From contig CASFCS010000004.1 in the NCBI GenBank assembly GCA_949293245.1, positions 1 through 64,000 of the forward strand: 64,000 nt of DNA, read 5' to 3'. Below, in pieces: positions 1 through 64,000 of the stretch. Source of the DNA: an uncultured bacterium (GTDB taxonomy: Bacteria; Bacillota; Clostridia; Oscillospirales; Oscillospiraceae). The stretch's first letter is position 1. Each line of letters starts with the position of its first letter. A program made the position numbers and the translations under genes. Below the pieces are notes generated by a model that did no database searches, was not told the origin of the DNA, and was given only the letters and a program-made list of their open reading frames with translations.

Positions 1-56
1 CGCTTCTGATCACGCTTCGCACCCTCCGCGACGGTGCCTAAGCCCTGCGACTGCAC

Positions 57-98
57 AAGAAGCCCAGCCAGGGCACGTTGGCCCCGTCCGGGCTTCTT
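57..98. terminator. Possible weak terminator (9-bp inverted repeat)
   Basis: A perfect 9-bp inverted repeat (57-65 with 90-98) lies just past the stop of the leftward membrane-protein gene. The loop is long and GC-rich, and only a short T-containing tail follows in the leftward direction, so terminator function is a guess. Nothing else is recognisable in bases 1-134. Confidence 0.3.
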
Positions 99-134
99 GC
101 TCCGCTCCGGTCTTAGTCACCTGCTCCCGGGCGC

Positions 135-728
135 TCAGCGCTTCTTCTTCTCCACCTTCACGATCTCAAACCGTTTCAGCGCCTGCCGGGCTGCCAGGAG
201 CAGGGCGGCGCACCCCAGGGCGCACAGGACATGCAGCACCTCCCACCCCCAGGAGAGGACCGCCCCCCGGGACAGGCAGTAGATCATCACGCCCACCTGC
301 CCCGCCAGCACCGCCCCCAGCAGCACCAGCGCCGCCAGGCGGGAGCGGGCCAGACGCATCAGGCCGTAATACTTCACCCGGGGCACGAACTGGGCGGGGG
401 CCGACAGGAGAGAGTACAGCCCGGACACCATATACACCATGGGCAGCAGCAGGCATACCGTGGGCATCCCCACCCAGAAAGTAAAGTTGCCCACCGTGGG
501 CAGCAGGGCCATGCAGGCGTACACCGCCGCGAAGAGCACATACAGCCCCAGCACCGTCAGCCGGGCCCGGGTGAGGGCCTTCCCCTCCAGGGTGAAGCGG
601 TAGTAGTCCCCCACGTAGACCATCACCGTGCGGGTGCCCCCCCGGGGGCGGGGCATCTCCTGGGGGACGTACCCCTCAAAGTACCGGTCGTAATCCCGGA
701 CGAACCACGTCTTTTTCTTCTTCTCCAA
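135..728 (-). CDS. Uncharacterised membrane protein, 197 aa
   Basis: No family was recognised. The N-terminus is basic (EKKKKTWFVRDYDRYFEGY) and cytoplasm-like. It is followed by about four hydrophobic segments (near residues 48-65, 75-95, 130-150 and 158-178) and a charged C-terminus rich in Lys, so this is a small polytopic membrane protein. The open frame extends upstream to 902, but I place the start at a TTG at 728 because GGGAG sits 8 bases before it, and the upstream translation is Gly/Arg-rich and unlike protein. It is transcribed away from feoAB, with a 159-bp spacer between them. Confidence 0.65.
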   Translation of the reverse strand: MEKKKKTWFVRDYDRYFEGYVPQEMPRPRGGTRTVMVYVGDYYRFTLEGKALTRARLTVLGLYVLFAAVYACMALLPTVGNFTFWVGMPTVCLLLPMVYMVSGLYSLLSAPAQFVPRVKYYGLMRLARSRLAALVLLGAVLAGQVGVMIYCLSRGAVLSWGWEVLHVLCALGCAALLLAARQALKRFEIVKVEKKKR

Positions 729-887
729 AGCGGGGTCTCCCTTCTCCCGGGGAAGGCCCCGGGTTTGTTCCTCTATCCTACCACATTTCCCGCCCCCTGA
801 CCAGAGGGCACCGGCCCCGCCCCGGCGGCATAGGATAAAACGCGACCTGCCGCCCACGGCAGCGCTGACAAGGAAGCGAGTGATATC

Positions 888-1154
888 ATGCAACCCATGC
901 AACCAGAACTGACTCTGAGCGCCCTCCCCGTGGGGGAGAGCGGTTATATGATGGAAAACCGGGCCCAGAGCGCCATGGAGCGCCGGCTCACCGACCTGGG
1001 GCTGGTGCGGGGCACCCGGGTGACCTGCGTGATGCGCGGCCCCGCCGGAGACCCGGCGGCCTACCTGATCCGGGGGGCCCTCATCGCCATCCGCAAGGCG
1101 GACGCCGCCGCCATCTCCCTGATCCCCGCCCGGCCCGGGGTGGCCGCCCCGTGA
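888..1154 (+). CDS. feoA: Ferrous iron transport accessory protein FeoA
   Basis: Small SH3-like FeoA protein (88 aa) that associates with the FeoB membrane permease on the cytoplasmic side. It shows the family pattern: an N-terminal 'L..LPVGESGYM' segment, a central 'RL.DLGLVRGT.V' segment and a C-terminal 'YLIRGALIAIRKADA' strand. It overlaps feoB by 4 bases (GTGA), so the two are translationally coupled. Start: ATG at 888 has a GGAAG about 11 bases upstream; ATG at 897 is an alternative. No clear Fur-type operator was identified in the upstream gap. Confidence 0.9.
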   Translation: MQPMQPELTLSALPVGESGYMMENRAQSAMERRLTDLGLVRGTRVTCVMRGPAGDPAAYLIRGALIAIRKADAAAISLIPARPGVAAP

Positions 1155-2989
1155 ACGCCGCCGGGGAACGGGTCATCGCCCTGGCGGGCAACCCCAATGT
1201 GGGCAAGTCCACCCTGTTCAACGCCCTGTCCGGCCTGCGGCAGCACACCGGCAACTGGCCGGGCAAAACCGTGGAGGTGGCCCGGGGGAGCTGCGTCCAC
1301 CGGGGGGAGCGGCTGGAGCTGGTGGACCTGCCGGGGACCTACTCCCTCTCCGCCCGGTCCCCCGAGGAGGAGATCGCCCGGGCCTTCCTCACCGGCGGGG
1401 AGGCGGACGCCGCCGTGGTGGTGTGCGACGCGGTGTGCCTGGAGCGCAACCTCATCCTGGCCCTCCAGGTGATGGAGTGCATCCCCCATGTGGTGGTGTG
1501 CGTCAACCTGCTGGACGAGGCCAGAGACCGGGGAATCACCGTGGACCTGGAGGCCCTGGCCAGGGGGCTGGGGGTGCGGGTGGTGGGCACCTCCGCCGCC
1601 CGGGAGGAGGGGCTGGAGGAGCTGCTGGAGGCCGCCGTGACTGCTGCCGGGGAGCCCCCCCGGCCTCTGCCGCCCGCCCCCGCCGACGGCATGGAGCGGG
1701 TGCGGCGGGCAGAAAAGCTGGCCGCGCGGGCGGTGTCCTGCCGCCGGGCGGACCCCATGGACCGGGACCGCCGGCTGGACCGGCTGCTTACATCCCGCCT
1801 GACGGGCATCCCCGTGATGCTGGCCCTGCTGGGGCTGGTGCTGTGGCTCACCATCGCCGGGGCCAACTACCCCTCCGCCTGGCTGTCCGCCGGGCTGGGG
1901 CAGGTGGAGGAGTGGCTGTCGTGGCTGTTCCACGCCATGGGGGCCCCGGCATGGCTCCACGACGCCCTGGTGCTGGGGGTGTTCAAGGTGCTCTCCTGGG
2001 TGGTGAGCGTGATGCTGCCCCCCATGGCCATCTTCTTCCCCCTGTTCACCCTGCTGGAGGACCTGGGATACCTGCCCCGGGTGGCCTTCCTGCTGGACCA
2101 CGCCTTCCAGAAGGCCCGGGCCTGCGGCAAACAGGCTCTCACCATGTGCCAGGGCTTCGGGTGCAACGCGGTGGGGGTGGAGGGGTGCCGCATCATCGAC
2201 TCCCCCCGGGAGCGGCTGATCGCCATCCTCACCAACTCCCTGGTGCCCTGCAACGGCCGCTTTCCCACGCTGCTGATGCTGCTGAGCATCTTCTTTGTGG
2301 GGGGCGGGCCCTGGGCCTCCCTCCAGGCGGCGGGGCTGCTGCTGGCCCTGCTGGTGCTGGGGGTGGGCATGACCTTTTTGTGCTCCCGGCTGCTGTCCGC
2401 CACGGTGCTGCGGGGGGTGCCCTCCTCCTTCACCCTGGAGCTGCCCCCCTTCCGCAAGCCCCGGGTGGGCCAGGTGGTGGCCCGGTCGGTGCTGGACCGC
2501 ACCCTCTTCGTCCTGGGCCGGGCGGCGGCGGTGGCCGCCCCGGCGGGGCTGGTGATCTGGCTGTGCGCCAACGTGACGGTGGGGGAGCGGTCCATCCTGG
2601 ACCACTGCACCGCCTTTCTGGACCCGGTGGGCCGGTTCATGGGCCTGGATGGGGTGCTGCTGATGGCCTTCATCCTGGGCTTCCCCGCCAATGAGATCGT
2701 GCTGCCCATCGCCCTGATGGCCTACCTCTCCAAGGGCACCCTGGTGGAGGCGGAGAGCGCCGCCGCCGTGGGGGCCCTGCTGGCCGGGCAGGGGTGGACG
2801 GAGGTGACGGCGGTGTGTACCATGGTGTTTTCCCTGTTCCACTGGCCCTGCTCCACCACCTGCCTGACCATCTACAAGGAGACGGGCAGCCTCAAATGGA
2901 CCGCGGGGGCCATCCTCCTGCCCACGGCGGTGGGGGTGACCCTGTGCGCTGCCATCGCCGCCGCAGGGCGGCTGCTGGGGGTGGGGTAG
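1151..2989 (+). CDS. feoB: Ferrous iron transporter FeoB
   Basis: GTP-dependent Fe(II) permease of the inner membrane (612 aa). The N-terminal G domain has a P-loop GNPNVGKST (13-21), DLPG (59-62) and the NxxD base-recognition motif in NLLDEA. A charged linker leads to the transmembrane part from about residue 215, with the Gate motifs including FGCNAVGVEGCRI and the repeated 'N.LVPCNGR' and 'FPANEIVLPI' segments. At 612 aa it is shorter than many FeoB proteins (about 650-770 aa), but all core parts appear present. The GTG start overlaps the feoA stop. Its stop codon abuts that of the convergent tmcAL gene with no spacer. Confidence 0.95.
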   Translation: MNAAGERVIALAGNPNVGKSTLFNALSGLRQHTGNWPGKTVEVARGSCVHRGERLELVDLPGTYSLSARSPEEEIARAFLTGGEADAAVVVCDAVCLERNLILALQVMECIPHVVVCVNLLDEARDRGITVDLEALARGLGVRVVGTSAAREEGLEELLEAAVTAAGEPPRPLPPAPADGMERVRRAEKLAARAVSCRRADPMDRDRRLDRLLTSRLTGIPVMLALLGLVLWLTIAGANYPSAWLSAGLGQVEEWLSWLFHAMGAPAWLHDALVLGVFKVLSWVVSVMLPPMAIFFPLFTLLEDLGYLPRVAFLLDHAFQKARACGKQALTMCQGFGCNAVGVEGCRIIDSPRERLIAILTNSLVPCNGRFPTLLMLLSIFFVGGGPWASLQAAGLLLALLVLGVGMTFLCSRLLSATVLRGVPSSFTLELPPFRKPRVGQVVARSVLDRTLFVLGRAAAVAAPAGLVIWLCANVTVGERSILDHCTAFLDPVGRFMGLDGVLLMAFILGFPANEIVLPIALMAYLSKGTLVEAESAAAVGALLAGQGWTEVTAVCTMVFSLFHWPCSTTCLTIYKETGSLKWTAGAILLPTAVGVTLCAAIAAAGRLLGVG

Positions 2990-4174
2990 TCAGAGCAGCG
3001 CCCGCACCCCGGCGGTCCACTCCAGGCCGCAGGGCTCCGGCTCGGGCAGGCACAGGCTGTACCGGTCGGTGCAGCGGCACTCCGCCCGGAAGAGGGCCTC
3101 GCCCGCCCCGGACAGAGCCCGCAGGTCCGCCCCCCGGGTGAGCACGGGAACTTTGGCGGCGGCGGACATCTCCCGCAGCAGCTCCCGCCCTGCGCCGTTG
3201 AAGGCCAGCACCCGAAGGTACTGGGGCTCCGCCGGGCGCTGGGCGGCGGTGAGCTCCAGAAAGGCCCACACCACCAGCCGCCGTAGCCGGGCCAGGGGAT
3301 AGCGCCGGGTGGCGGTGAGGGAATAGAACTCCTCCAGGGAGCGGGCCTGCCGGGCCCCCCGGGTGAGCCGGTGGGGGAGACCCTCTTCCGGGGCGGCGTC
3401 GGGCAGGGCCTGCCAGTCCTCTGGCTCCATGGACCGCAGGCGGCACAAAATGGCCCGCTCTGCCCAGGCCAGATGGGCCGGGGGGCGCTCCGGCGGCCAT
3501 GGGGTGGGGAGGAAGGGGGCGGCCCGGTCCGCCTGGCCCTGCCGCAGCCACCCACGCAGGGTGGTGGCGCTGGCGTGGCCCTCCTGCGGAGCGGCGGCGT
3601 GGTGTCCCGCCCCCATCCGGCGCACCGGCACCACCCGGGGCGTCCACCCCAGAGCGGCGGCGGAGCGGAGGTACTCCACCCCCAGGTTGTCGTTGGGGTT
3701 GGAGAGGAGGGACGCCTCCTCCGGCCCCAGGACTGCCTCCGCCGCCTGCTGGCGGCAGGCGGCGAAGGAGATCCCCTGCCGCAGCAAAGGGGAGAGGGCC
3801 GAGGAGCAGGCCGGGGAGTCCAGACAGGCGGCCAGCCGGGCCAGCCGGGTGCCATCCCCGCATTCGCTGCCAAAGGAGAGGGTATTCACCACCCCCGCAG
3901 CGGCCAGATGGGCCACGGCTCCCCGGGCAAAGGCCTCCGCCGAGGACGCCGCCCACACTGTGGGCAGCTCCAGCACCAGATCCACGCCGCCCCGGACCGC
4001 CGCCTCCGCCCGGGCCCACTTGTCCGCCACAGCGCACTCCCCCCGCTGCACCCAGTTGCCGCTCATCACCGCTACCACCCGGCAGGGGCCCAGGGCGGCC
4101 CGGAGGGCGGCGATGTGGGCCATGTGGCCGGTGTGGAAGGGGTTGTATTCCGCCACGATGCCCGCTGTGTCCAT
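2990..4174 (-). CDS. tmcAL: tRNA(Met) cytidine acetate ligase TmcAL
   Basis: Nucleotidyltransferase-fold enzyme (394 aa; YlbM family). From work on the Bacillus family it uses acetate and ATP to make N4-acetylcytidine at the wobble base of elongator tRNA-Met. The N-terminus GIVAEYNPFHTGHMAHI carries the HxGH nucleotide-binding motif. Later segments ('MSGNWVQRGE', 'DLVLELPTV', 'SNPNDNLGVEYL') match the family. It is divergent from ackA across a 149-bp spacer; both proteins handle acetate activation, but a functional link is only suggestive. Confidence 0.88.
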   Translation of the reverse strand: MDTAGIVAEYNPFHTGHMAHIAALRAALGPCRVVAVMSGNWVQRGECAVADKWARAEAAVRGGVDLVLELPTVWAASSAEAFARGAVAHLAAAGVVNTLSFGSECGDGTRLARLAACLDSPACSSALSPLLRQGISFAACRQQAAEAVLGPEEASLLSNPNDNLGVEYLRSAAALGWTPRVVPVRRMGAGHHAAAPQEGHASATTLRGWLRQGQADRAAPFLPTPWPPERPPAHLAWAERAILCRLRSMEPEDWQALPDAAPEEGLPHRLTRGARQARSLEEFYSLTATRRYPLARLRRLVVWAFLELTAAQRPAEPQYLRVLAFNGAGRELLREMSAAAKVPVLTRGADLRALSGAGEALFRAECRCTDRYSLCLPEPEPCGLEWTAGVRALL

Positions 4175-4225
4175 AATTTCACCTCAAAAGAGTAAAAAAT
4201 TGTATCAAATACTTTAAAAAAGGGG

Positions 4226-4254
4226 TTGTTCTTTTGGCCCGAATGGTCTAAACT
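4226..4254 (+). promoter_or_regulatory. Candidate promoter of ackA
   Basis: TTGTTC (4226-4231), a 17-bp spacer and TAAACT (4249-4254) give a plausible sigma-A promoter about 70 bases before ackA. A second AT-rich patch near 4272-4281 could also serve as a -10. The assignment is weak because neither hexamer is close to consensus. Confidence 0.35.
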
Positions 4255-4323
4255 AAGATTACCTCGTTTATGGTAATATAAAAGATACCGGAAGTAAATA
4301 GCCTTCAAAAAGGAGAGACGAAA

Positions 4324-5523
4324 ATGAAAATTCTTGTCATCAATGCAGGGAGCTCCTCCCTGAAGTACCAGCTGATGGACCCCGACACCCAGGACGTCCT
4401 GGCCAAGGGCCTGTGCGAGCGCATCGGCATCGACGGCCGCCTCACCCACAAGGTCCCCGGCCGGGAGGACAAGACCTTTGAGATCGCCATGCCCACCCAC
4501 GCAGAGGCCATCGCCTCCGTCATCGACGCCCTCCTCTCTCCCGAGTACGGCGTCATCAAGTCCGCCTCTGAGATCGACGCGGTGGGCCACCGGGTGGTCC
4601 ACGGCGGCGAGGCCTTCAACGGCTCCGTGCTGATCGACGAGAAGATGATGGCCGCTCTGGAGGCCTGCATCCCCCTGGCCCCCCTCCACAACCCCGCCAA
4701 CATCACCGGCATCAAGGCCTGCGAGGCCGTCATGGGCAAGGACGTGCCCCAGGTGGGCGTGTTCGACACCGCCTTCCACCAGACCATGCCCTCCAAGGCC
4801 TACATCTACGCCGTGCCCTATGAGTTCTACACCGACAACGAGGTCCGCAAGTACGGCTTCCACGGCACCTCCCACCGCTATGTTTCCGCCCGGGCTGCCG
4901 CCATGATGGGCCGCCCCATTGAGGAGCTGAAGATCGTCACCTGCCACCTGGGCAACGGCTCCTCCCTGTGCGCCGTGGACGGCGGCAAGAGCGTGGACAC
5001 CACCATGGGCTTCACCCCCCTGGACGGCGTGCCCATGGGCACCCGCTGCGGCTCCGTGGACCCCTCCATCGTGGAGTACATCGTCAACACCAAGAAGGTG
5101 GACGTGGGCGAGGCCATGAACATCCTGAACAAGAAGTCCGGCGTGCTGGGCATTTCCGGTGTGTCCTCCGACTTCCGTGATCTGGACGCCGCCGCCGCCC
5201 AGGGCAACGAGCGGGCCCAGCTGGCCATCGACGTGTTCTGCTATCAGGTCACCAAGAGCATCGGCGCCTGCGCCGCCGCCATGGGCGGGCTGGACGCCGT
5301 GGTGTTCACCGCCGGCGTGGGCGAGAACTCTGCCGACCTGCGGGAGAAGATCACTGCTCCCCTGGCCTTCCTGGGGGTGAAGGTGGACCACGAGAAGAAC
5401 CAGGTCCGGGGCAAGGAGACCGACATCTCCGCCGACGGCGCTGCGGTGCGCACCTTCCTCATCCCCACCAACGAGGAGCTGGTCATCGCCCAGGATACCG
5501 CCGCCATCGTCCGGGGCCTGTAA
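4324..5523 (+). CDS. ackA: Acetate kinase
   Basis: Cytoplasmic ATP:acetate phosphotransferase (399 aa, usual family length), making ATP from acetyl phosphate. The N-terminus [13 protein letters not shown] is the first family signature and [10 protein letters not shown] the second. The substrate site '[10 protein letters not shown]' and the DTAFHQTMP segment with the catalytic Asp are present. GGAGAG sits just upstream of ATG 4324. A strong two-way terminator follows. Because the microcompartment operon in this window has no propionate kinase, AckA (often active on propionyl phosphate) is a candidate for that step; this is inference. Confidence 0.97.
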
Positions 5524-5545
5524 GCGCCTGTTTCTGATCTATATG

Positions 5546-5583
5546 AAAACATCCGGCAGCCATTGGGCTGCCGGATGTTTTTT
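5546..5583. terminator. Bidirectional intrinsic terminator between ackA and the spoVA pair
   Basis: A 16-bp perfect stem (5546-5561 with 5566-5581) has a 4-base loop. A T run follows on the plus strand and a matching A run precedes it, so it can end transcription from ackA and from the convergent spoVA genes. Confidence 0.9.
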
Positions 5584-5941
5584 ACCGCCCCTTGGGCTTG
5601 GGACGGAAGATCAGGGCGGCCAGCAATCCCAGAAGGATGGCCGCGGCGATGCCCCCGGCGCAGGCGGTGATGCCTCCCGTGAGGGCCCCCAGAAGGCCCT
5701 GCTCCTCCACCGCCTCCCGCACCCCCCGGGCCAGGCTGTACCCGAAGCCGGTGAGGGGCACCGTGGCCCCGGCGCCGCCCCACTTTGCCAGGGGCTCGTA
5801 GAGCCCCAGGGCCCCCAGCGCCACCCCCGCCACCACATAGGTCACCAGGATGCGGGCGGGAGTGAGCTTGGTGCGGTCGATGAGCACCTGGCCGATGACG
5901 CACAGGATACCGCCGCACAAAAATGCCCGAACGTATTCCAT
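5582..5941 (-). CDS. spoVAE: Stage V sporulation protein AE (SpoVAE/SpoVAEb type)
   Basis: Small membrane protein (119 aa) with four hydrophobic segments and the Gly-rich 'GFGYSLARGV...GLLGALTGG' core of SpoVAE. SpoVA proteins form the inner spore membrane channel that moves dipicolinic acid in sporulation and germination. It lies directly after spoVAD in the same direction (stop of spoVAD at 5942, start at 5941) and ends in a basic tail (FRPKPKGR). It indicates an endospore former. Confidence 0.88.
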   Translation of the reverse strand: MEYVRAFLCGGILCVIGQVLIDRTKLTPARILVTYVVAGVALGALGLYEPLAKWGGAGATVPLTGFGYSLARGVREAVEEQGLLGALTGGITACAGGIAAAILLGLLAALIFRPKPKGR

Positions 5942-6958
5942 CTATCCTTCCCCCCTCTCCAGAGCCACCGCGTGGCAGATGCCGGGGATGCTCTCTCCCT
6001 GCTGGCAGGAGGTGGGGGAGAGGAGGGCCCCGGTGGGGCAGAAGAGCACCCGCTTCCACTTGCCTGCCAGCAGTCCGGGCAGGAGGGTGGTGGTGAGCAC
6101 CGCCGCAGCGCAGCCGCAGCCCGAGGCCCCGCAGTGGACGTCCTGCCCCTCCAGATGGAAGAGGAGGAGGCCGCAGTCCTGGTACCGGGGGAGGGGGAGG
6201 GACTGGCGGGCCATGAGGTCGGACACGATCTCGTGGCCCAGCTTCCCCAGGTCCCCGGTGAGAATCAGGTCGTAGTCCTCCGGGGTGCGCCCCGTGTCGG
6301 CAAAGTGGGCCTCCAGGGTGGCGCAGGCGGCAGGGGCCATGGCGGCCCCCATGTTGTTGGCGTCGGTGATCCCCTTGTCCACCACCTTGCCCACGGTGAC
6401 GTGGGTGACCCGGGGACCGGGACCCCGGAGGCCAAGCACCACCGCCCCGGCGGCGGTGGCGGTCCACTGGGCGGTGGGGGGCCGCTGGCCGCCATACTCC
6501 AGGGGGGTGCGGTACTGCCGCTCGGCGGAGCAGAAGTGGGAGGAGGTGGCCGCCGCCGCCCACTGCCCGAAGCCTCCGTCCAGCAGCATGGCCCCCAGGG
6601 CCAGGCTCTCCCCCATGGTGGAGCAGGCGCCGTACAGCCCCCAGAAGGGGACCCCCCAGGCCCGGGCGGCAAAGGCGGAGCCCACGCACTGGTTGAGGAG
6701 ATCCCCCGCCAGCAGCATGTCCAGCTCCTCTGCCGTCAGCCCTGCCCGCTCCAGGGCCTTTTCCAGGGCCATGTGCTGCATGGCGCTCTCCGCCTTCTCC
6801 CAGCTCTCCTGGCCGAAGGTGTCGTCGGGGGAGATCACGTCAAACCGCTCCCCCAAAGGGCCCTCCTGCTCCTTGCCGCCCCCCACGCTGCCAAACCCCC
6901 GGATTACCGGGGGGCGTGTCAGGGCAAAGGTCTGTTTCCCCAGCTTTTTTGCGGACAT
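5942..6958 (-). CDS. spoVAD: Stage V sporulation protein AD
   Basis: Soluble thiolase-fold member of the SpoVA dipicolinate channel (338 aa, normal length), which binds dipicolinic acid. Recognisable parts are the N-terminal 'GKQTFAL..PPVI.GFGSVGG', the 'DDTFGQESWEKAES' segment, 'NQCVGSAFAARAWGVPFWGLYGACSTM' around the pseudo-active-site region, and 'LILTGDLGKLGHEI'. A spoVAC gene, usually the gene before spoVAD, is not present upstream; the next gene is divergent. A forespore-type promoter lies upstream. Confidence 0.93.
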   Translation of the reverse strand: MSAKKLGKQTFALTRPPVIRGFGSVGGGKEQEGPLGERFDVISPDDTFGQESWEKAESAMQHMALEKALERAGLTAEELDMLLAGDLLNQCVGSAFAARAWGVPFWGLYGACSTMGESLALGAMLLDGGFGQWAAAATSSHFCSAERQYRTPLEYGGQRPPTAQWTATAAGAVVLGLRGPGPRVTHVTVGKVVDKGITDANNMGAAMAPAACATLEAHFADTGRTPEDYDLILTGDLGKLGHEIVSDLMARQSLPLPRYQDCGLLLFHLEGQDVHCGASGCGCAAAVLTTTLLPGLLAGKWKRVLFCPTGALLSPTSCQQGESIPGICHAVALERGEG

Positions 6959-6998
6959 GCGCCGCCCTCCTTCCGCGCCCGGCGCCGCCGGGCACCTG

Positions 6999-7027
6999 TA
7001 GTATGCCCCGCAAGGGGAAAAATATGG
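6999..7027 (-). promoter_or_regulatory. Candidate sigma-G-type promoter of spoVAD
   Basis: Reading leftward, CCATA (7027-7023) is followed by a 17-bp spacer and CATACTA (7005-6999), about 40 bases before the spoVAD start. CATACTA fits the forespore sigma-G -10 pattern CATnnTA and the -35 fits loosely. Forespore expression is what is known for spoVA genes, which supports the reading. Confidence 0.5.
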
Positions 7028-7076
7028 CCCTCAGGTTTCCCGGGGGAGAAAAATGGTGGCACCGGCGGAGGGTTTG

Positions 7077-7085
7077 TGCTATAAT
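7077..7085 (+). promoter_or_regulatory. Extended -10 promoter for the Cys-rich protein / thioesterase pair
   Basis: TG-C-TATAAT (TG at 7077-7078, hexamer 7080-7085) is a consensus extended -10 about 50 bases before the gene at 7135. No good -35 is visible, which is common for extended -10 promoters. Confidence 0.5.
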
Positions 7086-7134
7086 CACTCAATACGGGAC
7101 GGGTCCGGCCTGTCCCGGAGAAGGAGGGACCCTT

Positions 7135-7764
7135 ATGGAAGAGGACAAGCGTACATTGGGATTCATCTGCCCCGTATGCGGGCAGTCCGTTATCATAGAG
7201 CGCACCATTTTTCAGCTGGCGGCGGCGGTGAACCACCTGCCCTGTCCCTGCGGCAAGTCGGAGCTGGTGGTGGAGATGGCGGGCAGCCAGTGCCACATGC
7301 TGGTGCCCTGCATCTTCTGCGAGAAGGACCACAAGGTCACCTGCTCCTCCAATGCCCTGCTCCACCAGGACCTGCTGGCCTTCTCCTGCGCGGCCTCGGG
7401 GCTGGACTGCTGCTATGTGGGCCGGGAGGACCGGGTGTTTGCGGCCATGGGGCGGCTGGAGGGGGCGGTGGACAAGCTCATCGCCCACAGCCATCTGGAG
7501 AAAGGGGAGCAGGAGGAGGGCAGCTCCTTCCTGGACAGCGTGGTGATGGAGGAGGTCCTGGGCGAGGTGAAGGACATCGCCGCCCGGGGGGGCATCTCCT
7601 GCGCCTGCGGCAGCCGGGAGTACGGCATCCGGGTGGGGTACAGCACCGTGGACCTGACCTGTGCCCAGTGCGGGGCCACCTTGCGCCTCCCTGCCGCCAC
7701 CGCCGACGACATTGACGACATCTGCTGCAAGAACACCCTGCTCATCCAGGAGAAGGAGGCGTGA
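7135..7764 (+). CDS. Cys-rich conserved hypothetical protein, 209 aa
   Basis: No family was recognised. Paired cysteines suggest several zinc-ribbon knuckles: CPVCG (about residues 14-18), CPCG, CIFC, and near the C-terminus CACG and CAQCG. The middle part ('RVFAAMGRLEGAVDKLIAHSHLEKGEQEEGSS') is helical and acidic. A good AAGGAGG precedes ATG 7135. It is followed by an acyl-ACP thioesterase gene 2 bp downstream, so the two are co-transcribed. A cytoplasmic metal-binding structural or regulatory role is likely, but the function is unknown. Confidence 0.75.
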   Translation: MEEDKRTLGFICPVCGQSVIIERTIFQLAAAVNHLPCPCGKSELVVEMAGSQCHMLVPCIFCEKDHKVTCSSNALLHQDLLAFSCAASGLDCCYVGREDRVFAAMGRLEGAVDKLIAHSHLEKGEQEEGSSFLDSVVMEEVLGEVKDIAARGGISCACGSREYGIRVGYSTVDLTCAQCGATLRLPAATADDIDDICCKNTLLIQEKEA

Positions 7765-7766
7765 CC

Positions 7767-8501
7767 ATGGGGGTGTATTTTGAACAGGAGTTTCTGGTGG
7801 ACTCCCGGGATGTGGACCTTTTCAACCACTGCCGCCCCTCCGCCCTGCTGGGCTACCTCCAGGAGGCGGCCACCGGCGCGGCGGTGGAGCTCCACGTCTC
7901 CCGGTACGACACCATGGCGCGCTACCACGCCTTCTGGATGCTGGCCCGCATGTGGTACCGCCTGGACACCCCCCTGCGGTGGAACGACCGCCTGACGGTG
8001 CGCACCTGGCACCGGGGGGGCCGGGGAGCGGCCATGTACCGGGACTATGACATCTACCAGGCCGGGCGTCTGGTGGGGGAGGGGGTGTCCACCTGGGTGC
8101 TGGCGGACGCGGACACCCACAAGCTCCTGCGCCTGGGGGACGTGGCGGAATTTCAGAATACCGACGGCGGGGAACTGTGCAAGGACAAGACCCTGTCCAG
8201 GCTGCGCCGCCCCCAGGATCTGGAGGTGGCGGGCCGACGGGAGATGCGCTACAGTGATACCGACATCAACGGCCATGTGAACAACGTGCGCTACGCCGAC
8301 TTTGTGTGCGACGCCCTCCACCTGGAGCGGCGGCAGGGGGAGTTCGTCACCGAGATGCAGATCGGCTTCCTCTCCGAGTGCCGGGCGGGGGAGACGGTGG
8401 ATATGCTGGCCCGCTGGGACGGAGCGGAGGGCTTCGTCAGCGGCGTGGGCCAGGAGGGTACCGCCCGCTTTGACTGCGCCCTTACCCTGGGAACGGTGTA
8501 A
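7767..8501 (+). CDS. Acyl-ACP thioesterase
   Basis: Double hot-dog acyl-ACP thioesterase (244 aa), releasing fatty acids from acyl carrier protein. The first hot-dog ('RDVDLFNHCRPSALLGYLQEAA') is followed by a second from about residue 160 with the catalytic-type motif 'RYSDTDINGHVNNVRYADF', where the Asn/His set matches bacterial FatA-like enzymes. A GTG at 7761 overlaps the previous stop, but ATG 7767 sits better behind GGAGG. A hairpin follows the stop. Confidence 0.88.
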   Translation: MGVYFEQEFLVDSRDVDLFNHCRPSALLGYLQEAATGAAVELHVSRYDTMARYHAFWMLARMWYRLDTPLRWNDRLTVRTWHRGGRGAAMYRDYDIYQAGRLVGEGVSTWVLADADTHKLLRLGDVAEFQNTDGGELCKDKTLSRLRRPQDLEVAGRREMRYSDTDINGHVNNVRYADFVCDALHLERRQGEFVTEMQIGFLSECRAGETVDMLARWDGAEGFVSGVGQEGTARFDCALTLGTV

Positions 8502-8512
8502 AAGAGCAAAAT

Positions 8513-8556
8513 AAGGACCGCCCCGGCGCCTGACGGCACCGGGGCGGCCTTCATTT
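8513..8556 (+). terminator. Candidate terminator after the thioesterase gene
   Basis: An imperfect GC-rich stem (about 8513-8530 with 8535-8551, one bulge and one mismatch) is followed by TTCATTTT. It lies 12 bases after the stop and before the convergent secreted-protein gene. Confidence 0.6.
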
Positions 8557-8579
8557 TACAGAGGAGGGGGGAGGGAGGA

Positions 8580-9023
8580 TCAATAGAGAACTCCGTCAGG
8601 GGTACAGGAGAGGGTAACGGTGACGGTGCGGGTGAAAAGGATGAACTGGGCAAAGGTGCCCTCCGCAGTGGCACTGTTTCCAGAGCAGTAGGCATTACCG
8701 GAGCTGAAGCTCCAGGAAGAGCCCTGAACATCATAGGAGTAGCTGGCGCTGACGGCGGTGGCAGTGGTACCATTGAAGACAAAGGTGCCGTGGACGGTCA
8801 GACTGAACAGCGGGTCGTCACTTGCGTTGTATACCACCAGCGTCTTGCTGCCGGAGGTATTACTGGAGCCTCGGGTCTGGGGGTCGGTCACCACGTAGAC
8901 CTCCATGTAGTAGCCGTCTCCCAGGTCGACTTTCTCGGCCTGCCCTGCCGCCCCGGCGGGGAGGATACACAGAGAACACAAGACGAGAACCAGCACAATG
9001 GAGAACAGATTTTTACGTTTCAT
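8580..9023 (-). CDS. Secreted hypothetical protein, 147 aa
   Basis: A signal peptide is clear: MKRKNLF, then the hydrophobic core SIVLVLVLCSLCILPA, then AGAAGQA as a type I cleavage region near residue 25. The mature part is Thr/Ser-rich and beta-strand-like ('VTDPQTRGSSNTSGSKTLVVYNASDDPLFSLTVHGTFVFNG') with alternating hydrophobic residues and two Cys. No family was recognised. AAGGAG precedes ATG 9023. It is the last of four leftward genes headed by a PadR regulator, so it may be part of that regulon. Confidence 0.75.
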   Translation of the reverse strand: MKRKNLFSIVLVLVLCSLCILPAGAAGQAEKVDLGDGYYMEVYVVTDPQTRGSSNTSGSKTLVVYNASDDPLFSLTVHGTFVFNGTTATAVSASYSYDVQGSSWSFSSGNAYCSGNSATAEGTFAQFILFTRTVTVTLSCTPDGVLY

Positions 9024-9072
9024 GATGGCAGCACTCCTTGCAGTAAATTTTTCAGTATATGGATAGTTTGCT

Positions 9073-9432
9073 TCAATCGTCTTGGATCACGTAGGTAACT
9101 CCATAAAACGGATGCTCATAGCTGCCCCAAAGTATGTATATCCCAAAGAGTACCAGCACAGCGGCGCAAAAGATGACTGCCGCACGCCTGCGTAGCCGGC
9201 GTGACCGCAGAGCTGCCATGTACTCCTCCGGCGGGACGCCCTGCTGAAGGGTCCGGGCGGCCTCCCCCGGAGAGCCGAAGCGGGCCACCAGGTCAGCCAT
9301 GGTGGCTGTGCTGTCAGGAAAGGCATCGGCCACCTCCTGCTCAAAGCCCGCCAGAAGGGTACTCCGGGTCCTGGCGGAACAGCAGAGTCTCCGGCCTATG
9401 GCGCGAAGGTATTTGCGGGAAATGCGGTCCAT
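9073..9432 (-). CDS. Small membrane protein with HAAS-like N-terminus (paralogue 1)
   Basis: 119 aa. The soluble N-terminal ~75 residues read 'YLRAIGRRLCCSARTRSTLLAGFEQEVADAFP...LVARFGSPGEAARTL', followed by an Arg-rich stretch and one membrane helix near 83-102. This pattern resembles the HAAS/DUF1700 proteins often placed next to PadR regulators in Firmicutes. It is clearly paralogous to the upstream gene at 9481. GAGGAGG precedes ATG 9432. Role unknown; a membrane-associated signalling adaptor is the usual suggestion for this class. Confidence 0.7.
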   Translation of the reverse strand: MDRISRKYLRAIGRRLCCSARTRSTLLAGFEQEVADAFPDSTATMADLVARFGSPGEAARTLQQGVPPEEYMAALRSRRLRRRAAVIFCAAVLVLFGIYILWGSYEHPFYGVTYVIQDD

Positions 9433-9480
9433 GGGATCCTCCTCTGTAATGTATAAAATAATGTTCTTTTATAAGGGGCG

Positions 9481-9834
9481 TCAGGTCACCACACCAGATC
9501 CATCCATGGGAAGGGGAATGGTTTGCAGCCAAAACATATAGAGGAAGAACAGGAGTGCGGCGGCGATGCAGCCCAGAAACAAAAGGGACAGGCGAAGGCG
9601 CTGCCGCTTGAAGTACTGCTCCATCTCCTCCGGGGAGACAGCCTGCTGCAGCTCCCGGGCCACCTCCTCCGGGGGACCAAAGTGCTCCACCAGCTCCTTC
9701 CGGGAACATGCCCCGGCGGGGAAAGCCTCGCGGATCTCCTGCCGCAGTCCTGCCAGAAGCTGACTGCGGGTAGTCCGGGAACAGTGCAACCGCTGCCCCA
9801 CAGCCCGGGTATAGCGGAAAACGGCGGTATCCAT
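9481..9834 (-). CDS. Small membrane protein with HAAS-like N-terminus (paralogue 2)
   Basis: 117 aa from ATG 9834, chosen over the upstream ATG at 9885 because the extra residues overlap the PadR coding sequence and are unlike the paralogue. The N-terminus 'RYTRAVGQRLHCSRTTRSQLLAGLRQEIREAFP...LVEHFGPPEEVARELQQ' aligns with the gene at 9073. One membrane helix lies near residues 83-103. Its start is 4 bases past the padR stop, so the two are translated together. Tandem duplication is the simplest explanation for the pair. Confidence 0.7.
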   Translation of the reverse strand: MDTAVFRYTRAVGQRLHCSRTTRSQLLAGLRQEIREAFPAGACSRKELVEHFGPPEEVARELQQAVSPEEMEQYFKRQRLRLSLLFLGCIAAALLFFLYMFWLQTIPLPMDGSGVVT

Positions 9835-9838
9835 TTGC

Positions 9839-10180
9839 TCATTCCTCCTCCGCCATGATGGACAAAAAGGCATCCTGTATTTCATAATACTCTGCCAGAC
9901 TTTTGAACAGATAGGCTTCCCCTGCCGGGGTGATGGCGTAGTAGCTGCGGGCCCGGTTCTGAATGACCTCTGTGTGATCGATGTGGATATATCCCTGCTC
10001 CTCCAGGCGGTAGAGCACAGGATAGAGCACCGCGATGGTGAACCGCCCGCCGCTCTTGTCCTTCATGGCCTGGGAGATCTCGTAGCCGTACATGGGCCTG
10101 TCCCGCAGCAGCCGCAGCACCACCAGGGGGCTGGTAGCCCGCTTGAAATAGGCGTCAAAGGTGTGTCCGCTGTCTTTCAT
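9839..10180 (-). CDS. PadR-family transcriptional regulator
   Basis: 113 aa winged-helix repressor of the PadR family. The core 'SPLVVLRLLRDRPMYGYEISQAMKD' (helix-turn-helix) and 'VLYPVLYRLEEQGYI' (wing) are typical, ending with a short C-terminal dimerisation helix. I chose ATG 10180, which gives the usual PadR length; AGGAGG is 14 bases upstream, which is long. The longer frame from 10264 adds Pro-rich residues unlike the family. It heads a four-gene leftward set with two HAAS-like membrane proteins and a secreted protein, and may repress that set. Its ligand is unknown. Confidence 0.85.
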   Translation of the reverse strand: MKDSGHTFDAYFKRATSPLVVLRLLRDRPMYGYEISQAMKDKSGGRFTIAVLYPVLYRLEEQGYIHIDHTEVIQNRARSYYAITPAGEAYLFKSLAEYYEIQDAFLSIMAEEE

Positions 10181-10298
10181 AGACCCATTGATGACCTCCT
10201 GTCTCTGGCGTGTAAAACGCGGAATGAAGCCCGGGGGAAAGCCTGAGGGGCGGGAATCAATCAATTTACTCTACCGCAAATAAAATGAAAAAACAATA

Positions 10299-10331
10299 TA
10301 TAGTATTGACACATATAAGAGGGTATAGTAT
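10299..10331. repeat. Two direct copies of TATAGTAT around a promoter
   Basis: TATAGTAT occurs at 10299-10306 and 10324-10331, 25 bp apart, touching the -35 and overlapping the -10 of the rightward promoter between padR and hemL. The spacing and position suggest an operator, possibly for the adjacent PadR regulator; this is inference. Confidence 0.4.
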
Positions 10332-10334
10332 ACT
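10306..10334 (+). promoter_or_regulatory. Consensus sigma-A promoter of a small RNA
   Basis: TTGACA (10306-10311), 17 bp, TATACT (10329-10334): among the closest matches to the sigma-A consensus seen in the window. It points right into 160 bases with no gene and an intrinsic terminator, toward the 3' end of the opposing hemL gene. Confidence 0.8.
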
Positions 10335-10340
10335 TTAGCC

Positions 10341-10500
10341 AGACAAAGAAGCTCCCTCTGGGAGCTGTCTCCTGCCCGGTCCGCCTGGGCAGGGAAAACC
10401 GGCAAAGTCAGGACACTCCTTTCCGAGGACCTGTTTGCATGTGCCAGATCCTAATAAAACTAGGGAGAAAGCCGCCCCACAGGGCGGCTTTCTCCCTTTG
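10341..10500 (+). ncRNA. Putative stand-alone structured small RNA, about 160 nt
   Basis: A consensus promoter is followed by a predicted transcript from about 10341 to 10500 with no credible open frame. Local stems are: GCTCCC/GGGAGC (about 10351-10365), CCTGCCC/GGGCAGG (about 10371-10393), a CAGG..CTC/GAG..CCTG stem (about 10409-10433), and a 14-bp terminator hairpin at 10463-10496. It lies between divergent padR and convergent hemL. It does not match 6S, SRP, tmRNA or RNase P as far as I can tell. Expression and function are unproven. Confidence 0.55.
10463..10500. terminator. Bidirectional terminator between the small RNA and hemL
   Basis: A 14-bp perfect stem (10463-10476 with 10483-10496) has a 6-base loop. 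Rightward it ends in TTTG and a later T run; leftward it is followed by AGTTTTATT, so it can also end the hem/cbi transcript after hemL. Confidence 0.85.
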
Positions 10501-10526
10501 TGTCGTTTTTGGCCTTGCCCTCCGGC

Positions 10527-11807
10527 TCACAGCTGCCGGAAGACCTCCTCCGCCGCCTGGACGGTGGCCTCCAGCTGCTCCATGGTGTGGGCCGCGGAGA
10601 CGAACATGGCCTCGAACTGGGCGGGGGCCAGGGCGATGCCCCGCTCCAACATCCCGGCGAAGTACCGGGCGTAGGCCGCCAGGTCGCTGCCCTTGGCATC
10701 GGTGAAGGTGGTCACCGCGGTGGGGGTGAAGAAGGGGGCGCACAGGCTCTCGATCTGGTTGATGGACACGGCGGCCCCGGTTTTGTCCGCCGCCCGGCGC
10801 AGCCCCTGAGCCAGGAAGGCCCCCTTCCGGGCGATGTCGGCATACACCTCCGGGTGGTCCCGCAGATAGGTGAGCTGGGCCAGGCCCGCAGCCATGGCCA
10901 CCGGGTTGCCCGAGAGGGTGCCCGCCTGGTAGACCGGGCCGCAGGGGGCCACCTGCTCCATCAGGTTCCGGCTGCCGCAGTAGGCCCCCACGGGCATGCC
11001 GCCGCCGATGATCTTGCCGAAGGTGACGAGATCCGCCTTCACGCCGAAATACTCCTGGGCGCCCCCCAGGGCCAGGCGGAAGCCGGTGATGACCTCGTCA
11101 AAGATGAGGAGGGCGCCGGACTTGTCACACAGCGCCCGCAGTCCCTCCAGGAAACCGGGGGCGGGGTTCACCACCCCCATGTTGGCCGCCACCGGCTCCA
11201 CGATCACGCAGGCCACCTGGCCGGGGAAGGCGCTGAGCAGCGCCTCCACGGAAGGCAGGTCGTTGAACTGGGCGGTGAGGGTGTGCTTGGCGATGTCCTC
11301 CGGCACGCCGGCGGAGGAGGGGTGGCCCCCGGCGAGGGCGGAGGACCCGGCGTTCACCAGCAGGCTGTCCGAGTGGCCGTGGTAGCAGCCCTCAAACTTG
11401 ATGATCTTGTCCCGCCCCGTGGCCCCACGGGCCAGGCGGATGGCGGACATGACGGCCTCGGTACCCGAGTTCACCATGCGCACCATCTCGATGCCCGGCA
11501 CCAGGTCCACCATGAGCCGGGCGATCTCCACCTCCCGGGCGGTGGGGGCGCCGAAGGAGAGGCCGTCCTGCACGGCTTTCTCCACCGCCTCCCGGATGGC
11601 CGGGTGGTTGTGCCCCAGGATCATGGGGCCCCAGGAGCAGACGTAGTCGATGTACGCCTTCCCGTCCTCATCGTAGACGAAGGGGCCATCGGCCCGGGCG
11701 ATAAACCGGGGGGTGAGGCCCACGGAGCGGTAGGCCCGCACCGGGGAGTTGACCCCGCCGGGCATCACCTTGACGGCCTGGGCAAAAAGTTCCTCTGAGC
11801 GTCCCAT
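10527..11807 (-). CDS. hemL: Glutamate-1-semialdehyde 2,1-aminomutase
   Basis: PLP enzyme (426 aa, usual size) converting glutamate-1-semialdehyde to 5-aminolevulinate, the last step of the C5 route. The motifs 'NSGTEAVMSAIRLARGATGRDKIIKFEGCYHGHSD' and the PLP-lysine segment 'TFGKIIGGGMPVGAY' are clear. Its ATG shares one base with the hemB stop (TGATG), so translation is coupled. It is the last gene of the leftward tetrapyrrole block and is followed by a strong hairpin. Confidence 0.97.
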   Translation of the reverse strand: MGRSEELFAQAVKVMPGGVNSPVRAYRSVGLTPRFIARADGPFVYDEDGKAYIDYVCSWGPMILGHNHPAIREAVEKAVQDGLSFGAPTAREVEIARLMVDLVPGIEMVRMVNSGTEAVMSAIRLARGATGRDKIIKFEGCYHGHSDSLLVNAGSSALAGGHPSSAGVPEDIAKHTLTAQFNDLPSVEALLSAFPGQVACVIVEPVAANMGVVNPAPGFLEGLRALCDKSGALLIFDEVITGFRLALGGAQEYFGVKADLVTFGKIIGGGMPVGAYCGSRNLMEQVAPCGPVYQAGTLSGNPVAMAAGLAQLTYLRDHPEVYADIARKGAFLAQGLRRAADKTGAAVSINQIESLCAPFFTPTAVTTFTDAKGSDLAAYARYFAGMLERGIALAPAQFEAMFVSAAHTMEQLEATVQAAEEVFRQL

Positions 11808-12790
11808 CAGCCGATGTCCCCTTTCTGGATGGCCTCGGAGAGCTCCTTGGCGTAGTAGGTGATGAGCATGTCGGCCCCGGCCCGGAAGACGCTCAGGGCG
11901 CTTTCACACATGATGCGGTACTCGTCCACCAGCCCCGCGGCGGCGGCGGCCTTGATCATGGCGTACTCCCCGGACACAGAGTAGGCGCACAGGGGCAGCT
12001 CAAAGGCGTCGGCACACTCCCGGATCACGTCCAGGTAGCTGAGGGCGGGCTTCACCATCAGGATGTCGGCCCCCTCCTCCACGTCCAGGGCGCACTCCTT
12101 GATGGCCTCCTTCCGGTTGTGGGGGTCCATCTGGTACCCCTTCCGGTCCCCGAAGGAGGGGGCGGAGCCCGCCGCCGCCCGGAAGGGGCCGTAGAAGGCG
12201 GAGGCGTATTTGGCGGAGTAGGCCATGATGGGGGTCATGGTATAGCCGTGCTCGTCCAGAATGTCCCGGATGGCGGCGATGCGCCCGTCCATCATGTCGC
12301 TGGGGGCCACCATGTCCGCCCCGGCCTGGACGTGGCTCAGGGCGGTTTTGGAGAGAACCTCCAGGGTCTTGTCGTTGTCCACCTCGTGGCCGCAGAGAAT
12401 GCCGCAGTGGCCGTGGTCGGTGTACTCGCACATGCACACGTCGGTGATGACGTAGAAGTCGGGGTAGGCGGCCTTGATGGCCCGGATGGCCTCCTGCACC
12501 ACCCCGTGCTCATCCCAGGCGGAGGAGCCGATGGCGTCCTTGCTCTTGGGCAGGCCGAAGAGGATGCAGTGGGTCACCCCGTGGGCCAGGCAGTCCTCCA
12601 CGGCACGGGTCACGCTGTCCAGCCCGTAGTGGTACTGGCCGGGCAGACTCTCAATGGGGCGAGTGCCCGAGAGGGTCTCGTCCACGAAGATGGGGTAGAT
12701 GAGGCTGTCCGGGCTGAGCCGGGTCTCCCGGCACAGGCGGCGCACTCCGTCGCTGCGGCGCAGGCGGCGGGGACGGTTGATGAGTTCCAT
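11807..12790 (-). CDS. hemB: Delta-aminolevulinic acid dehydratase (porphobilinogen synthase)
   Basis: Joins two aminolevulinates to porphobilinogen (327 aa). The zinc-site Cys-rich segment 'TDVCMCEYTDHGHCGIL' identifies a zinc-type enzyme. The two active-site lysines lie in 'AYSAKYASAFYGPF' and 'LMVKPALSYLDVI'. Start ATG 12790 gives the normal N-terminus MELINRPRRLRR; the frame extends further upstream but only into low-complexity residues. Confidence 0.97.
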   Translation of the reverse strand: MELINRPRRLRRSDGVRRLCRETRLSPDSLIYPIFVDETLSGTRPIESLPGQYHYGLDSVTRAVEDCLAHGVTHCILFGLPKSKDAIGSSAWDEHGVVQEAIRAIKAAYPDFYVITDVCMCEYTDHGHCGILCGHEVDNDKTLEVLSKTALSHVQAGADMVAPSDMMDGRIAAIRDILDEHGYTMTPIMAYSAKYASAFYGPFRAAAGSAPSFGDRKGYQMDPHNRKEAIKECALDVEEGADILMVKPALSYLDVIRECADAFELPLCAYSVSGEYAMIKAAAAAGLVDEYRIMCESALSVFRAGADMLITYYAKELSEAIQKGDIG

Positions 12791-12812
12791 GGGAATACAC
12801 CTCCAGAGAAAG

Positions 12813-14306
12813 TTAGGCTTGAGACGCTGCGGCGCAGGCCAGCTCCACCACCGCGTCAATGGTGGCCTCCCGGGCCACCTCCACGGCGATGCCGTGGCGG
12901 CGGGCCTCCGCGGCGGTTTGCTCCCCGATGCACAGTCCCGTGAGGGAGGAAAAGTCCGCGTCCGCCCCCACGGAGGACACAAAGCCCTTCACGGTGGAGG
13001 CGGAGGTGAAGGTGGCGTAGGGCACCTTGCCCTCCTCCAGGGCGGCGCGCAGCTCCTCCGACCGGGGGTTTTCGTACACGGTCTGGTACACCGGAATGTC
13101 GTCATAGGCAATGGTACGCCTGTCCAGGGCCTGTGTCAAGGCGGGGGAGCCGATCTCCGCCCGGAGGATGAGCACCTTCCCCTCCGCCGGGATACCAGAG
13201 CCCAGGTGGGCGGCGTCGTAGATCTCCGGGACATAGTCGGCGGCAAGGCCCATCTCCCTCAGGGCCCGGGCGGTGCCGGTGCCGATGGCCGCCAGCTTCA
13301 CCCCGGCCAGATACCGCCCGTCCTTGCCCAGGCGGCGCAGCTCGTCCCGGAAAGCCTCCACCCCCGCGGGGCTGGTGAAGACCAGCCACTCATAGTCCCC
13401 CAGCCGCTCCAGGGCCGCCGTCATGGCGGGGCAGGGGAGAATGGGAGTGGTCTCGATGCAGGGGTACTCCCACACGTCCGCCCCCAGGGCCCGCAGCTTG
13501 TCCGACAGGGTGCCCGCCCGGGTCTTGGGCCGGGTCACCAGGATGGTCCTGCCGTGGAGGGGGCGCTTTTCCACCCAGCAGAAGCCGTCGGAGAGGGAGC
13601 ACACCTTTCCCACCAGGATGACGGCGGGGCTGTGGATGCCCATGGCCGCCGCCTTGTCCGGCAGGGTGGCCAGGGTGGCCACGCACCGGCGCTGCATGGG
13701 GGTGGTGCCGTTTTCCACCATGGCGGCGGGGGTATCGCCGTCCATCCCGGCGGAGAGGAGGCCCGCCACGATTTTGGGCATGGCGGACACCCCCATGAGG
13801 AACACCAGGGTGCCCCCGGCCCGGACCAGGGCCTCAAAGTCGATGGTGAGCTCCTTGCCCGCCCGGGCGTGGCCGGTGATGATGTGCAGGGAGGAGCAGA
13901 AGTCCCGGTGGGTCACCGGGATACCGGCGTAGGCCGCCGCGGCAATGGCGGAGGTGATGCCGGGGACCTCCTCAAAGTCCACCCCGTGCTCCGTCAGCAG
14001 CTCCAGCTCCTCGCCTCCCCGGCCAAAGACAAAGGGGTCCCCCCCCTTGAGGCGCACCACGTTGTGCCCCGCCAGGGCCTCCTCCAGGAGGATGCGGTTG
14101 ATGCCCTCCTGGGGCACCAGATGGTGGGAGGACTCCTTGCCCACGTTGATGCGCCGGGCGCCGGCGGGGATCATGGCCAGGATGGCGGGGGACACCAGCC
14201 GGTCGTACACCACCACCTCCGCCTGCTCAATGGCCGCCCGTCCCTTCAGGGTGAGCAGGCCCGGATCCCCCGGGCCAGCCCCCACCAGCGTCACTTTTCC
14301 GCCCAT
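12813..14306 (-). CDS. cobA-hemD: Fused uroporphyrinogen-III C-methyltransferase / uroporphyrinogen-III synthase
   Basis: Two-domain protein (497 aa). Residues 1-240 are SUMT/CobA, starting VTLVGAGPGDPGLLTLKG, with 'RLKGGDPFVFGRGGEE' and 'PVTHRD'; it methylates uroporphyrinogen III to precorrin-2. Residues about 250-497 are HemD, starting 'GRTILVTRPKTRAGTLSDKLRALGADV', which cyclises hydroxymethylbilane. The fusion is known in Clostridia. It overlaps the upstream hemC by 16 bases. The gene feeds both haem-type and corrin pathways; here the neighbours point to corrin. Confidence 0.95.
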   Translation of the reverse strand: MGGKVTLVGAGPGDPGLLTLKGRAAIEQAEVVVYDRLVSPAILAMIPAGARRINVGKESSHHLVPQEGINRILLEEALAGHNVVRLKGGDPFVFGRGGEELELLTEHGVDFEEVPGITSAIAAAAYAGIPVTHRDFCSSLHIITGHARAGKELTIDFEALVRAGGTLVFLMGVSAMPKIVAGLLSAGMDGDTPAAMVENGTTPMQRRCVATLATLPDKAAAMGIHSPAVILVGKVCSLSDGFCWVEKRPLHGRTILVTRPKTRAGTLSDKLRALGADVWEYPCIETTPILPCPAMTAALERLGDYEWLVFTSPAGVEAFRDELRRLGKDGRYLAGVKLAAIGTGTARALREMGLAADYVPEIYDAAHLGSGIPAEGKVLILRAEIGSPALTQALDRRTIAYDDIPVYQTVYENPRSEELRAALEEGKVPYATFTSASTVKGFVSSVGADADFSSLTGLCIGEQTAAEARRHGIAVEVAREATIDAVVELACAAASQA

Positions 14307-15178
14307 TGGGATCCCTCCTTCAGCTCAAGGGCCAGCCGGGCGGCCAGGGCGGGACCGTCCCCCCGCAGACCGGTGACCTGTCCCCGGTGCAAGCCATTGT
14401 CCGGGTCCACGTAGATGCCGTGAATGGTGATGTGGACGCCCTCCACTGTGGCGTAAGCTGCCACCGGGGAGGAGCAGCCCCCGTCCAGGGTGCGCACGAA
14501 GGACCGCTCGCTCAAAGCGCAGTCCCGGCCGTCCTGGTCAGCAAAGCCCGCCAGGAGGGCGGCGTCAAATCCCGCCCGGCCCTGGATGGCCAGGATCCCC
14601 TGGCCCGCGGCGGGGAGCATCTCCTCCGGGGAGAAGGTGCGCCAGATGCGCCCCTCCAGCCCCAGGCGGCGCAGCCCCGCCCCCGCCAGGATCAGGGCGG
14701 AGAACTGCCCCTCGTCCAGCTTCCGCAGCCGGGTCTGCACGTTGCCCCGAACGCTCTCCACCCGGGCATCGGGGTAGAGAGCCTTGAACTGGAGGGTGCG
14801 GCGCAGGGAGGAGCAGCCCACCGGTTTGGAGAGGTCCAGCTCCCTCACGCCTTCCGGCAGCACCAGCACGTCCCGGGGGTCCTCCCGCCGGGAGAAGGCC
14901 AGCAGGGGGAGAGCCGGGTCCTCCTCCATGGGCAGGTCCTTGCAGCTGTGGACCGTGAGGTCCGCCCGGCCCTCCCGCAAAGCGGCGTCCAGCTCCTTCA
15001 CAAAGAGGCCCTTGCCGCCGATCTTGTCCAGAGTCCGGTCCAGAATCCGGTCCCCGGTGGTCTTCATGGTGATAAGCTCCATCTGGAGCTCCGGGTGGAG
15101 GCGGGAGATGGCCTCCATGGCGAGCTCGCTTTGGATCACGGCCAGCTTGCTCTCCCGGCTGGCAACGCGCAGTTTCAT
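14291..15178 (-). CDS. hemC: Hydroxymethylbilane synthase (porphobilinogen deaminase)
   Basis: Condenses four porphobilinogens (295 aa). The N-terminus KLRVASRESKLAVIQSE and 'TTGDRILDRTLDKIGGKGLFVKELD' are family signatures. The dipyrromethane cofactor Cys is in 'LDGGCSSPVAAYA'. ATG 15178 overlaps the previous stop by 4 bases (ATGA); the longer open frame upstream is not coding. Confidence 0.97.
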   Translation of the reverse strand: MKLRVASRESKLAVIQSELAMEAISRLHPELQMELITMKTTGDRILDRTLDKIGGKGLFVKELDAALREGRADLTVHSCKDLPMEEDPALPLLAFSRREDPRDVLVLPEGVRELDLSKPVGCSSLRRTLQFKALYPDARVESVRGNVQTRLRKLDEGQFSALILAGAGLRRLGLEGRIWRTFSPEEMLPAAGQGILAIQGRAGFDAALLAGFADQDGRDCALSERSFVRTLDGGCSSPVAAYATVEGVHITIHGIYVDPDNGLHRGQVTGLRGDGPALAARLALELKEGSQWAEK

Positions 15179-15615
15179 TCCAATCCCTCCAGTGCTTTCC
15201 GAATACGTTGGGCCGCCAGGGCGGTCTTGTGGTGGTCGCTGCCGTCCCCCACCACCCCGGCCACCAGGCCGCTGCCGGTGCACAGGGCGGGGAAGAAGAA
15301 GGTACACTCCTCCCGGCAGTCCGCCACGCTCACGGGGATGCCCGCGGCCCGGGCCTCCTCCCCCACCTGGCGGTTCACGGCCCGGTCATCCGTGGCGGCC
15401 ACCGCCAGGAAGGCCCCCTCCAGGTCCCCGGGCCGGTAGGGCCGGGGGAGGTGGGTGATCCCCTCCACCGGCCGGGCCAGGGCCGGGGAAATGACAGTGA
15501 CGGCGGCGCCGCACTCCACAAGGCCCTTCACACGCCGCAGGGCGATGGGGCCGCCCCCCACCACCACGGCCTTGCGCCCCCTCAGATCCACAAAGAGGGG
15601 GAAGCGGGGGGCCAC
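15175..15615 (-). CDS. Precorrin-2 dehydrogenase (SirC/Met8 N-terminal type)
   Basis: Rossmann-fold NAD-dependent enzyme (146 aa) oxidising precorrin-2 to sirohydrochlorin. The N-terminus has 'FPLFVDLRGRKAVVVGGGPIALRRVKGL' with the GGG nucleotide motif; 'AATDDRAVNRQVGEEAR' and 'CTFFFPAL' follow the family pattern. It is short compared with CysG-type proteins because it lacks the helical ferrochelatase-like tail, so cobalt insertion is left to CbiK. It sits between hemA and hemC. Confidence 0.9.
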   Translation of the reverse strand: MAPRFPLFVDLRGRKAVVVGGGPIALRRVKGLVECGAAVTVISPALARPVEGITHLPRPYRPGDLEGAFLAVAATDDRAVNRQVGEEARAAGIPVSVADCREECTFFFPALCTGSGLVAGVVGDGSDHHKTALAAQRIRKALEGLE

Positions 15616-15616
15616 C

Positions 15617-16825
15617 TCAGGCCTCCCGGCCCAGAAGGGGCCGGCCGGTGGTGTGGGCGCGGATCTTGCGGCCGCAGCGGGTGAGGCTCTCGGGGCTGAT
15701 GGAGTCCGCCAGCCCGCCGGCCAGCAGCTCCACCGACCGGCTCACCGCCAGCTCCACCAGCTCCTCGGGCTCCAGGTCCCCGGAGAGCTCCCGGGAGGTG
15801 AACACCCGCTCCACAATGGCGGCCTTGAGCTCCTCCAGCACGGGCATGCAGCCCTTGTAGTTGAGCCAGCGGTAAAACTGGTCCTGGTGGCGCTCCAGGA
15901 TCTCCTCCACCTGGGGGGGCACCAGGTGGCTGGGGCCCGCCTCCTCCAGGTCGTCCACATTGAACAGGGTTACCCCGGGCAGCTCCCCCACCTGGGGCTG
16001 GATGTCCCGGGGGATGGCCAGATCCGCCATCAGGGCGGGCAGGCGGCGCAGAGAGGCCACGCTGTCCACCGACACGGTGTAGTGGGGGCTGGTGGTGGCG
16101 GAGAGGAGAAGGTCGCTCTCCTCCATCAGGGCGAAGCGGTCCTCATAGGGGGCGGCGGAACACCCGGCGGGCACCACCGTCTCCCCGTGGTGGTAGGAGC
16201 GCAGGGTCACCGTCACGGCGCACCCCGCCTCCCGCAGCAGGGCGGCGGCCAGGCGGCCCATCTCCCCGTTGCCGATGACCAGGGCCCGCTTCCCCTCCAG
16301 GGAACCGGCGGTCTGCTGCAGCAGCTCCACCGCCCGGGCGGCGGCGGAGGTGGGCAGGGCGGTGAGGCGCACCCGGGAGCGCACCTCCTTCCCGGCGGAC
16401 ACAGCGGTGCGGAACAGCGTCTCCAACACGCTGTCGGCGGTGCCGCTCTCCCGGGCCAGGGCGATGGCCCGCTTCACCTGGGAGACGATCTGGTCCTCCC
16501 CCCACACCCGGGAGCGGAGCCCGGCGGCCACCTCGGTGAGGTGGCGCACCGCCGTCTCCCCGGAGCAGGTGAACATAGCCCCGGCAAAGTCCCGGTGGTC
16601 CACCCCGGCGGCGGCGCACAGGATGCGTCCCGGATCCAGCCCCTCCCGGCCGGAGAGGTAGAGCTCCGTGCGGTTGCAGGTGGACAAAATCACGCACCCC
16701 TCCACCCCGGGCAGGGCGGCAATGGCCCGGTCCAGGTCGGCGGTGCGGGCGTTGGTGAAGGACAGGGCCTCCCGCAGGGCGATGGGGGCCAGGCTGTGCT
16801 CCAGCCCAGACAGCATCACGGCCAT
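15617..16825 (-). CDS. hemA: Glutamyl-tRNA reductase
   Basis: Reduces glutamyl-tRNA to glutamate-1-semialdehyde (402 aa). The catalytic segment 'VILSTCNRTELYLSG' contains the active Cys. The NADPH domain has 'ALVIGNGEMGRLAAALLREAG', and a C-terminal dimerisation helix follows. It begins 1 base from the cbiL stop. It is the first of the C5-pathway genes in transcription order; hemL is five genes downstream. Confidence 0.96.
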   Translation of the reverse strand: MAVMLSGLEHSLAPIALREALSFTNARTADLDRAIAALPGVEGCVILSTCNRTELYLSGREGLDPGRILCAAAGVDHRDFAGAMFTCSGETAVRHLTEVAAGLRSRVWGEDQIVSQVKRAIALARESGTADSVLETLFRTAVSAGKEVRSRVRLTALPTSAAARAVELLQQTAGSLEGKRALVIGNGEMGRLAAALLREAGCAVTVTLRSYHHGETVVPAGCSAAPYEDRFALMEESDLLLSATTSPHYTVSVDSVASLRRLPALMADLAIPRDIQPQVGELPGVTLFNVDDLEEAGPSHLVPPQVEEILERHQDQFYRWLNYKGCMPVLEELKAAIVERVFTSRELSGDLEPEELVELAVSRSVELLAGGLADSISPESLTRCGRKIRAHTTGRPLLGREA

Positions 16826-16826
16826 A

Positions 16827-17516
16827 TCACGTCCCCTCCTTCACCAGAACGATGGAAAAGTACCCCGAGGGCTCCTGCATCTCCTCAAACCGCTGCCACA
16901 CCTGCTCCCCCTCCATGCCGCAGTTGGCCACCATGGAGGCCCGGGCAAGCATCCCACGCTCCCGCAGCCGGTCCTGGAGCTCGGTGATGCTCCGCCCCGC
17001 CTTCATGAACACCAGGTTGGCGTCCAGGTCCAGGCAGTCGGACAGGTCCTTGTGGCTGGCGGGGACGATGAGCAGCCGCTCGCTCCCCTCGCACAGGCTG
17101 GTGCCCAGCCGGGCGGCCACGGCGCAGAAGGAGGGCACCCCGGGCACCAGCTCCGCCCGATACCCCAGGGCCAGCACCCGCTTGTGGATGTAGATGTAAG
17201 TGGAGTACACCGTGGGATCCCCCAGGGTGATGAACACCACGTTCTTCCCCTGGTCCAGTATGTCGGCGATCTCCCGGGCAATGCCGTCGTGGCACCGGTC
17301 CAGCACCGCCTGGTCCCGGGTCATGGGAGTGGAGCAGTGGAGCAGGGGCTTTCCCTGGGCCAGCTGGCCGATGATGTTCAAAGCGGTCTGCTCTCCGGCC
17401 CCCTTGTCGGGTACGGCGATCACGTCCGCCTCCCGCAGCAGCCGGGCGGCCTTCAGGGTGAGGAGCTCCGGGTCCCCGGGGCCCACGCCCACGCCGTACA
17501 GGATTCCTTGGTTCAT
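16827..17516 (-). CDS. cbiL: Precorrin-2 / cobalt-factor II C20-methyltransferase
   Basis: SAM-dependent methyltransferase (229 aa) adding the C20 methyl group, the first ring methylation after cobalt insertion in the anaerobic route. The start 'LYGVGVGPGDPELLTLKAARLL' and the middle 'VVFITLGDPTVYSTYIYIHKRV' are typical of CbiL/CobI. It is separated from the other cbi methyltransferases and lies between cbiO and hemA. Confidence 0.94.
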   Translation of the reverse strand: MNQGILYGVGVGPGDPELLTLKAARLLREADVIAVPDKGAGEQTALNIIGQLAQGKPLLHCSTPMTRDQAVLDRCHDGIAREIADILDQGKNVVFITLGDPTVYSTYIYIHKRVLALGYRAELVPGVPSFCAVAARLGTSLCEGSERLLIVPASHKDLSDCLDLDANLVFMKAGRSITELQDRLRERGMLARASMVANCGMEGEQVWQRFEEMQEPSGYFSIVLVKEGT

Positions 17517-17574
17517 ACTGCTTCCTCCTTATGATGTCCCGGCCCTGGGGCCGGGGGATGGGTGGTGTAATGGG

Positions 17575-18435
17575 TTATTCGGCCTGTTCGCCCGCCTCAC
17601 GGGCCAGGCGCAGGATCTCCCGCCGGGCGGCGGAGATGGTGGCGGCGGAGCGGCTTACCTCCACCCCGTCCCGGTCCCGCAGGATCTCCATCAGGTGGGC
17701 AATGCGGGGCAGGCGCAGGTGGTTTTGCCGCAGAAGCTCGGGCTGGCTGAATACGTCCTCCGGCGTGCCGCTGGCCACCATCTTTCCCCCGCTCAGGAGA
17801 TAGACCTGGTCGCAGTACAGGGGGATGATGTCCATGTCGTGGGTGGCCAGGATGATGGTGATGCCCAGGGCATCTCTCAGCTGGCACAGAAGGCGCATGA
17901 TGTCGCTCACCCCCTGGGGGTCCAGCCCGGCGGTGGGCTCGTCCAGGATCATGACGCTGGGCTCCATCACCAGTACCCCGGCGATGGCCACCCGCTTCTT
18001 CTGCCCGTAGGACAGAGCGTGGGTGGGCTTGTCTTTGAGCCGGGTGACGCCGGTGCGCTCCATGGCGTCCTCCACCCGGCGGCGCACCTCCTCCTCCGGC
18101 AGCCCCAGGTTCACCGCCCCGAAGGAGATGTCCCGGTACACGTCGGCGGAGAAGAGCTGGTCGTCCGGGTCCTGAAAGACCACCCCCACCCGCCGGCGCA
18201 GCTCGGGCAGCTCCCGGCGGCTGTAGCCCACGGTCTGCCCGTCCAGCAGCACCTGGCCGCTCTGGGGGGTGAGGACCCCGTTCATGTTGAGAAACAAGGT
18301 GGACTTGCCCGCCCCGTTGGCCCCCAGGATGCCGGTGACCTTCCCGGCCTCCGCCTGAAAGGAGATGGCGTCCAGGGCCTTGGTGCCGTCGCTGTAGGTA
18401 TAGGTGAGGCCCCGTACCTCAATGGCGCAGCTCAT
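17575..18435 (-). CDS. cbiO: Cobalt ECF transporter ATPase CbiO
   Basis: ABC ATPase (286 aa) powering cobalt uptake with CbiMNQ. Walker A is GANGAGKST, the signature region is 'LSYGQKKRVAIAGVLVMEP', Walker B is 'VMILDEPTAGLD', and the H-loop is in 'ATHDMD'. The short signature (SYGQKKR) is typical of ECF ATPases. ATG 18435 overlaps the cbiQ stop by 4 bases. A 58-bp gap with a GC hairpin but no T run follows before cbiL. Confidence 0.95.
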   Translation of the reverse strand: MSCAIEVRGLTYTYSDGTKALDAISFQAEAGKVTGILGANGAGKSTLFLNMNGVLTPQSGQVLLDGQTVGYSRRELPELRRRVGVVFQDPDDQLFSADVYRDISFGAVNLGLPEEEVRRRVEDAMERTGVTRLKDKPTHALSYGQKKRVAIAGVLVMEPSVMILDEPTAGLDPQGVSDIMRLLCQLRDALGITIILATHDMDIIPLYCDQVYLLSGGKMVASGTPEDVFSQPELLRQNHLRLPRIAHLMEILRDRDGVEVSRSAATISAARREILRLAREAGEQAE

Positions 18436-19211
18436 GGCAGCACGCTCCTTTCCGCAAAAAAGATGAGGATCTGGCAGGCCGCCACCCCGGCGGCCATGGG
18501 GTAGAACCATGCCCCGGGGGCGTACTGCCCGGGCAGGGTGGTGAGGGAGCCGGTGTATCCCCGGCTCTCCAGGGCAGCGTACACCCGGTTGCCCCGGTGG
18601 AGGGAGCGGAGGAACACCGCGCTGGCCAGCTCTCCCAGAGAGCGGATGGACTGGCGGAAGTTCTGGTACCCCAGCCGGGACTCCTGGGCCACCCGGATGC
18701 GCCCGGCCTCCCCGGACAGCAGGAAGATAAAGCGGTAGATGAGCTCCATGAGCTCCACCAGGAGCTTGGGCACGTGGAGCCGCTCCAGGGCCATGGTCAG
18801 ATCGGTGATGGGGGTGTTCATGGAGAGAAAGTACATGGCGGAGATGGCCCCCAGGGCCTTGCACAGCACCAGCAGGGCCAGGCGTAGGTAGTAAGCCGTG
18901 ATGCCCCAGCGAAACCGCCCGAAGAGGCGGAGGGCCCAGAGGGCCTCCGCCTCCCCGATGGGACGGATCAGGATGGTGAGGCACCCCACCACAAGAAAGG
19001 CCAGGGGCACCTTGAGAAAGTGGACCACGTCCCGGACCCGCTGGCCCCCCAGGGCCACATTCAGCCCCGACAGGACTGCCAGGGTGAACAGCCCCACCGC
19101 CACGCTCTCGGCAAAGACGCACACCAGCAAAGCGGTGAGGGAGAACCACAGCTTGGGGATGGGGTCCACCAGGCGCAGCCGGGAGAGGTAGGCGCAGCGG
19201 TCGGTCCCCAT
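18432..19211 (-). CDS. cbiQ: Cobalt ECF transporter transmembrane protein CbiQ
   Basis: Integral membrane T-component (259 aa) coupling CbiO to the cobalt-binding CbiMN. About five hydrophobic segments are seen. The two Ala-Arg-Gly-type coupling motifs correspond to 'AVFLRSLHRGNRVYAALESRGY' near residue 215. It lies between cbiN and cbiO with 3-4 base junctions. Confidence 0.93.
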   Translation of the reverse strand: MGTDRCAYLSRLRLVDPIPKLWFSLTALLVCVFAESVAVGLFTLAVLSGLNVALGGQRVRDVVHFLKVPLAFLVVGCLTILIRPIGEAEALWALRLFGRFRWGITAYYLRLALLVLCKALGAISAMYFLSMNTPITDLTMALERLHVPKLLVELMELIYRFIFLLSGEAGRIRVAQESRLGYQNFRQSIRSLGELASAVFLRSLHRGNRVYAALESRGYTGSLTTLPGQYAPGAWFYPMAAGVAACQILIFFAERSVLP

Positions 19212-19214
19212 GGC

Positions 19215-19502
19215 TTACGCCCCTTGCTCCGGCTTGCGGGCGGTGATGCGCCCCAGGATGAAGCCCATCACCCCGGCGCCCGCGGCGGCCTGGAGGGCGA
19301 AGAGAAGGGACTCGATCTCCCCACTGGCGGGCTCCAGAATGGGGGAGAACCAGGGCTCGTAGTCCGGATTGGTCTGGGTGATCAGCTCCTCGGCCATGCC
19401 GTCGGCCCCGCCGAACTCCGCGTCCTTACAAAGCCACAGGGGGATGGCCGCCAGGGCCACCACCAGCAGCACCAGAATGAGATTTTTCTGCCATACCTTC
19501 AT
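19215..19502 (-). CDS. cbiN: Cobalt ECF transporter substrate-binding component CbiN
   Basis: Two-helix membrane protein (95 aa). The N-terminal helix 'NLILVLLVVALAAIPLWL' leads to an extracytoplasmic loop with 'FGGADGMAEELI....YEPWFSPILEPASGEIESLLFALQAA', the CbiN signature, and a second helix. It works with CbiM to load cobalt. A 13-bp gap separates it from cbiM. Confidence 0.95.
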   Translation of the reverse strand: MKVWQKNLILVLLVVALAAIPLWLCKDAEFGGADGMAEELITQTNPDYEPWFSPILEPASGEIESLLFALQAAAGAGVMGFILGRITARKPEQGA

Positions 19503-19515
19503 GCCGCGTCCCTCC

Positions 19516-20256
19516 TTACAGCACCGAGAGCTCCTGGAGCTCCGCCTTGGAATACTTCTCCAGCACGTTGAACACCACCACCGTGAGCAGCCCCTCGGCG
19601 ATAGCCAGGGGGATCTGGGTCACGGCGAAGATGGACAGGTACTCCACATAGTTGCCGTAGACCACGCCCAGCTGGAAGGAGGTGACCACATAGGTAACCA
19701 GATCCCCCAGGGCGGCGGCGCAGAATACGGAAACGGCGGGCTTTGCCCCCAGCTTTTTCAGCAGCAGATACACGCCCCAGGACACAAAGGGCCCGGCGAT
19801 GGCCATGGAGAACACATTGGCACCCAGGGTGGTAATGCCGCCGTGGGCCAGCAGCAGGGCCTGGAAGAGAAGCACGATGAGGCCCAGCACTGTGGTGGCG
19901 GTGGGGCCAAAGAGGATGGCGCCCAGGCCCACCCCGGTGGGGTGGGAGCACGAACCGTTGAACGAGGCGATCTTCAGCGCGCTGAGCACGAAGGCAAAGG
20001 CGCCGCACATGGCCAGCAGCACCTTGGCCCGGGGGCTGGCGGCCACCTTCTTCTTGATGGACAAAAAGCCCGCCACGATGAAGGGGAGGCATACCGCCAT
20101 CCAGCCGAAGGCCCAGGGCTTGGGCAGCATGCCCTCGGCGATGTGCATGGCGCTGGCCGGGGCGGTCAGCAGCACCAGGGCCAGCGGGATCAGGGCAAGG
20201 GCCCTGAGCCGCCCCGCCCGGCGGGGGGTGAGGGTGGGTGTGGTGATTTGCTTCAT
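19516..20256 (-). CDS. cbiM: Cobalt ECF transporter substrate-capture component CbiM
   Basis: Membrane S-component (246 aa). A signal peptide (Arg-rich start, then '[18 protein letters not shown]') is followed by MHIAEGMLP, the conserved mature N-terminus whose Met-His residues bind the metal ion in this family. '[18 protein letters not shown]' is the second conserved block. ATG 20256 follows AAAGGAG; the frame further upstream is inside the riboswitch leader. It is the first gene after the internal cobalamin riboswitch. Confidence 0.95.
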
Positions 20257-20294
20257 GATGCTTGTCTCCTTTCCTATCTCTCGTAGGATTTTTT

Positions 20295-20450
20295 CAGCGG
20301 GGCAGGTCTTCCGGCTCAAGCGTCATCGCTGGGGGCGCGCCTTCCCAGGCCAGGGGCCCAGTGGCATTATGCGCCCGGCTCCTCTCTCACGGTAGCGGGA
20401 CTGCGCGGGAGTTTCACCCGACTTCCCTATTAAGATTGCTCACCTCGCTG
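20295..20450 (-). promoter_or_regulatory. Cobalamin riboswitch between cbiK and cbiM
   Basis: Read leftward the region contains TAGGGAAGTCGGGTGAAA, CGCAGTCCCGC, the B12 box ATGCCACTGGGCC, GGGAAGGCGC, and the closing GAAGACCTGCC, in the class order. A short P1 pairs CAGCG (20450-20446) with CGCTG (20299-20295). No intrinsic terminator follows; a TCCTA/TAGGA stem lies beside the AAAGGAG of cbiM, so control of translation is more likely. It starts about 28 bases after the cbiK stop and no clear promoter is seen, so it appears to act inside a longer transcript. Confidence 0.92.
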
Positions 20451-20478
20451 TGGTATGAGGGCGGACTTTCGTCCGGAC

Positions 20479-21264
20479 TCAACGGTCGTGGGCCACAAGG
20501 GCGTGGCGGGCGAAGAGGGAGCGCACGGCGGGGTACTCCCCCAGGCCCTTGAGGGTGCAGGTCACGGCGTACCCCGCCCCCTCCAGCTGGGCGCGCCAGG
20601 AGTCCTCCTCCTCCCCCGCCATGTCGTTGTTGGCGTGGTCCCCCGCCACCACCATCAGGGGGTGGAGGCGGACGGCGCGGATGTGGGGCCGCTCGGAGAG
20701 CCGGCGGAGCACTTCGGCAAAGCCGGGGTAGCCCTCCACCGTGCCCACCAGGGCGTCTTTCCACCCCAGGTCATGGAGAACGTACTCCAGCTGGCAGTAG
20801 GCGGCGTTGGCGTGGTGCCCGGTGCCGTGGCCCATGAACACCAGGGCCTCCCCCTCCCCGGGGGCGGGGAGGGAGTCCATCAGGGCGCGGGCCAGGGCCT
20901 GGTAGTCCTCCGCCTCAGTGAGAAGGGGGGTACCCAGGCGCAGGTCCAACAGCCCCGTAAAGGGGGCGGCCTGGCCGCAGAGCTTGTCGTACTCGTCCCC
21001 GTTCATGATGTGGGTGGGCTGGAGCACCACCTGGGTGAAGCCCTCCGCCACCAGCCGGGCCAGGGCCCGGGGCACGTCGTCAATGTGTACCCCGTCCCGC
21101 CGGGCGATCTTGCGCAATATCATACCGCTGGTGAAGGCCCGCCGGAGCACGTGGTCCGGCAGGGCGGCGGAGACGTCCCGCTCAATGGCGGCGATGTTTT
21201 TCTCCAGGGTGTCGGGGAAGCTGGTGCCGAAGGAGACCACCAGCAGGGCTTTTTTCTCTTCCAC
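20479..21264 (-). CDS. cbiK: Sirohydrochlorin cobaltochelatase CbiK
   Basis: Class II chelatase inserting Co(II) into sirohydrochlorin (261 aa). 'ALLVVSFGTSFPDTLEKNI' is the family start, the metal-site His are in 'FMGHGTGHHANAAY' and 'HPLMVVAGDHANNDMAG', and 'QPTHIMNGDEYDKL' also matches. Two GTG starts are possible: 21273 (overlapping the cbiC stop) and 21264. I prefer 21264 because GAGGGAG lies 8-9 bases upstream. No signal peptide is seen, so it is the cytoplasmic form. Confidence 0.92.
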   Translation of the reverse strand: MEEKKALLVVSFGTSFPDTLEKNIAAIERDVSAALPDHVLRRAFTSGMILRKIARRDGVHIDDVPRALARLVAEGFTQVVLQPTHIMNGDEYDKLCGQAAPFTGLLDLRLGTPLLTEAEDYQALARALMDSLPAPGEGEALVFMGHGTGHHANAAYCQLEYVLHDLGWKDALVGTVEGYPGFAEVLRRLSERPHIRAVRLHPLMVVAGDHANNDMAGEEEDSWRAQLEGAGYAVTCTLKGLGEYPAVRSLFARHALVAHDR

Positions 21265-21269
21265 GGCGT

Positions 21270-21920
21270 TCACTCCCTCTCGTTGTGGGACACGGTATAC
21301 AGCAGGGCGTTGCAGATGGCGGCGGCCACGTTGGACCCGCCCTTCCGGCCCCGGGCGGCGATGTGGGGCACGGACATGGTGAGCAGCAGCTCCTTGGACT
21401 CCACCACGTTCACAAAGCCCACGGGCACCCCGATCACCAGGGCGGGGGAGAAACGCCCCTCGGCCATGAGCTCGCAGGCCCGCACCAGGGCGGTGGGGGC
21501 GTTGCCGATGGCCAGGATCACCGGCTTTTCCAGGGCGGCGGCCCGCTCCATGGACACGGTGGCCCGGGTCACCCCCCGCTCCTTGGCCTCCCGGGCCACG
21601 TCGGGGTCGCTCATGAAGCACACCGCCTCCCCGCCGAACTTCTCCAGCACCTTCTTGTTGATGCCGGAGCGGGCCATCTGGGTGTCGGTGACAATGGCGC
21701 AGCCCCGCCGGATGGCCTCCAGCCCGGCGGAGACGGCGTCAGGGGAGAAGACCAGGTTGTCCGCGTAGTCAAAATCCGCCGAGGTGTGGATCACCCGCTT
21801 GAGGATGGGCAGCTGCTCCTCCGTGAAGGCGGCGGCCCGCTCCCCCAGCTCCGCTGTGATGAGCTCCATGCTCCGCGCCTCGATGTCCCCGGGGGCCACC
21901 CGCTGCAATTTGATGTCCAT
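21270..21920 (-). CDS. cbiC: Cobalt-precorrin-8 methylmutase
   Basis: Moves the C11 methyl to C12, giving cobyrinate (216 aa). The active His is in 'VIHTSADFDYADNLVFSP', and 'VGFVNVVESKELL' and 'GRKGGSNVAAAI' are conserved family blocks. ATG 21920 is 2 bases from the cbiP stop. Confidence 0.94.
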   Translation of the reverse strand: MDIKLQRVAPGDIEARSMELITAELGERAAAFTEEQLPILKRVIHTSADFDYADNLVFSPDAVSAGLEAIRRGCAIVTDTQMARSGINKKVLEKFGGEAVCFMSDPDVAREAKERGVTRATVSMERAAALEKPVILAIGNAPTALVRACELMAEGRFSPALVIGVPVGFVNVVESKELLLTMSVPHIAARGRKGGSNVAAAICNALLYTVSHNERE

Positions 21921-21921
21921 T

Positions 21922-23418
21922 TCACACACCTCGCTCCAGAATATCATAGATCTGTTTCATGTCCAGGCTCTCCCGCAGGCCGTCGGCCAGCTTGTCGTAC
22001 TGCTGCTCCTTGTAGGCCGACCAGTCCACCGCGGCGGCCTGGTCGCTGAGGCCCTTGGCCCGGCGCAGGCAGTTGATGAGGGCGGCGGCGCACTGGGCGC
22101 GGTCGAAGATGCCGTGGATGTAGCACCCCCACACATTGCCCCGGCACAGCCCGTCGGTCTTTTCCGTCCCCCGCTGGTCATGGAGGGCGGTGAGGGGGGC
22201 GCTGCCCGAGGAGGTGACCCCCATGTGGATCTCGTACCCCTCAAATTCCACCCCCGCCATGGGGGCGAAGATGCCCTCCCCGGCGGTGAAGCGGCCCTCC
22301 ACCCGGGTGCGGGTCTTTTCCCCCAGGAACACGGTGTCCGCCTCCAGCAGGCCCAGGCCCGCCAGGGTGCCGCCGCTCTCCACCCCGTCGGGGTCGGAGA
22401 CCGAGCGGCCCAGCATCTGGTATCCGCCGCAGATGCCCACCACGGCGCCCCCCCGGGCGGCGTGCTTGAGGATGGCCCCCTCCAGGCCGCTCTGGCGCAG
22501 CCAGCGCAGGTCGTCCATGGTGTTCTTGGTGCCAGGGAGGATGATGAGGTCGGGGCTGCCCAGCTCCCCCACGGAGCGGACATAGCGCAGCGTGACCTCC
22601 TCCATCCGCTCCAGGGGGTTGAAGTCGGTAAAGTTGCTCAGCCGGGGCAGGCGGATCACGGCGATGTCGATGAGGCCCACCTTGTCCCGCCGGTCCAGCC
22701 GGGTGGAGAGGGAGTCCTCGTCGTCCACGTCGATGTCCAGCATGGGCACCACGCCCACCACGGGTTTATGTGTCAAATCCTCCAGCATGGTGAGGCCGGG
22801 GCGGAGTATGTCCACATCCCCCCGGAATTTGTTGATGATGAGGCCCTTCACCAGTTCCTGCTCCTCGCTCTCCAGCAGGGCCACCGTGCCGTACAGGGAG
22901 GCGAACACCCCGCCCCGGTCGATGTCCCCGGCGATGAGCACCGGGGCCCGGGCCATCTTGGCCATGCCCATGTTCACCAGGTCGTCCTGCTTCAGGTTGA
23001 TCTCCGCCGGGCTGCCCGCCCCCTCGATGACCACCACGTCGTAGGCGTCCGACAGGGTGTGGAAGGCCTCCAGCACATCGGGGATCAGGTTGTGCTTGTA
23101 GCGGAAGTAGTCCACGGCGCTCATAACCCCCCGGGGCACGCCGTTCACAATGACCTGGCTGCCCGTGTCGCTCTGGGGTTTGAGGAGGATGGGGTTCATG
23201 TGGACGGTGGGGGCGATGCCGGCGGCCTCCGCCTGCATCACCTGGGCCCGGCCCATCTCCAGCCCGTCGGCGGTGATGAAGGAGTTGAGGGCCATGTTCT
23301 GGGATTTGAAGGGGGCCACTTTCAGCCCGTCCTGGGCAAAAATCCGGCACAGTCCCGCCGCCAGCAGGCTCTTCCCCGCGTTGGAGGTGGTGCCCTGGAT
23401 CATGATACACTTGGCCAA
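21922..23418 (-). CDS. cbiP: Cobyric acid synthase
   Basis: ATP- and glutamine-dependent amidation of four side chains (498 aa). The N-terminal P-loop-like '[17 protein letters not shown]' and the GATase nucleophile Cys in '[13 protein letters not shown]' are present, with the C-terminal His in '[10 protein letters not shown]'. It is one of the two corrin amidases of the cluster, with cbiA. Confidence 0.95.
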
Positions 23419-24477
23419 TTACAAAACCTCCCGCAGCGCCTGGAGCAGGCGCTCATTTTCCGCCCGGGGGCGCACCGCCGCCCGGTAGTAATCCGGTCCC
23501 AGCCCCTCATAGTTGGCGCAGCTGCGGATGAGCACGCCCCGGGGGATGAGCCGCTCTTTCAGGTCAGCCACCCCGGGGGCCTGGAAGAGCAGGTAGTTCA
23601 CCTTGGAGGGGAACACCCGCAGCCCCAGCTCCCTCAGCCCCCGGGCCAGGAGATCCCGCTCCCCGGGGATGAGGGCCCGGGCCCGGGCGGGGTGCTCCGG
23701 GTGGGCCAGGGCCGCCAGACCGGCGGCCTGGGCGGGAGTGGATACGCTCCAGGGCTGGGCGCAGGAACCCAGGGCCTCCAGCAGCCCCCGGTGGGCGGTG
23801 AGGCAGTAGCCCAGCCGCAGCCCGGGCATGGCGTAGCTCTTGGTGAAGGCCCGCAGCAGCACCAGATTGGGGAATTTCTCCAAACGGGGAGCCAGGGTAC
23901 GCTCCATCCCGTCGTCGGTGAGATCCAGGAAGCACTCGTCCACCACCAGGCGGATGCCGGCCTCCCGGCAGCGGGCCAGGATCTTCTCCAGCAGCTGGCC
24001 GTCAATGGGCTGTCCCGTGGGGTTGTTGGGGTTGCACAGAAAGAGAATATCCAGCTCCGGCGTCAGGCGGGAGAGGATGGATTCCGGCAGGGTAAAGTCA
24101 TTTTCCGGGGAGAGGAGGTGGTGCTCCACGGTGCACCCCGCCGCCTCCGCCGCCTGGCGGTACTCGGAGAAGGTGGGGGCGGTGACCAGGGCCTTCCGGG
24201 GCCGGAGGGCGAAGGCCAGGCGGAAGATGAGGTCCGCTGCCCCGTTGCCGCACAGCACCATGTCCGGCGAAACGCCGTCCGCCGCGGCGATGGCGGCGGT
24301 GAGAGAGCGGCAGTAGGGGTCAGGGTAGTGGATACAGTCTGCCACGGCCCCCTCCGCCGCCCGGCGCACCTCCTCAGGCATCCCCAGCAGGTTCAGGTTG
24401 GCGGAGAAATCCAGCACCTCTCCCGGGCACTGGGCCCGGGCGGAGAGGATGTCGCCGCCGTGGGTGTATTCAGCCAT
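23419..24477 (-). CDS. cobD: L-threonine-O-3-phosphate decarboxylase CobD
   Basis: PLP enzyme of aminotransferase fold I (352 aa) making (R)-1-aminopropan-2-ol phosphate, the nucleotide-loop linker. 'HGGDI....VLDFSANLNLLG' at the N-terminus, 'FLCNPNNPTGQ', and the PLP lysine in 'AFTKSYAMPGLRLGY' support it. No threonine kinase (pduX or cblS type) that would supply its substrate was found in the window. It overlaps cbiB by 8 bases. Confidence 0.92.
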   Translation of the reverse strand: MAEYTHGGDILSARAQCPGEVLDFSANLNLLGMPEEVRRAAEGAVADCIHYPDPYCRSLTAAIAAADGVSPDMVLCGNGAADLIFRLAFALRPRKALVTAPTFSEYRQAAEAAGCTVEHHLLSPENDFTLPESILSRLTPELDILFLCNPNNPTGQPIDGQLLEKILARCREAGIRLVVDECFLDLTDDGMERTLAPRLEKFPNLVLLRAFTKSYAMPGLRLGYCLTAHRGLLEALGSCAQPWSVSTPAQAAGLAALAHPEHPARARALIPGERDLLARGLRELGLRVFPSKVNYLLFQAPGVADLKERLIPRGVLIRSCANYEGLGPDYYRAAVRPRAENERLLQALREVL

Positions 24478-25468
24478 GGGGAAGCCCTCCTTGTGTGATG
24501 AGAAGAATGGACAGGGGCAGCAGGCAGAAGAGAACCAGGGCCAGGGCCGCCGTGGCGTACATCAGGCGGTTGGCCCGGGCGATGTCCCCCGGCTCCACAG
24601 GCCGCAGGGGGTCGCCGATGGTGGGCTTTTCCACCAGCTTGCCGAAGTAGAAATTGCTGCCCGCCAGCTGCACCCCAAGGGCCCCGGCGCAGGCCGCCTC
24701 GGTGTGGGCGGAGTTGGGGCTCTTATGGTTTTTCCGGTCCCGGAAAAAGACGCGGAAAGCGCCGCCGGCCTTCAGCCCCGCCAGGGGGGCCGCCAGGCAC
24801 ATGAGCACCCCGGAGAGCCGGGCGGGGATGAAGTTGAGCACGTCGTCCCACAGAGCGGCGGCCCGGCCGAAGTAGAGATAACGGTCGTTTTTGTAGCCCA
24901 CCATGGAATCCATGGTGTTGCAGGCCTTGTAAAAGACCCCCAGGGGGGCCCCGCCCACGGCCAGAAAGAGGAGAGGGGCGATGACTCCGTCGGAGGCGTT
25001 CTCCGCCACGGTCTCCACTGCGGCCTTGGCCACCCCCGCCTCATCCAGCCGCTCCGTGTCCCGGCCCACGATCATGGACACCGCCTGCCGGGCCTCGTCC
25101 AGGGTGCCCTGTTCCAGGGCACGCTGCACCTTGGTGCTCTCGTCCCGGAGAGAGCGGGCGGCCAGCATTTGGTAGGAGAGAATGACCTCCCCCACAAAGG
25201 CCAGCGCCGGGGAGAGGAGCCCCAGCAAAATCAGCAGACCCACGGCCACCCCGGTGGAGATACCCGCCGTCAGGATCACCAGCGCCACGCCCCCCGCCAG
25301 CTCGCCCTTTGGGGTGGCGGGGAAGAGCCGCCGCAGCCCCTTTTCCAGCAGGGCGATGAGAGAGCCTATCAGCCGGATGGGGTGGGGCAGCCAGTGGGGG
25401 TCCCCCAGCAGCAGGTCCAGAAGAAAGCCCAGAAAGAGGGCGGCCAGATGGATGGTAAACCATTGCAT
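24470..25468 (-). CDS. cbiB: Adenosylcobinamide-phosphate synthase CbiB
   Basis: Polytopic membrane protein (332 aa) attaching aminopropanol phosphate to adenosylcobyric acid. 'LDLLLGDPHWLPHPIRLIGSLI' at the N-terminus, 'VETVAENASDGVIAPL' and 'FYKACNTMDSMVGYKNDRY' are strong CbiB/CobD signatures. It ends with a hydrophobic helix. Confidence 0.95.
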   Translation of the reverse strand: MQWFTIHLAALFLGFLLDLLLGDPHWLPHPIRLIGSLIALLEKGLRRLFPATPKGELAGGVALVILTAGISTGVAVGLLILLGLLSPALAFVGEVILSYQMLAARSLRDESTKVQRALEQGTLDEARQAVSMIVGRDTERLDEAGVAKAAVETVAENASDGVIAPLLFLAVGGAPLGVFYKACNTMDSMVGYKNDRYLYFGRAAALWDDVLNFIPARLSGVLMCLAAPLAGLKAGGAFRVFFRDRKNHKSPNSAHTEAACAGALGVQLAGSNFYFGKLVEKPTIGDPLRPVEPGDIARANRLMYATAALALVLFCLLPLSILLITQGGLPHG

Positions 25469-25486
25469 AAGAAAGGTTGACCCCTT

Positions 25487-26863
25487 TCAAATGGAGTGTG
25501 CACGGGCATACCGGGCGCAGGCGGCCACCCACCGCGCCGCCGCATCCGGGGCGGCCCAGAGGTGGAAGTGGGGGAAGCCGGCGTACATCGTCTCGGTGTG
25601 CCAGGCGCAGTCCCAGCCCCGGCTGGACTGGGGCTTCTGGGCCCGGAAGGCCACGCCGGGAGCGGTGCTGTCCCAATAGTGGAACTCGTGGGCGGGGAGG
25701 GAAAAGCCCGCCGGGCCCAGGAGGCCGTCCTCCCGGGCGGTGAGGGTCACATAGCCGAAGCGGCTCAGGCGGCGGGTGTTCTCCGCCGTGGCGTCAAAGA
25801 CCCCCGCCATGGGGTAAAAGGTCCCGTCCTCCCCGGAGAGCTCCCGGTGGAGGTAGAGGAAGCCCCCACACTCGGCCACGGTGGGCATGCCTGCGGCCAC
25901 CGCCTCCCGGACGGAGCGCAGCATGGAGACATTCTCCGACAGTTCCCGGGCGTAGAGCTCCGGGTACCCGCCCCCCAGATACAGGCCGGAGACGCCCTCC
26001 GGCAGGGCCTCGTCCTCCAAGGGAGAGAAGGGCACCAGCTCCGCACCTAATTTCTCCAGAAGAGCGAGGCTGTCGGCGTAGTAGAAGCAGAAGGCCTTGT
26101 CTTTGGCCACGGCAATCCGGGGCCGCCCCGCCACCGGTTCGGGGAGGGACAGCGGCGACACATTCAGTTCCGGAGCGGATCGGGCCAGGGCCATCAGGCC
26201 GGTGAGGTCGATGTGCTCCGCCGCCAGGGCGGAGAGCTCCGAGAGCTTCCGGTGGAGATCCTCCACCTCCGCCGCTGTCACCAGCCCCAGGTGGCGGCTC
26301 TCCAGGGCGCTCAGGGGACAGGGGGGGAGGAAGCCGTAGACTTGGACGCCGGTCTCTCCCTCAATGGCCTCCTTGAGGCGGGGGTAGAGCATGGGGGACA
26401 CCCGGTTGAGGAGCACCCCCTGGATGTTGCTGTCGGGTCGGAAATCCCGGATGCCCTTCACCGCCGCGGCGGCGGTGAGGGACCGGCCCCGGCCGTCCAG
26501 CACCAGCACCGCCGGAGTGGCGGTGGCTTTGCTGAGGTGATAGGCGCTGGCGTCGCTGCTCATGGCAATGCCGTCGTAGTACCCCATGACCCCCTCGATG
26601 AGGGAGAGATCCCCGCGGCGGCCGTTCTCCCAGAGGAGGGAGCGGGCCTTGTCCTCTCCCAGGAAGAAGAGGTCCAGGTTCCGGCTTGGCACGCCGATGA
26701 TCTCGCTGTGGAACATGGGGTCGATGTAATCCGGGCCGCACTTGAAGGCGGTGGGGCGGAGCCCTTTGTCCTTCAGGGCCTGGAGGATCGCGCAGGTCAT
26801 GGTGGTCTTGCCGCTGCCGCTGGCGGCGGCGCACAGGAGGAGGCGGGGCAGTGTCTCACCCAT
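25487..26863 (-). CDS. cbiA: Cobyrinate a,c-diamide synthase
   Basis: ATP/glutamine-dependent amidase (458 aa). P-loop 'AAASGSGKTTMTCAILQAL' near residue 11, 'KCGPDYIDPMFH', and the GATase Cys in 'PTVAECGGFLYLHREL' identify CbiA. It overlaps cbiET by 8 bases. Confidence 0.95.
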   Translation of the reverse strand: MGETLPRLLLCAAASGSGKTTMTCAILQALKDKGLRPTAFKCGPDYIDPMFHSEIIGVPSRNLDLFFLGEDKARSLLWENGRRGDLSLIEGVMGYYDGIAMSSDASAYHLSKATATPAVLVLDGRGRSLTAAAAVKGIRDFRPDSNIQGVLLNRVSPMLYPRLKEAIEGETGVQVYGFLPPCPLSALESRHLGLVTAAEVEDLHRKLSELSALAAEHIDLTGLMALARSAPELNVSPLSLPEPVAGRPRIAVAKDKAFCFYYADSLALLEKLGAELVPFSPLEDEALPEGVSGLYLGGGYPELYARELSENVSMLRSVREAVAAGMPTVAECGGFLYLHRELSGEDGTFYPMAGVFDATAENTRRLSRFGYVTLTAREDGLLGPAGFSLPAHEFHYWDSTAPGVAFRAQKPQSSRGWDCAWHTETMYAGFPHFHLWAAPDAAARWVAACARYARAHSI

Positions 26864-28055
26864 GGCGCGCCTCCCCGGATACGATCCACACCGGGTTCTG
26901 GGCGTCCATCAGGTGGTACCGCCCGGCCTTCCGGGTGCGGGTGGCTGCCACCTGGACCATGTCCGTGTCGGTGAGGTCGAGAGCGGCAAAGCACCGCAGG
27001 ATCTCCGCCATGGTCTCCAGGGTCACGGCGTTTACCACCACCCTTGCCGCCGGATTTTTCTCTAAGGCGCAGCGGAGGATGGCCTCCATATTGCCGCTGC
27101 TGCCGCCTAAAAACACCCGGTCAGGGGCGGGCAGATCCCGGAGGGCTTCCGGAGCCGAACCGGGAACGATGTGGAGGTTGGTGAGGCCCAGAGCGGCCTT
27201 GTTCTTCTCCAGAAGGGCCACCGCTTCCGCTTTCTGTTCGATGGCGAACACACGGCCCTCGGGCACCGCCAGGGCCCCCTCGCAGGACACCGAGCCGGTG
27301 CCCGCCCCCACGTCCCACAGGGTGTGGCAGGGTTCCAGACGGAGCTTGGCGATGGAGAGGCAGCGGACCTCCTCCTTGGTCATGGGCACTTTGTCCCGGA
27401 GAAAAGCCTCGTCGGGGAGGCCGGGGGCGCTGAGGGGGCGGCGGACAGGGGCGGGGTTTTCCGCCAGCACCACCGCCAGAGAGTCAAATTCTTTTCCTGC
27501 CAGCTGGGCGGCGGTGCCGGTGGTGACGGTCTCGTCGGGGTAGCTCAGCCGCTCCCCCACGTGGACCGTCACATGGCCAAGGCCCCACTCGGTGAGCTGA
27601 CGGCAGAGATCCCCCGCCCGGTAGGTGCCGCCGGTGAGGAGAAAGGTTTTCCCGTGGCTCTGCACCGCCCCGGGGGCGTTGTGGGCCCGGCCGTGGGCAG
27701 ACACCAGGAAGGCGTCCTGCCAGGGAGTGCGGAGACGGGCGCAGAAGTACACCAGACTGCTGATGCCGGGAATGGTCACCACCTGGTGGCCCTCCAGAAG
27801 GGGGTAGAGGTTCTTGGCCCCGGAGTAGAAGCCCACGTCTCCGCTGAGGAGCACTGCCACGGGGCCGGTCGGGGCCTCGTGGATGGCGGCGGCGATGTCC
27901 GCCGCGGCGATGCGGGGCAGGCAGGTCCTGCCCGCATACCCCTCCAGCAGCCGGGGGGCCCCGATGAGCAGGGTACTCTCCTCAATGGCCGCCCGGGCCT
28001 CCAGGGTCATGGTGGCGGGATTGCCAAGTCCCACGCCGATGAGATAGACCTTCAT
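26856..28055 (-). CDS. cbiET: Fused cobalt-precorrin-7 C5- / precorrin-6B C15-methyltransferase (CbiE-CbiT)
   Basis: 399 aa. CbiE covers about residues 1-200 ('YLIGVGLGNPATMTLEARAAIEES', 'VAVLLSGDVGFYSGAKNL', 'IPGISSLVYFCARL'). CbiT covers about 205-399 with the SAM-binding 'LWDVGAGTGSVSCEGALA'. Together they methylate C5 and C15 and remove the C12 acetate carboxyl. The fused arrangement equals CobL in architecture. Confidence 0.94.
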   Translation of the reverse strand: MKVYLIGVGLGNPATMTLEARAAIEESTLLIGAPRLLEGYAGRTCLPRIAAADIAAAIHEAPTGPVAVLLSGDVGFYSGAKNLYPLLEGHQVVTIPGISSLVYFCARLRTPWQDAFLVSAHGRAHNAPGAVQSHGKTFLLTGGTYRAGDLCRQLTEWGLGHVTVHVGERLSYPDETVTTGTAAQLAGKEFDSLAVVLAENPAPVRRPLSAPGLPDEAFLRDKVPMTKEEVRCLSIAKLRLEPCHTLWDVGAGTGSVSCEGALAVPEGRVFAIEQKAEAVALLEKNKAALGLTNLHIVPGSAPEALRDLPAPDRVFLGGSSGNMEAILRCALEKNPAARVVVNAVTLETMAEILRCFAALDLTDTDMVQVAATRTRKAGRYHLMDAQNPVWIVSGEARHG

Positions 28056-28795
28056 TGTCCCGCCCTCCTTTTGATCTCGTTTTGGATGGCCTCCAGGGAG
28101 AGGCCATCCTCCTGCCGGGGGCGCTCCACCACCAGCAGGCGGCAGTTTGCCTCCCGGGCGGCCTGGGCCTTCTCCCGGAAGCCGCCGTACCCGCCGGTGT
28201 CCTTGGTGACCAGAATATCAATGTGGTACTGATGCAGGGTGGCCACATTCATCTCCCGGGTGAAGGGCCCCTGCATGCAGATGATGTTTTTGGGGGGAAA
28301 GCCCAGGGCGTGGCACCGCTCCAGGGAGTCCGCCATGGGCAGCACCCGGGGGAAGCACCGCTCCCGAAGGCCGGGGAGCGCAAAGTGGTGGAGCTCCTTG
28401 CTGCCGGTGGTAAGGAGGATATTGCCCTCCATCTGCCGGAGCATCTCCGCGGCGGCGGCCATGTCCGCCGCCTTCTGGCACCCGGCCTCCCCGTCGGAGG
28501 AGCGGAGGAGCCGCAGACAGGGGAGACCGGCGGCATGGGCGGCGGCGCGGATGTTCTCCGTCACCGCCACGGCGTAGGGATGGGTGGCGTCCACCACCAG
28601 GGTGTAGTCTCCGGACCGGAAGAGGACTGCCATGTCCTCCTCCGTAAGCCGTCCCACCCGGACGTCCATGCCCTCGGGCAGCAGAGTCTCGCCGTACTCC
28701 GTGGCCACCGACACGGTGAAGGGGATGTGTTCCCCCCGGAGCCACTCCGCCAGGGCGTGGCCCTCGCCGGTGCCGCCAAAGAGAAGGATTTTCAT
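28052..28795 (-). CDS. cbiJ: Cobalt-precorrin-6A reductase
   Basis: NAD(P)H-dependent reductase (247 aa). 'ILLFGGTGEGHALAEWL' is the family start, 'DATHPYAVAVTENIRAAA' the conserved middle, and 'ILVTKDTGGYGGFREKAQAA' the C-terminal block. ATG 28795 lies 1 base from the cbiH stop; it overlaps cbiET by 4 bases. Confidence 0.93.
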   Translation of the reverse strand: MKILLFGGTGEGHALAEWLRGEHIPFTVSVATEYGETLLPEGMDVRVGRLTEEDMAVLFRSGDYTLVVDATHPYAVAVTENIRAAAHAAGLPCLRLLRSSDGEAGCQKAADMAAAAEMLRQMEGNILLTTGSKELHHFALPGLRERCFPRVLPMADSLERCHALGFPPKNIICMQGPFTREMNVATLHQYHIDILVTKDTGGYGGFREKAQAAREANCRLLVVERPRQEDGLSLEAIQNEIKRRAGQ

Positions 28796-28796
28796 G

Positions 28797-29537
28797 TCAC
28801 TGCTTCCCACGCTGGAGGTACCCCCGGGGGGTCACCATCTTCCCGCCGATGAGGGTGGTCTCCTCATTGCCGATAAAGACGGTGGTGAACATGTCCACCT
28901 CGGTGGAGTCCCGCAGCTCCCCCAGGGTCAGGGTTACGGCCCGCTCCCCCTCCCGGCCGATGTTCTGCACAAAGCCGCACACCGTGTCCGGGGACTTGTG
29001 GCGCAGCAGAATGTCGCAGGAGCGCTGGAGGTAGTCCGCCCGGCTGTGGCTGCGGGGGTTGTAGAGGCAGATGACGAAGTCCGCCAGGGCAGCTCCCTCC
29101 AGCCGCTTTTCGATCTTCTCCCAGGGGGTCAGAAGGTCGCTCAGGGAGATGACGGCGAAGTCATGGGTCAGGGGGGCCCCCAGCACGGCGGCGCCGCCGC
29201 AGGCGGCGGTGATACCGGGCACCACCTCAATGTCGATGGGAGGGTACTCCCGGGCCACCTCATAGATGAGGCCTGCCATGCCGTACACCCCGGAGTCCCC
29301 GGAGCACACCACGGCCACGTTCTTGCCGCTCACGGCGGCCTCTACCGCCATGCGGCAGCGGTCCACCTCTTTTTTCATCCCCGTGGAGGTCATCTCCTTG
29401 CCGGGGAACTGGTCACGGATCAGGGCGATGTAGGCGGTGTAGCCCACCACCAGCTCCGCCGCTTCAATGGCGTCATATGCCCGGCCGGTGAGGTCCCGGC
29501 CCGCTCCGGGCCCAAGGCCCACAACAGTCAGCTTCAT
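28797..29537 (-). CDS. cbiH: Cobalt-precorrin-3 / precorrin-3B C17-methyltransferase
   Basis: SAM methyltransferase and ring contractase (246 aa). 'LTVVGLGPGAGRDLTGRAYDAIEAAELVVGY', 'VAVVCSGDSGVYGMAGL', 'GAPLTHDFAVISLSDLLTPWE' and 'CLYNPRSHSR' are all CbiH/CobJ markers. The ATG shares one base with the cbiG stop (TGATG). Confidence 0.95.
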   Translation of the reverse strand: MKLTVVGLGPGAGRDLTGRAYDAIEAAELVVGYTAYIALIRDQFPGKEMTSTGMKKEVDRCRMAVEAAVSGKNVAVVCSGDSGVYGMAGLIYEVAREYPPIDIEVVPGITAACGGAAVLGAPLTHDFAVISLSDLLTPWEKIEKRLEGAALADFVICLYNPRSHSRADYLQRSCDILLRHKSPDTVCGFVQNIGREGERAVTLTLGELRDSTEVDMFTTVFIGNEETTLIGGKMVTPRGYLQRGKQ

Positions 29538-30559
29538 CACGATTCTCCCGTTCTCTCAAATGTCAGTAGGGGCGTCCGCCGGCTCACGGCCACGGTGACG
29601 CCGTTTCCCGCCTGCTTGGGCAGCAGCAGCTCCCCGCCCTGGGCGAGAGCCGCCCGCTCGCACACGTTGTCCACTCCGGTGACGGACCGGACAAAGGCGG
29701 AGGGGGTGAAATCCCCGGGCACCGCCGAGAGTGCCTGAGCGGAATAGGTCCGCAGGGGCAGGCCCCGGGACAGGCAGAAGGCCAGCAGCCCCGGCTCGTC
29801 CGCTTTCAGGTCAATGGTGGCCACGGCCTCCACCGCCCGGCCGTCCAGTCCACCCGCTTCCAGGGCGGCGTCCACGGCGGCGGCGATAGTCTCCTCCGCC
29901 GTTCCCCTCCGGCAGCCGATCCCCAAAGTGAGGCACTTGGGGATGAGCCGCAGGGTGTCCGGCTTTTCCTCCCGCCGACAGGTCACGTGGACGGCGGGGG
30001 AGGACCCCTTCCCGGTCAGGCCGGCGGGGAGGGGACCCGATACCGGGAAGTCGCAGGCAAAGCCCACGTCCCGTCCCTCCAGCAAAGCGGCGGACACCGC
30101 CTTGGCCAGGGCCCGGTTGGCGATCACAAGGTCCATGTCCCTGGCCCACACGTCCACCGCCCACAGGCCGTTGACGTCCGTGGCGGTGGAGACCGCCGCC
30201 GCGCCGCCGGTGAGGGCGGCGATCCGCTCCGCCAGGCTGTTGGCCCCGCCCACGTGGCCGGACAGAAGGGGCACGGCGAAGCGCCCCGCCTCGTCCACCG
30301 CCACCACGGCGGGGTCGGTAAATTTGTCTTTCACATGGGGGGCCACGGCCCGGACGGCGATGCCGCAGGCCCCGATGAAGAGGAGGTCCTCCACCGCATC
30401 CCAGTGCTCTGCCGTCCACCTCTCCAGGCTCTCATAGCCGGGCAGACCCAACTCCTCCGAGAGCCGGGGAGGCACATGGAGGGTGCCCCCCAGTTCCGCC
30501 GCCAGACGCCGCCCCAGCGCCGCCCCCCGGCGGGTGAAGGCGATGGCGGCCAGATTCAT
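29537..30559 (-). CDS. cbiG: Cobalt-precorrin-5A hydrolase CbiG
   Basis: Opens the delta-lactone and removes C20 as acetaldehyde (340 aa). 'LLFIGACGIAVRAVAPHVKDKFTDPAVVAVDEAG', 'VPLLSGHVGGANSLAERIA' and the C-terminal domain 'LGIGCRRGTAEETI' are family signatures. The start overlaps the end of the disrupted cbiF reading frame by 4 bases, which preserves the usual coupling. Confidence 0.94.
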   Translation of the reverse strand: MNLAAIAFTRRGAALGRRLAAELGGTLHVPPRLSEELGLPGYESLERWTAEHWDAVEDLLFIGACGIAVRAVAPHVKDKFTDPAVVAVDEAGRFAVPLLSGHVGGANSLAERIAALTGGAAAVSTATDVNGLWAVDVWARDMDLVIANRALAKAVSAALLEGRDVGFACDFPVSGPLPAGLTGKGSSPAVHVTCRREEKPDTLRLIPKCLTLGIGCRRGTAEETIAAAVDAALEAGGLDGRAVEAVATIDLKADEPGLLAFCLSRGLPLRTYSAQALSAVPGDFTPSAFVRSVTGVDNVCERAALAQGGELLLPKQAGNGVTVAVSRRTPLLTFERTGES

Positions 30560-31280
30560 CGGCTGGCCTCCCGGTAGCCGTGGGTAAAGGTGGGGTCGTA
30601 GAGCTTGGAGCGCTCGTACTCATTCCCCAGAAAGCCGCCGATGGTGATGAGGGCGGTCTTGGTGATGTGGTTGTCCCTGGCGGTTTTCGCCAGGGTGCCC
30701 ACGGTGCAGCGGAAGACCTTCTCGTCAGGCCAGGTGGCCTTGTAGACGATGGCGGCGGGGGTGTCCTCGGTGTAGGCCCCTCCGGCCAGGAGCTCCTTCT
30801 CCACGTCCTCCAGAAGGCCGGTGGAGAGGAAGAGCACCATGGTGCAGCCGTGGCTTGCCATCTTCCGGAGGGCCTCCCCCTCGGGCACCGGTGGCTTACC
30901 TCCGGCAGAGTGTACTCCGCCTGAAGGGCCGCCGCCGCGCCGCAGAAGGAGGACACGCCGGGGGTCACGTCGTAGGAAAGGCCCAGCTTGTCCAGCTCGT
31001 CCATCTGCTCCCGGATGGCCCCGTAGAGGGAGGGGTCCCCGGTGTGGAGGCGGACGGTGGTCCTGCCCGCCTTCTCGTTTTCCGCCATGACGGCAATCAC
31101 GTCCTCCATGGTCATGCCCGCGCTGTCGTAGACGGCGCAGTGCTCTCCCTTATACTGGAGCACATCGGGGTTTACCAGACTGCCGGCGTAGATGATGCAG
31201 TCCGCCTCCCCCAAAAGCCGGGCGCCCCGGACGGTGATGAGATCCGCGCCGCCGCTGCCGGCGCCAACAAAGTGAATCAT
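30556..31280 (-). pseudogene. cbiF: cbiF, cobalt-precorrin-4 C11-methyltransferase, disrupted by an internal deletion
   Basis: The N-terminal ~128 residues are normal CbiF (HFVGAGSGGADLITVRG, 'CIIYAGSLVNPDVL', 'LHTGDPSLYGAIREQMDEL', 'EYTLPEVS'). The next family block, of the type QTVIITR.EGRTP, is missing. The remaining C-terminal half (VPEGEALRKMASHGCTMVLFLSTGLLEDV ... GYREASR) continues in another frame. Around 30891-30892 only 2 bases stand where about 36 are expected, consistent with a 34-base deletion. As read, translation runs out of frame to 30432 and makes a 282-aa chimera lacking the catalytic C-terminal domain. It may be a real mutation or an assembly artefact. Confidence 0.85.
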
Positions 31281-32428
31281 GCCTGTTCCTCCCTGTGTTG
31301 ATGGATGGCGAGAAGCCGTGCCGCTCCCGCCGTCTGTCCCAAAATGCCGTACCGGTTGGAGAAGAAGATGGCCTCGATGGCCATGGATTCCCCCGCCCGG
31401 TGGTGAAGATGTTCCGAAAGGGCCCCGGCGATGGAGCCCATCACGTCCTCCCGCAGGCCAGCCTCGTCCAGAAGGGGGATGGCCTCGTCGGTGGTGAGGC
31501 AGTCAAAGAGGCGCCGCGCCAGGTCCCGGTCCGCCCCGCACAGAGCGGCGTGGGCCGTCAGGGTCTCCCGCCGGCCGTCGGCGGTGCGGGAGTGGGTATT
31601 CATGGCCCCACCCGCTACCTTAATAAGTTTTCCCAGATGGCCCACAAAAAGGAAGCTTTTAAACCCCAGAGAGGCGGCCCGGTCAACGGCCTCCCCCAGG
31701 TAGTTGCTGCAAATGGCCCAGCTGGTGAGGTCAAGGCCCAGCACATCCCGGCAGAAGTCCTCCCCATAGTTGCCGGGGGTTACCACGATGTGGCGTTTCC
31801 CCGCGGCGTAGAGGGTGGAGAGCTCCGCGGCGGTGGTGGCAATGAGGGCCGCCTCGCTCATGGGCCGGACGATGCCCCCGGTGCCCAGCACCGAGATGCC
31901 CCCTACGATGCCCAGGCGTGGGTTGAAGGTTTTCCTGGCCAGTTCCACCCCGGCTGGAATGGAGATGACCACGGAAAAGCCGCCGGTATAGCCATGGGCT
32001 GCCGCAGCCGCCTGGAGTTCCCCGGCGATCATCCGGCGGGGGGTGGAGTTGATGGCCGCCTCCCCCACGCCCTGGTCCAGACCCGGCTTGGTCACCCGGC
32101 CCACGCCCACGCCGCCGTCGATGGCCACGCCGGGGGCCGACCTCAGGGTGACCTGGGCAAAGACCAGGGCGCCGTCGGTCACATCCGGGTCGTCGCCCCC
32201 GTCCTTCTCCACGGCGCAGCGGGCCCAATTTTCCCCCCGCGCCGCTTCCAGAAGCTCCGCCGTCACGGGGATGCCGGCGGGGGTCTCCAGGGTAATGGCC
32301 GCGGGGAAGACGCCGGTGAGGAGGGCCTCCGCCGCCCCCCGTGCCGCTGCGGCGGCGCAGGTGCCGGTGGTATAGCCGCAGCGCAGCCTTTTCTGGCCGA
32401 CGGGGATGTAGTGTTCCAGCTTTGCCAT
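31277..32428 (-). CDS. cbiD: Cobalt-precorrin-5B C1-methyltransferase CbiD
   Basis: SAM-dependent C1 methyltransferase of the anaerobic route (383 aa). 'RCGYTTGTCAAAAARGAAEALL' at the N-terminus, 'GVGVGRVTKPGLDQGVGEAAINSTPRRMI' and 'GGISVLGTGGIVRPMSE' are clear. Start ATG 32428 follows GGGAGG; the much longer open frame upstream is the riboswitch leader. It is the first gene of the corrin block and overlaps cbiF by 4 bases. Confidence 0.96.
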   Translation of the reverse strand: MAKLEHYIPVGQKRLRCGYTTGTCAAAAARGAAEALLTGVFPAAITLETPAGIPVTAELLEAARGENWARCAVEKDGGDDPDVTDGALVFAQVTLRSAPGVAIDGGVGVGRVTKPGLDQGVGEAAINSTPRRMIAGELQAAAAAHGYTGGFSVVISIPAGVELARKTFNPRLGIVGGISVLGTGGIVRPMSEAALIATTAAELSTLYAAGKRHIVVTPGNYGEDFCRDVLGLDLTSWAICSNYLGEAVDRAASLGFKSFLFVGHLGKLIKVAGGAMNTHSRTADGRRETLTAHAALCGADRDLARRLFDCLTTDEAIPLLDEAGLREDVMGSIAGALSEHLHHRAGESMAIEAIFFSNRYGILGQTAGAARLLAIHQHREEQA

Positions 32429-32446
32429 GGCGGGCCTCCCTCGGAC

Positions 32447-32483
32447 AAAAAATACGGGCCGCTCTCCGGTGCAGAGCGGCCCG
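32447..32483 (-). terminator. Riboswitch-controlled terminator before cbiD
   Basis: Leftward, a stem of GGGCCGCTCT and AGAGCGGCCC (32482-32455) is followed by TATTTTTT (to 32447), only about 19 bases before the cbiD start. Its position after the cobalamin aptamer makes it the likely expression platform: B12 binding would favour termination. Confidence 0.85.
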
Positions 32484-32537
32484 CGGGTATACCGACAGCG
32501 CAGGCCATGCCCTCTACCTAAGAGCAGGGTCACAAGC

Positions 32538-32701
32538 TTCCGTCCGGCAGGTCTCCTGGCTCGCGGATCATACGCGGGCGCCCCTTCTCGGCTGTAGGCC
32601 AATGGGTCACTGCGCCGTTGTCCCCGTTTACAGTAGAGGTAAGACTGCGCCGGTTTTGACCGGACTTCCCTATTGTGCGGATGGCTCCGCACCGGACGGA
32701 A
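32538..32701 (-). promoter_or_regulatory. Cobalamin riboswitch upstream of cbiD
   Basis: A perfect 10-bp P1 stem pairs 32701-32692 with 32547-32538. Inside, read leftward, are ATAGGGAAGTCCGGTCAAAA, CGGCGCAGTC, a variant B12 box (GACCCATTGGCC), GAAGGGGCGCC and GCCAGGAGACCTGCCGG, the order of the cobalamin class. A terminator hairpin follows before cbiD. It should switch off the whole corrin block when B12 is plentiful. Confidence 0.93.
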
Positions 32702-32726
32702 CTTAATATGGATGAATCGTGCCTCT

Positions 32727-32755
32727 ATTGTACCAGAGTCCCCGGGGCATGTAAA
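32727..32755 (-). promoter_or_regulatory. Promoter of the cbi/hem block
   Basis: Leftward TTTACA (32755-32750), a 17-bp spacer and an extended TGG-TACAAT (-10 at 32732-32727). Transcription would begin about 20 bases before the P1 stem of the cobalamin riboswitch, exactly where a riboswitch leader should start. Confidence 0.8.
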
Positions 32756-33105
32756 TGTAAAAAATCGAGCCTGTGTGCAACTTCTCGGTGGGAGGGCAGA
32801 AGAGGCAGGTCGAAAAATGTCATGTGGGGGCGGAGGGAATGGGCGGAAGGGGGAGAAGAGAGAACAGTGGACAGAATTACACCATCCGCCGGGGAAAGAG
32901 AGAATATAGGGGGAATAATATGTTCTTTCACAAGTGAAATTTATAAAAAGCATTCTGCTTTAAAAAAACGCAAAGTGTGTCGAAAGTGCGGGCAGAGCCA
33001 AAAAAGAGGGCAAGAAGAAAGAGAGAATGAGAGGATTATGGCCAAAGGGGGAAAAATTTTTCAGACGAACCACAGAAAAAAGCCTTCCTGCCTCAAAAAA
33101 ATATC
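32756..33105. other. Gene-free divergent spacer (about 350 bp), purine-rich
   Basis: This stretch separates the leftward cbi promoter from the rightward sensor-kinase promoter. The plus strand is unusually rich in A and G, especially 32780-32910 and 32995-33075, with several short A runs. No hairpin, RNA family or convincing gene was recognised. An open frame crossing it (32675-33109) also crosses part of the riboswitch and both promoter regions and looks spurious. Confidence 0.6.
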
Positions 33106-33133
33106 TTGAGGAAGGGTAATTTTTTGATATAAT
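33106..33133 (+). promoter_or_regulatory. Promoter of the sensor kinase / response regulator / pduQ genes
   Basis: TTGAGG (33106-33111), 16 bp, and TATAAT (33128-33133) with an extended TG at 33125-33126. It lies about 55 bases before the TTG start at 33189. The near-consensus sequence suggests the regulators are made without an activator. Confidence 0.75.
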
Positions 33134-33188
33134 GGTAAGGACAAAAAAGTACATAGGTATCACCTGATATTGTTCGGAGGTGATAATT

Positions 33189-34436
33189 TTGGACAACAGT
33201 CGGGAACTGGCCGATCTCATTGACACGGAAAAGCTGCAAAAGCTCCAGGACAATTTTGCCAAGGCGCTGAATCTGGCGTTTATTACGGTGGATTACCGGG
33301 GGCGTCCTATTATTGAGTACAGCGGCTTTACCGAGTTTTGCAACAAGATCCGGGAGCGGGAGGAGTGCAGGAAGCTGTGCTACCAGTGTGATGCCCACGG
33401 CGGCCTTCACGCTACCATCACCGGGGAGCCCTACATTTATCGCTGCCACACCGGGCTGGTGGACTTTGCTGTGCCCCTCATTCTGGATGGGAAATATATG
33501 GGCTCCGTCATGGGGGGCCAGGTGAAGCTGGAGGAGCCCGTCCCTGAGCTGGAGCCTATCCTGCCCCAGACCACCCACTGGCAGGACGACCCGGAGCTGG
33601 CCGACGCGGCCTCCCGGGTCCACCGCATCCGGTACGAGCAGATGGTGGCCGGGGTCTACCTCCTGCGGGATATGATCCAGAGCCTGCTGGAGGAGGAGTA
33701 CCAGAAGGTCACCCAGGCGGAGCTGCGCCGGAAGAGCCAGGAGCTGCTGGAGGAGAAGGCCGCCCGTATCAGCCTGGAGGAGGCCATTGAAGAGGGCGCC
33801 TTCTCCATGCTGGTGGACTATCTGGGCAGCGAGTTTCTTTTTTACATCCTGAACGTGATCGCCCGCCTGGCTTACCGGGAGAAGGCGGAGGAGACCGAAA
33901 AGGCAGTATGCGACTTTGCCAGTATGATGCGCTACCTCACGGAGAACAAAAACAACAGCTTTGTCACCGTGGGGGAGGAGCTGGAATATATTGACTATTA
34001 CCTTCAGATCCAGAAGCGGCGGCTGGAAGGCCGCCTGGCCTACGAGATCAAGGTGCCTGAGGAGTGCAAGGGCATCCTGTGCCCCTTTTTGCTGCTCCAG
34101 CCCCTGGTGGAGAACTCCCTGAAGTACGCTGTAGAGCCCAGCCGGGAGGGGGGCATGCTGGCCATCCGGGGCAAGGCGGAGGGGGGCGCTTTCGTCCTCA
34201 CCATCAGCGACAGCGGCACCGGCATGAGCCGGGAGCAGATCAGCACCATTCTGGAGCTGGAGGAGCGCCACCGGGGGAGCGGCAAGAGCAAGAATTATCT
34301 CACCAATATCAACCGGAAGATCAAGGGCCTCTTCGGCGAGAGCTACGGGGTCTTTATCCGCAGCAAGGAGGACGGATTCCCCGGGACAGAGGTGCAGATC
34401 CGTCTGCCCCTGACCAACGACAGCACCATTATGTAA
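33189..34436 (+). CDS. PocR-domain sensor histidine kinase homologue lacking the phospho-acceptor His
   Basis: 415 aa. Residues about 5-165 form a PocR ligand-binding domain with its Cys-rich block ('CRKLCYQCDAHGG', 'YRCHTGLVDFAVPL'); a coiled coil follows (165-200), then a LytS-type kinase region. Where the family has PHFLFN, this protein reads SEFLFY (214-219), so the phosphorylated His is Glu215. The ATPase parts remain: 'LLLQPLVENSLKYAV' (N box) and 'ISDSGTGM' (G box). Start TTG 33189 is chosen because GGAGG (33176-33180) overlaps an upstream GTG at 33180 and is correctly spaced for TTG. No membrane segment is seen. PocR domains sense small polyols in pdu systems, which fits the downstream operon. 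Confidence 0.85.
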   Translation: MDNSRELADLIDTEKLQKLQDNFAKALNLAFITVDYRGRPIIEYSGFTEFCNKIREREECRKLCYQCDAHGGLHATITGEPYIYRCHTGLVDFAVPLILDGKYMGSVMGGQVKLEEPVPELEPILPQTTHWQDDPELADAASRVHRIRYEQMVAGVYLLRDMIQSLLEEEYQKVTQAELRRKSQELLEEKAARISLEEAIEEGAFSMLVDYLGSEFLFYILNVIARLAYREKAEETEKAVCDFASMMRYLTENKNNSFVTVGEELEYIDYYLQIQKRRLEGRLAYEIKVPEECKGILCPFLLLQPLVENSLKYAVEPSREGGMLAIRGKAEGGAFVLTISDSGTGMSREQISTILELEERHRGSGKSKNYLTNINRKIKGLFGESYGVFIRSKEDGFPGTEVQIRLPLTNDSTIM

Positions 34437-34488
34437 AGACAAAAAGCCCGCCTGCGGGCAGAAATACGGCGAGACAGGAGGGGGCAGT

Positions 34489-35565
34489 ATGTTTCAGGTT
34501 CTGGTAGTGGACAGCGGCGCCATCGACCGCGAGATGATGAAAAGCGTCCTGCACAAGGGACTGGACGGGCCGGTGGAGATCTATCTGGCCGGCGGGATCG
34601 AGGAGGCCAGGACGATCCTGGAGGAGACGGGCATCGACCTGATGATCGCGGATGTGCCCCTGAGCACGGCATATGTGAAAAACCTGGTGCGTACCGCCTG
34701 CGGTATCCACCAGAATATTGATGTGATCCTCACCACAGTAAAGCGCGAGGGGGAGATCGCCCAGCTGAGCAACATGCTGGGGGCCACCGGATACCTCCTC
34801 AAGCCCTTCCGGCGGGAGACCCTGCTGGATATGGTCCGCCCTCTGGAGACCCGCGCCCGGGCGGCGGAGGCCCAGGCGGGAGAGGCCGAGCAGCTGGCCT
34901 GTCTGGAGCGCATCGCCGCCAGCGTGCAGGACTGCCAATACAAAAAAACCATTGAGACGGCAAAAGAGTACATTGATTTCCTCTACCGCTCCGGGGATAA
35001 TATGAGTGTTATCAGAATGCGTGTGGTAGAGTTTGCCGCCAGCCTGGCGGCGGTGGGCGCCAGCCAGAGCCAGGAGGTCCAGCAGAAGCTCGCGGCCACC
35101 CTGGAGCGCTTCCGCTCCCGCTACGACCTGCAGAGCAACAGCTTCGAGGCCACCTCCATCATCGAGGAGATGCTGGACGCCATTTTCGCCGAGCTGGAGC
35201 GCTGCCAGCTCTACTCCGACGACGATTTGAAAAAAGTACTCAATTTCATTGACCGCAACATCAAAAAGGGAGTTACCCTGGACGACGCGGCGGAATATGT
35301 GAATATGAGCTCCAGCTATTTCAGCAAGTTTTTCAAGAAATCCATGGGCATCAACTTTATTACTTATGTGACTGACCGTAAGATCGAGTTTGCCAAGGAT
35401 ATGCTGGAAAATACAGATATGCCGGTCATCAACATAGCCTATGAGCTGTCTTACAACGAGACCAACTACTTCAGTAAGGCATTTAAAAAGAAAGTGGGCA
35501 TGACGCCCACGGAGTACCGGGAACAGTGCCTGGCCAGAAAGGGGCTCAAAGCAGCGGGGGCATAA
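34489..35565 (+). CDS. Response regulator with AraC-type DNA-binding domain
   Basis: 358 aa. The receiver domain (1-120) has the phospho-Asp candidate D55 in 'LMIADVP', T82 and K105 ('LLKPF'), but the usual acidic pair is D8 followed by Ser9. A helical linker (125-250) leads to an AraC HTH (about 255-350; 'VTLDDAAEYVNMSSSYFSKFFKKSMGINFITYVTDRKI', 'VINIAYELSYNETNYFSKAFKKKVGMTPTEYR'). It is co-transcribed with the PocR kinase and pduQ and is the obvious activator of the microcompartment operon, whose promoter has a poor -35. Confidence 0.88.
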   Translation: MFQVLVVDSGAIDREMMKSVLHKGLDGPVEIYLAGGIEEARTILEETGIDLMIADVPLSTAYVKNLVRTACGIHQNIDVILTTVKREGEIAQLSNMLGATGYLLKPFRRETLLDMVRPLETRARAAEAQAGEAEQLACLERIAASVQDCQYKKTIETAKEYIDFLYRSGDNMSVIRMRVVEFAASLAAVGASQSQEVQQKLAATLERFRSRYDLQSNSFEATSIIEEMLDAIFAELERCQLYSDDDLKKVLNFIDRNIKKGVTLDDAAEYVNMSSSYFSKFFKKSMGINFITYVTDRKIEFAKDMLENTDMPVINIAYELSYNETNYFSKAFKKKVGMTPTEYREQCLARKGLKAAGA

Positions 35566-35597
35566 AGTGAGCGGCGGGAAAGGAGAGATGGGCGCAG

Positions 35598-36740
35598 ATG
35601 AAGGAATTTAGTTTCAGTACCCGGATCTTTTTTGGCGAGGGCGCGCTGGAGCGCCTGCGGAAGGTGAGCGGGAAGCGTGTACTCATCGTGACGGACAAGT
35701 TTATGTACCAGTCCGGCGTGGCCGACCGGGTCGCTTCCCATCTCACCGACTGTGAGGTCACTGTTTTCCCCGACGTGGTGCCCGATCCCCCCATTGAGAC
35801 CGTGGCCGCCGGGGTCAAGGTGCTCCAGGAGTGCCGGGCCCAGGTGATGGTGGCGGTGGGGGGCGGTTCCTCCATTGACGCGGCCAAGGCCATCCGGGCT
35901 CTGGGGGACCAGCTGGCTGATCAGGACACCCAGATCATGGAGTGCTTTGCCATCCCCACCACCAGCGGCACCGGTTCCGAGGTGACTGAGTACGCGGTGA
36001 TTACCGACGTCCACAAGGGCGTCAAATATCCCCTGGCCAGCCGGGGCCTGCGGCCCCCCACGGCCATTCTGGACCCGGAGCTGGTGGTGTCCGCCCCACC
36101 CAGCGTCACCGCCGACAGCGGCATGGACGTGCTCACCCACGCCCTGGAGGCCTATGTCTCCGCCAATGCCAGCGATTTTTCCGACGCCCTGGCGGAAAAG
36201 GCAGTGAGTCTGGTGTTCCGCTGGCTGCCCGTCGCCTTTAAGGACGGTTCCGACCTGCTGGCCCGGGAGAAGATGCACAACGCCTCCTGCATGGCCGGCC
36301 TGGCCTTCAATTCCGCCGGCCTGGGTATGTGCCACGGCATGGCCCACGCCATCGGCGGCAAGCTCCACCTGCCCCACGGGCGGGCCAACGCCATCGTGCT
36401 GCCCCATGTGCTCCGCTTCAACGCCCAGCTGGAGACCAGCCGGATGAAAAACGGCTACACCCTGCCGGCCCGGAAGTACCAGCGCATGGCAAAGCTGCTG
36501 GATCTGCCCTGCTCCAGCGTGGTGGTGGGGGTGAGCCAGCTGGTGCGGGGGGTGGAGGCCCTCAACCGCACCCTGAAGATCCCCGCCAATCTGCGCACCG
36601 CCAACTGTGATATGGAGGTGTTCCGGGCGGAGCGGGCCAACATTCTGGCCGCCGCCCTGGCCGATCCCACCACCGCGGCCAACCCCCGCACCCCCACCCG
36701 GGAGGAGATGAATCAGCTCCTCTCCGACGTGGCGGGCTGA
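35598..36740 (+). CDS. pduQ: Iron-type alcohol dehydrogenase, propanol dehydrogenase PduQ
   Basis: 380 aa group III alcohol dehydrogenase reducing propionaldehyde to 1-propanol with NADH regeneration. NAD-binding 'VGGGSSIDAAKAI', 'PTTSGTGSEVTEYAVI', and the iron ligands in 'DSGMDVLTHALEAYVS' and 'CHGMAHAIGGKLHLPHGRANAIVLPHV' are visible. It lies in the regulator transcript, before a strong terminator, rather than inside the main shell operon. Confidence 0.9.
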   Translation: MKEFSFSTRIFFGEGALERLRKVSGKRVLIVTDKFMYQSGVADRVASHLTDCEVTVFPDVVPDPPIETVAAGVKVLQECRAQVMVAVGGGSSIDAAKAIRALGDQLADQDTQIMECFAIPTTSGTGSEVTEYAVITDVHKGVKYPLASRGLRPPTAILDPELVVSAPPSVTADSGMDVLTHALEAYVSANASDFSDALAEKAVSLVFRWLPVAFKDGSDLLAREKMHNASCMAGLAFNSAGLGMCHGMAHAIGGKLHLPHGRANAIVLPHVLRFNAQLETSRMKNGYTLPARKYQRMAKLLDLPCSSVVVGVSQLVRGVEALNRTLKIPANLRTANCDMEVFRAERANILAAALADPTTAANPRTPTREEMNQLLSDVAG

Positions 36741-36777
36741 TAAATCTAGTTGCCTTCTGTTTTCTCCATACTTCAGG

Positions 36778-36824
36778 AGTGATGGGGCTGTCCCGGCGGG
36801 ACAGCCCCATCACTCTTGTTTTTT
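36778..36824 (+). terminator. Terminator after pduQ
   Basis: A 17-bp perfect stem (36778-36794 with 36798-36814) with a 3-base loop is followed by CTTGTTTTTT. It isolates the regulator/pduQ transcript from the pduA operon. Confidence 0.92.
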
Positions 36825-36855
36825 GCACAATAGGTCAAAAAATGACGGTAACTTT

Positions 36856-36909
36856 TTTGGGCAGAATGGGTGAAAAAGCGGGACAAACAATCCCCTCCCT
36901 TTGGGGCAG
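36856..36909 (+). repeat. Direct repeat upstream of pduA, candidate regulator sites
   Basis: TTTGGGCAG (36856-36864) and TTTGGGGCAG (36900-36909) are each followed after a short gap by GAAAAA. They are 44 bp apart, close to four helical turns, and lie 50-100 bp upstream of the pduA -10. They are plausible sites for the AraC-type response regulator. Confidence 0.4.
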
Positions 36910-36955
36910 TCCGAAAAATACAGTAAGGTGGCAAGAAAGTCTGCGCCGGGCACGG

Positions 36956-36961
36956 TATAAT
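36956..36961 (+). promoter_or_regulatory. -10 element of the pdu operon
   Basis: A perfect TATAAT lies 63 bases before the pduA start. The region 16-18 bases upstream has no recognisable TTGACA (it reads AAGAAA), as expected for an activator-dependent promoter. Confidence 0.6.
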
Positions 36962-37023
36962 AGAAAGCAGAGAATCCAGGCACAGAAGTGTCCTGCAAAA
37001 ATGAACGCATAGGAGGTAACGTT

Positions 37024-37302
37024 ATGCAGAAAGAAGCACTGGGCATGATCGAGACCCGGGGACTCGTAGGCGCCATCGAGGCTGCCGATGCCATGACCAA
37101 GTCTGCCAACGTGGTGCTGATCGGCTATGAGAAGATCGGCTCCGGTCTGGTGACCGTTATGGTGCGCGGCGACGTTGGCGCTGTCAAGGCCGCTGTGGAT
37201 GCCGGCGCCTGCGCCGCCGAGAAGGTGGGCGAGGTCGTCTCCCAGCACGTGATCCCCCGCCCCCACAGTGATGTGGAGAAGATCCTCCCCCAGCAGGTCT
37301 GA
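37024..37302 (+). CDS. pduA: Microcompartment hexamer shell protein (PduA type)
   Basis: Single BMC domain (92 aa). '[25 protein letters not shown]', the pore loop '[27 protein letters not shown]' and '[14 protein letters not shown]' are textbook BMC-H; the KIGSG loop lines the pore that passes the diol substrate in PduA. AGGAGG precedes ATG 37024. It is the first gene of a 17-kb operon and is over 90% identical in protein sequence to the gene at 43801. Confidence 0.97.
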
Positions 37303-37351
37303 GCGAAGATTGAATAACCACATTTAATTATGAATCATGGAGGTAACTATC

Positions 37352-38149
37352 ATGAAGGATGAACTGGTCAGCAAGATCATGGACGAGGTGCTCAAGAAGG
37401 TCGGCGCCGCCGAGGCTGCTCCCGCTGCCTGCGCTGCTCCCGCCCCCACTTGCAACCTGACTGAGTTTGTCGGCACTGCCATCGGCAGCACCATCGGTCT
37501 GGTCATCGCCAATGTGGACCACCAGGTCCATGAGCAGCTGGGGATCGATAAGAAGTATCGCTCCATCGGCATCATCGGCGACCGTACCGGCGCCGGCCCC
37601 CAGATCTTCGCCGCCGACGAGGCCGTGAAGGCTACCAACAGTGAGATCGTGAAGATCGAGCTGCCCCGTGATACTCAGGGCGGCGCCGGCCACGGCTCTC
37701 TGATCATCTTCGGCGCTGAGGACGTCTCCGACGTGCGCCGGGCCGTTGAGGTCTGCCTGCGCGAGCTGGAGCGCACCTTCGGCGACGTGTACGGCAACAG
37801 CGCCGGCCACCTGGAGTTCCAGTACACCGCCCGCGCCAGCTACGCTCTGAACAAGGCTTTCGGCGCCCCCATCGGCAAGTCCTTCGGCATCACCGTGGGC
37901 GCCCCCGCCGCCATCGGCGTGGTCCTGGCCGATACCGCCGTGAAGGCCGCTACCGTTGATGTGGTGGGCTGCTCCACCCCCGGCAACGGCGGCACCAGCT
38001 ACTCCAACGAGGTCATCCTGACCTTCTCCGGCGACTCCGGCGCCGTGAAGCAGGCCATCATCGCCGCCCGCGATGTGGGCATGCAGCTGCTGAAGACTCT
38101 GGCCCCCGACGAGGAGCTCAAGAGCACCACTACCCCCTACATCATCTAA
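37352..38149 (+). CDS. pduB: Microcompartment trimer shell protein PduB
   Basis: Tandem BMC-domain protein (265 aa). An N-terminal amphipathic helix (MKDELVSKIMDEVLKKVG) and an Ala/Pro linker precede two BMC domains (about 38-150 and 155-260; 'GSTIGLVIANVD', 'SFGITVGAPAAIGVVLADTAVKAA'). In Salmonella the PduB N-terminus tethers cargo to the shell. Start ATG 37352 follows GGAGG; the ATG at 37337 would precede that site. Confidence 0.95.
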   Translation: MKDELVSKIMDEVLKKVGAAEAAPAACAAPAPTCNLTEFVGTAIGSTIGLVIANVDHQVHEQLGIDKKYRSIGIIGDRTGAGPQIFAADEAVKATNSEIVKIELPRDTQGGAGHGSLIIFGAEDVSDVRRAVEVCLRELERTFGDVYGNSAGHLEFQYTARASYALNKAFGAPIGKSFGITVGAPAAIGVVLADTAVKAATVDVVGCSTPGNGGTSYSNEVILTFSGDSGAVKQAIIAARDVGMQLLKTLAPDEELKSTTTPYII

Positions 38150-38170
38150 TTACGGGAAGGAGTCAGTTAC

Positions 38171-39832
38171 ATGAAGTCGAAACGTTTTGAAGTCCTGGCC
38201 GCCCGCCCGGTCAACCAGGACGGCTACGTAAAGGAGTGGCCTGAGGTCGGTCTGATCGCCATGAACAGCCCCTTCGATCCTGTGCCCAGCATCAAGATCG
38301 AGAACGGCCGCGTTGTGGAGCTGGACGGCAAGACCCGTGACCAGTTCGACATGCTGGACACCTTCATCGCCGATCACGCCATCCGTCTGGCCGGCGCCGA
38401 GAAGGCCATGGCCATGGACTCCCTGGAGATCGCCCGCATGATCGTGGACATCAACGTCTCCCGCAAGGAAGTTCTGGACATCACCCTGTGCCTCACTCCC
38501 GCCAAGCTGACCGAGGTGGTGGGCAAGCTGAGCATCGTGGAGATCATGATGGGCCTGACCAAGATGCGCGCCCGTATGATGCCCGCCAACCAGTGCCATG
38601 TCACCAACGTGAAGGACAACCCCATCCAGATCGCCGCCGACGCCGCCGAGGCTGCCATCCGTGGCTTTGCTGAGATGGAGACCACCGTGGGCGTGGCCCG
38701 CTACGCTCCCTTCAACGCCATGGCCCTGTTCGTGGGCGCCCAGGTGGGCCGGGCCGGCATCATGACCCAGTGCGCTCTGGAAGAGGCCACTGAGCTGATG
38801 CTCGGTATGCGCGGCTTCACCACCTATGCCGAGACCATCTCCGTCTACGGCACCGAGCCCGTGTTCATGGACGGCGACGACACCCCCTACTCCAAGGCGT
38901 TCCTGGCCTCCTGCTACGCCTCCCGCGGCCTGAAGATGCGCTTCACCTCCGGCACCGGTTCCGAGGTCCAGATGGGCTATGCCGAGGGCAAGTCCATGCT
39001 GTACCTGGAGGCCCGCTGCCTGGCCGTCACCAAGGGCGCCGGCGTGCAGGGCACCCAGAACGGCTCCGTGTCTTGTATCGGCGTGCCCGCCGGCGTGCCC
39101 GGTGGTATCCGTGCCGTGGCCGCTGAGAACCTCATCGCCATGCTGCTGGACCTGGAGTGCACCTCCTCCAACGACCAGACCTTCACCCACTCCGATCTGC
39201 GCCGTGTGGCCCGCAGCGTGCCTCAGTTCTTCTCCGGCACCGACTACATCTGCTCCGGCTACTCCGCTACCCCCAACTACGACAACATGTTCGCCGGCTC
39301 CAACTGGGACGCCGAGGACTACGACGACTGGAACATCATCCAGCGCGACATGCGCGTGGACGGCGGCCTGAACCCCGTGCGGGAAGAGGACGTCATCAAG
39401 GCCCGCAACAAGGCTGCCCGCGCGCTCCAGGGTATGTTCCGCGAGCTGGGCCTGCCCGAGATCACCGACGCCGAGGTGGAGGCTGCCACCTACGCCAACG
39501 GCTCTCAGGATATGCCCGACCGCAACGTCAACGAGGATCTGAAGGCCATTGAGGAGATGATGGCCCGCAAGGTCACCGGCGTGGACTTCGTGAAGGCTCT
39601 GGACAAGGCCGGCTTCCCCGACGTGGCCCAGAACGTGTACAACATGCTCCGCCAGAAGGTGGCCGGTGACTACCTGCACACCGCCTCCATCTTTGACGAC
39701 AACTTCCACGTCCTGAGCGCCGTGAACGTCCCCAACGACTATCATGGACCTATGACCGGCTACCAGATCAGCGAGGAGAGATGGGAGCAGCTGAAGAACA
39801 TCCCCAACGCGATCAGTCCGGAAGACATCTAA
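38171..39832 (+). CDS. pduC: Propanediol/glycerol dehydratase large subunit
   Basis: B12-dependent diol dehydratase alpha subunit (553 aa, the family length). Adenosylcobalamin radical chemistry turns 1,2-propanediol into propionaldehyde. The start 'KSKRFEVLAARPVNQDGYVKEWPEVGLIAM' and the blocks 'MMPANQCHVTNVKDNPIQIAADAAEAA', 'FTSGTGSEVQMGYAEGKSMLYLEARC' and 'GVQGTQNGSVSC' identify it. Sequence alone does not separate propanediol from glycerol preference; the neighbours favour propanediol. Confidence 0.97.
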   Translation: MKSKRFEVLAARPVNQDGYVKEWPEVGLIAMNSPFDPVPSIKIENGRVVELDGKTRDQFDMLDTFIADHAIRLAGAEKAMAMDSLEIARMIVDINVSRKEVLDITLCLTPAKLTEVVGKLSIVEIMMGLTKMRARMMPANQCHVTNVKDNPIQIAADAAEAAIRGFAEMETTVGVARYAPFNAMALFVGAQVGRAGIMTQCALEEATELMLGMRGFTTYAETISVYGTEPVFMDGDDTPYSKAFLASCYASRGLKMRFTSGTGSEVQMGYAEGKSMLYLEARCLAVTKGAGVQGTQNGSVSCIGVPAGVPGGIRAVAAENLIAMLLDLECTSSNDQTFTHSDLRRVARSVPQFFSGTDYICSGYSATPNYDNMFAGSNWDAEDYDDWNIIQRDMRVDGGLNPVREEDVIKARNKAARALQGMFRELGLPEITDAEVEAATYANGSQDMPDRNVNEDLKAIEEMMARKVTGVDFVKALDKAGFPDVAQNVYNMLRQKVAGDYLHTASIFDDNFHVLSAVNVPNDYHGPMTGYQISEERWEQLKNIPNAISPEDI

Positions 39833-39849
39833 TGGAGGGGTGACAAGAA

Positions 39850-40518
39850 ATGACGTTTGACGCTAATGTTCTTCGCAGTGTGATCGAAGAAGTTCTGAAA
39901 GAGATGAACGTGAGCGAGGGCGCCCCCGCTGCCGCTCCCGCCGCCGCTCCCGCCAGCACCATTCCCGCTGGCAAGCTGACCCTCACCGAGACCGGCGAGG
40001 CCCAGAAGGGCACCGCCGCCGATGAGGTGGTCATCGGCCTGGCTCCCGCCTTCGCCACCAAGCAGCACAAGACCATCATCGACCTGCCCCACGACAAGGT
40101 GCTCCGCGAGATCATCGCCGGCATCGAGGAGGAGGGCATGAAGTGGCGCCTGATAAAGGTGTATCGGACCTCCGACGTGTCCTTCATCGCCCACGACGCC
40201 GCCGAGTACTCCGGCTCCGGCATCGGCATCGGCATCCAGTCCAAGGGCACCACGGTCATTCACCAGAAGGACCTGCCCCCTCTGTCCAATCTGGAGCTGT
40301 TCTCTCAGGCGCCCCTGATCGACCTGGACACCTACCGCCAGATCGGCAAGAACGCCGCCAAGTATGCCAAGGGCGAGGCCCCCACTCCCGTTCCCGTGCG
40401 CAACGACCAGATGGCCCGTCCCACCTACCAGGCCCTGTCCGCTCTGCTCCACATCAAGGAGACCGAGCTGGTTGACTACACCCGGAAGCCCCAGGCCGTT
40501 ACGGCTAGCTTTCAGTAA
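39850..40518 (+). CDS. pduD: Propanediol dehydratase medium subunit
   Basis: Beta subunit (222 aa). The N-terminal amphipathic helix '[17 protein letters not shown]' plus an Ala/Pro linker (to about residue 40) is the kind of encapsulation peptide known for PduD. The core '[39 protein letters not shown]', '[35 protein letters not shown]' is the B12-contacting subunit fold. Confidence 0.95.
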
Positions 40519-40534
40519 GGGAGGCATTTGATTT

Positions 40535-41038
40535 ATGGATCAGGAACTTTTGATGAAGCAGATCGTGGAGCAGGTCATGGCCGCCATGAACGCCGCCTCC
40601 GCTCCCTCCGCTCCCAAGGCCTGCGGCGGCTGCGTGACCGCCGCCAACTACCCCCTGGCCGAGAACATGGCCGAGAGCATTAAGACCCCCACCGGCAAGC
40701 CCTTCACCTCTCTGAGCTATGAGAAGGTGATCAGCGGCGAGCTCACCCCCGAGGATATGCGTATCGCCCCCGAGACCCTGGAGATGCAGGCTCAGGTGGC
40801 CGAGAGCGTGGGCCGCGAGGCCTTCGCCGGCAACCTCCGCCGCGCTGCCGAGCTCATCGCCGTGCCCGACGAGCGGCTGCTGGAGATCTACAACGCCCTG
40901 CGCCCCTACCGCTCCACCAAGCAGGAGCTGCTGGACATCGCCAAGGAGCTGGACGGCTACAAGGCTACCGTGGCTGCCAATCTGGTTCGTGAGGCCGCCG
41001 AGGTCTACGAGAAGCGGGACCGCCTGAAGAAGTTCTAA
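40535..41038 (+). CDS. pduE: Propanediol dehydratase small subunit
   Basis: Gamma subunit (167 aa). It also begins with a short amphipathic helix (ELLMKQIVEQVMAAMN) and an Ala/Pro/Cys linker, then 'YPLAENMAESIKTPTGKPF', 'GELTPEDMRIAPETLEMQAQVAE' and 'RAAELIAVPDERLLEIYNALRPYRS', all typical of PduE. With PduC and PduD it forms the dimer of heterotrimers. Confidence 0.95.
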   Translation: MDQELLMKQIVEQVMAAMNAASAPSAPKACGGCVTAANYPLAENMAESIKTPTGKPFTSLSYEKVISGELTPEDMRIAPETLEMQAQVAESVGREAFAGNLRRAAELIAVPDERLLEIYNALRPYRSTKQELLDIAKELDGYKATVAANLVREAAEVYEKRDRLKKF

Positions 41039-41068
41039 GAAAATCCCAAGATTGTAGGAGGCCTCGCC

Positions 41069-42889
41069 ATGAAGATAGTCGCAGGAATCGACATCGGAAA
41101 TGCAACAACTGAAACGGCGCTGGCCCGGATCGAAAACGGGAAAGCTCACTTCCTGTCCAGCGGTATCGTGCCCACGACAGGGATCAAGGGCACCCGACAG
41201 AATATCAACGGAATTTTCCACTCTCTTACCAATGCCCTGGAGGCGGCGGGATTGACCCTTCAGGACCTGAGTGAGGTCCGCCTCAACGAGGCGGCCCCGG
41301 TCATCGGTGACGTGGCCATGGAGACCATCACCGAGACCATCATCACCGAGTCCACTATGATCGGCCACAATCCCGCCACCCCGGGCGGGGTAGGCGTCGG
41401 CGTGGGCGAGACCGTTATGGTGGAGGACCTGGAGAAGGCCGGCGGCGGGAAGGATTACATTGTGGTCATTCCCTCCAACGTGGACTTTGAAGTGGCCGCC
41501 GCCATGATCAATCGGGGGACTTCCAACGGCAAGCAGGTCACCGCCGCCATCGTGCAGCGGGACGACGGCGTGCTCATCAGCAACCGGCTGGACCGGAAGA
41601 TCCCCATTGTGGACGAGGTGGGCCTGATCGACAAGGTGCCCCTGGGTATGCGGGCCGCCGTAGAGGTGGCCGCTACCGGCGGCGTGGTGGAGGTCCTCTC
41701 CAACCCCTACGGTATCGCCACCCTCTTCGGCCTCTCCTCTGACGAGACCCGTCAGGTGGTGCCCATTGCCCGTGCTCTCATCGGCAACCGGTCGGCCGTG
41801 GTCATCAAGACCCCCGCCGGCGACGTGAAGGAGCGCAAGATCCCCGCTGGTTCCATTGAGATCCGGGGGGGCAGCCGCACCGTCAAGGTCAATGTGGACG
41901 AGGGCGCCGAGAAGATCATGGCTGCCGTGGGCGCCGTTCCCGATGTGGACGACGTCCGGGGCGAGCCGGGGACCAACGCCGGCGGCATGCTGGAGAAGGT
42001 GCGCCAGGTTATGGCCAACCTTACCAACCAGCATCCCAAGGACATCATGATCCAGGACCTCCTGGCTGTGGACACGTTCACGCCCCAGAAGGTGCGCGGC
42101 GGCCTGGCCAACGAGTTCTCCCAGGAGAACGCCGTGGGCATCGCCGCCATGGTGAAGGCGGACCGTCTGCAGATGGTCAGCATCGCCAAGGAATTTTCCG
42201 AGAAGATCGGTGTGCCCGTACAGGTGGGCGGCGTGGAGGCCGACATGGCCATCCGCGGCGCACTGACCACCCCGGGAACCACCAAGCCCCTGGCCATTCT
42301 GGATATGGGCGCCGGATCTACCGACGCGTCCATCATTAACTCGGCCGGGGAGATCCACTCCATCCATCTGGCGGGTGCGGGGAACATGGTGACCCTGCTT
42401 ATCCAGTCGGAGATGGGGCTGGACGACTTTGACACTGCGGAGGACATCAAGAAGTATCCCCTTGCAAAGGTGGAGAGCCTGTTCCACATTCGCCACGAAA
42501 ACGGGACGGCTGAGTTCTTTGACCAGCCCCTGGCCCCCCACCTCTTTGCCAAGGTGGTCATCCTGAAGGAGGGCAAGATGATCCCTCTGGAGGGCGACCA
42601 GTCCATGGAGCGCATCAAGCTCATCCGCCGCCAGGCCAAGGAGAAGGTGTTCGTCACCAACGCCGTACGGGCCCTCACCAAGGTGAGTCCTACCGGCAAT
42701 GTGCGGGACATCCAGTTCGTGGTACTGGTAGGCGGTTCGGCCCTGGATTTCGAGGTGCCGCAGCTGGTGACCGACGCGCTCTCTCAGTACCGTGTGGTGG
42801 CTGGCCGCGGCAACATCCGCGGCACGGAAGGCCCCAGAAATGCTGTGGCCACCGGTCTGGTGCTCTCTCTCACAGAAGGGGGCGCTTGA
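41069..42889 (+). CDS. pduG: Diol dehydratase reactivase large subunit
   Basis: Hsp70-like ATPase (606 aa) that releases damaged B12 from inactivated diol dehydratase. 'VAGIDIGNATTETALARI' (phosphate loop), 'DMGAGSTDASIIN' (second ATP loop) and 'VGGSALDFEVPQLVTDAL' support it; the length matches DdrA/PduG. Confidence 0.96.
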   Translation: MKIVAGIDIGNATTETALARIENGKAHFLSSGIVPTTGIKGTRQNINGIFHSLTNALEAAGLTLQDLSEVRLNEAAPVIGDVAMETITETIITESTMIGHNPATPGGVGVGVGETVMVEDLEKAGGGKDYIVVIPSNVDFEVAAAMINRGTSNGKQVTAAIVQRDDGVLISNRLDRKIPIVDEVGLIDKVPLGMRAAVEVAATGGVVEVLSNPYGIATLFGLSSDETRQVVPIARALIGNRSAVVIKTPAGDVKERKIPAGSIEIRGGSRTVKVNVDEGAEKIMAAVGAVPDVDDVRGEPGTNAGGMLEKVRQVMANLTNQHPKDIMIQDLLAVDTFTPQKVRGGLANEFSQENAVGIAAMVKADRLQMVSIAKEFSEKIGVPVQVGGVEADMAIRGALTTPGTTKPLAILDMGAGSTDASIINSAGEIHSIHLAGAGNMVTLLIQSEMGLDDFDTAEDIKKYPLAKVESLFHIRHENGTAEFFDQPLAPHLFAKVVILKEGKMIPLEGDQSMERIKLIRRQAKEKVFVTNAVRALTKVSPTGNVRDIQFVVLVGGSALDFEVPQLVTDALSQYRVVAGRGNIRGTEGPRNAVATGLVLSLTEGGA

Positions 42890-42892
42890 TCG

Positions 42893-43273
42893 ATGCGGCC
42901 GATAGAACAGGAACGTCCCACCGTCAAGGTGTTCCTCTCCCCCAGCCATGGGCGGGAAGAGACTCTCCGCCAGCTGCTCTACGGCATCGAAGAGGAAGGT
43001 ATCCCCTATGATGTGGCTGAGGGAAAAGGCGGTGACGCGGTGGCCCTTGCCTGGGACGCCAGCCGGCAATCCCGGCTGGAGGTCGGACTTGGACTGAGCA
43101 GCGAGAAACTGGTCCTCCATTTTGGGAAGCTGGAAGCCAACCAGCCCCTCTTCGTCATCTCGGCCCGTTCGCCGGTGAACGAGGTGCGGGCGATGGGTGC
43201 CAATGCCGCCCGTCTGGTGAAAAAGCTCCCCTTTAAACCTCTGAAAGAGGAACCCAAGGAGGTGAAACAGTGA
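42893..43273 (+). CDS. pduH: Diol dehydratase reactivase small subunit
   Basis: 126 aa partner of PduG with the swiveling beta/alpha fold seen in the dehydratase medium subunit ('TVKVFLSPSHGREETLRQLLYGIEEEGIPYDV', 'LHFGKLEANQPLFVISA...EVRAMGANAARLVKKLPF'). The start is 3 bases after the pduG stop and its end overlaps the next shell gene by 4 bases. Confidence 0.93.
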   Translation: MRPIEQERPTVKVFLSPSHGREETLRQLLYGIEEEGIPYDVAEGKGGDAVALAWDASRQSRLEVGLGLSSEKLVLHFGKLEANQPLFVISARSPVNEVRAMGANAARLVKKLPFKPLKEEPKEVKQ

Positions 43274-43767
43274 GCCTGAAAAGTTTGGGCCTGATCGAGA
43301 CCTATGGACTGCTGGCCGGCGTTGTGGCGGCGGACACGGCGGTGAAATCCGCCAATGTCACCCTGGTAGGCTATGAGTTTGCCAAAGGCAGCGGTATGAC
43401 CACCATTAAGGTGGAGGGCGATGTGGGCGCCGTCAAGGCTGCCATTTCCGCCGCTCAGGTGGCGGCGGAGAAGGTGGGCCGGGTGGCGTCTACCCGGGTC
43501 ATTCCCCGTCCTTCTCAGTACCTGGAAGTGATGGTGCGCAACGGGGACACTGTGGGCTATGAAAAGCCAGCCCCTGCGCCGGAGCCTGAACCTCCAGCTC
43601 CGCCTGAGCCCCCTGAGGCTCCCGTCCCTCCCAAAGCTCCCGCACCCAAGCACAGCGGAAAGAAGTCCGGCAAGCCCCTGCCCAAAGAGGCAAAGGCCCC
43701 GGCCCCGGAAGCGGTGAAGGGGGAGGCTGAGGCAGCTGCGGAGCCCCAAGGGGAAAAGAAGGACTGA
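43270..43767 (+). CDS. BMC shell protein with Pro/Lys-rich C-terminal extension (PduK-like)
   Basis: 165 aa. A BMC-H domain (1-90; '[54 protein letters not shown]') is followed by about 70 residues rich in Pro, Ala, Glu and Lys ('EPEPPAPPEPPEAPVPPKAP', 'GKKSGKPLPKEAKAPAPE'). PduK of Salmonella also has an extension, but no Cys cluster is present here. The pore loop reads AKGSG rather than KIGSG. It starts with GTG overlapping the pduH stop. Confidence 0.85.
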   Translation: MSLKSLGLIETYGLLAGVVAADTAVKSANVTLVGYEFAKGSGMTTIKVEGDVGAVKAAISAAQVAAEKVGRVASTRVIPRPSQYLEVMVRNGDTVGYEKPAPAPEPEPPAPPEPPEAPVPPKAPAPKHSGKKSGKPLPKEAKAPAPEAVKGEAEAAAEPQGEKKD

Positions 43768-43800
43768 AAACTGAACACACCATTTTAGGAGGAACCCAAT

Positions 43801-44076
43801 ATGAGCGAAGCTTTAGGTATGATCGAGACCAAGGGTCTGGTTGGCGCCATCGAGGCCGCCGATGCCATGACCAAGTCTGCCAACGTGATGCTGGTGGGCT
43901 ACGAGAAGATCGGCTCCGGTCTGGTCACCGTGATGGTCCGCGGTGATGTAGGCGCGGTGAAGGCCGCTGTGGACGCCGGTGCCTGCGCCGCCGAGAAGGT
44001 GGGCGAGGTGGTTTCCCAGCACGTCATTCCCCGTCCTCACACTGATGTGGAGAAGATCCTGCCCAAGGCCCTGTAA
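43801..44076 (+). CDS. pduJ: Microcompartment hexamer shell protein (PduJ type)
   Basis: Single BMC domain (91 aa). From ALGMIET onward it differs from the PduA homologue at 37024 in only 7 of 88 positions, with an identical KIGSG pore. In Salmonella PduA and PduJ are likewise close paralogues with location-dependent roles. AGGAGG precedes ATG 43801. Confidence 0.96.
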
Positions 44077-44091
44077 GAATAGGTTGGCGGC

Positions 44092-44745
44092 ATGAGCACG
44101 CAGAGTATGACCAGGGAAGAACTGGTGAAACTGGTGACTCAGCGGGTGGTGGAGGCCCTGAAGGCAGGGCCTCCCATCCCCCTGGGTGTGTCCAACCGGC
44201 ACATCCATCTGGATCGGTCGGATATGGATGCGCTGTTCGGGCCGGGCAGCGAGCTGACCTTCAAGAAGGAGCTGGCACAGCCCGGTCAATACGCCGCGGA
44301 AGAGACTGTCATCATTCGCGGGCCCAAGGGTGAGATCAAGCGGGTGCGGGTTCTTGGCCCCCTCCGCTCTGCCACCCAGGTGGAGATCTCCGTGGCAGAC
44401 GGCTATGTGCTGGGGGTCAAACCCCCGGTGCGGGAGTCTGGCAAGCTGGACAATACCCCCGGCGTGGAGATCATCGGCCCCTGCGGCGCCGTGAAGAAGG
44501 ATGCCGGCGCCATCGTGGCCCTGCGCCACATCCACATGTCCCCTGAGGACGCCCTGCGCTTTGGCGTGCAGGATAAGGATATCGTCCATGTGGATGCCGG
44601 AGACGGGACCCGGAATCTGATGTTCCGAAACGTTCTGGTGCGGGTCTCGGACAAATATCGTCTGGAGATGCACATTGACGTGGACGAGGCAAACGCGGCG
44701 GGCGCAAAGAACGGCGACCGCGTGAGAATCACCAAACGCAAATAA
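44092..44745 (+). CDS. pduL: Phosphate propanoyltransferase PduL
   Basis: 217 aa zinc-type phosphotransacylase converting propionyl-CoA to propionyl phosphate inside the compartment and recycling CoA. An N-terminal amphipathic helix (TREELVKLVTQRVVEALKAG) is the likely encapsulation peptide. Zinc-site His are in 'VSNRHIHLDRSDMDALFG' and 'VALRHIHMSPEDALRFGV'. The Arg-rich active-site segment 'VRVLGPLRSATQVEIS' is also present. Confidence 0.95.
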   Translation: MSTQSMTREELVKLVTQRVVEALKAGPPIPLGVSNRHIHLDRSDMDALFGPGSELTFKKELAQPGQYAAEETVIIRGPKGEIKRVRVLGPLRSATQVEISVADGYVLGVKPPVRESGKLDNTPGVEIIGPCGAVKKDAGAIVALRHIHMSPEDALRFGVQDKDIVHVDAGDGTRNLMFRNVLVRVSDKYRLEMHIDVDEANAAGAKNGDRVRITKRK

Positions 44746-44762
44746 AAGGATGTGATGATCCC

Positions 44763-45584
44763 ATGGCCTTTGACCTGAGCGCGGCCAATGAGACACTTTT
44801 AGAGTTTGAGCGGCTGGTTCAGGAGGGGTGTACCGCACCCTGGGCCGGGGATCTCAAAGTAGGCGTCGACCTGGGAACGGCCAACATCGTTCTCGCTGTG
44901 GTGGACGAAGACAACCGGCCGGTGGCCGGTATCTCCACAGCCTCCCGCGTGGTGCGGGACGGCATCGTGGTGGACTATGTGGGCGCGGTTTCCGCGGTCA
45001 CACGCATGAAAGCAGAACTGGAGGCAAGGCTGGGCCGTTCCCTTGACCGGGCGGCCACAGCCATTCCTCCCGGCATTATCCCCGGCAATGTCAAAGCCAT
45101 AGCCAATGTGGTGGAGGGGGCCGGCTTCGAGGTTTCCGCCGTGGTGGATGAGCCCACCGCGGCTGCCACTGTTTTGGGTATCCGCTCCGGCGCTGTGGTG
45201 GACGTAGGCGGTGGGACCACCGGCATCAGCATTCTGAAGGATGGCCGGGTGATCTTCACCGGTGACGAGCCCACCGGCGGCACCCACATGACCTTGGTTC
45301 TGGCGGGGTTTCACCGCTGCACTACCGAGGAAGCGGAGACCCTGAAGAAGGACCGCAGCAGGGAGACGGACGTATTTCCCGTGGTCCGGCCTGTGGTGGA
45401 GAAGATGGCTTCCATCGTAGAGCGATACCTGAAAGGGTATGACGTGGATACCCTGTATGTGGTGGGCGGCGCCTGCTGCTTCACCCAGTTTGAACGAGTT
45501 TTTGAAAAAAACATCGGTATCCCCACGGTGAAGCCGGCCGCGCCCCTTTTGGTCACGCCGCTGGGGATCGCCATGAATGCATAA
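44763..45584 (+). CDS. eutJ: EutJ-like ATPase/chaperone of microcompartment loci
   Basis: 273 aa actin/Hsp70-fold protein: 'VGVDLGTANIVLAVVDEDNRPVAG', 'VVDEPTAAATVLGIRSGAVVDVGGGTTGISIL' and 'LYVVGGACCFTQFERVFEKNIGIPT' match EutJ. Its role is unclear in the literature; a chaperone for compartment enzymes is the usual proposal. EutJ is a marker of ethanolamine loci, so its presence in a pdu-type operon shows mixed ancestry of the locus. Confidence 0.9.
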   Translation: MAFDLSAANETLLEFERLVQEGCTAPWAGDLKVGVDLGTANIVLAVVDEDNRPVAGISTASRVVRDGIVVDYVGAVSAVTRMKAELEARLGRSLDRAATAIPPGIIPGNVKAIANVVEGAGFEVSAVVDEPTAAATVLGIRSGAVVDVGGGTTGISILKDGRVIFTGDEPTGGTHMTLVLAGFHRCTTEEAETLKKDRSRETDVFPVVRPVVEKMASIVERYLKGYDVDTLYVVGGACCFTQFERVFEKNIGIPTVKPAAPLLVTPLGIAMNA

Positions 45585-45634
45585 ATCGCACAGCGGCCGG
45601 TCTCCGGCCGGTCGCTTAGGGAAGGGATGATACC

Positions 45635-46453
45635 GTGACAGAAGAACAACTTCGCACCGCGGTTTGGGAAGCCCTTACCACTGAGATCGCGCAGAGAGTG
45701 TCCCAGAAGCTGATCGAATTGCAGAAAAAGGCCCTGGTGGTGTGCACCGGGTCTACCATGGGGTTTCCCCTGTGGATGGTAGGCCTGCAGCAGCTGCAGC
45801 AGGCGGGGTTCCAGTTTGATCTGTATCTCTCCCAGAGCGCGGCGCAGATTTTAAATGTAGGCGCAATCCAGGCCGGCCTGAATATCGGGAAGGTCTACCT
45901 GGGCAGCAGCGATGAGCCTCCCGAGAAGGTGGCCATGCCCTATCCCACGATCCTGGTGCCGGCCATGACCATCAACACGGCGGCCAAAATCGCTTCCTGC
46001 ACCGCCGACACTCCTGCGGCCCGGGTGATCTTCAACTCCATGCTGCGGGGGAAGAACGTGGTGGTGGCGGTAGACGGCTGCTGCCCGGACAACAGCGAGC
46101 GCGCCGCAAAGGGCTATCGCATGACACCGGCGGTGAAGGAGCAGCTCCGGGCCAATCTGGAGCGGATGCGGGACTTCGGCGCTGTCCTGACCACGGCTGA
46201 GGCCATGGCCAGTAAGACGCTCAGGCTCATCGGTGCCGGGGGAGAGGACCACCGTCCCCCTGCCGCCTGCACCCGGGAGAAAGCTCCGGCGGCCCCCGGT
46301 GAGGTCCGCTATACCGGTGGACGTATCGTGGGCCGGGGCGCTGTGGCGGGATTGTCCGCCGGCGCCGTGCTTCGGATCCCCAAGGGCTGCCAGGTGACAC
46401 AGCTGGCCAGAGATACCGCCGCCGTGCGGGGCGTGACCCTGGTAATGGAATAA
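45635..46453 (+). CDS. Microcompartment-associated flavoprotein-like protein
   Basis: 272 aa. An amphipathic N-terminus (TEEQLRTAVWEALTTEIAQRVSQKLIEL) is followed by a flavoprotein (HFCD)-like domain: 'VVCTGSTMGFPLWMVGLQQLQQAGFQFDLYLSQSA' and the FMN-type segment 'VPAMTINTAAKIASCTADTPAARVIFNSMLRGKNVVVAVDGCCPDN'. A linker leads to a 45-residue tail ('GRIVGRGAVAGLSAGAVLRIPKGCQVTQLARDTAAVRGV'). I do not know its reaction; it sits where pduM lies in other operons but is longer than PduM. Confidence 0.7.
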   Translation: MTEEQLRTAVWEALTTEIAQRVSQKLIELQKKALVVCTGSTMGFPLWMVGLQQLQQAGFQFDLYLSQSAAQILNVGAIQAGLNIGKVYLGSSDEPPEKVAMPYPTILVPAMTINTAAKIASCTADTPAARVIFNSMLRGKNVVVAVDGCCPDNSERAAKGYRMTPAVKEQLRANLERMRDFGAVLTTAEAMASKTLRLIGAGGEDHRPPAACTREKAPAAPGEVRYTGGRIVGRGAVAGLSAGAVLRIPKGCQVTQLARDTAAVRGVTLVME

Positions 46454-46476
46454 GCAAAGAGATTTGAGGTGTAGCT

Positions 46477-46740
46477 ATGTACCTGGGAAGAGTGGTGGGC
46501 ACGGTGGTCTCCACCAGCAAAAATGAAGCCCTGATCGGCATGAAATTTCTCATCGTAGAGCGCCTGGATGAGCATCTTCAGAGGGAGGGCACCAGCGAGG
46601 TGGCCGTGGACTCGGTGGGCGCCGGCACGGGCGAGATCGTCATCGTCTGTAAAGGCAGCTCCGCCCGCTATGTCTTTGGGGGCAACGCCCCGTTGGACAC
46701 CTCTATTGTAGGAATTGTGGATACTGTGGAGGTGGGCTAA
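46477..46740 (+). CDS. pduN: Microcompartment pentamer vertex protein PduN
   Basis: 87 aa BMC-P (EutN/CcmL) protein capping shell vertices. 'MYLGRVVGTVVSTSKNEALIGMKFLIVERLD' and 'DSVGAGTGEIVIVCKGSSAR' are the family marks. Its stop shares bases with the pduO start (TAATG). Confidence 0.96.
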   Translation: MYLGRVVGTVVSTSKNEALIGMKFLIVERLDEHLQREGTSEVAVDSVGAGTGEIVIVCKGSSARYVFGGNAPLDTSIVGIVDTVEVG

Positions 46741-47720
46741 TGGCCAATCTGTACACCAAAACCGGCGACAAGGGTACCACCAGTCTGGTCGGCGGCAGCC
46801 GGGTGAGCAAGGACGATCTGCGGGTGGAGTGCTACGGCACCGTAGATGAGATGGGTTCCGCTCTGGGCATGGCCAAGTCTCTGACCCAGCGGGATTATGT
46901 GCGGGACACCCTGCACCATATCCAGGGGCTCCTGTTTCTTCTGGGAGCTGAGATCGCCAGCGATGAAAACGGCCTTGCCAAACTCAAGCGCACCATCAGC
47001 GAAGACGATGTCCGCTATCTGGAGGGCGTGGTGGACAAGTGCACCGAGACCAACGGCCCCCAGAAGGCCTTTGTGATCCCCGGCGAGAATCCCCCCTCCG
47101 GCGCGCTCCATCTGGCCCGCACCATCGTGCGCCGCTGCGAGCGCAACCTGATCCGCCTGGCGGGCGAAAACCCGGTGCGGGATACGGTGCTGCGCTTTGT
47201 CAACCGGCTGTCCGACGCCACCTATGCTCTGGCCCGGCTGGAGGAGACTCTGGCCCAGCAGGAGGCCCTGCGGGGCCGGGTGGAGGAGGAGGTCCGCCGG
47301 CAGCTCAGCGCCCAGGAGGAGCGTCCTCCCCTCACCCTGGAGGTTGCGGAAAAGATGGCCGCCAGAGCCCGGGAAAAAGCCAAAGAGATCGGCGTGCCCA
47401 TGGTCATTGCCGTGGTGGACGAGGGCGGCAACATCATCATGCTCCAGCGCATGGCCAACGCCCTGCTGGGCAGCATTGATATCGCCCTGAACAAGGCTTT
47501 TACCGCCGTCGCCTTCCAGAATTCCACCGACCGGCTGGGCGCCGACGCCCAGCCCGGCAAACCGCTCTACGGTATTGAAACCAGTAACGGCGGGCGTGTC
47601 GTCATCTTCGGCGGCGGCTTCCCCTATGTGTACCAGGGCCGGATCGTGGGCGCTGTGGGCGTCTCCGGCGGCACCGTGGAGGAAGACATGTGCGTTGCCC
47701 GGTATGCTCTGGGCGAGTGA
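46740..47720 (+). CDS. pduO: Cob(I)alamin adenosyltransferase PduO with C-terminal HbpS-like domain
   Basis: 326 aa. The N-terminal ATR domain (1-190) has 'YTKTGDKGTTSLVGGSRVSKDDLRVECYGTVDEM' and 'RRCERNLIRLAGENPVRDTVLRFVNRLSDATYALAR', which bind ATP and corrinoid; the product is the coenzyme of PduCDE. The C-terminal domain (about 200-326; 'MVIAVVDEGGNIIMLQRMANALLGSIDIALNKAFTA') is a GlcG/HbpS-like fold that in PduO can bind haem or cobalamin. It links the compartment to the B12 genes on both sides. Confidence 0.96.
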   Translation: MANLYTKTGDKGTTSLVGGSRVSKDDLRVECYGTVDEMGSALGMAKSLTQRDYVRDTLHHIQGLLFLLGAEIASDENGLAKLKRTISEDDVRYLEGVVDKCTETNGPQKAFVIPGENPPSGALHLARTIVRRCERNLIRLAGENPVRDTVLRFVNRLSDATYALARLEETLAQQEALRGRVEEEVRRQLSAQEERPPLTLEVAEKMAARAREKAKEIGVPMVIAVVDEGGNIIMLQRMANALLGSIDIALNKAFTAVAFQNSTDRLGADAQPGKPLYGIETSNGGRVVIFGGGFPYVYQGRIVGAVGVSGGTVEEDMCVARYALGE

Positions 47721-47767
47721 AGCGACGCGAAACTCATTCCTTATGAAAGGTAGGAGGAATTGCTGAG

Positions 47768-49168
47768 ATGAATGTAGATCTGAACCTTGTGGAACGGCTG
47801 GTCCAGAAGGTGCTGGAGCAGGTGGACGACGCTGAGCTCACCACCGCCGGCGACTGCGGCGTCTTTGCCACCATGGACGAGGCTGTGGCCGCCGCGGAGG
47901 AGGCCCAGCGGGAGTACCTGACCCGCTCCATGGCCGACCGGGCCAAATATGTGCAGGTGATCCGGGACGTGGTCCTGAAGAAGGAGAACCTGGAGTACAT
48001 GTCCCAGGCCACTGTGGATGAGACCGGCATGGGCGGCTACGAGTACAAGGTGATCAAGAACACCCTGGCGGCCACCAAGACCCCCGGTGTGGAGGACCTG
48101 ACTACCGAGGCCCTGTCCGGTGACGACGGCCTCACCCTGGTGGAGTACTCCCCCTTTGGCGTGATCGGCGCCATCACCCCCACCACCAACCCCACCGAGA
48201 CCGTCATTTGTAACTCCATCGGTATGCTGGCTGCCGGCAACGCCGTGGTGTTCAGCCCCCATCCCCGGGCCAAGAACGTGACCCTTTTCCTCATCAAGGC
48301 CATCAACCGGGCTCTGATGAATGCGGGCGCGCCGGCCAACCTGGTGGTCACCGTGGCCGAGCCCTCTATTGAGAACACCAACGCCATGATGAACCACCCC
48401 AAGGTCCGTATGCTGGTTGCCACCGGCGGCCCCGGCATTGTAAAGACCGTCCTCTCCTCCGGCAAGAAGGCCATCGGCGCCGGCGCGGGCAATCCCCCCG
48501 TGGTGGTGGATGAGACCGCCGACATCGAGAAGGCCGCCAAGGACATTGTCAACGGCTGCAGCTTCGACAACAACCTGCCCTGTATCGCCGAGAAGGAGAT
48601 CATCGCGGTGGACTCCATCGCCGACTATCTCATCTTCAACATGAAGAACGCCGGCGCCTATGAGGTGCGTGACAAGAAGGTCATTGACCAGCTGGTGGAG
48701 CTGGTGACCAAGGAGGGCAAGCACCCCAAGACCGAGTTCGTGGGCAAGAGTGCCCAGTATATTCTCAGCCAGGTGGGCATCCAGGTGGGGCCCGAGGTAA
48801 AGGTCATCCTGATGGAGGCCACCGAGGATCATCCCTTTGTGCAGGTGGAGCTGATGATGCCCATCCTGCCCCTGGTCCGTGTGAAGAATGTGGACGAGGC
48901 CATCGACATGGCCATCCGTGTGGAGCACGGCAACCGTCACACCGCCATCATGCACTCCCGGAACGTGGATAAGCTCACCAAGATGGCCAAGCTGATCCAG
49001 ACCACCATCTTCGTGAAGAACGGCCCCTCTTATGCCGGTATCGGCGTGGGCGGCATGGGCCACACCACCTTTACCATTGCGGGACCCACCGGTGAGGGCC
49101 TCACCTCTGCCAAGTCTTTTGCCCGGAGAAGAAAGTGCGTGCTGGTTGGCGGCTTTGACGTCCGTTAA
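47768..49168 (+). CDS. pduP: CoA-acylating propionaldehyde dehydrogenase PduP
   Basis: 466 aa NAD-dependent enzyme making propionyl-CoA from propionaldehyde in the lumen. The N-terminal helix 'NLVERLVQKVLEQV' is the known type of encapsulation peptide. The active Cys272 is in 'SFDNNLPCIAEKE'. 'GVIGAITPTTNPTETVICNSIGMLAAGNAVVFSPHPRAK' is the cofactor-binding block. Confidence 0.96.
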   Translation: MNVDLNLVERLVQKVLEQVDDAELTTAGDCGVFATMDEAVAAAEEAQREYLTRSMADRAKYVQVIRDVVLKKENLEYMSQATVDETGMGGYEYKVIKNTLAATKTPGVEDLTTEALSGDDGLTLVEYSPFGVIGAITPTTNPTETVICNSIGMLAAGNAVVFSPHPRAKNVTLFLIKAINRALMNAGAPANLVVTVAEPSIENTNAMMNHPKVRMLVATGGPGIVKTVLSSGKKAIGAGAGNPPVVVDETADIEKAAKDIVNGCSFDNNLPCIAEKEIIAVDSIADYLIFNMKNAGAYEVRDKKVIDQLVELVTKEGKHPKTEFVGKSAQYILSQVGIQVGPEVKVILMEATEDHPFVQVELMMPILPLVRVKNVDEAIDMAIRVEHGNRHTAIMHSRNVDKLTKMAKLIQTTIFVKNGPSYAGIGVGGMGHTTFTIAGPTGEGLTSAKSFARRRKCVLVGGFDVR

Positions 49169-49209
49169 ACCAGGCCAGACGGGCTTTGGCTGATGAAAGG
49201 ATTGGAATT

Positions 49210-50535
49210 ATGGGAAACAATCTGATTGCCGCAGTGGAGCAGGCTGGCATCGTTGGCGCCGGCGGTGCTGGGTTTCCAACCCATGTCAAGCTGAACGCCA
49301 AGGCAGATACCGTCATCATCAACGGCGCGGAGTGTGAGCCCCTGCTCCGGGTGGATCAGCAGCTGATGGCCCGCAAGGCTCAGACTCTGCTGGAAGCCCT
49401 GAACATGATCGTGGAGCAGGTGGGCGCCCAGCGGGGCGTGGTGGCTTTGAAGGAGCACTACCACGAGGCCACTGCCGCCCTGCAGCAGCACCTGCCCCGG
49501 TATCCCAAGCTGAGTATCCACCTGTTGGGCGGGTTCTACCCCGCCGGTGACGAGCAGGTCATCGTCTGCGAAGTCACCGGCCGGGTGGTGCCCGAGGGCG
49601 GCATTCCCATTCAGGTGGGCGTGGTGGTCACCAATGTGGAGACTGCCCTGAACGTATATGCCGCAGCCACCTCTGGCGCGCCGGTGACGGAGAAGTACGT
49701 TACCGTGACCGGTGCGGTGCAGACCCCCATCACCGTCAAGGTCCCCCTGGGCGCCACAGTCCGGGAGACCCTGGCCATGGCTGGGGGGCCCACGGTGGCG
49801 GAGTATTCGGTGGTCAACGGCGGTCCCATGATGGGCGCCCTGGTCTCTCCGGACAGCTATATTACCAAGACCACAAAAGGCCTCATCGTGGTCCCTAAGG
49901 GTCATCCCTTGCTGCTGAGCCTGGAGAAGCCCCTGGCGCGGTCCATTCGGGATGCGGCCATTGCCTGTATGCAGTGCTCCCTGTGTACCGAGGTGTGCCC
50001 CCGGGCCAATCTGGGACACCGCATCCATCCCCACAAGCTCATGCGGCTGGCCGGTTACGGCTCGCTGTGTGACGAGAAGGACACCCCTATGAACGCCTAT
50101 CTGTGCTGCGGCTGCCGGCTGTGTGAGTACGCCTGCGTCATGAACCTGCAGCCCTGGAAGCTCAACGGCAATCTGAAGGGGATCCTGGGGAAGAACGGAA
50201 TCCGCAACACCCTGCACAACCAGCCCGAGCATCCTGCACCCTTCCGCGAGACCAAGCGCTATCCCGTCCACAAGCTCATCCATCAGCTGGGGCTGTCCCA
50301 GTACGACGTGCCCGCGCCGATGGATGAATCCCTGCGTAATGTAAGCAAGGTCACGCTCCCCCTCCGCCAGAATGTGGGGGCGCCGGCCGAGCCTGTGGTG
50401 AAGGCGGGGGACGTCGTCACCGCAGGGGATCTGATCGCCCGTATTCCGGAGGGCAAGCTGGGCGCCAACCTCCACGCGAGCATCTCCGGTACTGTACAGG
50501 CGGTTACCGACACAGCGATTGTGATCCAGGCGTAA
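49210..50535 (+). CDS. pduS: Cobalamin reductase-type flavoprotein PduS
   Basis: 441 aa RnfC-like protein. The N-terminus 'GIVGAGGAGFPTHVKLNAKADTVIINGAECEPLL' binds FMN/NADH. Two [4Fe-4S] motifs start at Cys253 (CMQCSLCTEVC) and Cys299 (CCGCRLCEYAC). The C-terminus folds like a barrel-sandwich hybrid ('VVKAGDVVTAGDLIARIPEGKLGANLHASISGTVQAV'). In Salmonella it reduces cobalamin for PduO and contacts PduT. Start ATG 49210 is chosen for AAAGGA upstream; ATG 49186 is an alternative. Confidence 0.95.
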   Translation: MGNNLIAAVEQAGIVGAGGAGFPTHVKLNAKADTVIINGAECEPLLRVDQQLMARKAQTLLEALNMIVEQVGAQRGVVALKEHYHEATAALQQHLPRYPKLSIHLLGGFYPAGDEQVIVCEVTGRVVPEGGIPIQVGVVVTNVETALNVYAAATSGAPVTEKYVTVTGAVQTPITVKVPLGATVRETLAMAGGPTVAEYSVVNGGPMMGALVSPDSYITKTTKGLIVVPKGHPLLLSLEKPLARSIRDAAIACMQCSLCTEVCPRANLGHRIHPHKLMRLAGYGSLCDEKDTPMNAYLCCGCRLCEYACVMNLQPWKLNGNLKGILGKNGIRNTLHNQPEHPAPFRETKRYPVHKLIHQLGLSQYDVPAPMDESLRNVSKVTLPLRQNVGAPAEPVVKAGDVVTAGDLIARIPEGKLGANLHASISGTVQAVTDTAIVIQA

Positions 50536-50598
50536 TCCCGATCCGACAGTTTGTAAGTTTTACGAGACCTAAAATCTACATCAAAGAGAGGGAAAATT

Positions 50599-51513
50599 AT
50601 GGATATCTTGGCATTGATCGCAGCATTTGGCGGCGGCGCTATCGGCGCCTACATGGGCGCGCTTCCCGCCTTTATTATGACCGGCGTGCTGGCCCTGCTG
50701 GGTGCCGGCCTGAGCGCTGCGGGCGTTGAGGCCGGTGGGTTCATCACCACTTACATGGCGTTCGGTTCCTTTGTGGGCCCCCACATCGCCTTCGCCGGCG
50801 GCGTGGCCGCGGCCGCCTATGCCGGCCGCAAGGGCAAGCTGAGCAGCGGCGCTGACATCGGCTCCCCCCTCAACGGCCTGGGCTGCCCCGACGTCATCGT
50901 GGTGGGCGGTATCTTCGGTATCATCGGCTATGTGATCGCCACCCTGATCGGCATGCTGCCCGGCATCGGCGCCGGCCAGATCGCCGCCACTGACCTCCCC
51001 GGTATCACCGTGGTCATCTCCGGCATCATCTCCCGTCTGGTGTTCGGTAAGACCGGCCTCACCGGCAAGTACACCGGCAAGGGCCCCCGCACCTGGGCTT
51101 CCGGCGGCATTACCTTTGTCTACAATGTGATTCTGGGCCTGGGCATCGGCGTGGCCGTGAGCTTTGTGGCCGCCGTTCTTTCCCAGACTGACTCCTGGGC
51201 TACCATTTCCGGCAACTATGCCGTGCTGTGCTTCGGCTTCGCGGCCATCACCCTGGTCTTCACTCAGACCGGGTCCGCTATGCCCGGCACCCACCACATC
51301 ATGCTGCCCGCCGGCCTGGCCGCTGTGGTGGGCATCGGTGTCTGGGGCCCCTACGGCGCTTTCCTGGGCGTGGTGTTCGGCATTCTGGGCTCTCTGCTGG
51401 GCGACTTCTTCGGCAACACTTTCAACAGCCACTGCGACTCCCACATCGATCCTCCCGCCTTTACCATCTTCATCCTCACCTCCATCATCAGCGTGCTGGG
51501 TGCGGTGCTCTAA
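50599..51513 (+). CDS. Uncharacterised polytopic membrane protein of the microcompartment operon
   Basis: 304 aa, very hydrophobic and Gly/Ala-rich with about eight membrane segments. Small conserved-looking polar patches break the helices: 'YMAFGSFVGPHIAFAGGVAAAAYAGRKGKLSSGADIGSPLNGLGCPDV', 'TQTGSAMPGTHHIMLPAG' and 'GNTFNSHCDSHIDPPAF'. His and Asp in the last two could form a substrate or ion path. No signal peptide and no MIP (PduF) signature NPA were seen. Located between pduS and pduT in the same direction, it is a candidate transporter for the diol, a product or a cofactor. I do not recognise a named family. Confidence 0.8.
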   Translation: MDILALIAAFGGGAIGAYMGALPAFIMTGVLALLGAGLSAAGVEAGGFITTYMAFGSFVGPHIAFAGGVAAAAYAGRKGKLSSGADIGSPLNGLGCPDVIVVGGIFGIIGYVIATLIGMLPGIGAGQIAATDLPGITVVISGIISRLVFGKTGLTGKYTGKGPRTWASGGITFVYNVILGLGIGVAVSFVAAVLSQTDSWATISGNYAVLCFGFAAITLVFTQTGSAMPGTHHIMLPAGLAAVVGIGVWGPYGAFLGVVFGILGSLLGDFFGNTFNSHCDSHIDPPAFTIFILTSIISVLGAVL

Positions 51514-51550
51514 GCTTGGCGGTTTAAGCGTGTAAGAAAAGAGGCTTTAC

Positions 51551-52099
51551 ATGGGAATTTCCATAGGACTGCTGGAACTGAAAAGCATCCCGGTGGGCAT
51601 TCAGACCGCCGATGAGATGCTGAAGGCTGCCAATGTGCAGCTGTTGGTGGCGGCGCCCACCTGTCCGGGCAAGTACGTCATCATCATCAGTGGCAATGTT
51701 GGTGCGGTGAAGAGCTCCATGAATACGGGCCGGCAGTTTGCCGGCACCTTCCTGGTGGGGCACCACACCATCAACAACGTCCACGAATCCGTTCCCGCCG
51801 CGGTGGTGGGGACCACTGAGGTGAGTAAGGTGGCCTCACTGGGTGTCATTGAGACCATCTCCGCGCTGACGGCGGTGCAGGCGGGCGACATCGCGGCTAA
51901 GGCCTCCAACATCACCCTGATGGAGATCCGCATCGCCCGGGGCATGGGCGGAAAGGGATTCCTCATCTTTACCGGTGAGGTATCGGCTGTCCGCTCTGCG
52001 GTCAAGGCCTGTATTTCGGGTCTGGAAAGCAGCGGCGAGATCATCAGCCACTGTGTCATCCCCTCCCCCCATGCGGATCTGATAAAACAGTTGATGTAA
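51551..52099 (+). CDS. pduT: Microcompartment Fe-S trimer shell protein PduT
   Basis: 182 aa with two BMC domains ('SIGLLELKSIPVGIQTADEMLKAANVQLL', 'SLGVIETISALTAVQAGDIAAKASNITLMEIRIARGMGGKGFL'). Cys38 in 'APTCPGKYV' is at the position that holds the [4Fe-4S] cluster in the pore of Salmonella PduT, which is thought to pass electrons to or from PduS, encoded two genes upstream. Confidence 0.95.
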   Translation: MGISIGLLELKSIPVGIQTADEMLKAANVQLLVAAPTCPGKYVIIISGNVGAVKSSMNTGRQFAGTFLVGHHTINNVHESVPAAVVGTTEVSKVASLGVIETISALTAVQAGDIAAKASNITLMEIRIARGMGGKGFLIFTGEVSAVRSAVKACISGLESSGEIISHCVIPSPHADLIKQLM

Positions 52100-52120
52100 G
52101 CAGTGGAGATGTGGTATACT
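52091..52120 (+). promoter_or_regulatory. Candidate internal promoter after pduT
   Basis: TTGATG (52091-52096), 18 bp, TATACT (52115-52120). The -35 overlaps the last codons of pduT and the -10 sits inside a long inverted repeat. It could drive the last five genes (triple-CxxC protein, peroxiredoxin fusion, pduU, pduV and perhaps beyond) separately. Confidence 0.5.
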
Positions 52121-52150
52121 GTTCTGTGGAAGCAGGCAGTATACCACATC
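52108..52150. repeat. 14-bp perfect inverted repeat in the pduT - triple-CxxC spacer
   Basis: 52108-52121 pairs perfectly with 52137-52150 around a 15-base loop. No T run follows, so it is not a normal terminator. As DNA it overlaps a -10 element and could be an operator; as RNA it would be a strong stem that may protect or process the 3' end of the upstream message. Confidence 0.75.
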
Positions 52151-52209
52151 CCGCAAAAGCTCTCGCCCAGCAGGGCAGAAGCAACAGCCCATGAAAGGAG
52201 GCAGCATCC

Positions 52210-52416
52210 ATGAGTGAGCAGCAGTGCCCGAATTGCCACTATCCCATCCCCGAGCGCAAGAAGCCCGGTGAGGAGAAGGCTCCCGGCAGCATGTATCATC
52301 CCTCCAATCCGGACGATACCGACAGCGTGGACTGCGCGCAGTGCTTCTATCAGGCTCCCCAGGAGCCCCAGAACGAGGACTGCCCTCAGTGCCACTACAG
52401 CCCCGACAAAGAGTAA
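52210..52416 (+). CDS. Small triple-CxxC metal-binding protein, 68 aa
   Basis: Three CxxC knuckles are regularly placed: CPNC (6-9), CAQC (about 42-45) and CPQC (about 58-61), each followed by an aromatic residue (CHYP, CFYQ, CHYS). The middle is Pro/Lys/Asp-rich and probably unfolded. AAAGGAGG lies 8 bases before ATG 52210, so it is well translated. No named family was recognised. Zinc or Fe-S binding is likely. It stands alone between PduT and a peroxiredoxin gene, which suggests a redox or metal-handling role for the compartment. Confidence 0.8.
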   Translation: MSEQQCPNCHYPIPERKKPGEEKAPGSMYHPSNPDDTDSVDCAQCFYQAPQEPQNEDCPQCHYSPDKE

Positions 52417-52470
52417 GCTCCAAAAGACGCAATGAAATGAAAAAATAAACGATAGAAAGGGAGGACGAGC

Positions 52471-53268
52471 ATGGAACGTCTGGTTGGCAAAGAGGCGCCC
52501 GCTTTCAAGATGGAGGCACTGAGCGCCGACGGTGAGCATTTCACCACGGTAGAGCTTTCTGATTACGCAGGGAAATGGCTCGTCCTCTTTTTCTATCCCA
52601 TGGACTTCACTTTTGTCTGCCCCACAGAGCTCACCGCTTTTTCTGAGCGGCGGGCGGCCTTTGAACAGGCGGGGGCGGAGCTGCTGGCGGTGAGTACCGA
52701 CAGCAAATTTTCCCACCTGGCCTGGACCCGGGAGGGCCTGGGCAAGCTGGGGTACCCCATGGCGGCGGACCAGACGCTGCGGGTCTGCCGGGATTACGGG
52801 GTGCTGCTGGAGGACGAGGGGGTGGCCCTGAGGGGTCTGTTCCTCATTGACCCCCAGCAGAAGGTGCGCTACAGCGTCATCCACGACAACGACATTGGCC
52901 GCAACCCGGAGGAGATCCTGCGGGTACTGGCGGCCCTCCAGTCCGGCGGCCTGTGCGCCGCGGGTTGGACCGCGGGGCAGGATAACCTCCACCCCGAGAT
53001 CCCCCAGGAGCAGCCCCACCTGGAGGTGACGGGCCAGTACGATGTCACCATCTACACCCAGCCCGGGTGCAGCTACTGCCGCCGCACCAAGGAGTTTCTC
53101 CAGGAGTGCGGGGTGGCCTACCGGGAGGTGGACCTGACCACCGACAAAGCCGGCCAGGCCTTCATGGCCCAGCGGGGCTACACCGCCCTGCCGGTGACAG
53201 TGATCGGTGACACGGAGATCAGCGGCTATGACATGGCGCGGGTGCGCAAGGCGCTGGGGCTGAACTGA
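52471..53268 (+). CDS. Peroxiredoxin-glutaredoxin fusion protein
   Basis: 265 aa. Residues 1-180 are an AhpC/Prx1-type peroxiredoxin with the peroxidatic Cys in 'YPMDFTFVCPTELTAF' and a resolving Cys in 'GGLCAAGW' (normally VCPAGW). Residues about 190-265 are a glutaredoxin with the dithiol motif CSYC ('VTIYTQPGCSYCRRTKEFLQECGVAYREVDL', 'ALPVTVIGD', 'SGYD'). The glutaredoxin part could re-reduce the peroxidase in cis. AAGGGAGG precedes ATG 52471. Its place before pduU suggests protection of the oxygen-sensitive B12 and Fe-S parts. Confidence 0.9.
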   Translation: MERLVGKEAPAFKMEALSADGEHFTTVELSDYAGKWLVLFFYPMDFTFVCPTELTAFSERRAAFEQAGAELLAVSTDSKFSHLAWTREGLGKLGYPMAADQTLRVCRDYGVLLEDEGVALRGLFLIDPQQKVRYSVIHDNDIGRNPEEILRVLAALQSGGLCAAGWTAGQDNLHPEIPQEQPHLEVTGQYDVTIYTQPGCSYCRRTKEFLQECGVAYREVDLTTDKAGQAFMAQRGYTALPVTVIGDTEISGYDMARVRKALGLN

Positions 53269-53298
53269 GGCCCCTTTTGAAACAAGGAGCGATCGCGT

Positions 53299-53676
53299 AT
53301 GGATGAGAACAGACAGGACCCCAGCCTGGGGAAACTGCGTATTGTCCAGGAGTCGGTTCCCGGCAAGGAAGTGACTCTGGCCCATATCATTGCCAGCCCC
53401 GACGAGGTGATCTATCAGAAGCTGGGGCTGGACCCCAATGTGGACTATCACCAGGCGGCCATCGCCGTGCTGGCCATCTGCCCCTGTGAGACCACCGTTA
53501 TCGCCGGCGACATCGCCCTGAAGACCTCCAAGATTGAGATGGGGTTCCTGGACCGGTTTTCCGGCACCCTGATCTTCACCGGGCGCATCGGCAATGTGGA
53601 GTCCTCGGTGCGGGGCATCCTGACCTACCTTAAGAACAAGCTGGGCTTTACCGTCTGCGAGATTACCCGGACATGA
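53299..53676 (+). CDS. pduU: Circularly permuted BMC shell protein PduU
   Basis: 125 aa EutS/PduU-type hexamer. 'RIVQESVPGKEVTLAHIIASPDEVIYQKLGL' (the N-terminal strand that caps the pore as a beta-barrel), 'AIAVLAICPCETTVIAGDIALKTSKIEMGFLDRFSGTLIFTG' and 'VRGILTYLKNKLGFTVCEITRT' are diagnostic. It overlaps pduV by 4 bases (ATGA). Confidence 0.95.
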   Translation: MDENRQDPSLGKLRIVQESVPGKEVTLAHIIASPDEVIYQKLGLDPNVDYHQAAIAVLAICPCETTVIAGDIALKTSKIEMGFLDRFSGTLIFTGRIGNVESSVRGILTYLKNKLGFTVCEITRT

Positions 53677-54182
53677 AAAAAATCATGCTGGTGGGCCGCA
53701 GTGAGTGCGGCAAGACAACGCTGCGTCAGGCCCTGAAAGGCGGTACCATCAAGTACCACAAGACCCAGTACATCAACCACTACGATGTGGTGATCGACAC
53801 GCCGGGGGAGTATGCGGAAACCCATACCCTGGGCAGAGCTCTGGCGCTGTACAGTTACGAGTGCGATGTCATCGCCCTCCTGCTCAACAGCACGGAGCCC
53901 TATTCCCTCTATCCGCCCTGTGTGGCGGCCTGTGCCAACCGGCCGGTGATCGGCATCGTGACACAGATCGACCAGCCCAAGGGGAATGTGGACCGCGCCC
54001 ACAACTGGCTGAAGCTGGCAGGGTGTAACCCCATTTTCCATGTCAGCTCGTACACCGGGGAGGGGATCTGGGAGATCCTCAACTATCTGAAAGAGCCGGG
54101 AGACGTGCTGCCTTGGGAGAGCGCCGAAGAAGCGGAGAAGCCCCGGAACGTGGTGTCCGACAAGTATGGACCGATTGTGTAA
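53673..54182 (+). CDS. pduV: Microcompartment-associated GTPase-like protein PduV
   Basis: 169 aa EutP/PduV family. The P-loop 'GRSECGKTTLRQAL' is intact, 'VVIDTPGEYAE' is the switch II region and 'GIVTQIDQP' the base-recognition motif. PduV is thought to act outside the compartment, binding the shell protein PduU and affecting its movement or positioning. It is the last gene before a terminator. Confidence 0.93.
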   Translation: MKKIMLVGRSECGKTTLRQALKGGTIKYHKTQYINHYDVVIDTPGEYAETHTLGRALALYSYECDVIALLLNSTEPYSLYPPCVAACANRPVIGIVTQIDQPKGNVDRAHNWLKLAGCNPIFHVSSYTGEGIWEILNYLKEPGDVLPWESAEEAEKPRNVVSDKYGPIV

Positions 54183-54196
54183 GTTTGCAAACAATG

Positions 54197-54241
54197 GGGA
54201 GCGAATGGCGGGAAGGCGTCCCGCTGTTCGCTCCCGTTTTC
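54197..54241 (+). terminator. Terminator at the end of the pdu operon
   Basis: A long stem (about 54197-54213 with 54219-54235, nearly perfect) is followed by GTTTTCTTA. It separates the pdu operon from cobT. Confidence 0.85.
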
Positions 54242-54326
54242 TTATTTGTGCGCCCGATGGGGGCGGGCTGTCTTTTGGTTGACAGCTGTGGTATGGGTTC
54301 AAAAAGCAAAAAGGAGGATGAGGACT

Positions 54327-55385
54327 GTGGAACTGCGAGAGATGCTGGACACCATTAAGCCTGTGGATGAGGGGGCCCGGGAGGCGGCCTGGAAGCACTG
54401 GGACGCCGTGGCCAAGCCCCTGCGCTCCCTGGGGCTGCTGGAGGAGGCGGTGGTCCGCATGGCCGCCATTGAGCGCACAGAGATGGTGCGCCTGGGGAAA
54501 CGGGCTGTGGTGGTCATGTGCGCCGACAACGGGGTGGTGGCCGAGGGGGTCACCCAGACCGGCCAGGAGGTCACCGCCATCGTGGCAGAGAATATGACCC
54601 GGAAGGCCACCTCTGTGTGCCAGATGGCCCAGGTGGCCCGGGCGGACGTGATCCCCGTGGACGTGGGCACCTGCCGCCCCCTGTGCGAGGGGGTGCTGGA
54701 CCGGTGCATCCGCCGGGGGGGCACTGCCAACATGACCCAGGGCCCCGCCATGAGCCGGGAGGAGTGTCTCCGGGCCATCCAGGTGGGCATTGACATTGTA
54801 AACCAGCTGAAAGAACAAGGATACGGTCTTATTGCCACGGGGGAGATGGGCATCGGCAACACCACCACCTCCTCGGCCATCGTGTCCGTCCTGCTGGATC
54901 GGGACCCCGGCCAGGTGACTGGGCGGGGGGCCGGCCTGTCCTCTGCGGGGCTGGAGCGGAAGATTGCCGCCATTGAGCGGGCCATCGCCGTGAATGCCCC
55001 CGACCCCGCCGACCCCATCGACGTGCTGCACAAGGTGGGCGGCCTGGATATCGCCGGGCTGGTGGGTGTATTCCTGGGCTGCGCCGCCCAGCGCATCCCC
55101 GTGCTGGTAGACGGCTTCATCTCCGCCACTGCCGCTCTGGTGGCCACGCGGCTGTGCCCCTGTGTCCAGGACTATCTCATGGCCAGCCACGTCTCCAAGG
55201 AGCCTGCGGGCCAGATGCTGCTGGATGCCCTGGGTCTGCGGCCCCTGCTCTACGGGGAGATGTGCCTGGGAGAGGGTACCGGCGCGGTGGCTATCATGCC
55301 TCTGCTGGACATGGCCCTGGCGGTGTACCACGGCATGACCACTTTTGAAGAGACCAATATCGAGACCTATGTGCCCCAGGTGTGA
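54327..55385 (+). CDS. cobT: Nicotinate-nucleotide-dimethylbenzimidazole phosphoribosyltransferase
   Basis: 352 aa enzyme that activates the lower-ligand base to its riboside phosphate. 'KPLRSLGLLEEAVVRMAAI', 'VMCADNGVVAEGVTQTGQEVTAIV', 'GEMGIGNTTTSSAIVS' and the catalytic Glu region 'YGEMCLGEGTGAVAIMPLLDMAL' are conserved. I choose GTG 54327 because AGGAGG lies 9 bases upstream and abuts the ATG at 54318. No riboswitch or clear promoter was seen in the 86-bp gap after the pdu terminator. Confidence 0.94.
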   Translation: MELREMLDTIKPVDEGAREAAWKHWDAVAKPLRSLGLLEEAVVRMAAIERTEMVRLGKRAVVVMCADNGVVAEGVTQTGQEVTAIVAENMTRKATSVCQMAQVARADVIPVDVGTCRPLCEGVLDRCIRRGGTANMTQGPAMSREECLRAIQVGIDIVNQLKEQGYGLIATGEMGIGNTTTSSAIVSVLLDRDPGQVTGRGAGLSSAGLERKIAAIERAIAVNAPDPADPIDVLHKVGGLDIAGLVGVFLGCAAQRIPVLVDGFISATAALVATRLCPCVQDYLMASHVSKEPAGQMLLDALGLRPLLYGEMCLGEGTGAVAIMPLLDMALAVYHGMTTFEETNIETYVPQV

Positions 55386-55920
55386 GGAGGGCTGCCGCCT
55401 GACCCTGGTGTCCGGCGGGGCGGCCAGCGGCAAGTCGGAGTTTGCCGAGTCCCTGGTCACCGCCACGCCGGGGCGGCGGATCTACCTGGCCACCATGGAG
55501 CCCTGGGGGGAGGAGGGGGCCTTCCGCATCGCCCGGCACCGCGCCCTGCGGGCCGGGAAGGGATTTGAGACGGTGGAGCGCCCCCGGGACCTGACCGGAG
55601 CGTGTGTGCCGGAGGGCTGCACGGTGCTGCTGGAGTGCCTGTCTAATCTGGCGGCCAACGAGTGTTTCGGCCCAGATGGCTTTGACGGGGCGGAGGCCCG
55701 CATCCTGAAGGGAATCCAGGAGGTGGCAGAGCGGTCCCGGGCCCTGGTGGTGGTGACCAATGAGCTCTTTGGGGACGGGCTGCCCTACGACGGGGAGACA
55801 TTGCGCTATCTGGACGTACTGGCCGCCCTCAACCGCCGGCTGGCCCGCATGGCGGACCGGGTGGCGGAGGTGGTGTGCGGCATTCCCATCTGGTGGAAGG
55901 GGGAGGGACCATGCGGCTGA
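55369..55920 (+). CDS. cobU: Adenosylcobinamide kinase / guanylyltransferase CobU
   Basis: 183 aa from ATG 55369, or 173 aa from a CTG at 55399. The P-loop 'LVSGGAASGKSEFAE', the guanylylated His segment 'RIARHRALRAGKGFETVE', 'CLSNLAANE' and 'VVVTNELFGDGLPYDGETLRYLDVLAALNRRLARMADRVAEVVCGIP' mark CobU. The ATG has no ribosome site, whereas GGAGG is 8 bases before the CTG, giving the usual N-terminus LTLVSGG; a CTG start is therefore possible. It overlaps cobT at the ATG start and cobS by 10 bases. Confidence 0.9.
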   Translation: MCPRCEEGCRLTLVSGGAASGKSEFAESLVTATPGRRIYLATMEPWGEEGAFRIARHRALRAGKGFETVERPRDLTGACVPEGCTVLLECLSNLAANECFGPDGFDGAEARILKGIQEVAERSRALVVVTNELFGDGLPYDGETLRYLDVLAALNRRLARMADRVAEVVCGIPIWWKGEGPCG

Positions 55921-56684
55921 TCCGGGCCTTCGGGCTGGCCTTTGCCATGTACTCCAAGATTCCCATGCCCCGGCAGGAGTGGAACGACCGGGATCTGGAG
56001 TATGTATTTTGCTGGTTCCCCGCCATCGGGCTGGTGTGCGGGGGGCTGTACCTGCTGTGGTGGCGTCTGGCGGCCTTTCTGGGGCTGAGCGCCGCCCTCA
56101 CCGCCGTGGTATGTGTGATTTTGCCCCTGGCGGTCACCGGGGCCATCCACCTGGACGGCTTTTGCGACACCGCAGATGCCCTGGCTTCCCACCAGAGCAG
56201 GGAGCGCAAGCTGGAGATCCTGAAGGACTCCGCCGTGGGGGCCTTCGCCCTCATCGGCTGCGTGTGCTACCTGCTGCTGGAGTTCGCCCTGTGGTACCAG
56301 GCGGCGGTGGACGCCTTGGAGCCCTGGGTGCCGGCGGTGGTGCCGGTGCTCTCCCGGTCCCTCTCCGGCCTGGCGGCGGTGACCCGGAAAAATGCCCGGG
56401 GCTCCGGATTGCTGGCCACCTTCACCAAGGCGGTGACCTGCCGGCAGGTGCGCTGGGTGCTGGTGGGCTGGCTGGTGATGTGCGCGGGGGGAATGCTGTT
56501 TCTCTCTTTGCCCCTGGGGGGCGCCGCCCTGGCGGCCGCTGGTCTCACCTACGGCTACTACTATGTGGTATCCCGGAAGGAATTTGGCGGCATCACCGGG
56601 GATCTGGCCGGGTGGTTCTTGCAGCTGTGTGAGCTGGCCTGCCTGCTGGCAGTGGTAATCGTGGGGAGGGTGATGGCACTGTGA
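55911..56684 (+). CDS. cobS: Adenosylcobinamide-GDP ribazoletransferase (cobalamin synthase) CobS
   Basis: Membrane enzyme (257 aa) joining adenosylcobinamide-GDP to the lower-ligand riboside. 'SKIPMPRQEWNDRDLEYVFCWFPAIGLVCGGLYL', 'GAIHLDGFCDTADALASHQSRERKLEILKDSAVGAFA' (the metal-binding DGFCD block) and 'YYYVVSRKEFGGITGDLAGW' are diagnostic. ATG 55911 follows GGGAGGG. Confidence 0.95.
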   Translation: MRLIRAFGLAFAMYSKIPMPRQEWNDRDLEYVFCWFPAIGLVCGGLYLLWWRLAAFLGLSAALTAVVCVILPLAVTGAIHLDGFCDTADALASHQSRERKLEILKDSAVGAFALIGCVCYLLLEFALWYQAAVDALEPWVPAVVPVLSRSLSGLAAVTRKNARGSGLLATFTKAVTCRQVRWVLVGWLVMCAGGMLFLSLPLGGAALAAAGLTYGYYYVVSRKEFGGITGDLAGWFLQLCELACLLAVVIVGRVMAL

Positions 56685-57058
56685 TACTGGTGATCGGCGG
56701 ACATGCCCAGGGGAAGCTGGACTACGTGCGGGAGCAATACGGCCCGGCGGAAGAGGAAATCGGCTGCGTTCTGGGCGAAAACCGGATTGTAAATCATCTC
56801 GAAAAAATAGTTTACAATATTCTGGAGCAGGGCGGGGACCCGCTGGAGACAGTGCTTGCCCACGCCGATGCTCACCCGGATGCCATTTATTTGTGTGACG
56901 AGGTGGGCTCCGGAGTAGTGCCTGTGGACCAGGGGCAGCGCCGCTGGCGGGAGGCTGTGGGCCGGTGCTGCACAGCCCTGGCCTGCCGGGCCAGGCGGGT
57001 AGAGCGGGTGTTCTGCGGCCTGGCCATGGTGCTCAAGGAGTGTGAGGAGGAGCCATGA
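56681..57058 (+). CDS. Short CobU-like protein with degenerate P-loop
   Basis: 125 aa from GTG 56681, overlapping the cobS stop by 4 bases. The start 'ILVIGGHAQGKLDYV' resembles the CobU P-loop, but the Lys is followed by Leu instead of Ser/Thr. The end 'LCDEVGSGVVPVDQGQRRWREAVGRCCTALACRARRVERVFCGLAMVLK' matches the CobU C-terminus closely. The segment bearing the guanylylated His is missing. It may be an accessory subunit or a decayed copy of CobU; its in-operon coupling argues that it is kept. Confidence 0.75.
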   Translation: MILVIGGHAQGKLDYVREQYGPAEEEIGCVLGENRIVNHLEKIVYNILEQGGDPLETVLAHADAHPDAIYLCDEVGSGVVPVDQGQRRWREAVGRCCTALACRARRVERVFCGLAMVLKECEEEP

Positions 57059-57636
57059 AGATCGTTTTGATCCGCCACGGCGTGACCAAGGAGAACCTGG
57101 AGCGGCGTTTTCTGGGGGTGACGGATGTGCCCCTGGCGCCGGAGGGGGCGGAGCAGGCCCTGGCGGCGGCCAGGCATATGCCCCAGGTGGACCACCTGTA
57201 TATCAGCCCCCTGATCCGCTGCCGCCAGACTGCCTCCCTCATCTGGCCCACGGTGGGGTACACCCTGATCCCAGACCTGCGGGAGACGGATTTCGGGCCC
57301 TTTGAGGGGAAATGCCACCGGGAACTCCAGGACGACCCCATGTATAACCAGTGGCTCTCCTGCCCGGACGACCCCTCCATCATTCCCCTGGTGGAGGACA
57401 CGGTGTCCTGCGGTCTGCGGGCCACCCGGGCTCTGGAGATGCTTGCGGCAGACGGGGAGGCCTGCGGCTATGAGACCATCGGCGTGGTGTCCCACGGGGG
57501 CACCCTGATGAGCATGCTGGCCCGCCACGGCCGCCCGGCTCACGACTACTACAGCTGGCGGATGGATAACTGCGGGGGCTACCTGGCCTGGCTGGAGCGG
57601 GAGCCGCTGGCGTTGGAAATTTTGAAGAAACTGTAA
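57055..57636 (+). CDS. cobC: Alpha-ribazole phosphatase (histidine phosphatase family)
   Basis: 193 aa. The catalytic 'LIRHGVTKENLERRFLG' (RHG), 'YISPLIRCRQTASLI', the acid 'LRETDFGPFEGK' and 'GVVSHGGTLMSML' (second His) define the family. Its place at the end of cobT-cobU-cobS indicates the phosphatase step of lower-ligand assembly. It overlaps the preceding CobU-like gene by 4 bases. Confidence 0.9.
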   Translation: MKIVLIRHGVTKENLERRFLGVTDVPLAPEGAEQALAAARHMPQVDHLYISPLIRCRQTASLIWPTVGYTLIPDLRETDFGPFEGKCHRELQDDPMYNQWLSCPDDPSIIPLVEDTVSCGLRATRALEMLAADGEACGYETIGVVSHGGTLMSMLARHGRPAHDYYSWRMDNCGGYLAWLEREPLALEILKKL

Positions 57637-57673
57637 TTTTGATCTTCCATAGGAATACAACTGGGCTGCGGTT

Positions 57674-57717
57674 AATAAACCATCACCGGAAAGGTGATGG
57701 TTTATTACATTTTTTTC
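57674..57717 (+). terminator. Terminator after cobC
   Basis: A 14-bp perfect stem (57674-57687 with 57693-57706) with a 5-base loop is followed by ACATTTTTTTC. Confidence 0.92.
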
Positions 57718-57737
57718 TTTAGTTCTCGCAGGACCTC

Positions 57738-57766
57738 TTGTAAGAAAAGGATGAATGTGCTATTAT
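57738..57766 (+). promoter_or_regulatory. Promoter of the DUF975-type gene
   Basis: TTGTAA (57738-57743), 17 bp, TG-C-TATTAT (-10 at 57761-57766), about 33 bases before the start codon. Confidence 0.7.
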
Positions 57767-57798
57767 GCAACCTGAAAAGAGTTAAAGGAGGAATTCCT

Positions 57799-58965
57799 AT
57801 GTTCAATCGTCCTGCCCTCAAGCAGGAGGTCAAGGGCATCATCCAGCAGACTCAGCCCAGTCCTCTGCTGGTCACCCTGGTGTTCCTGCTCCTGTCTGTG
57901 GGCGTCCCCGCAGTGCTTCAGGGCCTGGTGGGCGGCAGCAGCCTGCTCAATCTGGTTACCATGCTGGAGTACGGAGACCCCTATTATCTCCAGTACTATC
58001 TGGCCGGCCTGGGCAGCCAGATGATGTTCTCCTTCATCATCAGCATCGTGTGCTATCTGTACACCCTGGTGATGAACTGCGGCTATCAGTACTACGCCCT
58101 GGATGTCTATCGGCGGGTCCCCACCAGCTACAACACCCTCTTCAACGCCTTCCAGAACCTGGGCCGGGTAATCCTGGCGGCCTTCCTGATGGGCCTGTTC
58201 ATCGCCCTGTGGTCCATCCTGGTGTTCATTGCCTACGGCATTTGGATGGCCTTCACCATTTGGATCGGCGCGGAGATGCGCTCTGCGGGCATGATTGCTC
58301 TGTTTTCCCTGGTGGGCGTTGTGGGCCTGTTTATCGGCATCCTGTGGGCCTCTCTGCGGTATACCTTTACCTTCTATGTGCTCCATGATAACCCCAACAT
58401 CGATGCCATGGGCGCCATCACCCAGAGCAAGAATATGCTCCGGGGCCGTATCAAGGAGCTCTTCGTGCTCCAGCTCTCCTTTGTGGGCTGGTATTTCCTG
58501 ATCGCTCTGGCGGCCGGTATCGTGGGAAGCTTCCTCATTGCTGCCCTTGGCCTGTTCGGTCTGCTGCTCACAGTGGTGGCGGGCTGCGCGGTGGGCCTGT
58601 GGCTGGTGCCCTACATGAGCTGCACCCTGGCGGGCTATTATGACTTCTGCGGCGGCAGAGCGGGCGCCATGTCCGGCGGTTACGGCGGCAACGGCTATGG
58701 CCCCGGCCCCGGTGGGTTTGGCGGCAATGGCGGCTACGGCGGTCCCGGCGGGTACAATGGCCCCAGCAGCAATGGCGGCTATGGTGGTCCCGGCGGGTAC
58801 AATGGCCCCGGCGGCAATGGCGGCTTTACTCCTCCCGGCGGCGGCGCCAACCGTGGCAACGGGGGCTTTACTCCTCCGGGCGGCGGCAGCCAGGGTAGCG
58901 GCAGATTTACCCCTCCCGGCGGCGGCTACTCCAACGACGGGATGAACAAGAATCAGTATCGCTGA
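57799..58965 (+). CDS. DUF975-type membrane protein with Gly-rich C-terminal repeats
   Basis: 388 aa. About six membrane segments span residues 20-290, in the style of DUF975 proteins ('LKQEVKGIIQQTQPSPLLVTLVFLLLSVGVPAVLQ', 'NMLRGRIKELFVLQLSFVGWYFLIALAAGIVGSF', 'YMSCTLAGYYDF'). From about residue 292 it is low complexity: GGYGGPGGYNGP and GGFTPPGGG units in tandem. GGAGG precedes ATG 57799. The frame extends to an earlier ATG at 57694, but that crosses the terminator and promoter. Function unknown. Confidence 0.8.
   Translation: MFNRPALKQEVKGIIQQTQPSPLLVTLVFLLLSVGVPAVLQGLVGGSSLLNLVTMLEYGDPYYLQYYLAGLGSQMMFSFIISIVCYLYTLVMNCGYQYYALDVYRRVPTSYNTLFNAFQNLGRVILAAFLMGLFIALWSILVFIAYGIWMAFTIWIGAEMRSAGMIALFSLVGVVGLFIGILWASLRYTFTFYVLHDNPNIDAMGAITQSKNMLRGRIKELFVLQLSFVGWYFLIALAAGIVGSFLIAALGLFGLLLTVVAGCAVGLWLVPYMSCTLAGYYDFCGGRAGAMSGGYGGNGYGPGPGGFGGNGGYGGPGGYNGPSSNGGYGGPGGYNGPGGNGGFTPPGGGANRGNGGFTPPGGGSQGSGRFTPPGGGYSNDGMNKNQYR
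58674..58935 (+). repeat. Tandem Gly/Pro-rich coding repeats
   Basis: Codons for GGYGGPGGYNGP occur twice and for NGGFTPPGGG-like units three times in a row at the 3' end of the DUF975-type gene, with strong nucleotide similarity between copies. Copy number is likely to vary between strains. Confidence 0.75.
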
Positions 58966-58987
58966 CCTTTCTTACTTACTGCAATCA

Positions 58988-59018
58988 GACGCCCGGCAGG
59001 CACAGCCTGCCGGGCGTC
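58988..59018. terminator. Hairpin between convergent genes
   Basis: A 14-bp GC-rich perfect stem (58988-59001 with 59005-59018) has a 3-base loop. The tails are weak (ATTGTGTCTATT on the right), but it sits between the convergent DUF975 and oxidoreductase genes and may serve both. Confidence 0.7.
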
Positions 59019-59025
59019 ATTGTGT

Positions 59026-60000
59026 CTATTCGTTGGGGTAGCGCAAGCCCCAGGAGGTGCGCAGGGAGGTCATCAGGTCCATCACGTCGGTGGTGAGGGG
59101 GAGGAACATGTCGCCCCCCTGGGCCACGGCCTCCTCCATGGCCCGGGCCTCGTAGTCCAGGGCCAGGGCGCTCTCCCCCATGGTCAGATGCTCCGTGCCG
59201 CCGCTGCTCCCGTCCACCACAGTGGCCCGGTCTGCCCGGGGGTAGTCGGGGATCTCAATATACCCCTTCTCACAGGCGATGAGGGCCCGCTTGGGCTGCT
59301 TGACCTGGAGGGTGAGGGTGACGGAGGCCATGGCCCCGCCCCCCCGCAGGAGGATGGAGGCCTGCCGGTCCACCCCCGTGGGGGCAAAGTCCACCTGGGA
59401 CAGGACCTCTCCGGGCTGCTCCGGCAGGAAGAACCGGGCCAGGGCCAGGGCGTACACCCCGATGTCCAGCAGCGCGCCCCCTGCCAGGGCGGGGTCGAAG
59501 AAGCGGTTTGCGGGGGAGTAGGGCTTGAGGCTGCCGAAATTCACCTGGATGAGGCGCACTTGTCCCAGCTCACCTCCAGCCACCCTGGCCTTCAGGTGCT
59601 GGAGGAGGGGCATGTGGTAGAGGGTCATGGCCTCCCCCAGCATCAGGCCCTTTTGCCGGGCCAGAGCGGCGCAGGCGGAGAGCTGCTCGCTGTTCAAGGT
59701 AATGGACTTCTCACACAGCACGTGCTTCCCTGCCTCCAGGGCCTGAAGGATGGCGGGGGCGTGGACGCTGTGGGGGGTGGCCACATAGAGGATGTCCACG
59801 TCAGGGTCGGCCAGGAGGGCCTCCAGACTGGGATAGTGCCGGGGGATGGAGAACTCCGCCTGAAACGCGGCCACATGCTCCGGTGTGCGCCCGGCCACTG
59901 CCAGAGGAGGCGCGCCCCGGCGGAGGAGGGAGCGTGCCATCTCATGGGCGATGGCGCCGGTGCCCCAGATGCCCCAGCGGGGGGAGGTGGTGTGGGACAT
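59026..60000 (-). CDS. Gfo/Idh/MocA-family oxidoreductase
   Basis: 324 aa NAD(P)-dependent dehydrogenase. The Rossmann motif is 'WGIWGTGAIAHEMARSLL', the family motif 'AGKHVLCEKSITLNSEQ' contains the catalytic-site Lys, and 'GGALLDIGVYALALARF' is the conserved C-terminal segment. The substrate (sugar, inositol or diol type) cannot be told from sequence. Start ATG 60000 gives the usual N-terminus; the longer frame upstream is hydrophobic non-coding sequence. Confidence 0.88.
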   Translation of the reverse strand: MSHTTSPRWGIWGTGAIAHEMARSLLRRGAPPLAVAGRTPEHVAAFQAEFSIPRHYPSLEALLADPDVDILYVATPHSVHAPAILQALEAGKHVLCEKSITLNSEQLSACAALARQKGLMLGEAMTLYHMPLLQHLKARVAGGELGQVRLIQVNFGSLKPYSPANRFFDPALAGGALLDIGVYALALARFFLPEQPGEVLSQVDFAPTGVDRQASILLRGGGAMASVTLTLQVKQPKRALIACEKGYIEIPDYPRADRATVVDGSSGGTEHLTMGESALALDYEARAMEEAVAQGGDMFLPLTTDVMDLMTSLRTSWGLRYPNE

Positions 60001-60103
60001 AAACAAGACCTGCCTTTCATGCCCGGCGGCCGGGCTTTTGTGACCATTGTAACATATCATTAAAATCATGACAAAAAGAATCATAATCCTGCCGGGAATT
60101 GCC

Positions 60104-60132
60104 TTGCGGACAGGGCAGCGATGTACTATAAT
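60104..60132 (+). promoter_or_regulatory. Promoter of the YbjN-like gene
   Basis: TTGCGG (60104-60109), 17 bp, TATAAT (60127-60132), followed about 40 bases later by AAGGAGG and the start at 60189. Confidence 0.75.
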
Positions 60133-60188
60133 ATTGCCATGGAAACGGCCATGGGGCCGAGATATCCCGTAACAAGGAGGAAATACAT

Positions 60189-60614
60189 ATGCTGGTTGCG
60201 ACTCAGAGAATGCTGCAGTATTTTGAAGAGCGGGGCACCAAGTATACCCTGATGGACCCGGACAGCCGGGGCCGGGATGTGGTGAAGCTCTCTTTCAGTT
60301 CCGAGCGGATGTCCTCCCTCAACATCATGATTATCGTGGGGGCCGACAATGAGGACATCGCCCTGCGCTGCTGGACCATCTGCAATGTGCCCGCGGACAA
60401 GCGCAACAAGATGCTGGACGTGGTGAACAAGCTCAACTGCGACTACCGTTGGTACTACTTCTACATCGACAGCGATGAGGAGGTCTGCGCTGGCTGCGAC
60501 GCGGTCATCACCCCCGACACCATCGGCCCTGTGGCCCGTGAGCTGGCCTTCCGCGGCGCCAACATCATCGATGACGACGCCTATCCCGCCCTGATGAAGG
60601 CCCTCTGGAGCTGA
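60189..60614 (+). CDS. YbjN-like domain protein, 141 aa
   Basis: Small soluble protein with the tyrosine/aromatic-rich pattern of YbjN-type (type III secretion chaperone-like fold) proteins: 'MLQYFEERGTKYTLMD', 'NIMIIVGADNEDIALRCWTICNVPADKRNKMLDVVNKLNCDYRWYYFYIDSD', 'IGPVARELAFRGANIIDDDAYPALMKAL'. Single-gene unit with its own promoter and terminator. Family-level function is poorly known. Confidence 0.75.
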   Translation: MLVATQRMLQYFEERGTKYTLMDPDSRGRDVVKLSFSSERMSSLNIMIIVGADNEDIALRCWTICNVPADKRNKMLDVVNKLNCDYRWYYFYIDSDEEVCAGCDAVITPDTIGPVARELAFRGANIIDDDAYPALMKALWS

Positions 60615-60647
60615 GGACGGCGGAGACAAACCAAAAGAATATGTGAC

Positions 60648-60687
60648 AAAAGCCCCCTGTCTGCCATGCCGCAGACAGGGGGCTTTT
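60648..60687 (+). terminator. Terminator after the YbjN-like gene
   Basis: A stem of about 17 bp (60648-60664 with 60671-60687) ends in a short T run. The A run on its left side may let it also serve the convergent VOC gene. Confidence 0.88.
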
Positions 60688-60748
60688 GCCGCTGGTGTGA
60701 TGGAAATGGAGGGAGATCAAAGAGAGGAATGAATATGTCTGTTGTGGG

Positions 60749-61150
60749 TCAGGGCTGGGAAGATGGGCCCTGGGAGGGCGGCAGGGGGCGGTTTTGGTCC
60801 AGCACCTCAATATAGTATCCGTCCGGGTCCCGGACAAAGTACAGACTGCCGGGCTCGGGGGTGGCCGCCACACAGCCCATGGCGGCGTGGCGGGCATAGA
60901 GGTGGGGAAGAAGATCGGTGGACACCGCCAGGTGGCACCGGCGGGAAGGGGGCGGGACAGGGGGGGTCTGGGCCTGCCAGCTCAGCTCCAGCTGCACGGT
61001 GTCCCCGGGAAGGGCCAGAAAGACCAGCACCTCCTCCGGTGAGATCACCCGCCGCCGGACCTCCTCAAAGCCGAAGGCGGCCCGGTAAAACTCCAGGCTG
61101 CCCTCCAGGGAGGAGACGTGGAGGCTGGTGTGGAGAAAACGAACGGCCAT
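60749..61150 (-). CDS. VOC-family (glyoxalase I-like) protein
   Basis: 133 aa vicinal oxygen chelate protein. Four candidate metal ligands follow the H-E-H-E order of glyoxalase I: His7 ('FLHTSLHV'), Glu in 'VQLELSW', His in 'CHLAVSTDL' and Glu in 'DPDGYYIEVLDQ'. It lies 12 bases after the ptb stop and is co-directional, so it may share that transcript. The substrate is unknown; methylglyoxal is the simplest guess. Confidence 0.8.
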   Translation of the reverse strand: MAVRFLHTSLHVSSLEGSLEFYRAAFGFEEVRRRVISPEEVLVFLALPGDTVQLELSWQAQTPPVPPPSRRCHLAVSTDLLPHLYARHAAMGCVAATPEPGSLYFVRDPDGYYIEVLDQNRPLPPSQGPSSQP

Positions 61151-61162
61151 GGGTTCCCTCCC

Positions 61163-62065
61163 TTACACCATGGCGGCTGTGACCGCGATGGACAGGTACT
61201 TGGACTGGGCGGTGGCCCCCCGGGAGGTGAGCACGATGGGCACCTGGGCCCCCAGCACAATGCCGACCTGCTGGGAGCGGGCCAGGCAGCGCAGGCTCTT
61301 GTTGAGGATGTTGCCGCAGGCGATGTTGGGCACCAACAGGATGTCGGCATTGCCTACCACCGGACTCTGATAGCCCTTGATCTGGGCGGCCTCGGCGTCC
61401 ATTACCAGGTCCATGGAGATGGGGCCCTCCACCACGCAGCCTTCCAGGGCGCCGGACTGATTCATCTGCTTGAGGGCGGCGGCGTCCACGGTCTCGGGCA
61501 TCTTGGGGTTGACCTTCTCCAGGGCGGCCAGGGCCGCCACTTTGGGGCAGTCGTACCCCATGGCCCGCAGAGCCCCCACGGCGTTGCGCACAATGGCGGC
61601 CTTCTCCTCCAGGGTGGGCTGGATGAGGATGCCCGCATCGGTGACCACCAGCAGCTTGTGGTAGGTGGGCAGCTCGTTGATGGACATGTGGGACAAAGTG
61701 CCGGTGCGCTCCAGACCGCCGTCCCGGCTGAGGACCGCCCGGAGCATGTTGGAGGTGTTGAGCAGCCCCTTCATCAGGTAGTCCGCCTGCCCCTCCCGCA
61801 CCAGGGCCACCGCCGCTCTGGCGGCCCGGTCCACATCGGGCTCGTGGATCAGATACTCCTGGGGCAGGCTCAGCCCCAGCTCCTCCAGCAGGGCCTCCAT
61901 TTTGGGCCTGTCCCCGATGAGATATGGCTGGACGATGTTTTCCTCATAGGCCCGGCAGGCGGCCTCCAGTACGTGGGCGTCCGCCGCGGCGGCCACGGCC
62001 AGGCGCTTGCGCCGGCCGCTCTTTTTTACTTTTTCCAGAAGCTGAGAGATGTTACGGTATTCCAT
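61163..62065 (-). CDS. ptb: Phosphate butyryltransferase
   Basis: 300 aa Pta/Ptb family enzyme: acyl-CoA + phosphate to acyl phosphate. 'ADYLMKGLLNTSNMLRAVLSRDGGLERTGTLSHMSI', 'VEGPISMDLVMDAEAAQIKGYQSPVVGNADILLVPNIACGNILNKSL' are family signatures. It is followed by the VOC gene and preceded by an aldehyde dehydrogenase and a butyrate kinase, so acyl phosphate would pass to Buk for ATP. ATG 62065 is chosen as the family-like start. Confidence 0.92.
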   Translation of the reverse strand: MEYRNISQLLEKVKKSGRRKRLAVAAAADAHVLEAACRAYEENIVQPYLIGDRPKMEALLEELGLSLPQEYLIHEPDVDRAARAAVALVREGQADYLMKGLLNTSNMLRAVLSRDGGLERTGTLSHMSINELPTYHKLLVVTDAGILIQPTLEEKAAIVRNAVGALRAMGYDCPKVAALAALEKVNPKMPETVDAAALKQMNQSGALEGCVVEGPISMDLVMDAEAAQIKGYQSPVVGNADILLVPNIACGNILNKSLRCLARSQQVGIVLGAQVPIVLTSRGATAQSKYLSIAVTAAMV

Positions 62066-62076
62066 GGCGCCCCCTG

Positions 62077-63465
62077 TCAGTCCGCCCACATCTGCTCGTC
62101 GGTGAGCTGGGGCGCGTCGGGAATGGTGTAGGCCATTTTGGTCACGTTCATCAGGTGGGTGTAGCTCAGGTTCTCCGAAATGCTGTTGTTGCCCCAGGAG
62201 CCGCAGCCAAGAGACAGGGTGGGCGTGAGGCCGTTGGTCAGGGTGGAGCCGCCGGCAGTGCCGCCGGGGGCGTTGACAATGACCCGGGAGACCGGCAGCT
62301 CGTTGCCCGCCCGGAGGAGGTGGTCCTCGGTGTGGGAGTAGATGATGGCGCTGTGGCCCGCCCCCTCCATGTTCAGGTTGGCCAGAATCTGCTCCATGCC
62401 CTCATCAAAGGTGCGGTAGGTGCAGAAGGCCTGGACGGGGCACAGCTTCTCCTTGCACAGCAGCTCCTCCTGGGCGATCTTCTCCACGGGAACCACCAGG
62501 GTCTTGGTGTCCTCGGGCACCGTCAGGCCGATGCGGCGGGCCAGCTCCACAGCAGGGATGCCCACACTGCTGACGTTGAAGGCGTGAGACCCGTCGGGCC
62601 CGGTGAGGAACAGCAGTTCCCGCAGGGCCTGGGCGGTGTCCGGGTCCTCAATGATGTAGGCCCCCGCCCGGCGCAGAGCGTCCAGGAAGATGTCCCGGTC
62701 CTCCTGGGGACAGGTGACGAACTGCTCGCAGGTGCAGGGCACGCCGTTGTCCCGGATGCGGCTGTTGGTGACATTTTCCGCGATAACATCGTACTCCTCC
62801 CGGCAGTCGGTGTCCACAATGACCTGTACGTTGCCCTGGCCCACGCCATAGGAGGGCCGCCCGCTGGAGTAGGCCGCCTTGATCATGCCCGGTCCGCCGG
62901 TGGCCACCACCACGTCGGCGTCCCGCATGAGGGTCTGGGTGAGCTCCATGGTGGGGGACTCGATGGCCAGGAACAGATCCTCCGGCTCTCCGGCCCTGCG
63001 CAGGGCCTCCCGCACCAGGTTGACGGCGTGGACGGTACAGTTCTTGGTGCGGGGATGGGGGGCAAAGATGATGGAGTTGCGGCACTTCAGGGCGTACATG
63101 CCGTTGCCGCCCACGGTGGAGGTGGGGTTGGTGCTGGGGGTGATGCAGGCGATGACACCCATGGGCTTGGCAAAGTTGACCACATGGAGGTCCTCATCCA
63201 CCCGGATGACCCCCACAGATTTTTTCCCCTTGAGGAACTGATAGGCTACCGCCATGCCGTTTTTCATCTTGGCGATTTTGGAGGGGACATTGCCCAGTCC
63301 TCCCTCCTCCACGGCCTCCTGGGCCAGCAGCTCGGCGTTGTCGTAGATGGCCCGGCCGCAGAGCTTCACCAGGGCGTCGGTCTGGGCCTGGGTGTAGTGG
63401 GCGATTTTCTGCTGGGCGGCCCGGGAGCGGGCCACAAGCTCCTGAATGATGGTTTCAGCGTCCAT
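62077..63465 (-). CDS. CoA-acylating aldehyde dehydrogenase (SucD/EutE-like)
   Basis: 462 aa. The cofactor block 'GVIACITPSTNPTSTVGGNGMYALKCRNSIIFAPHPRTK' and the catalytic Cys segment 'RDNGVPCTCEQFV' match acylating aldehyde dehydrogenases; the C-terminus 'GSWGNNSISENLSYTHLMNVTKMAY' is like succinate semialdehyde dehydrogenase (SucD). It has no obvious encapsulation helix separate from the fold. With Ptb and Buk it would oxidise an aldehyde to an acid with ATP formation. Start ATG 63465 preferred over 63486. Confidence 0.88.
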   Translation of the reverse strand: MDAETIIQELVARSRAAQQKIAHYTQAQTDALVKLCGRAIYDNAELLAQEAVEEGGLGNVPSKIAKMKNGMAVAYQFLKGKKSVGVIRVDEDLHVVNFAKPMGVIACITPSTNPTSTVGGNGMYALKCRNSIIFAPHPRTKNCTVHAVNLVREALRRAGEPEDLFLAIESPTMELTQTLMRDADVVVATGGPGMIKAAYSSGRPSYGVGQGNVQVIVDTDCREEYDVIAENVTNSRIRDNGVPCTCEQFVTCPQEDRDIFLDALRRAGAYIIEDPDTAQALRELLFLTGPDGSHAFNVSSVGIPAVELARRIGLTVPEDTKTLVVPVEKIAQEELLCKEKLCPVQAFCTYRTFDEGMEQILANLNMEGAGHSAIIYSHTEDHLLRAGNELPVSRVIVNAPGGTAGGSTLTNGLTPTLSLGCGSWGNNSISENLSYTHLMNVTKMAYTIPDAPQLTDEQMWAD

Positions 63466-63524
63466 AGATGGTACCTGCCTTTCCAAAATAGTGTTTTATA
63501 TGTGATGATACTGGTAAAACGACC

Positions 63525-64000
63525 TCAGGAGGGCTCACGGAACAGGATGGGGGCGGCCTCTCCCCGGAGCACCCGCAGGGCGCCCAGAGCCAGGGCCTCA
63601 TTTTCAAACTCCCCGGGGATGACCCGGACGGGGGCGAAGGTGTCCACATAGGAGCGGATGGCCCGGGTCATGTTCTGGGAGTGGGCGATTCCGCCGGTGA
63701 GGATGATGCAGTCCACCTTGCCCTGGAGGGTGGCGCAGCAGGCCCCGATCTCCTTGGCAATCTGGAGGGCCATGGCCCGGAATACCAGGTCGGCCTTCTC
63801 GTCGCCGGCGGCAATGCGGGCCTCCACCTCCTGCATGTCGTTGGTGCCCAGATAGCCCATGACGCCGCCCCGGCCCCGGAGCATCTGAAACACCTCGTCC
63901 CGGGTGTACTGCCCGGAGAAGCACAGGTCCATCAGCTGGCCATTGGGCACGGAGCCCGCCCGCTCCGGGGTGAAGGGGCCGTCACCCTGGCCCACATCGT
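63525..64000 (-). CDS. buk: Butyrate kinase, C-terminal part (gene runs off the window)
   Basis: About 158 residues are visible of an ASKHA-fold acid kinase. 'GEFENEALALGALRVLRGEA', 'GKVDCIILTGGIAHSQNMTRAIRSYVDTFAPVRVIPGEFENEAL' and 'PFTPERAGSVP' match the C-terminal half of butyrate kinases. The N-terminal half lies beyond base 64000; no start can be given. It heads the visible leftward set Buk - aldehyde dehydrogenase - Ptb - VOC. Branched-chain acid kinase is an alternative specificity. Confidence 0.9.
   Translation of the reverse strand, partial: DVGQGDGPFTPERAGSVPNGQLMDLCFSGQYTRDEVFQMLRGRGGVMGYLGTNDMQEVEARIAAGDEKADLVFRAMALQIAKEIGACCATLQGKVDCIILTGGIAHSQNMTRAIRSYVDTFAPVRVIPGEFENEALALGALRVLRGEAAPILFREPS

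Follow-up and report, generated by a model that had tools for sequence, protein, structure and literature searches.

In Salmonella, the PocR protein carries on one polypeptide both a PocR ligand domain and the AraC-type DNA-binding domain that it controls at the pdu locus. A second arrangement makes use of a sensor kinase. Two-component systems with PocR-domain kinases were noted at PDU1D loci in 2014 (PMC4207490), and in Acetobacterium woodii a two-component system (Awo_c25930/Awo_c25920) precedes the pdu cluster, its regulator binding promoter fragments of pduA as well as of the kinase gene (PMC7593272).

Pseudo-histidine kinases and pseudo-receivers are already known, each separately. In Azotobacter, the kinase-like sensor NifL controls the transcription activator NifA by direct binding without phosphotransfer. 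A pseudo-histidine kinase is a histidine kinase fold that lacks at least one of the kinase functions and still operates within a two-component network, and the phospho-accepting His is missing in fewer than 1% of HisKA domains (PMC12632262). The Caulobacter pseudo-histidine kinase DivL, whose kinase fold has no functional His phosphorylation, serves as an interaction module (PMC4211667). Only two of 20 characterised atypical response regulators are not orphans, and the 2025 review that counts them calls the on/off switching of pseudo-receivers a mystery (PMC12632262).

The DNA analysed here, 64,000 nucleotides from an uncultured member of the Oscillospiraceae (the window), carries a PocR sensor kinase and an AraC-type regulator at a pdu cluster, where PDU1D loci have a PocR-domain kinase and A. 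woodii has a two-component pair. In contrast to Salmonella PocR, the ligand and DNA-binding domains lie on two proteins linked by kinase and receiver modules, and the NCBIfam PocR model is matched in two halves, one on the kinase and the other on the regulator. Direct contact is probably the means by which the sensor controls its partner, because both have lost their phosphate-passing sites throughout the clade to which they belong. A former LytS/YesM-AraC two-component system would thus have become a phosphorylation-independent pair of PocR pseudokinase and pseudo-receiver. Among the open-access papers searched there was no report of a PocR kinase without the His, nor of a pseudokinase and its cognate pseudo-receiver both being degenerate across a lineage.

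Relatives were collected from GTDB species genomes via the kinase; a search of the genus yielded the source genome only. The clade comprises 34 PocR kinases without the motif NPHFLFN, from Oscillospiraceae (including Flavonifractor plautii and Pseudoflavonifractor phocaeensis), Lachnospiraceae, Eubacterium-named genomes and Anaerovorax, with 33 readable partner regulators; 17 His-bearing PocR kinases of the same architecture and their 17 partners form the comparison set and outgroup. In nearly all clade loci of the sample that have flanking sequence, the pair adjoins pdu microcompartment genes in the order pair, alcohol dehydrogenase, pdu shell and diol dehydratase genes (Table 1). In the window it lies between divergent cobalamin-synthesis genes on the minus strand and the pdu genes, a position similar to that of pocR in Salmonella. 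Two cobalamin riboswitches (Rfam RF00174) are found on the minus strand at 32529-32711 (100 bits) and 20284-20462 (94 bits), the former between the cobalamin-synthesis genes and the kinase gene. The alcohol dehydrogenase gene is separated from the pduA promoter by a likely terminator, a strong GC-rich inverted repeat at 36777-36825 (AGTGATGGGGCTGTCCCG / CGGGACAGCCCCATCACT, then TCTTGTTTTTT).

Table 1. Features of the kinase-regulator locus and the adjoining pdu genes (window positions)
Feature	Position	Strand	Evidence and remarks
Candidate kinase-gene promoter, inverted half-sites	33094..33133	+	CAAAAAAA-N17-ATTTTTTG-A-TATAAT
Predicted PocR pseudo-histidine kinase, 415 aa	33189..34436	+	TTG start behind GGAGGTGAT; Pfam PocR PF10114 (E 2e-49), His_kinase PF06580 (5e-15), HATPase_c PF02518 (1e-7), all over cut-off
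PocR ligand-sensing domain, residues 9-171	33213..33701	+	Pfam; most conserved part of kinase
Degenerate motif SEFLFY (canonical PHFLFN)	33828..33845	+	E215 at 33831-33833, Y219 at 33843-33845
N box QPLVENSLKYA	34098..34130	+	N309 kept here; lost in 30/34 clade kinases
G1 box TISDSGTGMS	34203..34232	+	D341, G343, G345 kept here
AraC-type atypical response regulator, 358 aa	34489..35565	+	Response_reg 3e-9, HTH_18 8e-22
Broken acidic pair of receiver	34510..34515	+	D8 (DD1) kept, DD2 is S9
Phosphorylatable D55	34651..34653	+	Kept in 32/33 clade partners; Asn in Anaerovorax L018
Conserved Thr, T83, and bulky T+1 residue, V84	34735..34740	+	T+1 is Ala in 17/17 canonical partners
K105	34801..34803	+	Kept in 33/33 clade partners
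AraC-type HTH_18 DNA-binding domain, residues 268-346	35290..35526	+	Pfam; lowest dN/dS in most pairs
Iron-type alcohol dehydrogenase (PduQ-like)	35598..36740	+	Next gene 3' of regulator; 64-85% identical beside clade pairs with flanking sequence
Candidate activator-type promoter, shell/pdu operon	36909..36961	+	GTCCGAAAAATA-N11-CAAGAAA-N17-TATAAT
BMC shell protein (PduA-like)	37024..37302	+	Preceded by the promoter at 36909-36961
Diol dehydratase large subunit (PduC-like)	38171..39832	+	91-94% identical in clade loci; 78% in L018

The kinase has the Pfam domains and the predicted fold of the LytS/YesM class, with the phospho-accepting His absent. It is the only PF06580 match in the source genome. 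The NPHFLFN of the LytS type reads GSEFLFY in the window, and E215 (codon GAG) aligns with the phospho-accepting His of the solved GanS kinase (6swj) and of the 17 His-bearing relatives, in agreement with the initial annotation, which had read a Glu in place of the His. What is conserved is the loss of the motif, not the Glu: NPHFLFN is absent from 34 of 34 clade kinases and present in 17 of 17 close His-bearing relatives, and the His column holds Arg in 17 clade kinases, Asp in 10, Ser in two, His in two, Cys in one and a few other residues including the Glu of the window. A sequencing error or recent mutation at E215 is ruled out, as the motif loss is common to the relatives and the nearest of these (61% identity) have Asp. 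A phosphomimetic role of Glu215 is also unlikely, because the column varies over the clade (Arg, Asp, Ser, Cys, Glu) and the conserved trait is the motif loss. The two clade kinases with His at the aligned column (L023, from Flavonifractor plautii, and L032) have it in the context L-H-Y-F-F-F, possibly through a single-base Arg-to-His change, and neither retains the Asn of the N box or the Asp of G1. The earlier suggestion that the kinase may not autophosphorylate thus gains support from a whole clade without the motif.

The ATP-binding N and G boxes, annotated as kept, are so in part: N309 and D341-x-G343 are present, but the G2 glycine is Tyr370 (34296-34298), and Gly is found at this column in none of the 34 clade kinases. 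Only four of the 34 keep the N-box Asn and only four the G1 Asp, and both boxes are retained in the window kinase and two relatives. Since its N box and G1 are kept, the window kinase may bind nucleotide. By its residues it shows an intermediate stage, with the His and the G2 glycine gone and the N box and G1 still in place, most relatives having lost those too. It fits the pseudo-histidine kinase as described in the review, its missing function being predicted from these residues (PMC12632262).

The partner has decayed as well. Its receiver is the weakest of the 28 receiver matches in the source genome. The earlier reading that it keeps D55, T82 and K105 stands for the Asp and the Lys, whereas the conserved Thr is T83; the broken acidic pair D8-S9, the Val at position 84 and the loss of the D+4 Pro and D+8 Gly of the receiver loop had gone unremarked. 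In receivers the second acidic residue of the pair binds the metal directly, and because this residue is Ser here the regulator is classed as a pseudo-receiver by the definition in the review (PMC12632262). Two acidic residues at the metal-binding pair are found in none of the 33 clade partners, against all 17 partners of His-bearing kinases; the clade has NE in 19, SD in seven, DS in three and otherwise DN, IE, SE and NA. The Val at T+1 is shared with BldM, in which this branched residue may hinder phosphorylation (PMC12632262). Judged on residues alone, phosphotransfer from the kinase to the regulator has very probably been lost.

The chief rival to direct contact is phosphorylation by another route, because D55, Thr or Ser at position 83 and the Lys persist. 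The regulator could still receive phosphate from acetyl phosphate or a distant histidine kinase, while the pseudokinase would only modulate it, sequestering it or shielding and exposing D55. Thr or Ser is kept in 33 of 33 clade partners, as is Y102, and DD2 is still acidic in 28 of the 33; with these residues, D55 and K105 in place, a small-molecule donor or another kinase may still phosphorylate the regulator. Other kinases exist in the source genome, as indicated by its 28 receiver and about 30 HATPase_c matches over cut-off. Against this, the metal-binding pair is intact in no clade partner and the direct metal ligand is Ser in the window regulator, T+1 is Val, and the D+4/D+8 loop is altered. 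No second PF06580 kinase occurs in the genome, and the Anaerovorax partner has dispensed with the phosphorylatable Asp. The loss of the metal pair and the lack of another PF06580 kinase likewise weaken the earlier proposal of phosphorylation by another kinase, and we regard this rival as unlikely.

Both losses share one origin. A first combined tree had long outgroup branches, which were omitted from separate kinase and regulator trees. With the motif columns omitted, the degenerate kinases form one clade (bootstrap 100), as do the 33 partners in the regulator tree (bootstrap 100), and the His-bearing L019 and L026 are the sister pair in both. Each tree requires one change, so the joint loss is a single shared event and, not being a set of replicates, allows no statistical claim. 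The deepest clade member, from Anaerovorax sp. IOR16 (L018:11282-12328), has Asn at the phosphorylatable Asp of its regulator and Ser at the His column of its kinase.

The family has apparently lost the phospho-accepting His a second time, independently: another clade of PocR kinases (L009, L058 and L100; wider regions L114:8382-9689, L112:7560-8942 and L113:8343-9692) lacks it too and sits at other loci of microcompartment type, which carry aldehyde and alcohol dehydrogenases. As the receivers of this clade keep all five residues, loss of the His need not be accompanied by receiver decay.

Despite the loss of the catalytic residues, both proteins are under purifying selection. Wherever it could be measured for a kinase or regulator domain within the clade, dN/dS stays below 0.45 and is mostly 0.02-0.15; the AraC and PocR domains usually have the lowest values, and in most close pairs the ratio is lower in the DHp region than in the catalytic domain. 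Single-chain AlphaFold models are confident, with a mean pLDDT of 87.6 for the kinase and 90.8 for the regulator. The kinase model matches GanS 6swj (Z 22, rmsd 3.4, 203 residues), with 9qq6 (the NifL-NifA complex) and 4q20 (DivL) also among its fold matches, and the receiver model matches Spo0F-like receivers (Z 18). Because dN/dS is well below 1 and the confident models match known folds, the kinase and receiver scaffolds are predicted to have outlasted their chemistry. In the PocR domain C51, C64, C86 and D68 are invariant in 50 of 50 kinases. Within residues 51-87 (window 33339-33449), C51, C64, C67, C86, H70 and H87 are kept in all 34 clade kinases, a Cys/His set that might serve to bind metal or ligand.

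The pduA promoter is conserved too. In 29 clade loci (all those listed except L018) the pattern GACAAAAAAG(T/C)A-N11-CAAGAAA-N17/18-TATAAT precedes the pduA-like gene with 0-2 mismatches; these counts describe conservation, since the pattern was derived from the same loci. The window copy is the most divergent, and only its comparison with shuffled sequence is a test: it has four mismatches against a best of seven in 200 shuffles. In the His-bearing relatives and L018, nothing better than five mismatches was found. The two candidate half-sites are in direct orientation, 21 bp apart, and the second occupies the position of the -35 box, an arrangement typical of AraC-type activator sites. The kinase promoter has two mismatches to the clade pattern against a best of four in 300 shuffles. 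Through this candidate site the regulator probably autoregulates, graded no higher than probable because several Flavonifractor members have a weak copy of the pattern or none.

A kinase that is merely vestigial would leave the pseudo-receiver regulator constitutively active, controlled by its own expression or by other signals. The loss of ATP-binding residues in most clade kinases and the probable autoregulatory site would suit this reading. However, a useless sensor would decay, and here selection is purifying on the PocR domain as well as on the DHp region, and about 60 positions of the PocR domain are conserved at 90% or more across the clade. The kinase gene also stays next to the regulator across the clade as sampled, although the sample was drawn by kinase, so that regulators without a kinase gene would be missed and regulator-only clades are invisible. 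A vestigial kinase is therefore quite improbable.

The remaining alternatives keep some phosphate chemistry in the kinase. A ligand-gated phosphatase of the regulator, as the initial annotation had proposed, draws on the finding that the phospho-accepting His is dispensable for phosphatase activity in some kinases (PMC12632262). Asn219, four residues beyond the His in the canonical motif, is replaced by Tyr, Phe or Ser in 34 of 34 clade kinases. This Asn matches by position the phosphatase Thr/Asn of HisKA kinases. With Mg binding by the receiver compromised, leaving it crippled as a phosphoprotein, and no known donor to oppose, a phosphatase is very improbable. Phosphorylation at another residue, be it at a different His or as an acyl phosphate on E215/D215, is hardly credible: the N box and G1 are kept in the window kinase and two relatives and an acidic residue occupies the His column in about a third of the clade, but Arg is the commonest residue there, 30 of 34 are without the N-box Asn, and no conserved His was found outside the PocR domain among the 34 clade kinases, an outcome that also bears on the earlier caution about another His of this protein.

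Direct binding is thus favoured by the residues among the options raised at the outset, and the proposed switch without His-Asp transfer is strengthened by the motif loss across the clade and by the degenerate receiver of the partner. By analogy, the PocR domain would sense the substrate, 1,2-propanediol. The DHp helices and the degenerate catalytic domain would act as a scaffold that changes shape on ligand binding, without phosphorylation, and so controls the AraC-type pseudo-receiver regulator by protein contact. The regulator would bind the two direct half-sites at the pduA promoter and activate the microcompartment operon, and it would act at its own promoter as well. We infer the contact step from co-inheritance, co-degeneration and selection as read from sequence, and we also infer the identity of the ligand, the binding of the regulator to the half-sites and the direction of control.

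Contact control of this kind would have an analogue in NifL-NifA. Unlike the window partner, a degenerate receiver protein, NifA is a GAF-AAA+ protein and not a response regulator. DivL acts on a canonical phosphorelay, whereas the window pair has no canonical partner in its locus. In contrast to the pseudo-receivers BldM, NblR, CmrT and FrzS, every pseudo-receiver of the clade has a cognate pseudokinase gene adjoining its own. The His-bearing relatives differ from the window clade in keeping NPHFLFN, the ATP site and the five receiver residues and in lacking the clade promoter motif.

It is somewhat more probable than its opposite that these pairs form a conserved class of pseudo-two-component systems, in which phosphotransfer has been lost jointly and ligand-driven contact alone controls an organelle in gut Oscillospiraceae and Lachnospiraceae. 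Here a pseudo-receiver comes with a pseudokinase of its own, a ligand is likely and the promoter defined, and hosts are in culture, namely Flavonifractor plautii and Pseudoflavonifractor phocaeensis. The pair allows a direct test of whether contact alone suffices for signalling through two-component scaffolds.
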